Origin: Argopecten irradians
Lineage: Eukaryota; Mollusca; Bivalvia; Pectinida; Pectinidae
Direction of reading: 5' to 3'
Length of the DNA stretch: 64,000 nucleotides
Assembly: GCF_041381155.1 (NCBI RefSeq)
Contig: NC_091137.1
Coordinates: 24,907,351 to 24,971,350 of the forward strand
The notes under the pieces were generated by a model, which saw only the letters and a list, made by a program, of their open reading frames with translations, was not told where the DNA came from and ran no database searches. The translations under genes were made by a program, and so were the position numbers. How positions within the stretch are numbered: the first letter of the stretch is position 1; every line of letters begins with the position of its first letter. Below, in pieces: positions 1-64,000 of this stretch.

Positions 1-385
1 TGTGTTTGAACTCTCCGTCCGTTCAAATTAACAAGTTAATTAAAATATTGAGTTGTTTGTTCTACACCGAAACTGAGAGGCCATGTACTACACCGTCACA
101 TCTCGGTGATCACTGAATTGATGAGTTTTAAGTGCTGTCAGTGTTGTTAATAGGGCGGGGCTTATGTAGTCAGACTCAACCAATCGCCACGCGAATGTTA
201 TCCCATTCAATTTGTGCCTGTAGTGATCAAAGGAATTTCCTCCGTCTGTCTGGTTAGTACTTCACCTGTGCCTTTCGAAGTAATCCCGCGTCGACAGTAA
301 AATGTTTACTATTTTCATGCTCACATGTCAACATTATGTACTATTAAATTATATATTTTGGAGAAAAATTGCGTTGTACAAATAT

Positions 386-551
386 TCTGCATATTACAGA
401 GTTATCTGCCCTTGTGGGTAGGTATTGATTGTGACGTCGTGTTTGCGAGCGTAATGTCATACTTTTCGGAGAAAACGTAAATTATGCCCATAAAATAATG
501 ACGTCACAATGGATACCTACCCGCAAGGGAGCTAACTCTGTAATATGCAGA
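386..551. mobile_element. MITE family A, copy 1 (long terminal inverted repeats)
   Basis: About 165 bp with terminal inverted repeats of about 50 bp: the left end has CATATTACAGAGTTATCTGC followed by GGTAGGTATTGATTGTGACG, and the right end is its reverse complement with a few differences. The middle contains a short GAAAA-rich loop. Related copies lie near 14970, 41480 and 44485, with a poorer one near 17037. No coding capacity. Superfamily not resolved because target duplications are unclear. Confidence 0.75.
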
Positions 552-805
552 CAGAATTAGATATGACGAGTATTACTGTCAACACAATAATAGTGTGAAT
601 GGTTTTGGTTGACTAGGATGCTGTTGCTGTTACCTGGCACGCTGTCGATACACTCTAGTTTTGGCGACGTTACGTCATACACACGTGTTGCGGGAAGCAC
701 GCCCATCAGTAGCTGAGCTACTTTCAAAATGGACGACTTTGTTGAGCTTGTTAACCTGATACTGTCATTAGATACAATGAGAAGTTAGCCGTTGTTGTGT
801 CCACA

Positions 806-878
806 TAGTTACATTTACAAATGTACTTCATTCCCAACACAAAGTTACATTTACAAATGTACTTCATTCCCAACACAA
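806..878. repeat. 36-bp tandem duplication
   Basis: Two adjacent, essentially identical copies of a unit beginning AGTTACATTTACAAATGTAC and ending CCCAACACAA. It lies inside the foldback element. Confidence 0.85.
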
Positions 879-2004
879 ACCGTACCATCCGTCCTTGGCT
901 AGGATAACTTGTAAAATACTTTATAATTATCTTATAAAAGTGGTAACATTGAATAGTTTGACATTTGAGACTTCTATGTCATACGAGTGTTTTTTTCTCT
1001 GTAATATAGACTATGATACAGTTGTTACAGCATATTAGGCTTACTCCTTTTCCGGCAGTTCCAGTCTCCAAGTTAACAGTAACATAACGCTGTAGAAAAG
1101 TCACAGAAAACATAAGAGGTTAGTGTAAAACAGATACTTATATCAAGATCATTAGCAGTGTTTTTTGCACTTACTATTTTCAACAGCCCATGCCTTTTCA
1201 ATTGGGAAAAAATTTCGGGCGTGTATTAATTTTTCTAAACCACTTGCCCCATGCAAGTAGAGCCCAATAATTCACTTGCAATTGCCCAAAATTAAATTCC
1301 ACTTGCCCCCCAAAAATACCTTTTTTATCGCTGTACTGCACTTAATAGAAAATTAAAAAAATGAAATTTTTTTAGAATTATCTAATTAACATTTCTAATC
1401 CCATTTTACAATATGTTTTCCTTCTATTATTAGAAGAAAAATAAAACAATTAATTTGCAATACTTTTTGCATTTTTAAACTTTTTTTTGTTTCTCTATTT
1501 TTTTCTCTCTAAATGCCTGAATTCCGGAAACCATTATTAGATCCCAAGTGCTACTTCCTACCTTGAACAGAGATCGTTTTTACACAGAAAAACTCCTTGC
1601 TTATGCCAAAAAAAAAAAAAATAATTAGACAACTAATAATGTAAGTTAACTCTGGAAACATTGTAATATAACTTAAAAGCAGTTAACTATTGTTTTAATC
1701 AGCTTGAATGCCTGTAAAACGTCTCTGAACTGAAGGTGCACCTAGCGACCTAGTTATGCTCATTTCGATTTTGTTTTCATTTTTTGAAATAAAATTTGTT
1801 TCTAATCCCAAATTATTTGTTTAAGTAATGTAGAATATATTTACACATTTAAGGAATGAAAACCTGGTACAAATTATCAACACAAATAATGTCATTTTTG
1901 ATAAGTTTTTATTGGGAAATATGACTTCAAAATTGGGAAAATAAGGCATTTTTTGGCTAGTGGAAACAGCCGAAGTTCGGCTGTAGAGTCGGCCAAAAAA
2001 ACCC

Positions 2005-2270
2005 ACTGAACCTCCATGTGAAGTTTGAACAAAATCCCTTCAGTAGTTCTCAAGAAATATCGATAACAAACTTCAACTGCCAAAAACAAAGATGGCTGCC
2101 TGGTGGCCATCTTGTTTTTCCGATCAGCCTCAAAATCTGTATGGCACAAATATGGACCAAGGGGACCCTCCATGTGAAGTTTGAACAAAATCCCTGCAGC
2201 AGTTTTTAAGAAATAGTGATAACAAGCATTGTTTACGAATTGACAAAGGACCACGGACGACGGGCGATTT
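2005..2270 (+). repeat. Hairpin-bearing dispersed repeat, two units
   Basis: Two units each contain CCATGTGAAGTTTGAACAAA and a stretch like CAGTAGTT..AAGAAATA.CGATAAC; the first also has AAGATGGCTGCC opposite GGCCATCTTG, which can pair. It ends GGACCACGGACGACGGGCGA then TTTGAATAT. The same architecture recurs at 26690-27745 and 28995-29245, so this is one family. Frames spanning it look like by-products of the repeat. Confidence 0.65.
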
Positions 2271-2799
2271 GAATATCTTTAGCTTCTGTACATGTATTCT
2301 GGTTTCCTAATTCATATGTTTAATATTTTTGGGTAACATCTCAGTCTTTGATTTCTCCATGACAATAATTTTGCCGTTTGCCAAAAACTAATCTAGTGAT
2401 GTCAGATTTTACTACGGTAATTACCGTACATTCTGAACGCAATCTTACAATATGTAAACTACTTAAAGAATATTGCTAGGAGTCTTGTAATGTACGTCAC
2501 ACATGTGTTTGACATAACAGCGCCACCTGCTGGCACCGTCGAGATAACATCACCAAAACTGTGACCAAGTTATCAAGAGTGTGGCGACAGCGTCCTAGGT
2601 AACAGCAACCTGATGTAGTAATCAACCGAAACCATTCACACTATTATTGCATCGACAGTAATATTCAATTGGATTTGCGAGTACCCAAATACTCGTTGCA
2701 GCTCTAGGCGTTTTAATTATTATGCCAGTTCATAATCGCATGAACTGTTCAAGTGGAAACTGGATAAAGATCCTTAAAGATATTAAGCCCTGTTAATAC

Positions 2800-6760
<3,961 letters not shown>

Positions 6761-7864
6761 TTCCTTGCTCGATATACAGATATAGATACACGTGTAGACA
6801 TTTTTTATATGATCGGAAATTAGGTGCGTAGTGTTTTAGAACATATCAACAGTGAATTTTCTATACAGTAGAAGTTATGAATATGCGTTGAAATTCTATA
6901 AGTAACCCTAGGTGTCTAACAAGTTTCATACGTGCATGTATACAATGTAATACATAGCTCAAATTATAAGCAACGCGTGCTCAATAGATTAGATTAAAAA
7001 AAAACCTCAAAACATCTACAATTTAAAAGTAACCAGAAAACCCAGGATGCCTACACACGTACACAAACACAATGTGTCTCATCATTATATACCAAACGTT
7101 TTGTTTCGATTAGGGAGGGGGGGGGGGGGGTTCGAAAGGTCCCGTAACCAGATATTGAGATAGTATACTATCTAAATCTCTGCTATAATCTAGCCATACA
7201 GACGATCATTATGAAGTTATGATCAGAAAAAAAGCATTTAACGCGAGTAACTTAATAATCTTTCGTAAATTTTTCGACTCCTTCCTGAGTGTTCATGGTA
7301 TATTTTTCTAAAATTGTACAAAATAGGGGTCATACATAGAGCAAGGACGTATATATCTCACTTATAAATCCTTGCATAGAGTTAGCCAAGGTTAGTAAGG
7401 TATGTAGAGTATGGTTTTTACCTATTTTTGATCCAATCCCCTAAAACATCTAAATCAATGGTCAATAGATTTGGGTACTCTGGTGAGTCAATAATTACAT
7501 CAACTGAAACTAATTCTCATATCCCTGTGGGATTTCAACAAAGTTCACACGTTGATTTCCGTGTCATTATATGTATTTTAACACCCGTTAGCTTATCGGA
7601 GGGCAGAGTTCAGCGTGTCACCCGAACAATGGGCCGGATTAATTTACGTCCGCTGTCATCGCACTTGATGTGAGTTGGTGAGACATATCACTGGTCATAA
7701 GGCCCACGGACTCATCTGCCATAGTTAGTTGATTTTATAACCAATAATCCATTTTCCCCAAGAATTTATAAGCACTTATAAATCCATGCCGTTTTCCCCT
7801 AAATTTAGCATACCATAGCTCTGAACACGAAATACACATGATTAGTGACCACAAAATTGGATTA
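6761..7864. other. Intergenic stretch, no gene seen
   Basis: Lies between the CDK2 5' region and the LINE 3' end. It holds a run of about 13 G near 7116 and short A-runs. The 81-codon frame at 7428-7673 has no recognisable domain and no splice context that would support it. Confidence 0.6.
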
Positions 7865-8859
7865 TCATTTCAATTCAATTTGTTTATTTCCACAAGCCTT
7901 GCGACTTATAAGACACAAAGTACAAGTAATACATGTACATATTGAATAATTTAAACATGTACAGGAGAGTGATTGTATACAATAAAACACAAACATTAGC
8001 GCACAATTATTATACATCATATACTATACAGTTACTGAGAACGTTTCTGGAATGCAAGTTTTGAGAATTTTTCCGAGATTATTTAAAACTCAAACATTAT
8101 TTACACTGAGTAATTGAACAAGTTTGAACACACTTAGATGATAAGAATAATAAGGTTTCAGATATCAAACTCGTAGTTGGGTATAAAAAGGACATTTAAG
8201 GATGAAGTGAAACTCATCTTCTACATGTATATCATTCGTATTACAAACTGTACAGATTCTATTAGGTCGTGCTACGTTTTGAAACCTACCACTTGCTATA
8301 TTTAACTTATGACTACTTAATCGTATACTTGTAATACTGTTTTTATACTTTTGATCAATGGGTTTCTTTAAACAATATTGTAAACCAAAATTGTCTACTA
8401 GATGTTGATATAAAATTCCTTTTGAGGAATTCTGTATTCTGTATAAAATTTCTTGAGTACATACATCATAAAATTTTTGTTCAATTAGTTTATAACAATA
8501 TTACTCTCATACGTACTATTCCACAAATACCCCAATCCTAGCTTATTATCCGGCTTGTACATTCATGATCCAAACATCATTGTCTAATATTCTTTGCTCA
8601 TAACATGCTTTTAATATACAATTATTGGTTTCTTTAAGTTTTACCCAGTATTTTCATTTTCCGGATAACATGCATAGGCAATCTACCTTACTCATAGTAT
8701 ACAATATCGTTACAAGTGTTTTTACCGACGCCTAGAATTCTTTTACAAAAACTAACATCAACCTCAAGTGCTCTATGAAAACCCCATACTTCACATGCAT
8801 AACCTAATACACTACTTACGTTAGTATCAAATACTGAACATAATGTTTCGGTGTTAAAA

Positions 8860-11683
8860 CTGTGACTTTTTAATTTGTTTGATAATGCAAAATATGTTTT
8901 TCAGCTACATGTTGTTGAGTTTTGTTAAATTTACCATTATGATTAAAAAACATACCTAGATAGTTAAAATCATCTACCACTTCTACTTCTTTATGGTCGT
9001 AAAACCATTTTTCTTCTTGTCTTACAATACCACCATTTCTAAAAACTACAATTTTAGTTTTTTCTACATTAAGTGTAAGCTTCCATTCATTATTATACAA
9101 AAGCATTGCATCCAATATAGTTTGTAAAGCACGCGGACTTTCTGCAATAAGCACTATATCGTCCGCGTACATAGTATATAAACAGAGATATCATACCAAT
9201 TTCAACCGGTTGACAACTTTCTTTTATAAAACTCATTTCACAATCATTCAAAAACCGATTTTGTTATCAAAATATTCTGATGTATGGCCATTGTATTTCA
9301 TACATGATTTTACATTATCATATAGAGACTTAATAATTTTAAAAAAATTTTCCCTGAACTCCATATGTTATAAGTTTACACCAAAGTTTCCCTCTATCAA
9401 TAAGATCAAATGCCTTTTTATAATCAATGAAACAACAGCACAAACGTTTCTTTTTATTAAGAGTTCTATTAATTAGTGATTGAAGGACGAATATTGCATC
9501 TACTGTTGAGTGACCAGCTTTAAAACCAAATTGAGCATCAGTTATAACAGAATTTTCCTTATCCCACTTAATCAGCCTTCTGTTTAACACTGCGGTAAAT
9601 AGCTTTCCCATACAACGGACTAAAGCTATACCTCTATAATTATTGACATCATTTATATCACCTTTTTTATGTACTGGAACAATGGAGCCACATGACCACA
9701 CTTCTGGAAAGAACTCGGATTAAAAAATTCTACTAAAGAGTTTTGATATACAAGGTATCAAAATATCTTCACAATCTAATAATAATTCGTTTAAAATGAG
9801 ATCTTCACTGCAAACTTTTATCTCTTTTCAGATTACGAATTGCAAAATGTATCTCCTCTTCAGAAAATGGTTCATCTAATTCATTAAACATTGTTGAATC
9901 TATATCGTTATGCGACAACTCGTCACTAGTGTCATCTGTATTAATGTTATTACTAATATTACTAAAATAGTCCAAAAATTCATCCATACTAATATGTGGC
10001 TGGGATACATGATTTTTACGCTTTGAATAATATTTATAGAATTTTTTGGGGTTATTCTTTCTGAGAAACTCTACCATATCACCTTCTTGTCGTTTGTATT
10101 GACGATTAAGTCTATATTCCAACTTTTTGTAAGTTTCTTTTTTACTTATAAGAACCGCATGATTATCATGTGTCTTGTTAACATTAAAATTAAAGATGCT
10201 CCACCACTGAAAAATGGTATTTTTTCACTATCAAAAACAGGAGCAGACGATTAAGTATTTTTCTTAAGTTACAAAAGTTACTTACTTTACAGCGTTGCCA
10301 CCACTGAAAAGTTTGAGCTTTTAATTTGACTTCAAGTTAAACATATGAAAAATAATTAATTGCATCCCGAAAAAATTCCATGGCACTATATTCAATTTGG
10401 AATGAAGTACTGATTGCGCATGCACCAAAGACGAAATAATTATTTTATATTATTTTTTGTGTTCATTAGACACATATATACACGATTAAACACCAATTAT
10501 TGTTCAAATGCTGAATATCATTTATGCTCTGTCGGCGATGGAGCATCTTTAAATACTGCACGTTTATAATCATTATATTTATTTTTACATTCATCAGTAA
10601 ACCATGGTTTGTCCTCTTTATCACCTTTTACTGTTGAGGGTATTGATTCTTATTACTTGTATTTTTAACATTACAGTTTCGTAAAACAACATGATTTATA
10701 TTACCACAAAATTTGGTTACACATTCATCTATTTTTTCTTGAGAATTTAACGACATATCACATATATTAAGAAGGTCATGAACTATTGCTTGAAGGTCAT
10801 TGCATATTCTATCTACATTGTCTTTGTTCCATCTCACAGTTTTTGTTGTACTACCACTACATAAGACATTATTGCGGTCATCAATTATATTAGTGTTACA
10901 CATATTGAAGGAAAAACACAACGGTGAGTGGTCAGACATAGTATTGAACTCGCCCGTGCCAAATTTTAAAACATTTGAAATATAATCACAATCAACTAAT
11001 AGATAATCAATGAGGCTCATTCCGTTGTTATTACAAAAGGTATAATTTCCATTTTCATCGCCTGTATGACGACCATTAACTATTCGCATACTTTTAGATT
11101 TACACAATGTAAGTAATTTTCTACCATATGTATTTACATATTTATCCATATTACTACGAGGACAATCAGTTGAATCGTTATTATAAAACATATCATCAAA
11201 CAATTCATCATCAAGCCCATTATCTACAACATAATCTGGCCTAGTTCCTGTTCGAGCATTTAAAAGTCACCGGCTACATACACATTTCCATTTGTTTTGT
11301 AACGGCTTATTGACTCCTCTAGACTCATATATATATCACAACTATTATAAAAGATACTATTTTCCGGAGGAAAATAACAAAAACACAAAAAATGACTTAT
11401 TACCAGAGTAAATCTTTACCCAAAATATACAATCAACAATATTTTCAACTATAGAAAACATATTTTTTAAATGGTCTTTATGCAGAAGCACAACTCCACC
11501 CCATTTTCCAGTAGGTCTGGGGAAAACATATGTACAAAATCCATTCAACTCAACTACGTCTTTACTCGTTATCCAACATTCAGTCAGACATATGACATCA
11601 TATTTATGTAATATTTCTAAGAAATCTCCGTCGGCGAGTTTACTAATGAGCCCTTTACCAATGTTCCATGACAGGACCGACAA
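8860..11683 (-). pseudogene. LINE ORF2 remnant: endonuclease plus reverse transcriptase
   Basis: The endonuclease begins MSVLSWNIGKGLISKLADGD, with DVICLTECWI (catalytic Glu region), VYVAGDF before about 11270, and MSDHSPLCFSF (the SDH motif). The reverse transcriptase has KKGDINDVNNYRGIALV, DAQFGFKAGHSTVDAIF, CFIDYKKAFDLIDR and the catalytic MYADDIVLI, followed by WKLTLNVEKTKIVVF. The frame shifts within the GDF-NARTG loop near 11260 and again between 9339 and 9172, and there is a stop-rich join near 9720-9800. The MITE at 10190-10552 splits the linker; outside it the frame reads WFTDECKN...KRAVFN and then VNKTHDNHAVLISKKETYKK. This is a dead copy. Confidence 0.88.
10190..10552. mobile_element. 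TTAA-flanked MITE nested in the LINE
   Basis: Bounded by TTAA on both sides with terminal inverted repeats AAAGATGCTCCACC and GATGGAGCATCTTT. TTAA target sites are used by the piggyBac and Kolobok superfamilies; which one is unresolved. About 363 bp and non-coding. It interrupts the LINE linker, so it is younger than the LINE insertion. Confidence 0.8.
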
Positions 11684-11715
11684 CTCACTCTCCTCCCTGT
11701 CCTACCTCTGTTCCC

Positions 11716-12744
11716 CTACTGACTGGGAGCTCGAGGTGTCATGGGTACTAGACTCACGAGACTCAATGATCCTCCGTTCCTCAACTGGTTGCCTAGGAGT
11801 ACTAGGAGGCACACGTAACTGCCCTGGCTGGGCCTGGACGAGGTTACCCTCGCTAACCCTCCGTTCCTCAACTGGTTGCCCAGGAGTACTAGGAGGCACA
11901 CGTGACTGCCCTGACTGGGCCTCGACGAGGTTACCCTCGCTAACCCTCCGTTCCTCAACTGGTTGCCCATGAGTACTAGGAGGCACACGTGACTGCTCTG
12001 GCTCACGAAACGGGGCATTATTATGCACAGATGGGGAAGACGGAACACGTGATCGTTTTTAACAATTCTACCACTGTTAACATTAGATGATAGAAAAACT
12101 TCACTAAAAGATCTACTAGCTGTCTCTTGACCATCATACAGTTGATTATCGATGTAAATTTTGTCTCTCACAAGTTTAACTTGGTGGCCTGCTCTTTTGT
12201 GCGATCGCAGAATAGGGTATAGCTCTCTACGCCGTTGTTCTACAGCTTTGGGGAACTGCTCATTGATCCAAAAGTTCATAAACACTGCTACAATCGGCCG
12301 CGATTTGCCAAATACATGCCTGCCAAAACGATGGACATTTGTGAAATCAATGTTTTTCTCGATACACAGTTCATAATAGATAAAGTCTTTCAGTCTACTT
12401 TCAGTGTCCTCGTGTTTGTCTTCCCTGAGTCCATGGAATACCAGGCTCTGTTTCATGTCTAATATTGCCTGCTGGTTGTCTTTGTTTGTCATTACCACTG
12501 TCTCAATTTGTTTTGTGTTGTAGTCAATCATCCCTTCTGTCTTCTTCATACTTTTAATCTCTGAATTAGTTTTTAATGTGGAGTCTTTCATGTCGTCATA
12601 TAAATCACTTATTATTTCTGCACTCTTCTCGATTTCACTGTGTTTGTCTTTAACCTTATGGATTTCATCTTCTAGGAATCTCACTGGAGTTGTCAATGAA
12701 TTCAAGGATTTTTGAACACCATTAATGTTTTTACCTGTATTCAA
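11716..12744 (-). CDS. LINE ORF1-like protein with coiled coil and RRM-like core
   Basis: An N-terminal region of about 100 residues is rich in Lys/Glu/Asp with heptad-like spacing (KSLNSLTTPVRFLEDEIHKV), followed by SLVFHGLREDKHEDTESRLK, VHRFGRHVFGKSRPIVAVFM and LRSHKRAGHQVKLVRDKIYI. That layout is typical of L1-type ORF1 RNA-binding chaperones. The C-terminal third overlaps three 87-bp tandem units; an alternative frame there (11702-12028) gives PPSTPGQPVEERRVSEGNLV repeats and looks like the original frame, so a frameshift near 12050 is likely. It belongs to the LINE, not to a host gene. Confidence 0.72.
   Translation of the reverse strand: MNTGKNINGVQKSLNSLTTPVRFLEDEIHKVKDKHSEIEKSAEIISDLYDDMKDSTLKTNSEIKSMKKTEGMIDYNTKQIETVVMTNKDNQQAILDMKQSLVFHGLREDKHEDTESRLKDFIYYELCIEKNIDFTNVHRFGRHVFGKSRPIVAVFMNFWINEQFPKAVEQRRRELYPILRSHKRAGHQVKLVRDKIYIDNQLYDGQETASRSFSEVFLSSNVNSGRIVKNDHVFRLPHLCIIMPRFVSQSSHVCLLVLMGNQLRNGGLARVTSSRPSQGSHVCLLVLLGNQLRNGGLARVTSSRPSQGSYVCLLVLLGNQLRNGGSLSLVSLVPMTPRAPSQ
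11756..12010 (-). repeat. 87-bp tandem repeat in LINE ORF1, three units
   Basis: The plus-strand unit runs from GTTGCCCAGGAGTACTAGGA to CTCCGTTCCTCAACTG. The length is a multiple of three, and one frame yields 29-residue Pro/Glu/Arg-rich repeats. Confidence 0.85.
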
Positions 12745-12900
12745 TTACATTAAGTCTCAAATCCAGCTTGCCCACTAGGGTTAAAAGTTCTCTGAGTTAT
12801 CTGCTGATAACACTATCAGTCTCATCAGTTGTAGAAGTTTTATCATTAATGTTGTCTATATATTGTGAATCTTCACAAAAAGTCACCACTATACCACTGG

Positions 12901-13792
12901 TAAGCACTGTCTATGTAGCTATCACAGTACATAGGTAAGTAGGTACTGAACACTTCTCAGCTATACACGTAAACTCCACTGTAGGGATTTTCCTTTCAAA
13001 AGTCATATTTTCCCATTTTTTTTTCTCTCAGAAACTGGTTACAGGAGATGGTAGTTTATCCTTTACATAATCCACATATCAAAAATTAAGAAGATCCATA
13101 ATCTCCTTGTATGGTATTTAAGAAGAAATTCCAGAGCTGTATGAACACTGATCCTCACTTATTATTACAGTGTAGCTGTAAAGTATTTTTTTAAATTTCG
13201 TAGTTGCGTAGTTTTCAAGATGGCGGCTGTGTTGGCCATCTTGGATTTTGGATAAACCCGAAAAATAACAACACTTTGACGGGACTATATCAGGATGATT
13301 TCATGCAAGTTTAAGTCAAATCGCACCAGTAGAACTTGAGAAGTAGTTTAAAATGTGAAAAGTTAACGCATGGCGCACGGCGGACGACGATGGACGAAAC
13401 ATGATGATTATAGGTCAACTTGACCCTTCTGGTCAGATGACTTAAAACATAAAACATGCAAATGAATGTATTAAGAGGATATGCTATTCCGTGAATATAT
13501 AGCTCACGGAACAGCATTAGTCATGATCAATGACGTATGGTCATGATGCAGTCATCATCGACACACAGGGGTTCCGATGTGTTTAGTCAAGGACGTACAG
13601 TATATAAATCCATGGTTGGGTGTATCTGTACAATGTTCGTGTCTTTGGGTTGAATATCTATGTTATTGTAAATTAAGTTTTGTTGCACTGTAATCATGCA
13701 CTTTTTCTGATGAACTGGTAAGGTTCAAAGAAAAAAGAATTGAAATTGAATTGAATTGATCATTTACGACCTCTACATCCCTGATCATTATC
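12901..13792. other. Intergenic repeats: hairpin-element fragment and a LINE 3' tail
   Basis: At about 13195-13400 is a segment with CAAGATGGCGGCTGTGTTGG, CCATCTTGGA and GGCGCACGGCGGACGACGAT, resembling the hairpin repeat family. At about 13670-13762 the sequence ends AATTGAAATTGAATTGAATT, like the 3' tail of the LINE at 7865 but in plus orientation, so probably a 5'-truncated 3' end. No gene seen. Confidence 0.5.
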
Positions 13793-14252
13793 TCCGAGTA
13801 AAACCACCCTCAATACTCCAGGGGTTACTATAACTAACGTTATATGGAATCACGCCTGGACTATCTCATAGTAAAACTGGAGATAACAGAACAGGTAATT
13901 TAGTCCTTTGATGCACACCAGTAGAGGCGTACAGCGGCTGGATGGCTTTGAAGTAGGGCGTTGCTCTCTCTGCAAGTCTTCAAAGGAAATGTTTGCAAGC
14001 CTGTGATTGGTTCAGATTTTTTCTCCTGAGCTGCTTTCAGTTTTAATATAAGATAGACACGGGGCTGATTAAGAGTCAGTTATAGTGACACCTAGGGTAT
14101 CGAGAATGCTCTCTCTCTCCAGTCTCTGTAGTCTTCAAAGTAAGTCTTCCAATGCCTGTGATTGGTTCAAGATTTTTCTCCTAAGCTTCCAAGGCTTCCG
14201 TTTGTCACGGTTGGATATGAGCTCAGTTATAGTAACTCATTGAGTATAGAGG
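13793..14252. mobile_element. Inverted-repeat element family B, copy 1
   Basis: The left end carries CTCAATACTCCAGGGGTTAC then TATAACTAACGTTAT, CCTGGACTATCTCATAGTAA and AACTGGAG; the right end has GTTATAGTAACTCATTGAGT then ATAGAGGATG, the reverse complement pattern. An internal part with GCAAGTCTTCAAAGGAAATG and CTGTGATTGGTTCA is partly duplicated. Four further copies lie at 45367, 52848, 54907 and 55995. Non-coding. Confidence 0.7.
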
Positions 14253-14969
14253 ATGTACACGTGTATATTTATAGAGCCTGTGCTGTACCAGAGCAGCGTT
14301 TTACTGACCCTAAACCAGGTGTGAACTTATAATCTACATAATATAAATATAGGACAAAGAAGTAATTACAACCTTGTGGACAAAAAATTGTCAAATTTTC
14401 GAGTCGATCTGCCCCTTTATCAAAACACACAAAACGAACACAATTACATTATATGATATGAACATAAACTAAACTTATTTTACATTTATTCCAACAAGTT
14501 ATACAACTTACACAAATCACTTTCGATGGCCCGCATGAAAGAGCCGGAGAGTTAGCCCGAGATACTCTGGCCCTGACACCAGACTTAGACATACGTCTAG
14601 GAAAACGACACATTCACAAAAATACCTAACCATTTCTAAACACCCCTCCCTCACCCGGAAAAAAGAAAACATTTTTTGTGAAAGTTAGAAGGAATATAAC
14701 AAACCATTTCATGACATTACAAGCACCATTTTAATATAAATCAATATTAATTTTCAACGACAAACTCGCTGAATATCCTTACCATACAGCAAAATACTAA
14801 CAACAAATTCACAAAACATTTTTCATCTATCATAAAGCAAATTAATTGGTATCACTAAGGCAACACTGAACAACTACAACTTTTAGATTTGAAATAGATT
14901 TCTCTTTGGTATTACACAAAACAAAACTTATGTTCAGTCTTAACTATTTCTATAAAATTTCTTCGCGTT

Positions 14970-15136
14970 TTACAGAATAACCTCCCTAGAAGATAGGTAT
15001 CTATTGTGATGTCTTTACTTCACGTACAAATCTCTAATCATTTTCTCTGAAAAGAATGATGATATGCTTGCAAACACATAAGGTCATAATCAATACCTAC
15101 CCTCAAGGGCAGATAACTCTAATATGCAAATACAGA
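14970..15136. mobile_element. MITE family A, copy 2
   Basis: The left arm has GATAGGTATCTATTGTGATG; the right arm has CATAATCAATACCTACCCTC, AAGGGCAGATAACTCT and AATATGCAAATACAG. It matches copy 1 in both arms, with a diverged left end. Confidence 0.65.
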
Positions 15137-17036
15137 ATAAGAGACCTTTTGTGATTTAGATTTCCTTTTGGATTTCCTGATATCATCAGACATGACAATA
15201 GCAGTCTAGTAACAAATTGTTTATATCACTATCATGTCTAACTCGAAAAGAGCACATTAAACTCCTCACATTTAGTTATTACAATGGTGTATACAATTTG
15301 CACTCAAGCTTAAGTTGGACTGGTATACTGCTAAGTTCAGTGCAAATACAAATGTACATTGACAAGAGGAATCATCTTATGGCCTAAATCTATATCAATG
15401 TCAAATTATGTTGAATGCCTGAGTCGAGACGAAACATTTGCTTACGGGGTATTTCATTCTCTCTTTTCTCAATGTACATGTAAAGAATACAGCGTTTTTG
15501 GCTCTTTAAAAAAATAAATAGGACTTTATGATTTATTGTTGTATATGAACCTAAAGTTTTTTTTCGAAGAAAAAAACCAAAACAAATCAAATAAAACCCA
15601 GTAACTCTCTCAACTTCATGACTTCACTATCTGCTCCAACAGCAGATAATCTAGAAAATTAAAGATTCATTATCCCATTGCTGGACATCATACAATCAAA
15701 ACATCATCTACTTTTGATACATTTCATTCAATAATACCAGACCACATTTAAAATGAAAATCTCCTTATCTGAAAAACATAACTATTGGATTTGACAAAAG
15801 GAATGTTAAAAGCTTCCTTATAGAATACATCGTACTTCAAACATGAATGAAGCACAATAAGTTGAGACTTTTTTAACCTAAACAAATCAGATAGCTTTGC
15901 CGTAATTACATAAATCTTTCAGTAAAATTTTACAGAAAAGGCTAGTTGAATGAAATAATGAAATATAATAGCTACCATAAAAGGAGTATGAAAATATTAT
16001 ATAGCTGCAATAGCTGAAATTGGAAGAAAAATACTAAATCCTTATTAATGATATGACTATAAATCCTAAAGCAAATTAAATTTGTACCTAGAATTCAATC
16101 AATTAAAATACTGTTGAGTCTTAGTATGGATCAAACATTGAGCATGCTATTTTACTGGAATCAATCAGATTAAAATCAGACTTGTAAATCCGCATAGCTA
16201 CAATATATATTTGCTCAAATACAAGATCTAACAACTCTCTGTTTGGTTTCACCTCAGATTGACCCCAATGGTTCGCAAAACATCAGCGTAGCATATGGAA
16301 TCTTCAATGTTGTCAATTCGTTCTCTCATAAGCATAAATGGTTTATAAAACATCCCAAAATGTTCCAATTCTAGGCCATGGATCATGCTGAAGTGACCCC
16401 AAACCGAAAGTTTTTTTATCTAGTATTGGAGCGTTTTGTAGACCATTGTAATGGAGCAGAATTACAATTTTCACTAGATTGACTGGAACCATAAAAAGTT
16501 TCAAATTAACTTGTCTTAGTTAGGTTATATTTTTAGGTACCAAGGTTTAAATATAGAGAAATAAGGAATACGGTCACATTTAAAATACTTTACACTTCAC
16601 AGGTAAGAACTGACCAACTTACAATATTCTGCATGCATACATGATCACATAGCTTTATATCACAATATTCTAACAATGTACAGTACATGAAATTATTAAA
16701 CTTTTAACATCAACTAGTTTAAAACAGACTTTTCTGAAGGAACCTGAAATCAGTGAGATAGTGGCTTCTGAGACAGTTGGTAACATCGCTACATTTCTGA
16801 TAAAGGATGAAATCATTACCATGTAATTTTCATTCAATAGTCTGTCTTAACTAATAGAGCTATCTACTCTTGTGATTTCTGGATTTCTCTGAATCACAAC
16901 ATCTTGGAGAAATTTCGAGCAATCTTGGAAAATTATATTAAAAATTTGTCAGAATTTTAAAAGGTGTTGTGATTACTGTATAATAGTTTCATATTTTGTA
17001 TATTAAATATGTCAATTTCTAATCTGATTTTTCATA

Positions 17037-17155
17037 CTACAGTTATCTTCCCTTGCAGATATTGGTAGTGGCATTTTGTGATTGCACGTTTTTCAGAAAA
17101 AACGACTTCACTATCATTACAACCCCCAAAAGACAGATAACTCCACAAGAGGGTA
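17037..17155. mobile_element. MITE family A, diverged copy 3
   Basis: The left side reads CTACAGTTATCTTCCCTTGC then AGATATTGGTAGTGGCATTT; the right side is CCAAAAGACAGATAACTCCA. Only the arm motifs are retained. Confidence 0.4.
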
Positions 17156-18038
17156 TAAATCTTTAAAAAAAGTGATTTGGAAGATACAAGATCGAGATGG
17201 GGAGAACAGAAGACATGATAAATAAGTAACTTACATATGTAATAGTGAGGACAAACCACATCTTTTGAGTTTTATTTCAACATTGATCAGAAAAACATGT
17301 CTATCTGTTTTTACTATTGCGTATGTTACAGCAGGAATATCTATTAAAAATCACACAGGGACGGAACTTAGTGTAGCCTCAAAAATACACAATAAATTGC
17401 ATCATCATGAACACTAAGGCAAATTTCAATAAAATACCACTTTGGGATAAAACATGAATAATTGAACATTGATCTCCAAAACAATTACCAAGGTTAGTTT
17501 TAATACATGCCCTGATCATCTTCGTTTTTTTGGGGCTTAATAGAGATATTATTTTGTTTTCGTATATCTTAATCCATACAATACATGACATTTTTAAAAA
17601 TATCACGAATCTGTTCTAAACAGAGCTATTCATTTGAAATCTATTCCCAACAGGAAGATTGCCAAAAATAAACCACAAATTTGTTTGAATTCTTTTCATG
17701 CCCTATCAAAAGCAATGCTTACGCCAAGATATTTATGGTTTTGAATGGCAAAGAAAAGAAAGAGAAAGCCATAAATCTCTACTCAGTGCCTGTCAACTTC
17801 TCCAGATAGACTTCAAACTCTCCATCTAGTGGTGAAGAGCTAGGGGGTTGATATCAGATACCTCTTGGCTAATGAAGTGATCGAAATTAGAGGGTGACAT
17901 ACTTCAGCATCTGTTTCAATAACACCTCTGATAAGAAAAACTTCTTAAAGCTTCCTGTTGGGAAAAGATTTTCCAGAACAGCCTTAATACCAATAATACT
18001 AACGACAATAAAGAATTTGATGATATTTGTGTAACGTG

Positions 18039-21000
18039 CTAAGAAGAACTCTCCACCACTGGAGGTTCAGAACTAGATTCAGTTGGGGCGTCCTTTAAGG
18101 TGTCTGACGGATCCTTAGATTCTGGTGTGCTATTTGTGGCGTCTCCACCATTTGTCATAGACTCACTCACGTCTTCTGTATCTGAAAGCAGAAAAAGTTA
18201 AAATCATCTATAAATATTTCAAGACATATTCAAGGAATATTTAAAGTCAATATGATAAAAGTTCATCAATCATTTTTGTTAAAGCGTTATCAACTTGTAC
18301 AATACACTGGTCATATAGTTAACATACAACCTCTACATTATCTAATTCAAGGTCTAACTATGGTCAGGTTCTGGAAGTAAGTGTTGTACAATACACTGGT
18401 CATATAGTTAACATACAACCTCTACATTATCTAATTCAAGGTCTAACTATGGCCAGGTTCTGGAAGTAAGTGTTGTACAATACACTGGTCATATAGTTAA
18501 CATACAACCTCTACATTATCTAATTCAAGGTCTAACTATGGCCAGGTTCTGGAAGTAAGTGTTGTACAATACACTGGTCATATAGTTAACATACAACCTC
18601 TACATTATCTAATTCAAGGTCTAACTATGGCCAGGTTCTGGAAGTAAGTGTTGTACAATACACTGGTCATATAGTTAACATACAACCTCTACATTATCTA
18701 ATTCAAGGTCTAACTATGGCCAGGTTCTGGAAGTAAGTGTTGTACAATACACTGGTCATATAGTTAACATACAACCTCTACATTATCTAATTCAAGGTCT
18801 AACTATGGTCAGGTTCTGGAAGTAAGTGTTGTACAATACACTGGTCATATAGTTAACATACAACCTCTACATTATCTAATTCAAGGTCTAACTATGGCCA
18901 GGTTCTGGAAGTAAGTGTTGTACAATACACTGGTCATATAGTTAACATACAACCTCTACATTATCTAATTCAAGGTCTAACTATGGCCAGGTTCTGGAAG
19001 TAAGTGTTGTACAATACACTGGTCATATAGTTAACATACAACCTCTACATTATCTAATTCAAGGTCTAACTATGGTCAGGTTCTGAGAGCAAGTGTTGTA
19101 CAATACACTGGTCATATAGTTAACATACAACCTCTACATTATCTAATTCAAGGTCTAACTATGGTCAGGTTCTGAGAGCAAGTGTTGTACAATACACTGG
19201 TCATATAGTTAACATACAACCTCTACATTATCTAATTCAAGGTCTAACTATGGCCAGGTTCTGAAGCAAGTGTTGTACAATACACTGGTGTTAACATACA
19301 ACCTCTACATTATCTAATTCAAGGTCTAACTATGGCCAGGTTCTGGAAGTAAGTGTTGTACAATACACTGGTCATATTGTTAACATACAACCTCTACATT
19401 ATCTAATTCAAGGTCTTACTATGGCCAGGTTCTGGAAGTAAGTGTTGTACAATACACTGGTCATATAGTTAACATACAACCTCTACATTATCTAATTCAA
19501 GGTCTAACTATGGCCAGGTTCTGGAAGTAAGTGTTGTACAATACACTATCATATAGTTAACTACAACCTCTACATTATCTAATTCAAGGTCTTTCTATGG
19601 TTAGGTTCTGGAAGTAAGTGTTGTACAATACACTGGTCATATAGTTAACATACAACCTCTACATTATCTAATTCAGGTCTAACTATGGTCAGGTTCTGGA
19701 AGTAAGTGTTGTACAATACACTAGTCATATAGTTAACATACAACCTCTACATTATCTAATTCAAGGTCTAACTATGGTCAGGTTCTGGAAGTAAGTGTTG
19801 TACAATACACTGGTCATATAGTTAACATACAACCTCTACATTATCTAATTCAAGGTCTAACTATGGTCAGGTTCTGGAAGTAAGTGTTGTACAATACACT
19901 GGTCATATAGTTAACATACAACCTCTACATTATCTTATTCAGGTCTAACTATGGCCAGGTTCTGGAAGTAAGTGTTGTACAATACACTGGTCATATAGTT
20001 AACATACAACCTCTACATTGTCTAATTCAAGGTCTTACTATGGCCAGGTTCTGGAAGTAAGTGTTGTACAATACACTGGTCATATAGTTAACATACAACC
20101 TCTACATTGTCTAATTCAAGGTCTAACTATGGCCAGGTTCTGGAAGTAAGTGTTGTACAATACACTGGTCATATAGTTAACATATAACTCTACATTATCT
20201 AATTCAAGGTCTAACTATGGCCAGGTTCTGGAAGTAAGTGTTGTACAATACACTGGTCATATAGTTAACATACAACCTCTACATTATCTAATTCAAGGTC
20301 TAACTATGGCCAGGTTCTGGAAGTAAGTGTTGTACAATACACTGGTCATATAGTTAACATACAACCTCTACATTATCTAATTCAAGGTCTAACTATGGCC
20401 AGGTTCTGGAAGTAAGTGTTGTACAATACACTGGTCATATAGTTAACATACAACCTCTACATTATCTAATTCAAGAAGGTCTAACTATGGCCAGGTTCTG
20501 GAAGTAAGTGTTGTACAATACACTGGTCATATAGTTAACATACAACCTCTACATTATCTAATTCAAGGTCTAACTATGGTCAGGTTCTGGAAGTAAGTGT
20601 TGTACAATACACTGGTCATATAGTTAACATACAACCTCTACATTATCTTATTCAGGTCTAACTATGGCCAGGTTCTGGAAGTAAGTGTTGTACAATACAC
20701 TGGTCATATAGTTAACATACAACCTCTACATTATCTAATTCAAGGTCTAACTATGGCCAGGTTCTGGAAGTAAGTGTTGTACAATACACTGGTCATATAG
20801 TTAACATACAACCTCTACATTATCTAATTCAAGGTCTAACTATGGTCAGGTTCTGAGAGTAAGTGTTGTACAATACACTGGTCATATAGTTAACATACAA
20901 CCTCTACATTATCTAATTCAAGGTCTAACTATGGTCAGGTTCTGGAAGTAAGTGTTGTACAATACACTGGTCATATAGTTAACATACAACCTCTACATTA

Positions 21001-24000
21001 TCTAATTCAAGGTCTAACTATGGCCAGGTTCTGGAAGCAAGTGTTGTACAATACACTGGTCATATAGTTAACATACAACCTCTACATTATCTTATTCAAG
21101 GTCTAACTATGGTCAGGTTCTGAGAGCAAGTGTTGTACAATACACTGGTCATATTGTTAACATACAACCTCTACATTATCTAATTCAAGGTCTTAGTATG
21201 GCCAGGTTCTGAGAGCAAGTGTTGTACAATACACTGGTCATATAGTTAACATACAACCTCTACATTATCTTATTCAAGGTCTAACTATGGTCAGGTTCTG
21301 AGAGCAAGTGTTGTACAATACACTGGTCATATTGTTAACATACAACCTCTACATTATCTAATTCAAGGTCTTAGTATGGCCAGGTTCTGAGAGCAAGTGT
21401 TGTACAATACACTGGTCATATAGTTAACATACAACCTCTACATTATCTAATTCAAGGTCTAACTATGGCCAGGTTCTGGAAGTAAGTGTTGTACAATACA
21501 CTGGTCATATTGTTAACATACAACCTCTACATTATCTAATTCAAGGTCTTAGTATGGCCAGGTTCTGAGAGCAAGTGTTGTACAATACACTGGTCATATA
21601 GTTAACATACAACCTCTACATTATCTAATTCAAGGTCTAACTATGGCCAGGTTCTGGAAGTAAGTGTTGTACAATACACTGGTCATATAGTTAACATACA
21701 ACCTCTACATTATCTTATTCAAGGTCTAACTATGGTCAGGTTCTGAGAGCAAGTGTTGTACAATACACTGGTCATATTGTTAACATACAACCTCTACATT
21801 ATCTAATTCAAGGTAGGTCTTACTATGGCCAGGTTCTGAGAGCAAGTGTTGTACAATACACTGGTCATATAGTTAACATACAACCTCTACATTATCTAAT
21901 TCTAGGTCTAACTATGGCCAGGTTCTGGAAGTAAGTGTTGTACAATACACTGGTCATATTGTTAACATACAACCTCTACATTATCTAATTCAAGGTCTTA
22001 CTATGGTCAGGTTCTGGAAGTAAGTGTTGTACAATACACTGGTCATATAGTTAACATACAACCTCTACATTATCTAATTCAGGTCTAACTATGGCCAGGT
22101 TCTGGAAGTAAGTGTTGTACAATACACTAATCATATAGTTAACTTACAACCTCTACATTATCTAATTCAAGGTCTTTCTATGGTTAGGTTCTGGAAGTAA
22201 GTGTTGTACAATACACTGGTCATATAGTTAACATACAACCTCTACATTATCTAATTCAGGTCTAACTATGGTCAGGTTCTGGAAGTAAGTGTTGTACAAT
22301 ACACTAGTCATATAGTTAACATACAACCTCTACATTATCTAATTCAAGGTCTAACTATGGTCAGGTTCTGGAAGTAAGTGTTGTACAATACACTGGTCAT
22401 ATAGTTAACATACAACCTCTACATTATCTAATTCAGGTCTAACTATGGTCAGGTTCTGGAAGTAAGTGTTGTACAATACACTGGTCATATAGTTAACATA
22501 CAACCTCTACATTATCTTATTCAGGTCTAACTATGGCCAGGTTCTGGAAGTAAGTGTTGTACAATACACTGGTCATATAGTTAACATACAACCTCTACAT
22601 TATCTAATTCAAGGTCTTACTATGGCCAGGTTCTGGAAGTAAGTGTTGTACAATACACTGGTCATATAGTTAACATACAACCTCTACATTATCTAATTCA
22701 AGGTCTAACTATGGCCAGGTTCTGGAAGTAAGTGTTGTACAATACACTGGTCATATAGTTAACATATAACTTCTACATTATCTAATTCAAGGTCTAACTA
22801 TGGTCAGGTTCTGGAAGTAAGTGTTGTACAATTCACTGATCATATAGTTAACATACAACCTCTACATTATCTAATTCAGGTCTAACTATGGTCAGGTTCT
22901 GGAAGTAAGTGTTGCACAATACACTGGTCATATAGTTAACATACAACCTCTACATTATCTAATTCAAGTTCTAACTATGGCCAGGTTCTGGAAGTAAGTG
23001 TTGTACAATACACTGGTCATATAGTTAACATACAACCTCTACATTATCTAATTCAAGGTCTAACTATGTTCAAGTTCTGGAAGTAAGTGTTGTACAATAC
23101 ACTGGTCATATAGTTAACATACAACCTCTACATTATCTAATTCAAGGTCTAACTATGGTCAGGTTCTGGAAGTAAGTGTTGTACAATACACTGGTCATAT
23201 AGTTAACATACAACCTCTACATTATCTAACTCAAGGTCTAACTATGGCCAGGTTCTGGAAGTAAGTGTTGTACAATACACTGGTCATATAGTTAACATAC
23301 AACCTCTACATTATCTAATTCAAGGTCTAACTATGGCCAGGTTCTGAGAGCAAGTGTTTTACAATACACTGGCCATATAGTTAACATACAACCTCTACAT
23401 TATCTTATTCAGGTCTAACTATGGCCAGGTTCTGGAAGCAAGTGTTGCAGTAACTTGATCTCCTACAACATAATACATTATGTAGTTGTTTAATGTTGTT
23501 GAAAGGACCCAAATTCAATATCAAATTTATCATTTAAAAAAAAATTCTTTGAACTAATCCTTACCACCATTTTGAATTTTAGCCTCTGCTAATTTCTCCT
23601 GAAGTTCTTGTTCTTCTTTTTCTTTTTTCTCTTTTTCCTCTTCCTCCTTTTTTAACTTTTGCATGACTACAAATTCCTCTGCAATCACAGTTTTATGGCC
23701 TTGGTCATTTAGCAGTGAATGAAGTACATGTGCACAATAAATATTTTATATATTACTTCTTATGCTGCAGTCAAAGATACTATTATTGGGTCACAGTGAC
23801 CTAATTTTTCAAAGAATACACTGTGTTACCTAGAAGGTTACAATATTTTCTGGATTATATGCTGCACTTAAATGTAAGATAGAAAGGTTTTTTTTTACGT
23901 TTTACTTTTTTTTCCCCAATTTTTACTGCACCTTTTGATCTTTGATTTTTACAAGAATGAAAAAGATATACTATATATTTTGTCCAAGGAACATGAAAAC

Positions 24001-27000
24001 TGAATCTTGTTAACAATATCTGCCTTCAACAAACACTAACCTGCCATTTTACTGCACATCTTTTTATGTGTGGGCCAGTGTAACTTCTGACAGCGACCGT
24101 CACAATACCTCACCTGAAAAACGAAAAGATAATGACACATACTCATATATATATATATAGTAAAGTGTTTTTGTAAAGTAGATGGACAGATTTTTTTGCA
24201 AACTCATACAAATAGAAGAATAGTACATATTTTGTACTTGATTATTGATATCATGGTTTATGTTAATCATTGAAAACATTTTCTGATGTTGTTGAGAACT
24301 TTTTTGTCATACACTCTAATAAAACATACAATGTGTGAATATGGATGCTTATATATGATGGTTCAGATCCATGAAACCACCAACATACCATAGCGGTAAA
24401 TGTCGCATGAAATGTAAGACATTTTGAAGGAACCGCCATAGTCAATACCATGTTTCAAACTTTCGGGTACTATTGGAAAACCGAGTTGCATCACGTGACC
24501 GACATCGACGATACCCTTATAGATCGGAACCTCCCGAGCCGTATCACGTGGTCAATATTTGCAATACCCATACAGATCGGTATAGATCGGAACAGTTCAG
24601 ATACTTCCGAGCTATTTTAAAAGTGTACACGTTAAAAATCAATATTTTAAGTTAATTGTTCAATAACTTTGCGAACATGAACTTTACAAAATTTGGTAAA
24701 TTTCAAAAGTTTAAAACTTATAGAGGCAGAGAATATAGGTAGAACACTTTAAATACTTTTTCTATGCCAAAAATACAACAAGTCACAGACCATACAACTA
24801 TTTTTATTAATCAACTGGATTGTAAATAAAACAGTTCCAGAGAAAATCTATTAAAGTTTTGAGAGGAAATCTTACCATTTTACAAGCAGAACACTTCTTT
24901 TCTGCCCCCATTTCCCCACATGTTCCACAATTATCTTCAGTGTCAAATGTCATACGGTATCCATTGATTCCTTGTGACAGTACAGATAGACCAGTTGGGT
25001 TATCTCCCTGTCAACAATAAAAAAATCATATTTAGGTTATCTTGAAGGTCCTATTAAGGATGTACACCTCTGAGAAGTCAAAATTTTCTTGTATTAAACT
25101 TTTTTTCTTGTATAGATTTTTGGAAATAGGAGTTCATACCATACAAGAAAATGGAAGAAAAACATATGTCGGTGCGCTTGTTTTTGAGCCATTGGCACTC
25201 AAAGATACAAGGTTGACAAAATCTAAGATTTTTTGGGATTTTTGTCGTTTTGACCATATACACAAGAGTTTAAAGCCATAATTTCCTAATGAGATGTTTG
25301 ATATGTATGGAAGTTTGAAGAATTTATTTTCCTGTAGTCTTCTTTAAAAAGATACACGTTTTGTTTAATAAGACTCATATTTTTTCTCAGAATAACAACA
25401 TATGCTACCCCTACCCCTTCATTTTGAGCTACAAAATACACCATTTTCAGCCATTTTTGCCAAATTTAACCCTTTATAGAAACAGTTGTGGTATTAAACT
25501 TTTGTTAATATTTTACATATCAACAGGGAATGGGTTGTTCTTTCTAAACTATGCAGAAAAATGGGGGGTCAGTTTGCTTACTTTTTTGCCTCATTTGAAT
25601 ATGTGTTATTTTTCAGTATTTTAGAATAAAAAATAAAAGTGCTCAAATTACCATTAAATGTAAAAATAAAGTGACAAAAGCGTATCACTTCACGCAATAA
25701 TGCTCAAAATTTTAATAACCACGAACCTAGTAAAGATTAACAGCAAAAATTAGCTCGATACAGCTAAAAATGCTAGTGCAGTGATGATTTAAGTAAAAAC
25801 AATTTCAGTAAAAAATGGTTAAACTATGGCTCTACTCAATGAGGAAAAAGACACAATTTCAAAATGGCCGCCAAATGGGCCATTTCTTAAATTCCCTGTA
25901 TAAAAAAAATCTACTGAAAATAGAAATGCAATTTTTTGACAAAATTTGCATCTGGCAACTTGCTACAGATATTGATAAAATATATTTGAAAATCTCATAA
26001 CAACATTGATCTTTGTCGAAACGAGACTTCAACGGGACTGAAACCTCAGAAGAATACATCCTTAAAAGCTTTGAGAAATTCACAGCCTACAGTCTGACGA
26101 CGAGGTAGGTATCAAACTGACGACTGACAATACACCATTACATACCATTAAACTTCATAGTAAACCATTACATACCATTATACTTCATAGTACACAATTA
26201 CATACCATTATACTTCATAGTATGTATGTACTACAATAACAGAAGTGTCATCTGTTTTACAGAATCATTATGGAATGTAATACACAGTAAATCAAAATCT
26301 CATAATTAAGGCTAATTAATTATTAGTTTCTCAGGCCAATTTTTTTAAAATCTAATGAGGTAGGCAGGTGTTTTTTTATATATTTTTTATTCCCTACCAA
26401 AACAGCGAGGCAGGTACCTTTTTTTTTTTTTTTTTTTTACAAATGGCATGTTTAAAATAAAGATCTATTTGTAAGTTATATAATATGTTAGTAATAAAAG
26501 TGACCCCCATAGTCAGTTTGATTCTTTTTAAAAGCCCATCCATCTACTATCTACAGTGGACACTATATACAGTATACTAGTATATGTTCCTTCATGAAGT
26601 AGTTCAAAGCAAAACACATTTAATGAAAAACACCTTCAAAAAATCTTTTGAATATGGCAGTTTTTGTTATGGCTTCATTAACTTAACAAGAGATCCCAGA
26701 GGGATCTTGGTGCCCACCAAAGAATGATCTATGTCTGACAATGACAGAGGGATCTTTTCCCCTGCTTTTCAAACTTTTTCAAACACACTACATATAAAAT
26801 TTGAGACAGATCCGCTACAGTAACTTTCTAAGAAATAGTGGTAACAACTTCAACTCAATGAAATCTAAGATGGCGGCCAAGAGGTTGGCCATCTTATTTA
26901 CCGATCAGTCCCGAAAGCATTGATGCATCAGTCCTAAAAAGGTACTATGCACAACTAGGTTATCAAGGGGAAACCTATGCATGGAATTTGAGTAAAGATC

Positions 27001-30000
27001 CCTTCAGTACTTTCTGAGAAATAGCGATAACAAACTTTAATTTATCAATATACCAAGATGGGCCATCGTGCGTTCGGCCCATCTTTGTTTACCAGATCCG
27101 TCTCAAAATACAATATGCACAACTAGGATCCTAGGGGAACCTGTATATGAAAATTGAGAAAGATCCCTTCAGCACTTTTTGAGAAATAGCGGTAACAAAC
27201 TTTAACTATCAAAATCAAAGATGGCCACCTGTCGGCCATCTTGTTCACCGATCAGTCCCAAAATGCAATATGCACAACTAGGGTCCTAGGGGAACATGTA
27301 TATGAAATTTGAGAAAGATCCCTTCAGTACTTTTTGAGAAATAGCAAAATCCTGTCGGCCATCTTGTTCACCGATCAGTCCCAAAATGCAATATGCACAA
27401 CTAGGGTCCTAGGGGAACCTGTATATGAAATTTGAAAAAGATCCCTTCAGCACTTTTTGAGAAATAGCGGTAACAAACTTTAACTATCAAAATCCAAGAT
27501 GGCCGCCTGTCGGCCATCTTGTCCACCGATCGGTCCCAAAATGGCAAATATGCCCACAACTGGGGTCCTAGGGAACCTACAACTGAAATTTGAAAAAGAA
27601 TCCCCTTTTAGCAACTTTCTTAGAAAATTGCGGTAACAAGAATAGTAAACACTACGGACGGAACACGGACGAACCGAAACGAATCACACGGACGAAAGGT
27701 GGCGATTTTGAATAGCCCACCATCATATGATGGTGGGTCTAAAAAATACCAATATAAAACTGTTTTATAGAAATAATTAAATGAGATTAAACAAGGAAAG
27801 TTCCTTCTAAACACACTTTTCCGGAACTCATTCAAATTTCCCACTCGCCTACGTAGACCGGAAGTACATCATGGGCTTCATGCATCTCACTGCAGAGATT
27901 ATTTAAACGATGTTTTATGACTGTCTGTTTACATTACAACATCGGAAATATAGCCCAATATTACCTGTAATTTTTAACCCACTATCAACATGATTGAGTC
28001 GAGTTATTTCAATGAAAACACGAGCGAAAAATGTTTTGACAGAATCTTGAAATAACACCTGTTGACCGACATTAATTGTATTTAATATTTATCAAATAGC
28101 AGATCACTTCGAAGTTCGAAGACATTTCCCTTTGCACATTATTTTAATATATAAATTAGATTTAAGATTGTTTGATATTTTATAATTTTTGACGATTTAA
28201 TTATTATTTTCTCGATAATAATCCCGCAGAAAATCGGTAGCAAAATCAGTCCGCCATTGCGTTACGATTGTAAACAATCACACTTCAGTTGGCCGATTTT
28301 CCGTGAATTAAACCATTTTACCGTTCAACATGTATCTGGTACGTGATTTATTTTCATCTTTATTATATTTCGAGTACATATTATATCTTTTTAACACTTT
28401 TACCAAGATTATTTCGATGTATAACTTAGCTAATCTGGCGGCTAAATCGAAAGTAAAACTTCAGATCTTCCGGACTGGCAAAATCCGGAATTTTAATGCG
28501 CCTGTCAGCTTTTTATTTTTATTTATATTTGCGATAAAATAGGTGGTGCGGGCATAAAAATCACGTGCGGCGGGGCCTGAGAAACTAATAATTAAATTTT
28601 TTGGGCCTAAATAGAGTCATTTGCCTAATATAGATTCCAAATTGTAACAGTGTATTAATTTAGAGTAAAAAAAAAAAACAAGTTCTCACAATTTTGACAG
28701 GAGAGAGAGTTCGAACAAGCTGTTGTAACAGTTGAGAGTCTCCGTATGGGAACTCCCGCAGGGTCTGTCGGATCAATCTTTCCTGAGTCTCAGGAAAACC
28801 ATCAGAGTCACGCCCCTTCACCAATCTATAAGATGAAAACAGATTATGAAGATTCTATTGATTTATTGCTTTTGAGATAATTTTATTTTGTTTTCAGCTA
28901 GTTCTTATGACGATAGACTGCACATGATGTGTACAGTTTAACTGCAAACATTAAACATTTTACTGAAAATTTCCAATTTATCTACTCAATCTCTATACAA
29001 GAGATCCCAGAGGAATCTTGGTGCCCACCAAAAAATGACGTATGTCTGACAATCGAAAGAGAGATCTTTTCTCTGTTTTTCAAACTTTAACTACATATGA
29101 AATTTGAGAAAGTTCCTTTCAGTACTCACTGATAAATAGCAGTAACACGAAATGTTAATGGATGGATGCAAGGACTGACAGACCACGAACCACGGCCGAT
29201 AAGCAATTTGAATAGCTACCATCTGATGATGGTGGGCTAAAAATTTAGATGGTTTTACTGATGAGAAATAAATACAAGCGTTAGGGTATAAAATAACTTT
29301 TATATGACAACCTAACGTAATTTCTTGGAATTACATCAAACAACTTTAAGCAATCATTCCATATTACTAGATTATACTTAAATTTAAGACTGTCTAAATA
29401 GTCCAATTTTTCATTTTATGAAGAATTTGCTCAAGACAAGATATCAAAATGTAAGTGTAACTTTTTTACCTTTTGATCCAGTTGTCTAATGACTTATGTT
29501 CCTGGTAAGACTTGGAAGCATTTTTGATGATAACAGCCATGAAGTGAGTTTTCATCGCCATAGCATCGTTAGTGTCCCGTGCTTTCATATATTTCTCACT
29601 TAGGTGTTCCAACACCTTCACGACATTGGAGGATTTCTCTAAAACACAGGTGTAGTCTTGAACTATCATTGAAATCTGGAAAATATAACAATATTGTAAA
29701 CAGTTGCCAGGTACTGACTGTAAGTCGGTGTTTTTCCTCCAGGTAATCTGGGGTTTTCATCCACCATCTAAGCCTGGCAGGTCCTTAAACTAATCAAGCT
29801 AAATCCAGTGACAATAGACATACAGGCTTTAACAGTGATCTGACGCCTTAGCATGAGAAAGGAGTTCAATATGTTCTTTCACAATGTTGACTTTGGTAGC
29901 CGTCTTTGATATCAGATTGACCAGATGAAACCACCTCAGGATAACTGCAGACATGTTTTAGCTCAGTACAACTCTTACAACTGTGAAAAGTTTATGGATG

Positions 30001-33000
30001 GCACATGAGGAACGATGACAACATAACACAATGGCTGTTGTTCATTCTAACCCTTTGGCAAAAAAACCTGGTAACCTAAATATCTGTATTAAATCATCAC
30101 AGTTTAAATGATCAAATATGTGTACGTTACCTTGACTGGATTTAAATTAGACTGGTTAATCAGCTTCAGCATAGCCACTTCCAGGTCTGCAGAAAGTTTG
30201 GGCTCTTTTTCAAGTCCTATAATATAAACATCAACAGCCTTAGGTAAGTTGAAATTACTGTGGATAATTCAGTGTTACAAATTGTTTATTTAATAACACC
30301 TGGCTCATAACAAATAGTAGCAATGATCTATTTCATTATCAGAATCAACCATACATACATAACTTCAAGATGAAAATCAATTTTGGTATGGTGTAATGCA
30401 AATCATTATCACGACAGAAAAATGTATAAATATCTTAGTGTGCATAATTCTAAGAACTTTGAAATTTCTTTAACAGTAAGTGATAGTAAGGAACTAACAA
30501 ACAATGTTAGATGAAATGGCCTGACCTTGTAGATATAAAAAGATTTTTTGGCTATTAGCAGTTAGCTTTTGGAAATAACAATAATTTCCTAATAAGGTGG
30601 AGAGCTTCCAAATTTTCAAAGAAGTAAAGGACTACTAACTTCACTAATCAAGGATTACGATCTGCATGCTCAACTCTATAGGTGAAGAGGAGTAGACGTG
30701 TAGTTGTATTACTGTGTGTACAGATTATAAACCTTGGCTAGGATAAATAGGGGACTACTTACCTTGGGTGTACGGTGTAGTGTATTCCTGTGTGTACAGA
30801 TTATAAACCTTGGCTAGGGTAAAGAGGGGTCTACTTACCCTGAGGTACCGTGTAGTGTTTTAGATTCTCCCGACCAAAGAAAGAATTAATCACGGACACA
30901 CACTGGTGCTGACCTGTACAAACATGATAAAATCATCGTTAACAACATGTGTGATGTGTACAAATAACAACATGAATAAAAACACTTCAACCACTGTAAA
31001 TTGATAGTTACAGGTACATCAGAAATAAATGATTGTGATTTCAAAATTCAAGGCAATAAACTAGTGTTTCCCAAAGGAAAAAAAAGGGCATGGTGCTGGA
31101 TTTTGAAAAGGGCACCTTGACCGCGATAAATAACCATCAGAGGGGCACAAAGGTTATATCGACAACTTCCAATACAAGGAAAATTCTTTAAAACTGTCTT
31201 GTTGTTTATTTAATTCTGGTTCAACTTAATATCATTTAAATGCTTTAAACTCTCTGAGTTGCTAAGTAATATCAGGACATTATTTAATTATTCTGAGTGA
31301 AAAAAATGATTTTGAAAATTGTAATCTGCAGATCATATGATCATGACTATAATTGATTCACAAGAAAGATCTAAATTTCATTTATATTAATTAAAAGAAT
31401 GCGAAAATTCAAAATGTATTCCTTTATTTCAATCCAATTACCTTTATTTTAATATATATCTTTATTTAAATATTAAAAATACTGTATTGATTTGAATAAG
31501 ATAACATGTTTCATAATAATGGACAATTAATTAAAATAATGTTCTAAATTTTCAAGCACTAAATTAAGAAAATGCAGATAAGTGTTAGAGTAGTATGCAA
31601 AATATTTCAAATTAATCTGATAGAGAAAAAAGTTGATTTCTTTTTAATTTGATTTATTTTAATTACTTTGCTATTAATAATTTTATTATTATTAAAATAT
31701 CTTTTCTAAAAATAAATTCACACTGAAATTCTAAAAAAATAATACCGTTTTCATTTTTAAAAACGTGAATATTAGTAAAATCCTGAAATTCAATACCTCC
31801 GGATCTACTATTACAATACACCCAAAATGGCGGCCATTACGATTACAAATCTTGTGACATCTATCCGATATAGATAGGCCTATTAAACATTAAAAACGTG
31901 AGTAAATCATTTACAGTTGTAAGCAGTATTTGTTTTTGAAGTAATGCTCACTAACTGTAGTCATAAAACTTATTGAAAGGCCAGCTGATTGTTTTCTAGG
32001 CTGCCGATCGGCTGCTTGACTTCAGCTTACGTAATACACAGACCTGAAAGTGACACCACAAGCCAAGGTGGAAATAGCCCAAGGCTGCTAATTAGGGCCA
32101 CTGGGGTGTTGGTCAGGGGGTCAGGGAGTGGTCACACTTCTTTTGTTTACTTCATTATCAAGCCACTACCTGGTATTTTGGTAGTTTAGTAGAAGTGTAC
32201 TGGGGACAAACAGGGCACGGCGTTAGGTCATAGGGGCATGGCGTCAGGTAAAAAGGGCACGGCGCGGCGCCATGCTAATCGGGGCTGTGGGAAACACTAT
32301 AAACACTGCTGTTTATAAGTCACCACTTATAATAAAAACACTTTACAATGTATTTCTTTTAAAGAAAGCAGTCAAAGAGCTTAAAGATAAAGTTGTGTTA
32401 TGATTTAACATTGTCTTGATGAATTGGATCAAATAATGATGCATTATTTAACTAGATTAAGCACTTTGCAGGGGTAGAAATAAGGACTGATTTTAGTTGG
32501 ACCAAAGGGCTTGCCCAAAAGAAAATATACTGGACCTTCAGTGATTTAAGTGGCCTTCATATTTGGGACATGGAGCAAAGTGACAGGTCCGCCTGCCATA
32601 GGTGGGGCCGACAGGGGTTCAGGCAACACTACCCAACCATTTGAGCCCTGTTTTACTCATAGTTATCTCCCTTACCTACAAATCCTGTCATCTGAGACAC
32701 TGTTTTCCTCAGTTATCTCCCTTACCTACAAACCCTGTCATCTGAGACACTGTTTTACTCAGTTTTCTCCCTTACCTACAAACCCTGTCATCTGAGACAC
32801 TGTTTTACTCAGTTATCTCCCTTACCTACAAACCCTGTCATCTGAGACACTGTTTTACTCAGACACTGTTCACTCAGAGTTACCCCCCTTACCTACAAAT
32901 CCTGTCATCTGAGACACTGTTTTACTCAGTTATCTCCCTTACCTACAAACCCTGTCATCTGAGACACTGTTTTACTCAGTTATCTCCCTTACCTACAAAC

Positions 33001-36000
33001 CCTGTCATCTGAGACACTGTTTTATTCAGTTATCTCCCTTACCTACAAACCTTGTCATCTGAGACACTGTTTTACTCAGTTATCTCCCTTACCTACAAAC
33101 CCTGTCATCTGAGACACTGTTTTACTCAGTTATCTCCCTTACCTACAAACCCTGTCATCTGAGACACTGTTTAACTCAGTTATCTCCCTTACCTACAAAC
33201 CCTGTCATCTGAGACACTGTTTTACTCAGTTATCTCCCTTACCTACAAACCCTGTCATCTGAGACACTGTTTTACTCAGTTATCTCCCTTACCTACAAAC
33301 CCTGTCATCTGAGACACTGTTTTACTCAGTTATCTCCCTTACCTACAAACCCTGTCATCTGAGACACTGTTTTTCTCAGAGTTAACCCCCCCCTTTACGG
33401 TACCTACAAACCCTGTCATCTGAGACATTGTTTTACTCGGAGTTACCCCCCTTACCTACAAACCCTGTCATCTGAGACACTGTTTTACTCAGTTATCTCC
33501 CTTACCTACAAACCCTGTCATCTGAGACACTGTTTTACTCAGTTATCTCCCTTACCTACAAACCCTGTCATCTGAGACACTGTTTTACTCAGAGTTACCC
33601 CCCCCCCTTTACGGTACCTACAAACCCTGTCATCTGGGACGCTGTTTTACTCAGTTATCTCCCTTACCTACAAACCCTGTCATCTGAGACACTGTTTTAC
33701 TCAGTTATCACCCTTACCTACAAACCCTGTCATCTGAGACACTGTTTTACTCAGTTATCTCCCTTACCTACAAACCCTGTCATCTGAGACACTGTTTTAC
33801 TCAGAGTTAACCCCCCCCCCCCCCTTACGGTACCTACAAACCCTGTCATCTGAGACGCTGTTTTACTCAGAGTTACCCATCCCCCTTACCTACAAACCCT
33901 GTCATCTGAGACACTGTTTTACTCAGTTATCTCCCTTACCTACAAACCCTGTCATCTGAGACACTGTTTTACTCAGTTATCTCCCTTACCTACAAACCCT
34001 GTCATCTGAGACACTGTTTTACTCAGAGTTATCTCCCTTATCTACAAATCCTGTCATCTGAGACACTGTTTTCCTCAGTTATCTCCCTTACCTACAAACC
34101 CTGTCATCTGAGACACTGTTTTACTCAGTTATCTCCCTTACCTACAAACCCTGTCATCTGAGACACTGTTTTACTCAGTTATCTCCCTTACCTACAAACC
34201 CTGTCATCTGAGACACTGTTTTACTCAGTTATCTCCCTTACCTACAAACCCTGTCATCTGAGACACTGTTTTACTCAGAGTTACCCCCCTTACCTACAAA
34301 TCCTGTCATCTGAGACTCTGTTTTACTCAGAGTTATCCCCCTTACCTACAAATCCTGCCATCTGAGACGCTGTTCTACCAACAGAGTTTGTATGGTTCAC
34401 ATTAGCTCCGGCTTGAAGCATCAGGCGAGTTGTTTCTGAATTGCCTAATCAAATCACATAAAAACTTTTAAATATGTGTTAAAGTCAATGCATCATTCCA
34501 AATTAGAAATGTACCTACTGCTTCCAATAGTGTTGTCTTAAAAACACTCCTTTCGAACACATTCAATTATATGGTTGTTTTCAGGAGTAAAAGCCTAAAA
34601 ATGGTTCTGAGTAATGAACAAAACAATCAAATGAATTTATTTTAAATGTATTCTGACATTTGAACTTTAATATTTAGAAAAATCCTATTAAAGAATAAAG
34701 ATTGATACTACATCGTATTACAATACTATCAAAATAAATCGCTCAATATCAATACTATTCCAATAGTGTTTCTACAATAATAATAGTATAGCAATAGTAA
34801 ATCTGTCCCAATATTCAGCCCTAACCAAGCCTAATACCTGAGAGGGCAGCAAACATTAGAGCTGTGTAGCCATTCTCATGATAGTTAGAGTTGACATTGG
34901 CTCCATGAGCCAGAAGTAATTGACAAAGTGCAGTCTTTCCTCGGAACGCAGCATGCTGGAGTGGGGTCATCCCAGTCTGCCAAAGTAAGGTTTGTTATTA
35001 TTTAATTCAGCTGTTCATATTTCATCTTATGAATAAAGTTCAGTCAGGAAAATAATGAGTATTCTTAATACTTTGCATCCAACAGAACAAAGATATGCAA
35101 TACAGCCAAATTATTTATTTCATAATGAAATTCAGTGCACCAGCCACATCCTTGATTTCATAATGATATTCAGAGCATCAGCTGATCTTTTATTTGTTTT
35201 CAAAAATATATGTCTCTTAGAAAGCTAACTGGTGAAAAATACTTGTATCATAGTCAAAAACACACCTATGTACACTCCCTCAATTCATGTAACATTTTGG
35301 GAGTAATTAACATACTCAAGATAAACGTTACTTACATCATCCAAAAAGTCAACATCCTTCACTGTGTTTTCCTTCAGCAGGAGTGTCACTTCATCTGCTT
35401 TACCTGAAATTTAATTAGAAAAAGATGTAAGATTTTAACATCTTTACTTGACACAGCATGCGAATATCAGTAGAAACAGGAGCAAAATGACGTCTGATGA
35501 AAAAACGGCTGACTAGTCGACTCTCATATTATGGGAGTAGGGCCAGAGTATATAGTAAATTTGGGAATATCTATGAATAATTGAATTTCATATGTTGCAC
35601 CAATTTCTATTGGTTAGATCTGTGAGGTTATTTTTCCATTGACTGAAAGAATTGTACGTCACATATTATGACGTCATAAATAAAAAAAGTTTCCGCGGGG
35701 GTATTTTAAAAGCGGCACAGTCATTGGCCAAACTGAATTATTGGATAAGATATCAATGCACAACTCAATTTGTTTTACTGTAAAACTTTTAAAGTAAGTA
35801 AAATTACGGCAATTTATGCCTAATAAGTACCTGATTGAGATATCTGAATTAAATTATAAGCATTATCCTCAATATCTTTTCGTGTCTATGAAAAAGAATG
35901 TCCGTCCGTTTTTTGTCTATGACTTTGTCTATAACCCCAAAAGATATTGAGATTAACGTTAACATTTAAAGATTGTGTAGAAGAACATGGAAAATACACA

Positions 36001-36527
36001 TTCCTGTCGAGTGCACCGAACAGGAATCGAACCCGGGTCTCCGGCGTGGAAATCTACGGCTGAGTACCGACTGAGCCAAAGAAGCATGCTCCGTCAGCTG
36101 AGTGACAGAGACCGTATTTCACACTGACTATTTACAAACCACGCCGACCCGCTCCTTTTACAATTGCATTAATGTGGAAAACAAATCTACCTCGTTGTAT
36201 ACTGGTGTATACTGAAAATGAATGGGGCGTACAATGGGTAGTGTGTGGCATGTCTCGATATAGACATTATTTGGCTGATTTTTTCCTATGCTAAGTGATG
36301 CTAGCCTAACTAACAGCGTCCCGGCATCCGTCAAAACTGGTAACGTATACAATTCCACCAAAAATGTTTACTTGTAGTTCTTATGGAGTTGTTGAAATGT
36401 TTTCTACGTGATAAAATACTAAAAATTACATCAACAAAGTATATTTTTCAAAGGAAATCCCACCTTGTGACACAGCATCGTGGATTTTCTTCTGCAATTC
36501 AGTGAAGTTTCCCTTTTGAGGCGCCAT
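18039..36527 (-). CDS. ANKMY2: Ankyrin repeat and MYND domain protein 2, complete, 12 coding exons
   Basis: Coding exons in order: 36464-36527, 35336-35403, 34838-34976, 34346-34444, 30839-30913, 30131-30216, 29470-29675, 28690-28825, 24876-25007, 24041-24113, 23565-23678, 18039-18181. They sum to 1335 nt with consistent phases, giving 444 aa (human about 441). Ankyrin repeats span about residues 45-125 ([49 protein letters not shown]). The helical middle includes [20 protein letters not shown] and [20 protein letters not shown]. The MYND finger at about 318-355 has [19 protein letters not shown] then [19 protein letters not shown], with all zinc ligands visible. Exon 11 is Lys/Glu-rich; the C-terminus is acidic and Ser/Thr-rich, ending VVESSS. 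In vertebrates the protein binds FKBP38 and affects ciliary adenylyl cyclase and Hedgehog signalling. Introns 4 and 11 carry large satellites. Confidence 0.96.
18295..23448. repeat. 89-bp satellite array, about 58 units, filling ANKMY2 intron 11
   Basis: The plus-strand unit runs from AAGTGTTGTACAATACACTG through GTCATATAGTTAACATACAA, CCTCTACATTATCTAATTCA and AGGTCTAACTATGG(T/C)CAGG to TTCTGGAAGT; spacing between the first units is 89 bp. Variants include GAGAGCAAG for GGAAGTAAG, CTTATTC for CTAATTC, and TCATATTG for TCATATAG. Variant blocks recur as higher-order units: a two-unit block repeats at about 21090-21390, and a distinctive block with TCTTTCTATGGTTAGG occurs near 19590 and again near 22170. 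There are no unique spacers, so this is not a CRISPR-like array. Confidence 0.97.
24455..24610. other. Intronic segment with two CACGTG motifs and AGATCGGAAC direct repeats
   Basis: In ANKMY2 intron 9. TCACGTG occurs near 24492 and 24545, and TATAGATCGGAAC occurs near 24520 and 24581. It could be a degraded element. No gene. Confidence 0.3.
25054..26065. mobile_element. TTAA-flanked DNA element, about 1 kb, in ANKMY2 intron 8
   Basis: Left end TTAAGGATGTACACCTCTGA; right end CCTCAGAAGAATACATCCTT then AA, whose reverse complement is TTAAGGATGTATTCTTCTGA. TTAA flanks suggest a piggyBac or Kolobok-type non-autonomous element. Short open frames inside show no transposase motif. Confidence 0.75.
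26117..26222. repeat. Tandem repeat of about 32 bp, three units
   Basis: Units contain ACCATTACATACCATTATAC then TTCATAGTA, with small differences. Confidence 0.8.
26315..28595. mobile_element. 2.3-kb element with perfect 20-bp terminal inverted repeats, ANKMY2 intron 8
   Basis: Left AATTATTAGTTTCTCAGGCC at 26317-26336 and right GGCCTGAGAAACTAATAATT at 28574-28593 are exact reverse complements; two further A/T bases extend the match. Inside lie a long T-run near 26420, a hairpin satellite at 26690-27745, and A/T-rich sequence with a 70-codon frame at 28330-28542 that has no recognised domain. Probably a non-autonomous DNA transposon with other repeats nested in it. Confidence 0.7.
26690..27745 (+). 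repeat. Hairpin satellite, about five units of about 160 bp, with terminal hairpin
   Basis: It begins CAAGAGATCCCAGAGGGATC and TTGGTGCCCACCAA. Units contain GATCCCTTCAGTACTTTTTG, AGAAATAGCGGTAACAAACT, AAGATGGCCGCCTGTCGGCC and ATCTTG (a self-pairing stretch), then CAATATGCACAACTAGGGTC. The end is CGATTTTGAATAGCCCACCA then TCATATGATGGTGGG and CTAAAA, a perfect hairpin followed by CTAA. A short relative with the same two ends is at 28995-29245. Confidence 0.75.
28995..29245 (+). repeat. Short member of the hairpin repeat family
   Basis: It starts ACAAGAGATCCCAGAGGAAT, CTTGGTGCCCACCAA; it has one body unit (GAAATTTGAGAAAGTTCCTT) and ends CAATTTGAATAGCTACCATC, TGATGATGGTGGGCTAAAAA. It shares both ends with the copy at 26690-27745. 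Lies in ANKMY2 intron 7. Confidence 0.75.
30701..30852 (-). repeat. 76-bp duplication of ANKMY2 exon 5 tail and its 5' splice site
   Basis: The authentic donor is ACTTAC (plus) at 30833-30838; an identical donor lies 76 bp away at 30757-30762. The copied unit contains the exon-like tail ACACTACACCGTACACCCAA then G before GTAAGT, compared with ACACTACACGGTACCTCAGG in the real exon. The copied unit is preceded by CTGTACACACAG, an acceptor-like end. Confidence 0.85.
31062..32299. mobile_element. hAT-like non-autonomous element in ANKMY2 intron 4
   Basis: Terminal inverted repeats TAGTGTTTCCCA and TGGGAAACACTA, typical of hAT ends. Subterminal GGGCATGG/GGGCACGGCG motifs occur at both ends. An 8-bp target duplication was not clean by eye. 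No transposase frame; the interior is very A/T-rich. Confidence 0.65.
32650..34372 (-). repeat. 50-bp satellite made from ANKMY2 exon 4 tail plus 5' splice site, about 34 units
   Basis: The minus-strand unit is GAGTAAAACAGTGTCTCAGA, TGACAGGGTTTGTAG, GTAAGGGAGATAACT. The exon 4 end is GGTAGAACAGCGTCTCAGAT, GGCAGGATTTGTAG followed by the donor GTAAGGGGGATAACTC at 34345 downward, so the exon end is the first unit of the array. Almost every unit keeps GTAG|GTAAGG. C-run expansions mark some units (near 33386, 33600, 33808). The array occupies the exon 4 side of intron 4. Confidence 0.93.
35985..36115 (-). repeat. tRNA-derived SINE or tRNA pseudogene
   Basis: On the minus strand, an A-box-like TGGCTCAGTCGG near 36075 and a B-box GGTTCGATTCC near 36032 are correctly ordered and spaced as an RNA polymerase III promoter. 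Anticodon and T stems do not pair well, so it is not a working tRNA gene. Lies in ANKMY2 intron 1. Confidence 0.55.
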
Positions 36528-37750
36528 CTTCTTTTGATAATGTTAATCTCGAAAATGACATCAAAATATATATTTTTTAAGATTTTTCGCTTTTCACATT
36601 GAGATCATCTTTATACAGCAATAAAGATACTTAATTTGTATTCTGTGACTTCAAAATGTCTTCTTATATTGGTTTGCTAAGTAAGGAATATATAACATTT
36701 TTTCATCCTGGATACGAGAGTTATTGACCACAGGGCGAGTCCATAATGCAGAAATGGTGATGTCTTGTTTAGATATACATCTTTTCAAACAAAAATTCGG
36801 TCGTAAACGATATTTATTCACTTCATACTTAATAACTTTTATGTATAATTTTGTATTTTGAGCGGCCAACAGAAATTGTTCTTTTTATTCCGTTTCATTT
36901 TCTGTCAATGGAGCTTGCTCTACCCTATTACTATTGCATTCACTCCGGGGAAATGGCGGCGGTTCGATAGTGTTTGCGGCAAGGTGTGAAAGGCAGTTTA
37001 TTTTCCATTTCAATGTCATTGTTTGATCCACCTGTTAACTGAGAATAGAAAAACTGATAATAATATCGTGTGCGCTCTAACTCCCAAATGCTGTTGACCA
37101 TTGGGCATTGCCATTGATTTTATGTTAGGCAGCTGGCGTTCACTCCGAAATTTAGACCAGCGGTACTGCATGCTGTGCTTCTGCAGGTGCACGGTGGTCT
37201 TTGGGTGATCGGCGGTCGTAAGTGAGATAATGTAACTCAACGGTTCCAGAAATCTAATGGTTAGGGCCTTCTTCAAAATTACGATTAAATCTTGGTGACA
37301 CGGAGGTGAACCAAGGAAAATATTTCTTGGCCTTGCCCCCCCCCCTCCTCCAGTCAAGATCAGATAGGCCTACAGTTCTAGTATGTAGGCCTAGTATATT
37401 ATATGATAGTACCAAGGATACACTCTACATCATAACAATTTCGGTAGCTTGATCGACTGTCGCACAATGATCAGGTGATAAACTACTATTGAGTGTTATG
37501 GATTCTAAAATAAATTGAACTGATTAATGAACTTAAAAAAATATACTAATACTAGCTGGTTCCATTAGACTTAGAATGATTTTATTTATTTGTACAATAT
37601 AAAGGCAATATAATACCTCAGTGTTGCTAGTTCCTGAATAGATTGAAGCTATTACTAACTGTTTTCACAAAGGTAGTAGATCACAGCTCACACCAAATAT
37701 TACTAACTTTAGACTTTATTTTATTGCATTGATTGTAGAAGAGGAAGAAG
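36528..37750. promoter_or_regulatory. Head-to-head 5' region between ANKMY2 and NKTR
   Basis: The start codons of ANKMY2 (minus, 36527) and NKTR (plus, 37751) are 1.2 kb apart and point away from each other. A short GC-richer core at about 36945-36970 contains AAATGGCGGCGG, a YY1-type motif. There is no TATA box clearly placed for either gene. The frames here (60-113 codons) look spurious. 5' UTR exons of either gene may lie here but were not resolved. Confidence 0.5.
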
Positions 37751-40700
37751 ATGACTGTGACCAGTGGATACAAGCCCAGATGTTTTCTGGACATAGAAAT
37801 AGGTGGGCAGTCAGGTGAGTGATGTCGGGATTGGTTATTGCATTGCATTGCCGTGACATAATCGTCATATTTTGACGACGTCACGTAAATAGAAGAAGAA
37901 GAAGACAGGTGAAAAAATAGATATTATATAGTTTTGCTATTTATATAAGTAATATTAAAATTAATAATATGTTGTACCATCTTTAATGTTAAGATAAGTG
38001 TTCAAGTGATCACTTCATCTCAACAATCTGTTTTATCAAGATGTGTAAGATTTTTCTATTTCAAATATCTTGCCATTCTTGGCCATACTTCATAGGACCT
38101 TGTATAGAGGAAGGTCCAATTATATATATATGTCTATATGATCCTTCTTTTACCTTTACCTTTAATTCCAGTTGGAAGGATAATAGTAGAGCTGTTCTCG
38201 GATGTGACCCCCAAAACATGTGAAAACTTCCGTGCACTATGCACAGGTAAGTCTTTGTAATCAGGTTAATTCATTACAAATTTAAAACCAATATCAGTAA
38301 ATGTATATCAAATTTCCAGTAAAAGTAACTGATCTATATGTATTATTTGATTATGATTTATGATAAGCTATAGTGCAATTAAATACTCAATACAGGATTT
38401 CTTTAAACCATACACCAGTTATAATTGACAATTGATGATTTTGATTCAAAAAGTACTTTGATCATACAATAATAATTACAATCTCGTCATCTATTCCAAA
38501 ATTATAATTTTCTTCCTATTTTCTTACACAGGAGAAAAGGGGGTTACCCAGAAAACTGAACAATCCCTCCACTACAAAGGGGCTCCTTTCCATCGTGTGG
38601 TGAAAGACTTCATGATCCAGGGTGGAGATTTCACCAAAGGTAGGCCCATGTTATTTGTGTTATTGAAAGAAATCCACAATGAACTGTATTACAAGTTTCT
38701 CAAGTTTATCTTCATGTGAAGTTTTAAGAATTAAGTGTAGTTAAATGACAACATTAATACTTCATTCACATCTCATACAATTGATTGCATCCTCATATAT
38801 CTTATAAAAAGGTGACGTTAAATTAACATCAACTAAATTTTTTCGCTTATGTTGCATGAACAAATAAAATGTTTAAGTTTCAATACTGTGTTGTTTCAGG
38901 AGATGGAACTGGGGGCGAGTCAATATATGGAGGGATGTTCCCTGGTGAGTGTCTTCTTTCATGATGACAGGAATGTTCATTTGAATTTTGAAAAATCAGT
39001 ATGAAAAACTCCTTTTAATGGAACATAGTTATTTCTCCTAAAAAAAGAACAAAAGAGAGAGTTAATTGATGCTTCTACTGTCAATGGAAAGAAAACTGGC
39101 TAATCTTGGGTACAAATTTGCTGTAGACTAAATATCATATTTGGCATATATATATATAACCACTAGGTACAAGGAAGAAACTGTAAGCATACTGTAGAGA
39201 AATATGCTTAAATTTGATTGTTTTGATGACGTTTCTTTCCTCAGCATTACACAATGTCATTACTGAACTAATCTAGTACATATTTCAGATTACCAAAATA
39301 ATGATCTTAATGTTTGATTACATTGTCAATCAAAATAAGGCAATATCTTCTTTATTTCAGATGAAAATTTCATCTTAAAAAATGAGAAAGAATTTCTCCT
39401 TTGCATGGCAAATCGTGGAAAGGATACAAATAGTTCTCAATTCTTTATGTAAGTATTAAATGTAGTCTAAAAACAGAGGAAGCTTCCTTCTTTCCTACCT
39501 TAGTGTCAGCATTGGTTCCAACCAGTTTTACATTTCTGCTTTGGTCACCAATACTGCTTTTAAATTACCAAAATATGCCAATAATAATTCTAAAGTTACT
39601 AGGTATACTGTACATGAGCTCTACCTCAGCATTCAGAAGTGAAAACTAAATCATTAATCATGTCTGTAATTATATTGTTCTTGAATGAGCATAATGTAAA
39701 TGTTCTGATTGGTTAACAAAGATAAATCCAATCTCCATTTAGGTACGTGAGTTATAGTTAACTGATAACGGTGATACAAATCTTTCTGACAATTTGTGTT
39801 TGTGAGATATGACAATAGTCGGTCATCCCTCAACATGAATTTTCTAGACAGAACAAATTTTCCATATAATGATACAGGGATTTTGTTTTCAGAGACTGTT
39901 TTTTGCAGGAGATGCTGATGGCAGATGCTTGCAGTCATACACATCTTTTGTTTTTTATAAAAAAATTATACTAAAAATGAAACAAATGTAATGATAAATA
40001 TAAATGGATCAGTTTTCTCAGTATATATAGAAATAGTAATTTGTTGTGTTTGGACAGAATTTTCATTCCTACCAAAATAAGTTTTATTGTCAAAATGCAC
40101 AGTTATTGAAAGTGATTCTGACACAATTGTTCAAAGACTTGTTAGCTTCAAGCTAAACTTATGAAGTTTTTAGTCAAAAATAGCATGTAAGATCATGATA
40201 TTGTTTTGCCAGGTAAATGGTACAGATTGTTATGGAAAAAAATTAGACAAATTTATAATGTGGTTAACATTTGTTTGCTGGCAAGAATTTGTACAGCTGT
40301 GCTCAGTGATGGAACAAAGATTTATGTAATGTATCAGTGTTAATATTAGTTGATACAAACATTATTTTTGACTTTACACTGATATGTTTTGTCGCATTTT
40401 ACATTATGAACAGAAACCTCTGCGACGTCTGCAAGTAACCAGGTAACACACATGCCTCACCATGACTACAAGTCCGTAAAGATTCGCCCTCAAATTTCCT
40501 ACAAAGGCGTCTATGCAGACTTGAAACTATTTTATCCCTCTCAACTTTGCTGCTTCATATGAACTTTTTTTGCTCGTGATAGATGCTGTAATTATTTGTA
40601 ACCAGTCTATCAGTCTTATCAAATATGCCATATGTATATCCCCTTTAAAAATGAAATATTGATCAATCTGGAGTTGAAATATTGTTATTCTGGGCTAAGT

Positions 40701-43700
40701 TTATCAATAAACATTTTATTTGTAATTTAGAAACAACAACAGTTAATTAGTTATCATATTCGTTTGCTTAAATCTTAATTTTGTTTGCTTCCATTTTTCA
40801 ATGTCTTTGTTTTCTTTCAAAAACATAAATCTTTCAGAGAAAGAGAGCACCAAAAATTCAAATTTCAAAACATAAAAATGCAAAATTATGTTAGCCGTAA
40901 TAACATGTGGCACTTTGATTTTCGTAAGCAGATAAAAATGCCAAGTTCAGCTGTATGGTTTAGACGACAATTATGTAGATTACTTAGGGTTACTTCTGAG
41001 ATGTCTAAATGATAGATGTTAGTGATGCTATAGAATGATGTGTAATAAAGCACAGATTTGAAACAAAGTTTAATTATTGAGTGATCTGCCCTGGTATTGA
41101 CTGGTTATTTGTTGTAGAATAGATAAAGTCATGTTTCCTAACAGTGTTTCTTTCTCTTTCATGTTACAACGTTATTCCCCACAATAGAACAACAAGGCCA
41201 GCTCCACACTTAGATGGGTAAGTAGACAACCAATTTTAAAAACGAATCATTCATGGAAAAATAGCTAGAATTGTTTTTATTTAAAAACAAAAGTTAGATT
41301 CTGAGGGAATGATAAGTTGGTGTCTGGGAACTTTTATCATTTTGATAGGATGTTGATATTCCATCGTTAGATACCTGGTATTGAAAATTAGATTCTGAGG
41401 GAATGATAAGTTGGTGTCTGGGAACTTTAATCATTTTTGATAGGATGTTGATATTCCATCGTTAGATACGTGGTATTGTATTTACAGAGTTAGCTGTCTT
41501 ACAGGTGGGTATCCATTTGTGATATTGTTATTTTGTGAACAAAATTTTCTGAAAGTATGACGTTATGCTCTCAAATACATGAAGTCACAAACAATATCTA
41601 CCGGCAAAGACAGATACTGGTAACTTGGTAATATGGAAATACAGATCTCTTTCTAAGTCTAACCTATAGCTATGTGACTGTCCCATTTCAATGCATCTCA
41701 TCTGGTCACAGTTTCATATGGAAGCATTTAGGCATTAATGTGTTGCTAGTATTTCTAGTTTCCAATTCAAGATTACAAAAGAATACATAAAGATAGGTAT
41801 TTTTGTTCATTTTGTAATCCTTTTGGTATTTTAAGAGGTTCTTCTGTTTTAAAGATATTTGTTAAAAAAAAAACTGCTTATAATTGTCTATAGTGTACTT
41901 GATGATTTTCATATGATTGCTTAATTTGTCCTTTCAGAGTTCATGTCGTATTTGGTCAAGTCATTCAAGGCCAGGAAACTGTCCGTCTCATAGAAAATCA
42001 AGAGACCGACACAAAAAGTCGACCTCTGAAAGAGGTGCGCATTGCCAATTGTGGGGAATTAGTCCTGCAGATGAAGTCAAAAGGTGATTTAAAATTTACA
42101 GAATTAGAATATCATTTTTGATGAATAATGTTAGGTACATTAATTCTTATCTGGTTACCTGGTGAAGAAAAGGTTTCAAATTTTCTTATCTGGTTACCTG
42201 GTGAAGAAAAGGTTTCAAATTTCCTTGAGTGAAACAGTTATTGACAGCGGAAAGAAAAACATTGAGAGATATTTATATTACTTTATCTACTAAGACAAAT
42301 TAGGCTTTAAATACTCACATTAAACATAAACAAAATAACAGTTAAAAAATAACTTATTTTTATTTGTTAACTCTCAGCTAAGAAGAAAAAGAAAGTGTCA
42401 GAATCTGAGTCAGACTCAGGTTCAGAATCAGCCTCGGGCAGTGACAGCAAGAAACGTAAACGTAGAAAGAAACAAAAGAAAAAAGATGCCAAACGGAAAA
42501 AGAAGGACAAGAAGAAGAAAAAAGATAGAGATGAAAAGTAATTAAAATCAAATCAAATTTGTCATTCTCAAAAAAAGGGTGTGTTAAATAGATTATGATA
42601 TAAAAATGACTGAAAAATGTTAAACTTATTAAAATCACTACATGTGAATGAAGTGATTCATGGTTTAATAGTTCACTCCTATATTAAAGAAGTATCAGCA
42701 ATGTTCTAATTTGATATATAATCTTTGTTCTATAACAGAGATGAAGAGGCAAGCTCTAAGGAGCCAGAGATTACCACAGTATTTGCTGCCATTAGGCCTG
42801 ATGAAATCCCTGACGTACCGTCACAGAAGTTTCTGATGAGAGAAAACCCCAACAAAGATCAAGAAGAGTAAGAAGCTGAAGTTTAAAACTATTTTGATAA
42901 TCAATATTCATTTTTGTCCTGTAACAGGCTTTTGAAGGCCGTTGCTTCTTTTTATCATACTTAACATACTAATCATTGCTTTGGTCATTTGAAGACGTCT
43001 TAGTTTTTGTTGATGGAGGAAAAGCGAGAATCCATAGACAGCAGGAGAAATCATGATTATGCTAATTCTGACTGTCAGAATCGTAAAATGACTTATCACA
43101 ATACACCATGTTAATCCTGTAACATCAAATTTCTAGGACACTGTAGATGTATTGAACCTTTTAAAATGTTCTGTTGGGTTTCTCCTAGATATTCCTCGTA
43201 TCTGTGAATATAAAAAAAAATCCCATGTTGAAATTTAATCAAAATGTTTTGGTATATCTCCTGAATTCTGAATTTCATGCAGTTTTGAACATCTTACAAT
43301 GTAGAGTTTTCTTGGAACATCAAATCACTTTTCATTTAGGACCTTTGATATTACAGAAGTAATAGTGAAAATGTTTATTTACAGCAAAGGCAAATCTCCT
43401 CCTGGCTACGGTCAACGTCGACCTATTGACAGGATCCCATACAGTTCTCAGGTTAAAGTGACACGAAGTGGTCGTAGAATCAAGGGGCGTGGTACGGTGG
43501 TAAGTCTCCAAAGAAAATTGACAAAGTTATCTCCGTAGAATCTTAATTTGGTAATACAGTGAGGTACTTGTAATAATGAGTACCGAGGTAGTTATTTGCA
43601 GGTGAATAAATATATTGTTGAATTTTACTGAAAAGGTAGGTCTAACATTGAACTCATTGTATGTACTTGGACTACAAGTTTGGTTATCATTGGTATGTTA

Positions 43701-46700
43701 ACACAGAGATACAGAAGCCGGAGTCGTAGTGAAACCCCGCCCCACTGGCGACAAGCCATGCAGAAACCACAGCCTATAGACTACAGTAATCGACAGGAGG
43801 AAGACCAGGGAAACCGCTGGGTGAGAGGGGACAAATTACCACTGGGGAGAAGAGAGAGGGGCAACCGACGATTATCTGACCGTGATCGGGACATGGAGTC
43901 CAGAGAAATTGGTCAAGGTGATGGTGGTAATCCTCGATGGGGCCGGGAAGCTGCTAGAGGTAGGGGGGATAGAAACGAGGAAAGGTCACAAGGTCGTAGT
44001 CGTGACAGACAGCCCCTTAGGGAACGCTTCAGACAAGGAAATGAGGACAGGTGAGAGTTTGCTGTGTCATTCAATACACATTCAGACTATTCTTGTAGAA
44101 TTTTCATGTCACAACATAAGATAGGGGAATGTAATTGTTATCCAAATACATCGACTCACATCGTGTGCTGCCTAACCCCTGAGTAAAATTTTATATAAAA
44201 GCGGAGAGTGTTTGCACATTCTGAAGCAACCTCATAGATGAGTTGTTTTATGATTGCATTGATTTTATAAGATAGATTTTTGTTCTTCCTGAAGGAATGC
44301 TGAAATGCTATCTTATGACTGTTTTATGATAGATAGTATGTCATGTACTTTTGATACGAGACTATTTGAAAACATAAAAACCAATGTTTGTATTAACAGA
44401 AGTGAAGAGGAGGAGGACGATAATGAAAGGAAAAAACACAAGAAAGATAAAAGGTTGGTTGACTCAAACATTTACTTAGCCGTTTTGCATATTACAGAGT
44501 TTGTTCCCTTGGGGGTAGGTATCGATTGTTATGTCATTATTTTGTGAACACAATTCACGTTGTTTTCTCCGAAAAGTATGACATTACACTCGCAAACACA
44601 TGGCGTCACAATCAATACATGCCTGCAAGGGCAGATAACTCTTCTGTAATATGCAAATACAGAATACACAAAACTAAATATCTTAATTATGCTACAAATT
44701 GTGTCTCAAACAGTCTTTCATGTTTTTATTTAGAGAATAAGTCTTCAAACATGAGCTATTGTGTGTTTCATTACTTATATATCTATAATTTGAGACTGGT
44801 TTCATGATGCCCCTCTTTTATGAATGTTCAATCTTGATTGTTTAAATTTCAGTCACAAGAAGCACAAAAAGCACAAGAAAACATCCAAGAAGCACAAAGA
44901 AAAGAGAGGTAGTGATGACGAAGATGACCAAAGAAAGGCAAGACAAGCTAGCGCTTCTGGTGGAGAAAGTATGTCCCGATCACCCTCACCTCGGTCAGTC
45001 AAGGACAGCAAGACTGAGAATGGTCACTCAGATGAAGGGAGATATAACGATGGCAAGGATATCAGGAGGTGCGTGATCTATTTAGGAACATAGAAAAGAA
45101 GAAGAAAGTATCTTTATTAGCCCAAATCATTTTCCATGATTTACTTTAAATTTGGATACTATAAATTTAATACATTTGAGTAGTACCCTTAACCAAATGC
45201 AGATGAAGGCAAATGTTTTGCTTGAAAGATTTAAATAGAAAATTGTAAATAAAGAGTTTCATTTCATGTTTTGAAGAAATATCCTTTATTCTTAGATAAT
45301 GTTTTACATCTACACTTTAACTAAGCATAAGGCATTTTGTGGAAGGGAAGTACCTTTATTCCTACACCAGTAGGAACATCCTCAATATTTCAGGGGTTGA
45401 TGTCAGTGCCATTATATCTACCCCTGGACTCTGTCATTGTAAAACTGAAGGCAGTTCTGGGGAAAGAAACTAAGCATTTCCAGACCTGCAGAGACTTTTG
45501 TTGAGGAGTACAAAGACAATAACACCCATCTTCAGAACCATAAAGTCTACCACAGTGTACATAACATCAAAGGACCACTCTAGCCATTTCATCTTTTGGT
45601 CACACACAAGACCCTTAAGATTTTCTTGACATAATAGTCCAGAAGTGGATATTACAACAGTGATAATAACCCCTAAAGTGTTCAGGATGCAGAAGGAAAA
45701 GCTTATATAAAGGAAGACTTGATGAATTAGATTTATAATAAAAACCTTTAAATTGAGTTTGATTACAGACTATGAATCGTTTTGATTAAAGGATTCTTCA
45801 TCAGCTAAATTTATGTTAAATTCTGTTATTTTACTTGGATGATAGACGGAATGAATCTTCAATATATGGATACATAATTCATATTTTATCTTTAATTTTT
45901 AGACTGACTACGGACAATATGAATAGTTCTGACCGAAGGAGACATGATCGCCGGAGATCAAGATCACCTGACATCAAGACAAAACAACCAACTCGTAGAA
46001 GATCTGTGTCAAGAGACCGCCATCGTTCAAAATCTAAATCACCCAACCGAAGACCTTCAGATTCACGTGGTAGAAGACGACGATCTTCAGATTCTGAGTC
46101 AGAAGACGGACGCTCTAGGTCAAAGAGGCAAAACAGACAAAGGTCAAGGTCATCAAGTTCTAGTAGAAGCAGGTCAAGGTCACGAGGTCGTTATCGTGAT
46201 AGTGGAAGACGAGGAAGAAGAGATGATGAAAGACGTCCACGAGTGCTTCCAGGGATTAGGTAGGTGGAAATTAATCTTTATGGATTGGACAATTACTGTA
46301 TAGTATAGTTGCTTTTATTTGTAGGCGATTCATTTCTCTATTTTCATGCTGAAGTTAATTTCTGTGAACTTCAGCTTAAATACCTGTGAATGAAGTGGAC
46401 AGAACAATATGGCCTGTATGGCATATTAATATTAGAAACTGGCAATGCACACTCATTTCTTCCAGAGAATCCATCAAAGAAAATCACAATTTCAAAGTGA
46501 ATAGTCGGGCAAAGAAGCTTCAAGTGGTAAAAATGTAGTTATAACCAGAATAATTTCTTATGAAACAGAAAAATATAACTTTCCATCAAAATTGCATGCA
46601 TTTAAAGAAATTAAATTTATACTATATGAATCCTAAAAGGTTCTCCCAGCTGGCTATGTCTGTGTTAATATTCCCATGCAGCCTCGCTTTCAGAATTTAT

Positions 46701-49700
46701 TTTTAGAACTGTGCTAAATTTACAAGAGGCTTTTCCATAATTTCAATGATCAAAACTGGACAATGTAAGCAGAATTTGACCGTCGTTTATATAAGGACCT
46801 TTGGAAGGCCAACAAAGGCATTTAGGCTGGATTCATTGCCCAACTATTCACCTTAAGATCAACTTTGAAAAAAGATCTTATGTCATGTAAGACTAGATAC
46901 TTCGGTGAATAGAAGGTGACAGTTTTACATTTCTGTCAAAGCTAGATGTCATGATCGAAATGAGACATGCTGTCCCTTTGTTTTTGATAACACACTGAAT
47001 GCTCTTAGAACTACTAGCTCTAATAACAAATCTGTCACCAGGATAATGAAGATGAAGTCTGAAAGTCCCCCTCCTACACACTGGAAAAAAGGACAGAAGC
47101 CATGGAAAAACAAACCTCAGGATCGACCACTCACAACAAAGTATGACGCTCAAATTTTTGCATCAGGAATCTTTTTTTCCAGAATATTCATAATAGCTGA
47201 AACAATATAAATGAAATGTTAATGAGCTATATTTGTCATTATTTGCACGGCTTTACTCTAACCTCTGCTTACACTGATATCACTTTGGAAACCGTTACTA
47301 TTTTGGAAAAGAAGTTAGAAATTGATTGAAAGAAGGTTGTTACTTTTTATTACAGCATGTATGACATTCAAGTGAAATTAGTGAATATTCTTTTTTTTTT
47401 TCCCTCTCTGTAAATTTGGCTAAGATAAAAGTTTCTAATGATACTTGCCTCGCACATGAGATACAGATATTGCAAGGTTCCATTTAGGTTAGGTTTCTGG
47501 GGTCACTTGGGTGCTCGCTAAAGGTGACCTAACCTAATTCATATTGACAGATGAGCAATCTTAATCTTAATTTAGTTCAGTTAGGCAATTAAGGATATCA
47601 GTATGTTAGATTCTTACCTAAATGCTTCTAGATGTTCCTTTCCTATATATAATTACTAGAGGAATACATTTGACATGTAATTAATCTAAATGTGTATGTT
47701 GTAGGGATGTCCTTGGAGCACCTGACATGAAAGAAAAAAGTCCACAGAAGTCCGGTGCCAGCCCCAATGACAGCCAGCTAAACCGAAATCGTTTGTCGAG
47801 TGATTCTCCTGTCAAACTTCCTAATCGTCACAAACAATCGGACAGCAGTGACAACAGTGATCGCTCTCCTAGTCCAAACATACCCATGACAAAGACTCGG
47901 AGATCGAGTGGGTCGGATCCATCACGGGAAATGAGATCCGTTCACCTGGATAATGACAGGAAAGGTTGTTCCGAGTCGGAGAGTATTAGGACAGGACATC
48001 ATGGTGGTATAGCAGAACAACGATCTATCCACCTTGGTAGGACAGACGATGATAGCTACAGACGTGAACCTGTCCCAGCTAGTAAAATCCAATACGATTT
48101 GGCTGAACAGGAAGATCCGATTAGAGCTAGTCCTGTACGGAAAGAATCTAAGTCAAAGTCCATGCATTCGTCAGATTCTAGATCAGAAAGCTCCTATAAT
48201 GCTTCAGAGGATTCTACTGAAGATTCTGATACATCAGTGAAATCTGAGGAGGAACAGAGACGCACCGTGAGAAAAGTCGAGGTGAGTTGTCCCCATTATC
48301 TAATAAGTCCTTATTGTTCTGATGTGGAATGAAGGGAAGTAACGAAGCATCAAAATTGGGTACATACAGAACTTGTGTTGATTTGTTGAAAGAAAATTTG
48401 ACATAAATGTCCACTTTCAGAACACAATCTTAATTAAAATATTGAAATTGTGATATATTGGATATTAACAATTTGTTGTTGTTTGAAAATCTAAAACAAT
48501 AAAAATAAAACATGTCTTCCAGGAAAAATGTAGTTGTTGTTGGGAATGGATATTAAAAGGGATGTTACTGCAAGATTACATAAACATTAAATCATGTATT
48601 GTATGATTACAGGAGCGCATTAAGTGGCAGCCGCCACCAGATCCTGAGGTACCAGAGTGTGAGGAGATTCCTAGAACAATGAATAAGGTAAATTCAGTAT
48701 ATAGATTTTATCTCCTTGATATGTGGAAAGGCAGAAAGTACCCCACCCCCCAGGTAGAGGTAGGCATTTAGTGATACCGATATTTGTCACATTCCATTGC
48801 ATCACGTTCCCATTCCAGTACTGATTTCATATAAAGGTGGGGGCATTCTGGTTATACAGAATTGGAATATTTTTGTGAACTCTTTTATGATGACTTGTGT
48901 AGCAGTAACCTTAAAATTAATGTTCAGCTATACGCAAAGTACTACATATCATGCAGCTAGCTGTGTTTTATGATTTCTATATCCATTTTCACTAAAATAT
49001 GTAGAAGAGACATGAATATGTCTTATAAACATGTTGTACTTGTGTTTGCAGCAACCAGAGGAAGTGAGTCGGACGTCGGTGAGAATGAGGACACCTCCAC
49101 TGCCACCGATGGGACAGGTAGCCGAGGCGGCCTCAGAAATGGCCAGGTAAATACACAACTAAATACACTTTATTTCTTCCGTCAAGACAAATTTTACATC
49201 TCTGCATGTTATGTACAACATTAGGTCCACACGACAAAAATTGACAGAAAACAGAGAAGAAAATGCATGGGTAACAAGTATAACAGACCTGCACATTTAT
49301 TCCAGAACATATTCAAAATCTTCCACCATATGAAACAAAATTGTGAGAGGAACACAGGTGAAGATTAAAGAACAGTAAAGAAATGCACCCAAATGGATTA
49401 AAAACTTTGAGCTTAGACTTTAATGATTTTTTACATATGGTTTATTGATATATGTATAAGTGTACATCATTTTGGATTTGTAAATATCTTTCTGTAATGT
49501 TTTGATATCTGTTTGCAGGAAGAAAAATAGGTGGGATGTCCATGCCCCTGTAGTTACACAGGAGAGAACAGCTGTACCGCTTCCTGGGCTCAAACAACCT
49601 TCACCTCCAAGGTCATCATCTCCACGTTCGAGGTCATCTTCATATTCATCAGACAGGTCAAGGTCACAGTCTCCAACTAGCAGCTATCTCTATGGAGATG

Positions 49701-51378
49701 AGAAGCCAAAGGATAATGGACAGACTGCATCACGAGATCCTCCTAAGCAGTTTGAGGATTTTTCTTCTTCTGTTTCTAAGTCTATTTCCAAATCTCCTGC
49801 AAAATCAGACCAAAATAGGGGAAGTCTAATCCCCCCAGTCACCAATATAGAGAGTGTTCCTCTACAAGGAGGCCGCTCACTGGATCTCAACATGCTAAGT
49901 CCTGGCAATATACCTTTCCCCTCTGATAATGCAGACAATATCAAAGATAAAGCCTCGAAAAGTTCAGAGAAAAAAGATTCCCAAGAAAATGCACCCCAAA
50001 AGAGTCTAGAAGAAAGGTTGAAATATTTTACTGCAGGGATAGGTGGTCCCAAGTCCAAATTTACTTCTGCAGATAATAAGACTCGATCAAGGAGTAAATC
50101 CTCAGAAGCTTCACCAAAAAAGAAATCCTCTCCAGACAGGAGACCATCCAATAGATCAGGCAGCAGAAACCGAAGTAAATCTCCTCAGAGATCCCGTAGG
50201 AAAAGTCGTTCAAGATCTCGAGGAAAAAATCATTCCAAATCACCAGTACGATCAAGAAGGCGCATGTCCAAGTCACCTGTTCAGTCAAGGAGGAGAAGTC
50301 ATTCAAAGTCACCGAGACGTTCACGTGGGAAAAGCAGATCAAAATCTCCTATTCGCTCCAGACGCAGAAGTTACTCTCGCTCTCCACAACGACGAAGGAT
50401 ATCTCCGGCAAGATATTCACCAGTGCCACCTAGGAGAAGGTCACGGAGTCCACGCAGGAGATCAAGGTCACAAAGACGATCAAGGTCACCCAAACGATCA
50501 AGGTCGCCCAGAAGATCAAAGTCACCTAGAAGGTCGAGATCAAGAAGGCGCTCCCCATCACCTAGAAGACGATCTAGATCACGTCGTTCTAGGTCGCCAA
50601 GGCGAAGGTCAGTGTCGCCCAGGAGGAGATCACCTGTCCGTAGGCGACGATCCAGGTCAAGGTCATCCAGGCGACGATCACCAAGGAGACGTAGTATCTC
50701 TCCACGACGCCACAGTCGATCTAGGTCAAGGTCAGTTGTTAAAGAATTGTGTAGAAAGAGAAGATTTGTATTTTTTTATTTAGATTTAAACAAATTAATT
50801 TTATATTTGTTCTTTGATTTTTATTAAACTTTAATAAAACTTCTCATTGGTAAATGTTTTCGCAAAGTTTTATGGCATTTTATTTATTGAAAGATTATAG
50901 ATGATCAATACTTTAATGATAAGACAGGGTTACAATATTTGGGCTTGCTCAGTGTCTAATGAACTTGATTATTTCTTAATTTACGATTTTCCCTTTGCAG
51001 GAGACGTTCTCCCCCAAGACGGAGAAGGAGTCCTTCAAGGGATAGACGAAGGAGGTAATGCATGTTTACATAATGATCATTGAATGAGAAACTGATGAAT
51101 GCTGTTGTTAACATTCTGACTGACATGTAGTGTGATTCGTTGTTATCAAGCTATAACCAAATTTAAATCTCCAGTCGGTTTAGTGATAGTGAGTTACTGA
51201 CAAAATGCTCTCTCTCTCATTGTACATTTACGTTTACAGACGCAGTAGGAGCGGGTCGGGATCATCGCGGAGTCGGAGTAGGAGTCACAGTCGTCGTAGA
51301 AGACACTCCAGTAGCTCGCGTAGTCGGAGTCGTAGTAGACGCCGCCGACACAGAAGTTCTAGCTCAGATAGTGACTGA
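37751..51378 (+). CDS. NKTR: NKTR-type cyclophilin with long RS domain, complete, 18 coding exons
   Basis: Coding exons: 37751-37814, 38172-38246, 38532-38639, 38900-38944, 39361-39448, 41188-41217, 41938-42083, 42378-42537, 42739-42867, 43385-43499, 43707-44050, 44400-44453, 44853-45068, 45903-46259, 47042-47140, 47705-48281, 48613-48687, 49052-49146, then 49519-50730, 51001-51054, 51240-51378 (21 segments in all); total 4182 nt, phases consistent, 1393 aa. Residues 1-185 are a cyclophilin peptidyl-prolyl isomerase: [30 protein letters not shown] (His where CypA has Trp121) and [14 protein letters not shown]. Then come a Lys/Ser-rich tract, [52 protein letters not shown] (about 651-664), IKWQPPPDP (about 872) and an SR/RRS tail from about 1050 ending SSSSDSD. 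The last three motifs and the length point to NKTR rather than PPIG. Nuclear, linked to splicing. Confidence 0.93.
41296..41478. repeat. Tandem duplication of about 100 bp in an NKTR intron
   Basis: Two adjacent copies begin GATTCTGAGGGAATGATAAG and end GTTAGATACxTGGTATTG, nearly identical. Confidence 0.9.
41480..41646. mobile_element. MITE family A, copy 4
   Basis: The left arm is TTTACAGAGTTAGCTGTCTT and GGTGGGTATCCATTTGTGAT; the right arm is AAGTCACAAACAATATCTAC, GACAGATACTGG and TAATATGGAAATACAG. In the NKTR intron before exon 41938. Confidence 0.65.
42140..42222. repeat. 41-bp tandem duplication in an NKTR intron
   Basis: TTCTTATCTGGTTACCTGGT then GAAGAAAAGGTTTCAAATT, twice in a row. 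Confidence 0.9.
44485..44665. mobile_element. MITE family A, copy 5
   Basis: The left arm is TGCATATTACAGAGTTTGTT and GGGGGTAGGTATCGATTGTT; the right arm is GGCGTCACAATCAATACATG, AAGGGCAGATAACTC and TGTAATATGCAAATACAG. Well-preserved ends. In the NKTR intron between 44453 and 44853. Confidence 0.75.
45367..45690. mobile_element. Inverted-repeat element family B, copy 2
   Basis: The left end is ACATCCTCAATATTTCAGGG and ATATCTACCCCTGGACTCTG; the right end is AGTGGATATTACAACAGTGA and TAACCCCTAAAGTGTTCAGG. In the NKTR intron between 45068 and 45903. Confidence 0.65.
50731..50838 (+). promoter_or_regulatory. Possible intronic polyadenylation / alternative terminal exon of NKTR
   Basis: If the GTCAGT donor at 50731 is not used, the frame continues for about 32 codons ([20 protein letters not shown]...) to a stop at 50825-50827, followed by AATAAA at 50833-50838. 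The hydrophobic tail is unlike the RS domain, so this may be just an intron with a chance signal. Confidence 0.3.
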
Positions 51379-51537
51379 ACGTTGCCAAAGAGTTGTGGAT
51401 CTAAGATTGATGTTCTCAAACACAGCTAATACAAAAATAATTCTGGTTTTAAATTTTCTGAGAATATCTCCTTTTGCTTTAATGGAGTTTTGAGGATAAA
51501 TGGAATGGAGGTTTAAATGCAGCTATAGGCTACCATC

Positions 51538-51543
51538 AATAAA
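51538..51543 (+). terminator. NKTR polyadenylation signal
   Basis: AATAAA 160 bases after the NKTR stop codon at 51376-51378, followed by T-rich sequence. The first canonical hexamer downstream of the stop. Confidence 0.7.
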
Positions 51544-52847
51544 CTGATTTCATCATATTTGTAACTCTGACATCTATTATGTCTGTTTTCAATCATCTGT
51601 TTTTAATATGATCGTGGGTAAACTAATGGTTTTATGAATATTTATAACACAAATGTGGTGTTTACTCAATATTGTGCAAGTACTTCAAAAAAATTAAATG
51701 ATATAAAAATAAGATACTATTGAAAATTATGAGTTGTTATTATTAATTATGAGTTGTTATTGCATCAGAGCTTTCTGTTGATCTTTCCTAGATATACAGC
51801 ATCCACCATGGAGAGAGCCAAACTATATTATGAGGGCCACAGGAAATACGGCTAAATCTTATTTGTGAACTTATTTTAGCGGTATTCTGATATTACTGTA
51901 TTGTTGTTAATTTCGCTAAATTCGCAGATTCATCCAAATTCGAGAAAATTAATATCTCGCAAAATTGATCAAAATAATGGTTTTCCATATCAGAGCTTGT
52001 CCTGTTAATGACGATTTCAAAGGCTATAATATAATTTGTGAAAATAGATTCGCGCCAAAAAGTTCCAAGCCGTAAACCACGAAATTTTACTCCTACAAAA
52101 TTTTACAACTACATGTATACAGAAGTAGTTTTCGTGCTGCAACAATATGCCAAATGCTGGGCTGAATTTCCGACAACCTGTATTGTGCCATTTTGCATTT
52201 ACAATAAAACTAATTTGACTCTTACTTCACCTGTACCATGTAGCGATATAATCTACTACAGTGAGTTGATACACTAGTACTGTAGCACAATCGTGCAATC
52301 TTATAATAGAACGGCAGTAATTAGCAATATCAAATGTCATCAGTGTACATATACAAGTCACTTCACCATTATACTTACTACCTGTCAGCTGGTTTAGTAT
52401 TGGAAATCATTTTTCTGACAAGTGTCAAAAGTTTTTTGTCATGCTAAACCTTCTAATATTGTTGGAATACATTATACATTGTACTTTAACCCATTTTCTA
52501 GCAAGAACGACAATTTTATCAGTACAATGTCTTCGATTATATGAATGAAGACGACTTCTATTTTCTTCAAATGGTTACCTGGGTATGTGAATTAAATATA
52601 GATGTAGTTTGAATAAGGCTACACCCTCTCAATGCTAAGATGATGGTATGTATATATACCTAACAGACTATAAATGAGACAATATACAAATTCCATATTT
52701 AAACAATGTGACAAATAGCTTAAGGAATTAGACAGGAGGCACTGTCAATATAGGTATTCTCCCTACAAAATTACACAGTGGTACAAGGTACAAACATCCG
52801 ATTTCAAATGAAGAGATATAACTCTAGTAAGTTTTGGGGCACTCATC
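51544..52847. other. Intergenic stretch downstream of NKTR, no gene seen
   Basis: A 79-codon frame at 52038-52277 has no recognised domain. A short frame with strong start context at about 51809 ends after 15 codons. Nothing else stands out. Confidence 0.5.
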
Positions 52848-52889
52848 CTCGATACACCAGAGGTTACTATAACTGACGTTGTGTCCCGT

Positions 52890-52924
<35 letters not shown>

Positions 52925-53250
52925 ACACCCCTCGACACACACACTGTAAACACTGTAACTGATGTTATATCCAACCCTGGACTATATCATAATAAAACTG
53001 GAGGCAACACATGAGAAAGCATCTGAACCAGTCACAGATCTGCAAATACTCTCTGATGAATACAGAGAGAGCGACGCCCAACTTCAAAGCCACACAGTCA
53101 ACCAGTGCTACGTTATATAGCTCTGTTGATGTAGATCAAAAGACTTAATTACATGTTCTGTTATATTGCCTCCAGTTTTACTATGAGATAGGTCAGGGGT
53201 GGATATAACGTCAGTTATAGTAACCCCTGGATTTTCGAGGATGTAGGACA
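52848..53250. mobile_element. Inverted-repeat element family B, copy 3, with C-run
   Basis: Left end CATCCTCGATACACCAGAGG, TTACTATAACTGACGTTG; right end GGATATAACGTCAGTTATAG, TAACCCCTGGATTTTCGAGG, ATG. CCTGGACTATATCATAATAA and TTTTACTATGAGATAGGTCA also pair. A run of about 34 C interrupts the left part at about 52891-52924. The best-preserved long inverted ends of the family. Confidence 0.8.
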
Positions 53251-53768
53251 CTATAAGCCAAGACATGAAGTATCCCAGAGAAGTGTAAAATTAAATGTAC
53301 ACCATAACGCTTGTCAAACTGTCATAGTTGGTTTTCGCTGCAGTACAGATAAATTTCTACAGTGTTTAACATTCATCAATAACTTTTGCTCTAGAAGTCA
53401 GAAATCATTGAATATAGTATAAAATGAAGTAAACATTTCGAGAACATGTCAACGGTTTCAACTGTAATATAATAGGCCTATCGAGCAATTACTTTCAGAT
53501 TTGGTCATAATTTTTGACGAAGATAATAATTTCAAATAGAATTCCGCCCTCAATGTTTTATTTGAGTATTTTAATTGCTTTAGGGTGCTTTACAAACTGT
53601 CCGGGTAAATCAGATATGTCACTGAGTTTGAGATTTTCGCACTTGAACAGCATCCTTGCCCCGAAGTGAAGCGGAACTTGCAATCTTGCTCGTTTACTGG
53701 TATTTTTTCTCGTTATGGGACGAAGAATTTATAAGTAACAGCTAAACCCTTTCCTATTTATTTTGTGT

Positions 53769-53942
53769 ATGAGAGATTGGTATATTTTTGTTTTCGTTCT
53801 CTTATTATTACGTGAAACTTGGCCGCTTAGTGAAGCCTACTGCCAAGGATACCGCACTCCACCCGATCAAATAATTTACGGAGCAACAAAGACACTGAAC
53901 ACTTGCAATTGGAACCCTGAGCCTCCCCTCACTTGGATTTGA
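53769..53942 (+). CDS. Candidate secreted-protein first exon or 57-aa peptide
   Basis: Not a recognised gene. The frame starts MRDWYIFVFVLLLLRETWPL and continues SEAYCQGYRTPPDQIIYGAT, ending at a stop after PLTWI. The first 20 or so residues make a convincing signal peptide with a likely cut after SEA; two cysteines follow. GTAATG sits just after the stop, so a donor is possible but would leave the stop inside the exon. It may be a short secreted peptide, a first exon in another arrangement, or chance. Confidence 0.3.
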   Translation: MRDWYIFVFVLLLLRETWPLSEAYCQGYRTPPDQIIYGATKTLNTCNWNPEPPLTWI

Positions 53943-54906
53943 AAGTAATGTCGCTTTGTTCTTTCTTTTAGAGTTTTCACAATATATATATTACGTTTGA
54001 TCACCAGTGGTCAAATTTAATATGGTAATCCGCATTAATCCAAAAGTAGCCATTAAAGAACGGATTATAGCTGAGTGAACTGAACAAAGCTAATTATATC
54101 CTGATCTCTGAGGACTTTAAAAAAGAACTTAATAAAGTACTTGCTGACTATATATTAATACATAGGGTGTGTTTTATTCGCCTTGCTGATCACCGTGACC
54201 TGCAATTTTAGGGTTCTCGATTTCCCTTCCAGGTTAAACCAGGGGTTCGGTGCAAATTTGGAATAAATTCAATAAAGAGTGAGTATTGTTTCCATGTGAT
54301 TGTTGAATACCGTTGACCTTACCATGTGTTTCGGACTGTACGTGTGTAATCCTCTAATACTAACGAACGGTTTTCATTTTCTTATTCATGTTATTCATGG
54401 AAATACTATCTACTTCGGGACAGGCTAATAAAGATATACTGTAGCAATGTTTCAAAAGATGTGTTTTAAAAGGCAGTAGACAGATAGACTACACTATAGA
54501 ATAGAAAATATGCAAGATTTATTGGAATAAAAACTGTTGGGTGAATTGATAAAAAATTATAAGAATTTAACTGAAAGAATAAGTTTCGTCAAGATAATAC
54601 TGTAAAAATATGGGTTGAATTCGTACAACACATTGACTTCATGGTCTGACCATATGTACTTATTACATTGCTCTGTAGATGTAATTGCAATGATTTTTGC
54701 GGTACTGCCAAAATCATGTTCAACGCTTATTTACAATTAAAATCCTATGCATAGCAAGTATTGTTATTCTCAAAATGTTGGTGACTTTTGGTTGTAAATA
54801 GCATAATAAAAAATCTTTGTTCGTGATTATCAAAAATACGTCACATGTATCCATGTTTTACGTGTTTTGGGAAACTGCGGTATATTTGCGTTTAGCAAAT
54901 AAGAAA

Positions 54907-55200
54907 TCCTCGATACTCCAGGGGTTACTAATACTGTCGTCATATGCACCTCTGGAATAGGCCTATTCCGTAGTAAAACTGAACACAGTTTAGAAATAAA
55001 ACACTTTCCATTTACAGATCCTCGGAGTTTACAAAATTATAGAGGACAACCCCTCACCGCAAACCTTGCAGTGTACCGTTATTAGATTGTTTATGTATAT
55101 CAAAGGATCAATCTACCTGTTTTATCTGTTGTCGCACACAGAACCTCCAGTTTTACTATGACCTAGTCCAGGGGTGGATATAAAATGATCTGGAATATCG
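54907..55200. mobile_element. Inverted-repeat element family B, copy 4
   Basis: Left end AATCCTCGATACTCCAGGGG, TTACTAATACTGTCGTCATA; near the right end CCAGTTTTACTATGACCTAG, TCCAGGGGTGGATATAA. The far right end is diverged. Confidence 0.65.
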
Positions 55201-55389
55201 TTCGGGGTTGATAAGAAATATAGTATGAAAATATAGCCATGTAATGAAAAACTGCAAATAGATCATTTATTAATATTTGTTGTTTTATGATTCATAAGCT
55301 GTGATATACACTAGCCATTTTGCTTCACCAAATCTAAGCAGACAGTATGTTGTTTAAGGTAGATATTCGTCTACAGAAAGCTGATAGTA

Positions 55390-55665
55390 ATGGCCAGCGA
55401 AACATGGGCAGGACTCGTTCTCATCGTCTTCTTCGTTGCCATCGGGGTTATCATCGCCGTCATCTCCTTTGCTATCATGATCTTCTGCTGTAAAGCCAAG
55501 AAAAACAAAAGGGCAAAGGTCATGCCAACGTCTCAAAATCTGCGAGACATCAGATCAAGGAACGAAGGTTTGTATGGCAATAACGAACCAATGAACTCAT
55601 TAGAAATCTCGTCTAGAGCGGTCTTACAAGCTCTGCTTACGTACAACCGACAACAGTACGAATAG
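55390..55665 (+). CDS. Candidate small single-pass membrane protein (exon or complete ORF)
   Basis: A frame of 91 aa. After MASETW comes one strongly hydrophobic segment, AGLVLIVFFVAIGVIIAVIS through about residue 33, then CCKAKKNKRAKV, a basic cytoplasmic-side flank, and a polar tail ending YNRQQYE. The start has good context (GTAATGG). An acceptor-like CTACAG at about 55372-55377 precedes it and the frame is open up to it, so it may be an internal exon. A donor-like GTTTGT at 55568 would end the exon in phase with the segment at 56747. No known family recognised; the layout resembles small Shisa/WBP1-like adaptors, which is only a resemblance. Confidence 0.45.
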   Translation: MASETWAGLVLIVFFVAIGVIIAVISFAIMIFCCKAKKNKRAKVMPTSQNLRDIRSRNEGLYGNNEPMNSLEISSRAVLQALLTYNRQQYE

Positions 55666-55994
55666 TCTGATATATCAGAGTTACTTCCCTTTGTATCTCG
55701 TGTGCATCACGGTATCGCGGTAGTCCGCTTAACAAGCATATATTATTAGTTTTCCCCTAATATATTAGGAAAAAAGCCTAATAATAAAAGTACGTTTAGT
55801 AAACTAGTATCGCGATAGCTTGCTTGACCGTGGGGACCGGGAATGGTGTCTAATATGGATATTGTAAGAATCAAAGAAAAATTCCAAACATATATATGTA
55901 CTATTTACATTTTACAAATATTGACCCAATAAGCCATTGTAGAAAACATATTACGACTTAAAATTGTAATATGTTTCTAAAAAGGATACACAGT

Positions 55995-56310
55995 CCGTCT
56001 TCGGTACTCCAAAGGTTACCACTATACTGTCGTTTAATACACCCATGGAATATTAAGTCATAGCAAATCGGACGGCTCTGTGTGCGACAACAGATGAGAA
56101 ACATAGTTTGGTCCTTTGATGTACATCAATAGAATCGACTGTGGGTCATTGAAGTTGGGCGTCGTTCTCTGTCAATCTTAAGAGAAAGTCTCCGTAAGCC
56201 TTCGATTGGCCCGGTCAGATGTTTTTTTTTCTTCGGAAATGCCTTCATTTTTCTCTGACATAGCACATAGTAGAAATAAGTGATAGTAACCTTTGGGATA
56301 TCGAGATACG
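55995..56310. mobile_element. Inverted-repeat element family B, copy 5
   Basis: The left end has TTCGGTACTCCAAAGGTTAC, the right end GATAGTAACCTTTGGGATAT and CGAGA. It shares the family's GTCCTTTGATGTACATCAAT and TTGAAGTTGGGCGTCGTTCT core with copy 1. Confidence 0.65.
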
Positions 56311-56746
56311 ACAATACATGTTTAAACACAAGAAAGACACTTTATATAACGATATTTACATTTTCACTGCAGTCCCACTATGTAACTTTACGAAGCGCAG
56401 TTGGCAGTCATAGACTATGACCTGCAATCGCTTATTATGTCGTCACTATGATTGTCGTGCCAGCGATCATGGAAAATGGCTGTTTAAAAGAATGTTCCAT
56501 TCATGAAGATAACGAATGATTATTTCATTACTGATGCAAAATTCCTTGGGATTTCATCATAAAATTGTAACCAAATGTAAATATAAGCATTGGACGTCTT
56601 TCAGTTGGCATTCATAGCCGTAGCCAATATGAATGCCAACTGAACAGAGGCAAATTCAACATGAAGCGCTGTTCAATCCACAGAAAATCTCATTAAAACA
56701 TCAATTCTAGGCATTAATACATTTATTTTCTGTTTTATGTACATAG

Positions 56747-56868
56747 CCACCCCTCGGTGTTCCGATGACAGAGTTGAGGAGTTTCGTTTGGAAGATGAAA
56801 ATGACAGAAGAGATAGATTATTACAGTTCAAGAGGACGAAACAGGTCTGGATGTTTGACCCGACGTAA
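56747..56868 (+). CDS. Candidate terminal exon (acidic/basic tail)
   Basis: It follows a good acceptor (TTTTCTGTTTTATGTACATAG). In the frame that would continue a phase-1 exon it reads TPRCSDDRVEEFRLEDENDR and then RDRLLQFKRTKQVWMFDPT before a stop at 56866-56868. The alternative 76-codon frame on the same strand (56765-56995) is less protein-like. It fits in phase after 55567, so both may belong to one gene. No database support; low certainty. Confidence 0.3.
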
Positions 56869-56899
56869 GCTTTTCGGACATTGTGTCGGTCTATACAGT

Positions 56900-57860
56900 A
56901 AGGAAAATATTTCCTGTTGGCAAATGTTCTGGCAACTCCGAGACGGGAATGAACAAATTGTTCTTGAAGCAGATCTAGAGACAGCGGTTCTGTGAACACC
57001 TAGCAAGAGGAAGCCTAATCGAAATTGGTGCATGTGACATTCTAACGGAAGTAGGGTTCAATGCAAAATACGGTAACTGGAAATATCAATGATGATGCTA
57101 CTCAAGTATTTATGTACATCACATGATTTGAAATCAAGAAAATAAAAGAAAATTGTGATTCACGCGACAGCGAAACCTTGACAATGGACGAAACGTTGAA
57201 CCTGAAACCTTGAGAAATATAATTAAAACGAGAATCAACTAGCAAGTAACGGCCAAATAATCAAGGACAATCTATAAATGTGCTCGTAATTCATAAGAAT
57301 AGAAAGCAAACTTCAGCACAATTGCTCAAATATATTAATGCAATACCTGGCCAAAGACAATTTCACTTTAGTTCAAACCTCTTCAGAGATGTTCATTTCT
57401 AGTTAATAATAATTCTGTTTGAAAGAAAAAACGCTTTTACAATAGAAACAACTTGGTCTCATTGTACAAAGCTTCACGCTCTTCGGTAATTGCTATGGTT
57501 CTAATTTTTATACGGACGTTAAAATGAAAGAATAGTTTCTATGATTTTTCTAGAATCGCGAAGCATTTGTTTTGCATGAGTGTTGAATTGACCAGAAATA
57601 GATAAATATATATTATAATTGTCTTCTACTTCTCAATTTAATGTCTGGACTTTGAAAATTACAGAACTTTCGAAATATGCTTATGTGTTGCATGTACGTT
57701 TGTATATCAATAACCAATACATTGTATATGAATAAAAGACTGTTTAAACTAAAAATACAGAAATAAATGGGAGTAAAATAGAAATAATCCCGACACATTT
57801 ATACAACATGGAGGATCAAGTTAAGGTGCAACACACCAACTAATTCTCCAGTTTGGTGCA
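56900..57860. other. Intergenic stretch, no gene seen
   Basis: A/T-rich sequence with no domain or repeat recognised. Confidence 0.5.
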
Positions 57861-58498
57861 AAGAATTATAAAAGGCAATCCATAAATGTCTCCACAAAGA
57901 ATTATATAAGGCAATCCATAAATGTCTCCACAAAGAATCATAAAAGGCAATCCATAAATGTCTCCACAAAGAATTATATAAGGCAATCCATAAATGTCTC
58001 CACAAAGAATTATAAAAGGCAATCCATAAATGTCTCCACAAAGAATTATAAAAGGCAATCCATAAATGTCTCCACAAAGAATCATAAAAGGCAATCCATA
58101 AATGTCTCCACAAAGAATTATAAAAGGCAATCCATAAATGTCTCCACAAAGAATTATAAAAGGCAATCCATAAATGTCTCCACAAAGAATTATAAAAGGC
58201 AATCCATAAATGTCTCCACAAAGAATTATAAAAGGCAATCCATAAATGTCTCCACAAAGAATCATAAAAGGCAATCCATAAATGTCTCCACAAAGAATCA
58301 TAAAAGGCAATCCATAAATGTCTCCACAAAGAATTATAAAAGGCAATCCATAAATGTCTCCACAAAGAATTATAAAAGGCAATCCATAAATGTCTCCACA
58401 AAGAATTATAAAAGGCAATCCATAAATGTCCAAAATGTCTCCACAAAGAATTATAAAAGGCAATCCATAAATGTCCAAAATGTCTCCACAAAGAATTA
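57861..58498. repeat. 36-bp minisatellite, about 17 units
   Basis: Unit CCACAAAGAATTATAAAAGG then CAATCCATAAATGTCT. Variants have ATCATAAAAGG or ATTATATAAGG; the last two units carry an extra CAAAATGTC. Because 36 is divisible by three, two minus-strand frames stay open (repeats of SLWRHLWIAFYN and ILCGDIYGLPFI). No start region, domain or splice context supports translation. Confidence 0.95.
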
Positions 58499-58941
58499 CT
58501 GTACCTAATGTTCTGTTCAGCCAAAGTATTGCACACTGAGATCTAGATTAAATAAAAAAAAATAATAAAGGTTTAATAAACAACACACAAACCTTTAATA
58601 GCCATTAATGTACCAAAGTATTTTCATAAAAACACAATTGAAATCCAGTTTCCAGAATTTTAAGTTCAAGTGAGCAGCTATTGCAGGACTACTTTTCAGT
58701 AAGTATGGAGGCCCAAATAGAGCAAAGTTAATACAATTTATGTGTAAGAAACTGAAAACTGATAAGTATTCTTACTTACAAGTTGAACTCAAAATTACAA
58801 TTATCATAAATGTAAAGACCCAGAGGACCAGTATTGTTCACTTATGAAATGTAATCAACCATTTGTACAGTTTTAAGTTTATCACCCCAATTGTTTTTGC
58901 TATTTTATGATTGATATTTTAGATACCGGGTATATATACCT

Positions 58942-59171
58942 TTATATATCAATAAATTTCACTTGTGATGCCTTGTAGTCTTCGATTAGGTGGTCCACCT
59001 CAAAGGATTCATCATCATTTTCATACTGAGCCTCATAAACAGCATTGTCTGCACCGTCTTTTCAACTCACAAGCGCCTGTTCCAGAATACAAATGAATAG
59101 TGTCTGATCCTTCGTCAAGTATCCACTGGTTTAATATTCTCCAAACCACAAAGTTTGTCCTTTGATCTCTG
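58942..59171 (-). other. Exon-like minus-strand segment, possible gene relic
   Basis: One frame from 59058 reads DGADNAVYEAQYENDDESFE then VDHLIEDYKASQVKFIDI to a stop at 58942. Just upstream another frame reads TNFVVWRILNQWILDEGSDT. An acceptor-like TTCATTGTTTAG precedes the block at about 59172. The two frames do not connect directly. It could be a decayed exon; the family is unknown. Confidence 0.2.
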
Positions 59172-59491
59172 GATCTAAACAATGAAATTACAATGACATT
59201 GATATCAGAAACGATGAACTGTATGACTTTATTTCTATGTACATAATTACGTACATCATTTTGATTTCTGACAATTTTTTACCAAAAGTGTAAATAATTT
59301 TGGTAACACATGAACATAGTCACTACGTCAAAAATTTCAAGTTTTCACCATATTTTCCTTTTTCATTTAAATCTAAAAACAATTTTGGATATCTCACTTT
59401 TCCCAGAAATACCTTGCGTACTTATTTTTAAAACTTCATTTATCCCTATTAGGTTGCAACAGACAGATATACGATGTATCTGTGCTTAGTC

Positions 59492-59635
59492 TTAGGTTGC
59501 TATCCTGGATGTGCTGGGTAATGTGCTATGTATATCTGTCCTATCTTCCTCAATGTCACTGGATGTGGAATTACACTTTCTCCCCTTTCTGGAACGTTTC
59601 ACTTTGGATTGTTTGCCAGATTTCTCGACATCATA
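59492..59635 (-). CDS. Candidate last exon of the YqaJ-like gene
   Basis: It follows a strong acceptor (TTTTCTTTTTCTGTAATTGTAG). The frame is 144 nt, beginning YDVEKSGKQSKVKRSRKGRK and continuing CNSTSSDIEEDRTDIHSTLP to a stop at 59492-59494. Basic then acidic, like a nuclear tail. A donor GTATGT at 62471-62476, at the end of the YqaJ segment, is in the same phase, so the two could be joined by ordinary splicing across an intron that holds the LINE at 59700-62300. No direct homology recognised for the tail itself. Confidence 0.4.
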   Translation of the reverse strand, partial: YDVEKSGKQSKVKRSRKGRKCNSTSSDIEEDRTDIHSTLPSTSRIAT

Positions 59636-59699
59636 CTACAATTACAGAAAAAGAAAACTTATATATTACTTGTTCAAATCTTCAAACAAAACATATTCA

Positions 59700-62300
59700 A
59701 ACAAAACAAGAGGCCCAGATGAACTGTATCGCTCATTTGGTTTGTTATCTTTCTTAGTCTTACTAAGTTGATACTAAACGCAGGCCTTCATGCCTCTGTT
59801 TCCAAATACCTAATGTACATAAGTGTACATTTTGTATTTCTATTGTCGTTTCCAGATCGTATGGTGTTATTATTGTTTGTGTTGGTGATGTAGATCCTGC
59901 CTTTGTGTTGCCAGTGTTTATCAAGCCTGTTTTCAAAGGTGTTGAGCGCTGGTGACTGTACAACTTCTTCTGGTAACGAGTTCCAAGCATTTACAACCCT
60001 TTGTGGAAAAAAGAGTATTTTCTAATGTCCAGTTTTGATCTTGCCTTTCCCAAACAGTATGAATTCCCTCTTGTTCTTTATTTACAATGTACTTTAACCA
60101 GACCAGCAGAACCTTGTTTGTCTTCGAACGCTCGTACAATCTTCAAGCCCTCGATCATGACTCCCCGATGATGGCAACTTCAGCTTCTTCATTCTTTCTT
60201 CGTATGCAGTATCTTTCATCCCTGGTAACAACTTCGTTGCTCCACAATGACTTCCAAATCCTTTTCTTCCTCTTCTAATTTCAAACAAGTCTCCCTTCTT
60301 ATTCCATCTGATTCCTTATACAACTGAAGATTTGGAGCTGTTGAATTATTTCCTATCCTCATGTTGTGACACTTATTAGGATGGAACTTAAGCAGCCATG
60401 TATCCGACCATTTTTGGAGATTATCCATATCTTTCTGCATATCAACGTTTTTCCTGGAGTCACTGTACAGCTTTGTGTCATCCGCAAACATTAAAGCAAT
60501 TGAATCCACTAAATCTGGAAGGTCATTTATGTACGAAACAAATAATGTTGGACTGAGTACGCTACCCTGTGGTATGCCTCTTGTCACTGATTTCCATTTG
60601 GATGTTTGTCCATTTACAGGCACCTGCTGTTCCTTTTCTGTTGAAAATGTCCGTATCCATTCTGTAATCTGTTCCGATATCCCATATGTTTCCAGTTTCC
60701 CTAAGAGTCTTCTATGAGGCACCGTATCGAATGCCTTCATGAAATCCATGTAGACCACGTCTACACTACCCCTTCATCCATTATTTCTGTCCATTGATCG
60801 ACAACTTTCAAGAGTTGAAGACTGTCGATCTGCCATTAACAAAACCGTATTGCTGTGGACTCAATAGATAGTTATTCAATGTATGTAACATCATTCTTGA
60901 CCTAATTATCTTTTCCATCATCTTGCATACCACACTGGTCAGGCTCACATGTCTATAGTTACAAGCATATTGTTTGTCCCCCTTCTTAACGATAGCAGTG
61001 ATCCTTACTTCTTTCCAAACCTTGGGAACCTTTGCTTGACTTAGGAATTGTTTAAAAATAAATTTCAGTGGTTCTGTTACAGAATTTTTCAATGTCTGTT
61101 AGCAACCTTGGGTGTATGTTGTCTTGAAAAAAAGTCCACTAACGCCTCTGCTTTTTCTTCATCGCTTCTTGTAACATGTTTTACCACACCATTATCTTTC
61201 ACATGCAGTTCTGCTTTCCCCGTCCTAGTTTTGGTTTTCGAATTTGCATACCTCCAAAATTTCTTCGGATTTATTTTCAATTCCTCCGCAATATTTTATT
61301 CAACCCTCTTCTTTGCATTTCTAACCAAATTTTTCACTTTATTTCTTACTACTTTGGCATATTTTCTGTACTTGTTTTCATCCTTTGTTTCCTTGAATCT
61401 TTTCCAACCTCTATGCTTTCTTTGTATTGCTTTCAAAATACTTCCATATAGTGGTTGTTTGTACTGCTTCTTAGTTGATTTCCTCACTGGTATATGATTG
61501 TTTGTTGCATTCAATATTTTCTCTACAAATCTATTATAATTTTCATCTAGATCTCCGTTTAATAATAAGTCCCAGTTTATTTTGAGTTCTTCTCTGATTT
61601 TTTCATAATTCCCTCGATTATACAGCATTTTCTTATTCGTGTGATTTTGTTTATCACTGGTTCACACATAATTGAATTAAACACATCCGTGATCACTTTT
61701 GCCGGTAACATTTAATTTTTCCACCATATTTTCTTCATTTGTAAATATTAGGTCCAGCACACTGATTCACTCTTATCCTTGATGGCTCATGAACATGTTG
61801 AAATAAATAATCATCACGGACTATCTCCACAATTTCGTATTCATTCTTGTTTTTGTAATCAGTTGCGTTCAAGTTCCAATTAATGTTTTTGAAGTTGAAA
61901 TCTCCCTTAATTAATAGATGTGAGTAGTTTGTTTCACCTGCTTCTGTTATTAATTAAAATATTTCCTATTGTTCCTTTCAATACAACTTAGGCTCCTGTA
62001 AACACAACCAATGAGCAGTTTATTCCCTCTGCTGAGGTTCATAGAAACCCATATTTGTTCTTTGAAAACTGTTGGTAACATCTATTGCCTTTAATTCTGA
62101 TTTTATATAAAGCGCTGTTCCTCTTATCCCTTCATCATTTTCTGCGTTATTTATAAACATGTCATATCCATATATGTGCAGCTCTGCAGTGGTTGGAGCA
62201 TATCTACTGGTTTTTGACAAAACTTCATTGATTCCTATTATCATTGGATCATCACTTAAAATCCTAGCTTTCGATTCATGCTAATAAATGTTCTGGATAC
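59700..62300 (-). mobile_element. 5'-truncated CR1-like LINE, decayed
   Basis: In order on the minus strand: endonuclease piece at 62244-62020 (AELHIYGYDMF, GTALYIKSELKA); endonuclease-RT linker at 61628-61089 (KINPKKFWRYANSKTKTRTG); reverse transcriptase at 61092-60216 (NYRHVSLTSVVCKMMEKIIR, SPQQYGFVNGRST, YMDFMKAFDTVPHRRLLGKL, GIPQGSVLSPTLF, ALMFADDTKLYSDS); and a C-terminal tail at 59990-59763. The 3' end carries GAGCGATACAGTTCATCTGG then GCCTCTTGTTTTG. The N-terminal part of the endonuclease is missing and the frame is broken several times. The RT motif order and the 3' end suggest the CR1/jockey group. Confidence 0.88.
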
Positions 62301-62476
62301 AAGATCAGTTCTTACTTTTTAAACGAATTACTTGTAATTTTCATGTTTGACGCACCCCTCCTGTCACAAATTGTGTTCTCGTGCTCGCAACAAGGTTTCT
62401 TATTTATACATTACAAATCATGAACTGATATAATAATAACTCAGTATTTCATTTGTAAACGATTATATATACATAC

Positions 62477-63100
62477 AATTTTACCAGGTTCTCGAATGTC
62501 AGGACTAAGATTATGCCTTGGACATACTAATTCCGGGAGAATGGCTTTCATAAAGAACGCAGTCAACTTCTCAATGTAAATCTGGTACGGATTCTCGGTT
62601 CTAACAATGAGGTCAATCCATGGGTGATCAGTAATGTTTACAATATCCTGGCACTGGTAGCAAAACTTGTGTGTGGTTTTTTTCCAAGTGTAGTTCACCG
62701 TCTTCCAGTTCTTAACAGAAATCCTTAAGATCAGAAAGTTTAGCTGAAGTTGTCATGCTGAAAGGTTTATTGTATAGCACATTCTTAATTTCTATGAGTC
62801 CTATCTCTTGGTTGTTTTCCATCACAATATCATCTGGGCTTGCACTAAGGAAATGATGTATTTGATAAATAACCAGTCCAGATGGCACCACAGTGAGATC
62901 TCCTTCTTTGTCACTAATATATTCCTGTATCGAAATGGCTTCCTTCTTTGTTCCGATTGAAGTAAAGGCGGTCCCACGAAAGGATGGATATAACACTCTT
63001 CTCAACAATGGAGCTACTGGTATGAAGCTTTTTCTTTTTATGATTTGTCCAAAGATGTAGGCAGTCAAGCGCTACCATCTTTCTTTTTTCCATATCTTGC
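62477..63100 (-). pseudogene. YqaJ (lambda-exonuclease-like) nuclease domain, apparently disrupted
   Basis: Matches the YqaJ pattern of animal genomes: YPSFRGTAFTSIGTKKEAIS (entry motif near G..E.EA), VVPSGLVIYQIHHFLSASPD with the SPDDIV metal-ligand Asp, IGLIEIKNVL (the EIK catalytic pair), then CQDIVNITDHPWIDLIVRTE and a segment ending in LPELVCPRHNLSP. YqaJ proteins are 5'-3' exonucleases of phage type; in invertebrates they are often found next to mobile DNA. The reading is not continuous across the region, so the copy looks broken. It may be part of a transposon-borne or captured gene. Confidence 0.6.
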
Positions 63101-64000
63101 ACTCAGACTGAGCTAACGTAATTTTTTGTATGTTATTGATCTGAGCTGTTGTTCCTTGCACTTCCCTTTTGAAAAAAATCATCTTTATTAACCCGTTACT
63201 TATCTGATGACAAATCTGGCCATACAGCTTAGGCCTCAGCACCATAGGACTCCCTTGCTTTCTTTGTCTGATTAATCTTGTTGATCATTCTCCTCTTTCT
63301 CCACCTTCGTGGCAAACATTTGGCTTGGCCTTTGATTCACTGCATTTCTGTCTTGACTTCTCTCTTTTCTTGTAAGCTTCATGAAATTCTCGGCCTGCTG
63401 GAGTCTTGTGCAGGTTTCCCAAGATATCACAGGCCACTCTGTCCCCAAATTCATGCGTAGAGCACCAGCATAGCATCGAATGTTCCACGACCATCGATTA
63501 CAATGGTTAAACACCTTTCCCCCATCAAAATTATCCTGATGTCATTATCGACATCAAACATTCCTCCATTTTTTATATGAAATTTCTTATCAGGCAATGG
63601 CTTTTTTCAGTAACTCGGTTGATGATAAGCGATGCGGCTTTCATAATTTCGTGAGAGATTTTAATGTCACCTGTCTTTACACCAGTACTCCCTCTTGACT
63701 GTTCCTTTTCCTTACGTGACATACCGTTTGTCCATTAACTGGCTTGTTGTGACATCAGGTCATCTGCCTCGAGCTTACCCTTATTGACCAGATGTCTGTG
63801 GTGTCCTCCCCTTCTTTGGCTTTACAGAAGTCTTTGCTGCATTTGGTTTGGTCACCCGACCGACCCTAACTTTTTACACCCTACCTTATTTTTTTCAACT
63901 TTTCTACGAAAAAAAAAATTAAATAGTCGTGATTTCGATATCAGACTCCGGTTTCGCCCATCATTTTAGAATGAAAGACACATAAAAAAAAAGAAAAAAT
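63101..64000 (-). other. Unassigned region upstream of the YqaJ-like segment
   Basis: Minus-strand frames at 63272-63514 (basic, KREKSRQKCSESKAK in one frame) could be coding remnants belonging to the same gene, but no domain is recognised. Short A-runs lie near 63910 and 63985. Nothing can be called with confidence. Confidence 0.3.

Follow-up and report, generated by a model that had tools for sequence, protein, structure and literature searches.

A minisatellite that straddles an exon–intron junction of ANKMY2 and a dispersed motif at its donor site in Argopecten irradians

The window, i.e. the whole stretch of 64,000 nucleotides of Argopecten irradians DNA that was analysed, carries the gene ANKMY2: a tblastn search with the human ANKMY2 protein as the query places the exons in order on the minus strand, between positions 34985 and 24045, and exon 4 continues in phase into exon 5, the junction G|GTCAGCACCAG encoding GQHQ. 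The original prediction had made the origin that it proposed for the repeat array of intron 4 dependent on the assignment of exon 4; the ordered exons and the in-phase exon 5 establish that this assignment is correct, with the extent of the exon corrected to the one listed in Table 1. As had been predicted, reading past the true donor gives GKGDNSE and then TAA and, this stop being located 7 codons past the first donor, the use of any downstream donor would bring it into the transcript.

Table 1. Positions of the features of ANKMY2 and of its repeat arrays in the window.
Feature	Position	Strand	Remarks
ANKMY2 exon 4	34346..34444	-	99 nt; its terminal ~33 nt form the exon-derived half of the unit
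True 5' splice site of intron 4, GTAAGG	34340..34345	-	donor starts at 34345
In-frame TAA	34323..34325	-	reached by any transcript that uses a copy donor
Intronic array: exon tail, donor and first intron bases, repeated 32 more times	32650..34345	-	last junction 32676
Stretch with 23 exact copies of AAGGGAGATAACT	32661..34238	-	inside the exon 4 array
Dead copy donor ATAAGG	34036..34041	-	junction 34042
Altered copy donor GTACCG	33828..33833	-	junction 33834; followed by a long G run
Altered copy donor GTACCG	33612..33617	-	junction 33618
Altered copy donor GTACCG	33398..33403	-	junction 33404
ANKMY2 exon 5	30839..30913	-	from tblastn and phase
Second exon-end array, exon 5 tail and donor GTAAGTAG	30697..30862	-	period 76 bp; 2.2 copies; motif absent

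As originally claimed, the array has its beginning in exon 4, and the donor that it multiplies is identical in sequence to the real one; its size, given there as about 34 repeats, is corrected to 33 junctions, from the true exon end at 34346 to 32676, i.e. to 32 extra copies. The 32 steps between neighbouring junctions measure 50 bp in 23 cases, 52 bp in four and 56–67 bp in five. The last 33 nt of exon 4 match the copy that adjoins the exon (copy 2) at 30 of 33 positions and the consensus of the 32 copies at 29 of 33. GTAG precedes every one of the 33 junctions; the full GTAG|GTAAGG, said to be retained in nearly every unit, is present in 28 of the 32 copies, the remaining four having an altered donor (GTACCG three times, ATAAGG once). 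All three GTACCG copies carry the G run and their junctions are spaced four units apart each time, a regularity which suggests that the variant has itself been multiplied. The words CAGATGACAGG and AGGGAGATAACT occur 31 and 23 times, against 0.01 and 0.00 occurrences expected. With 33 head-to-tail units at one locus, mostly of 50 bp and hence within the 10–100 bp range of minisatellites, the array of this one assembly is a minisatellite, whose unit spans a real exon–intron boundary. When 151 bases of the array were compared with the genome at the DNA level, 16 matches were obtained, all of them within this same array, a result in which a missing match elsewhere does not prove rarity.

The half of the repeat unit that derives from the intron is a 13–14 bp motif, AAGGGAGATAACT(C), dispersed genome-wide. 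In the 846 Mb that were searched, comprising 16 chromosome-sized contigs (C16 34.5 Mb; C17 1.07 Mb), the exact 14-mer occurs 3,755 times, against two occurrences of its reversed control, and 13-mer sites with at most one mismatch number 33,017, against 1,295 for the reversed control. In the same genome, a myosin light chain query that is identical to the scallop chain PDB 1b7t_Z over residues 2–157 matches three exons, at 97, 94 and 94% identity and with overlapping ends, in keeping with a scallop, and 16 chromosomes would fit Argopecten. In the unit that adjoins exon 4 the motif has one mismatch (AAGGGGGATAACTC), and the exact form is found from the third junction onward. The flanks of ten sampled motif copies are for the most part not related to one another; two of these copies share one repeat family. 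At least three dispersed repeat families contain the motif, which is also found in places without such likeness. We take the motif to be common in molluscan sequences; no published record of it was found in the open-access literature, a scope outside which most subscription papers fall, and a search of the same literature for the forms GTTATCTCCC (together with "mollusc"), GGGAGATAAC and GTTATCTCCCTT gave no report that, among those listed and as judged by title, is related. A scan of viral contigs returned one match per contig among the matches listed, which is the chance level.

The comparison of motif copies with one another has revealed a marked preference for tandem orientation: among pairs located 33–63 bp apart in the genome, 261 run in the same direction, while a single pair, at a palindromic site, is facing. 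The first 100 of the direct pairs listed fall, by our own grouping, into 36 loci, and only one of the 630 comparisons between the spacers of these loci scores above the shuffled maximum; the units of the motif arrays are therefore unrelated, and the 36 loci are unrelated arrays that have one short core in common. Ten of the 82 motif loci obtained from the first 100 exact sites listed (C1:0-22.3 Mb) are tandem within 500 bp, against baselines for 13-mer loci of 2.0% in 20 sampled stretches, which had been picked for containing the motif, and of 1.3% in the window minus the array. The coverage by Tandem Repeats Finder (TRF) gives a different picture, since in two of the 19 stretches scored a tandem array includes the central motif copy, with arrays occupying 16% of the bases, so that per base there is no excess of the motif in arrays. 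A 13-mer taken as a control from one of the repeat families that contain the motif forms no direct pairs, but has 276 copies only and is thus a weak control for abundance. The role of the motif as a minisatellite core is likely one of association, and not of proven cause.

Arrays of the same anatomy are found at other exon ends. Within ANKMY2 itself, the tail of exon 5 and its donor are repeated, with the exonic part aligning only with small gaps. At an exon with NIT and guanylate-cyclase domains (L039), the repeat consists of the last 34 exon nt, the donor and 14 intron bases, recurring mostly every 48 bp; a fixed word identifies 18 junctions, the true one included, 17 of which have GTAAGT, and the motif is absent. 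At an SRCR exon, an 11-nt tail and its donor are repeated up to the end of the sampled stretch. Exon heads are also involved: in one case (L031; EF-hand matches below the cut-off) the exon head and its acceptor are repeated, and in another (L033) a mind-bomb exon adjoins an array whose unit has the reversed motif beside the acceptor. The original prediction had called the arrangement unusual, a description that is not supported for this genome, given the recurrence at exon 5, at the guanylate-cyclase, EGF and SRCR exons and at other exons; exon-end arrays are probably not rare here.

The EGF exon belongs to three loci that were selected for at least two copies of AGGTAAGGGAGATAACT, the other two being an exon of a helicase and one that has no Pfam match; all three are exon ends. 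The recurrence of the exon tail was examined downstream of 59 AGGT-motif sites: the tail is clearly copied at the EGF exon (L048, 22/22) and at the exon without a Pfam match (L049, 19/22), and the other sites score at most 16, within the control range. The helicase exon (L050) is among the latter and thus represents a repeat of donor and motif, with a weakly similar exon tail. As judged from simple sequence words, the 56 single AGGTAAGGGAGATAACT sites divide into 27 that belong to two dispersed repeat families and 29 that lie outside them. At one of the single sites (L213), TTCGAACTGAG|GTAAGGGAGATAACT is succeeded by a second copy, an arrangement that may represent an early stage of an array; its open frame has no Pfam match. 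Ten open frames at candidate single-site donors were compared with Pfam, and one of them, PARP (L189), scores above the cut-off.

These observations bear on the reading that the exon end itself is a hot spot for tandem duplication, with the motif being incidental, which we consider rather unlikely. The motif-free arrays at ANKMY2 exon 5 and at the guanylate-cyclase exon speak in its favour, as does the pairing of donor-like 9-mers above their reversed controls (2,228 vs 315 and 3,489 vs 361), but the listed 9-mer pairs are dominated by few large arrays and their controls are unmatched for composition; moreover, arrays occur at exon heads as well. Our array sample comprised 60 TRF rows from the window and the 20 stretches, two of these rows being the exon 4 array, and was scored for donors with a weight matrix drawn from general knowledge: scores of at least 10 occur in four of the 60 rows (three distinct arrays), against 2.1% of controls, an enrichment that is not convincing.

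The train of donors might alternatively be a regulatory device (a U1-binding array, a kinetic buffer or a switch that depends on copy number), by which part of the ANKMY2 transcripts would be diverted into a truncated form that decays. The high number of copies with an intact donor hexamer and the stop that directly follows are in accordance with this reading, and so is the folding of the RNA: the stability of exon 4 together with the first units slightly exceeds that of its shuffles (z -1.96, with 4 of 100 shuffles equally stable), so that the copy donors are not obviously hidden. The copies themselves point the other way. In five codons the exon tail differs from the copy consensus, and four of these differences change the amino acid, as is expected of untranslated DNA; one of the 192 cells of the donor columns is substituted, with an insertion in three further copies, compared to 15 changes in the 1,056 cells of the exon-tail columns, so that within these small numbers the donor is not visibly better conserved. 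The drift of the copied exon tails is that of non-coding DNA, copies with a damaged donor persist and have spread, and nothing shows selection on the copy donors; the same anatomy, in addition, occurs at unrelated genes. A poison exon would further require an acceptor, and the unit, which provides a donor and a stop, has by composition no pyrimidine-rich one: in the consensus, 8 of the 18 bases before its AG are pyrimidines. A splicing switch in intron 4 is unlikely, and we regard the regulatory device in general, to which the data give no support, as improbable.

About equally improbable, in our judgement, is the splicing of copies to copies through AG|GT, in the manner of the Rogers model of intron gain, by which whole units would be removed and an identical donor rebuilt, so that mis-splicing would heal itself. 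The GTAG found at all junctions is followed by GT at 32 of the 33 (the exon, the 28 GTAAGG and the three GTACCG copies) and by AT at one, so that AG|GT is present in 31 of the 32 copies; the consensus unit, however, has no polypyrimidine tract before the AG and contains several earlier AGs. An assembly artefact is hardly credible: although long repeats are prone to mis-assembly and the locus is known from the assembly alone, the units differ among themselves in ordered ways, both edges of the array pass into non-array sequence and similar arrays occur at other loci.

We consider the array to be, probably, a neutral minisatellite, seeded at a place where the dispersed motif coincides with a splice donor. 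It would have started with a tandem duplication that spanned the boundary between exon 4 and intron 4, and slippage or unequal exchange may have made it grow to 33 units; the start of intron 4 happens to be a copy of the dispersed motif. Because the first bases of the motif are AAGGG, a preceding GT turns it into a working donor, and the neighbouring exon tail would thereby have been copied too. The copies would be passengers, with the proximal exon and its donor intact and the copied tails drifting. Since exon 4 and its donor remain, the ANKMY2 protein can be made. The bases of the true and the copy donors are identical, so donor strength cannot tell them apart, and the predicted RNA folding did not single out the true donor; splicing would take place almost exclusively at the first donor, with some leakage to the stop seven codons on, and the transcripts that use a downstream donor, ending after GKGDNSE, would probably be removed by nonsense-mediated decay.

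With regard to the origin of the array, the proposal that it was seeded by the exon stands insofar as it begins in exon 4, but not with the exon as the sole seed, for the half of the unit that stems from the intron is a genome-wide motif that also forms the core of many other minisatellites. The motif, in turn, is not needed for such arrays, as the motif-free cases of ANKMY2 exon 5 and the guanylate-cyclase exon exist. The copying of other exon ends in the same manner, together with the identity of half of the unit with a dispersed motif, gives the array the look of a growing repeat, and not of a splicing switch by design. A bolder extension, which we put forward tentatively and hold to be less probable than not by some distance, is that AAGGGAGATAACT is an active minisatellite-nucleating core: it would start tandem growth where it lands or arises and, since a donor is completed by the bases with which it begins, would repeatedly convert the ends of exons into rows of identical 5' splice sites.

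Human minisatellites of the Jeffreys type are unrelated arrays with one short core sequence. The motif arrays resemble them in this respect, with a different core, which is known here from its distribution in the sequence. Minisatellites at exon–intron boundaries have been described in human segmental duplications, with units of ~30 bp that can alter splicing (PMC2812944). The ANKMY2 unit likewise straddles an exon–intron boundary; the repeats of that report have about four units on average and often alter the coding sequence or create new introns, whereas ANKMY2 has 32 intronic copies and an intact exon. In the Rogers model, introns are gained through the duplication of AGGT segments, a fission-yeast case having several 24-bp AGGT copies (PMC4974935). 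The ANKMY2 units also hold AG|GT and their duplication multiplies the splice-site dinucleotides, but, compared with the model, they copy an existing exon–intron junction, no new intron is shown, and no pyrimidine tract accompanies the AG|GT. Anatomically, the ANKMY2 array belongs with the boundary repeats and the AGGT duplications, kinds that are already known. A class that combines a dispersed core motif at the donor with trains of identical donors was not found described in the open-access literature, and this motif-cored, donor-multiplying class looks like a new form of boundary repeat.

The array is probably carried along by ANKMY2 as a passenger that does no harm. If the present reading is true, one genome would hold many genes in which a single exon is followed by a row of 2 to 33 5' splice sites, identical or nearly so, and this set would include arrays both with and without the shared motif; the choice of the spliceosome among equal donors could then be addressed by ordinary RNA sequencing, in a series of natural experiments, and there would be a concrete short core whose role in the initiation of minisatellites is testable. 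The dispersed motif, along with the set of genes with multiplied donors, is a more interesting lead than the switch.

The motif, AAGGGAGATAACT(C), which forms the intronic half of the unit of the ANKMY2 exon 4 array, is a very abundant dispersed sequence: the genome-wide count is 33,017 sites with at most one mismatch from the 13-mer, and it is found within no fewer than three repeat families as well as in many minisatellites. In another sampled stretch of the genome (L187), inspection by eye shows a zinc-finger frame with the motif immediately behind its stop codon, a position that would belong to a 3' UTR.

ANKMY2 carries two exon-end duplications, the second of which, at exon 5, is without the motif. 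In the array at the guanylate-cyclase exon, many copies are almost the same as the exon.

Elsewhere in the window, the 89-bp array is located past the point where the ANKMY2 matches end on their 3' side. The 36-bp array has three open frames (227-247 aa), with no sign of coding. Open frames at two further places in the window, judged by eye, look like reverse-transcriptase pieces of retroelements.

Features of the window and of stretches sampled elsewhere in the genome (L-numbers; local coordinates)
Feature	Location	Unit or size
ANKMY2 exon 5 exon-end duplication	window 30697-30862	76 bp
Motif stretch within ANKMY2 exon 4 array	window 32661-34238	
Tail and donor of NIT/guanylate-cyclase exon, array	L039:5656-6616	48 bp
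Array adjoining mind-bomb exon	L033:3847-4301	44 bp
Repeated exon head and acceptor, EF-hand-like exon	L031:8166-8508	51-bp period
Tandem array	window 18295-23447	89 bp, 58 copies
Tandem array	window 57799-58547	36 bp, about 17 copies
Open frames	window 9339-11266 and 60216-60773	

In the unit of the array next to the mind-bomb exon, the reversed motif is the pyrimidine-rich part that precedes the acceptor; thus, depending on its orientation, the motif may contribute either to donors or to acceptors.
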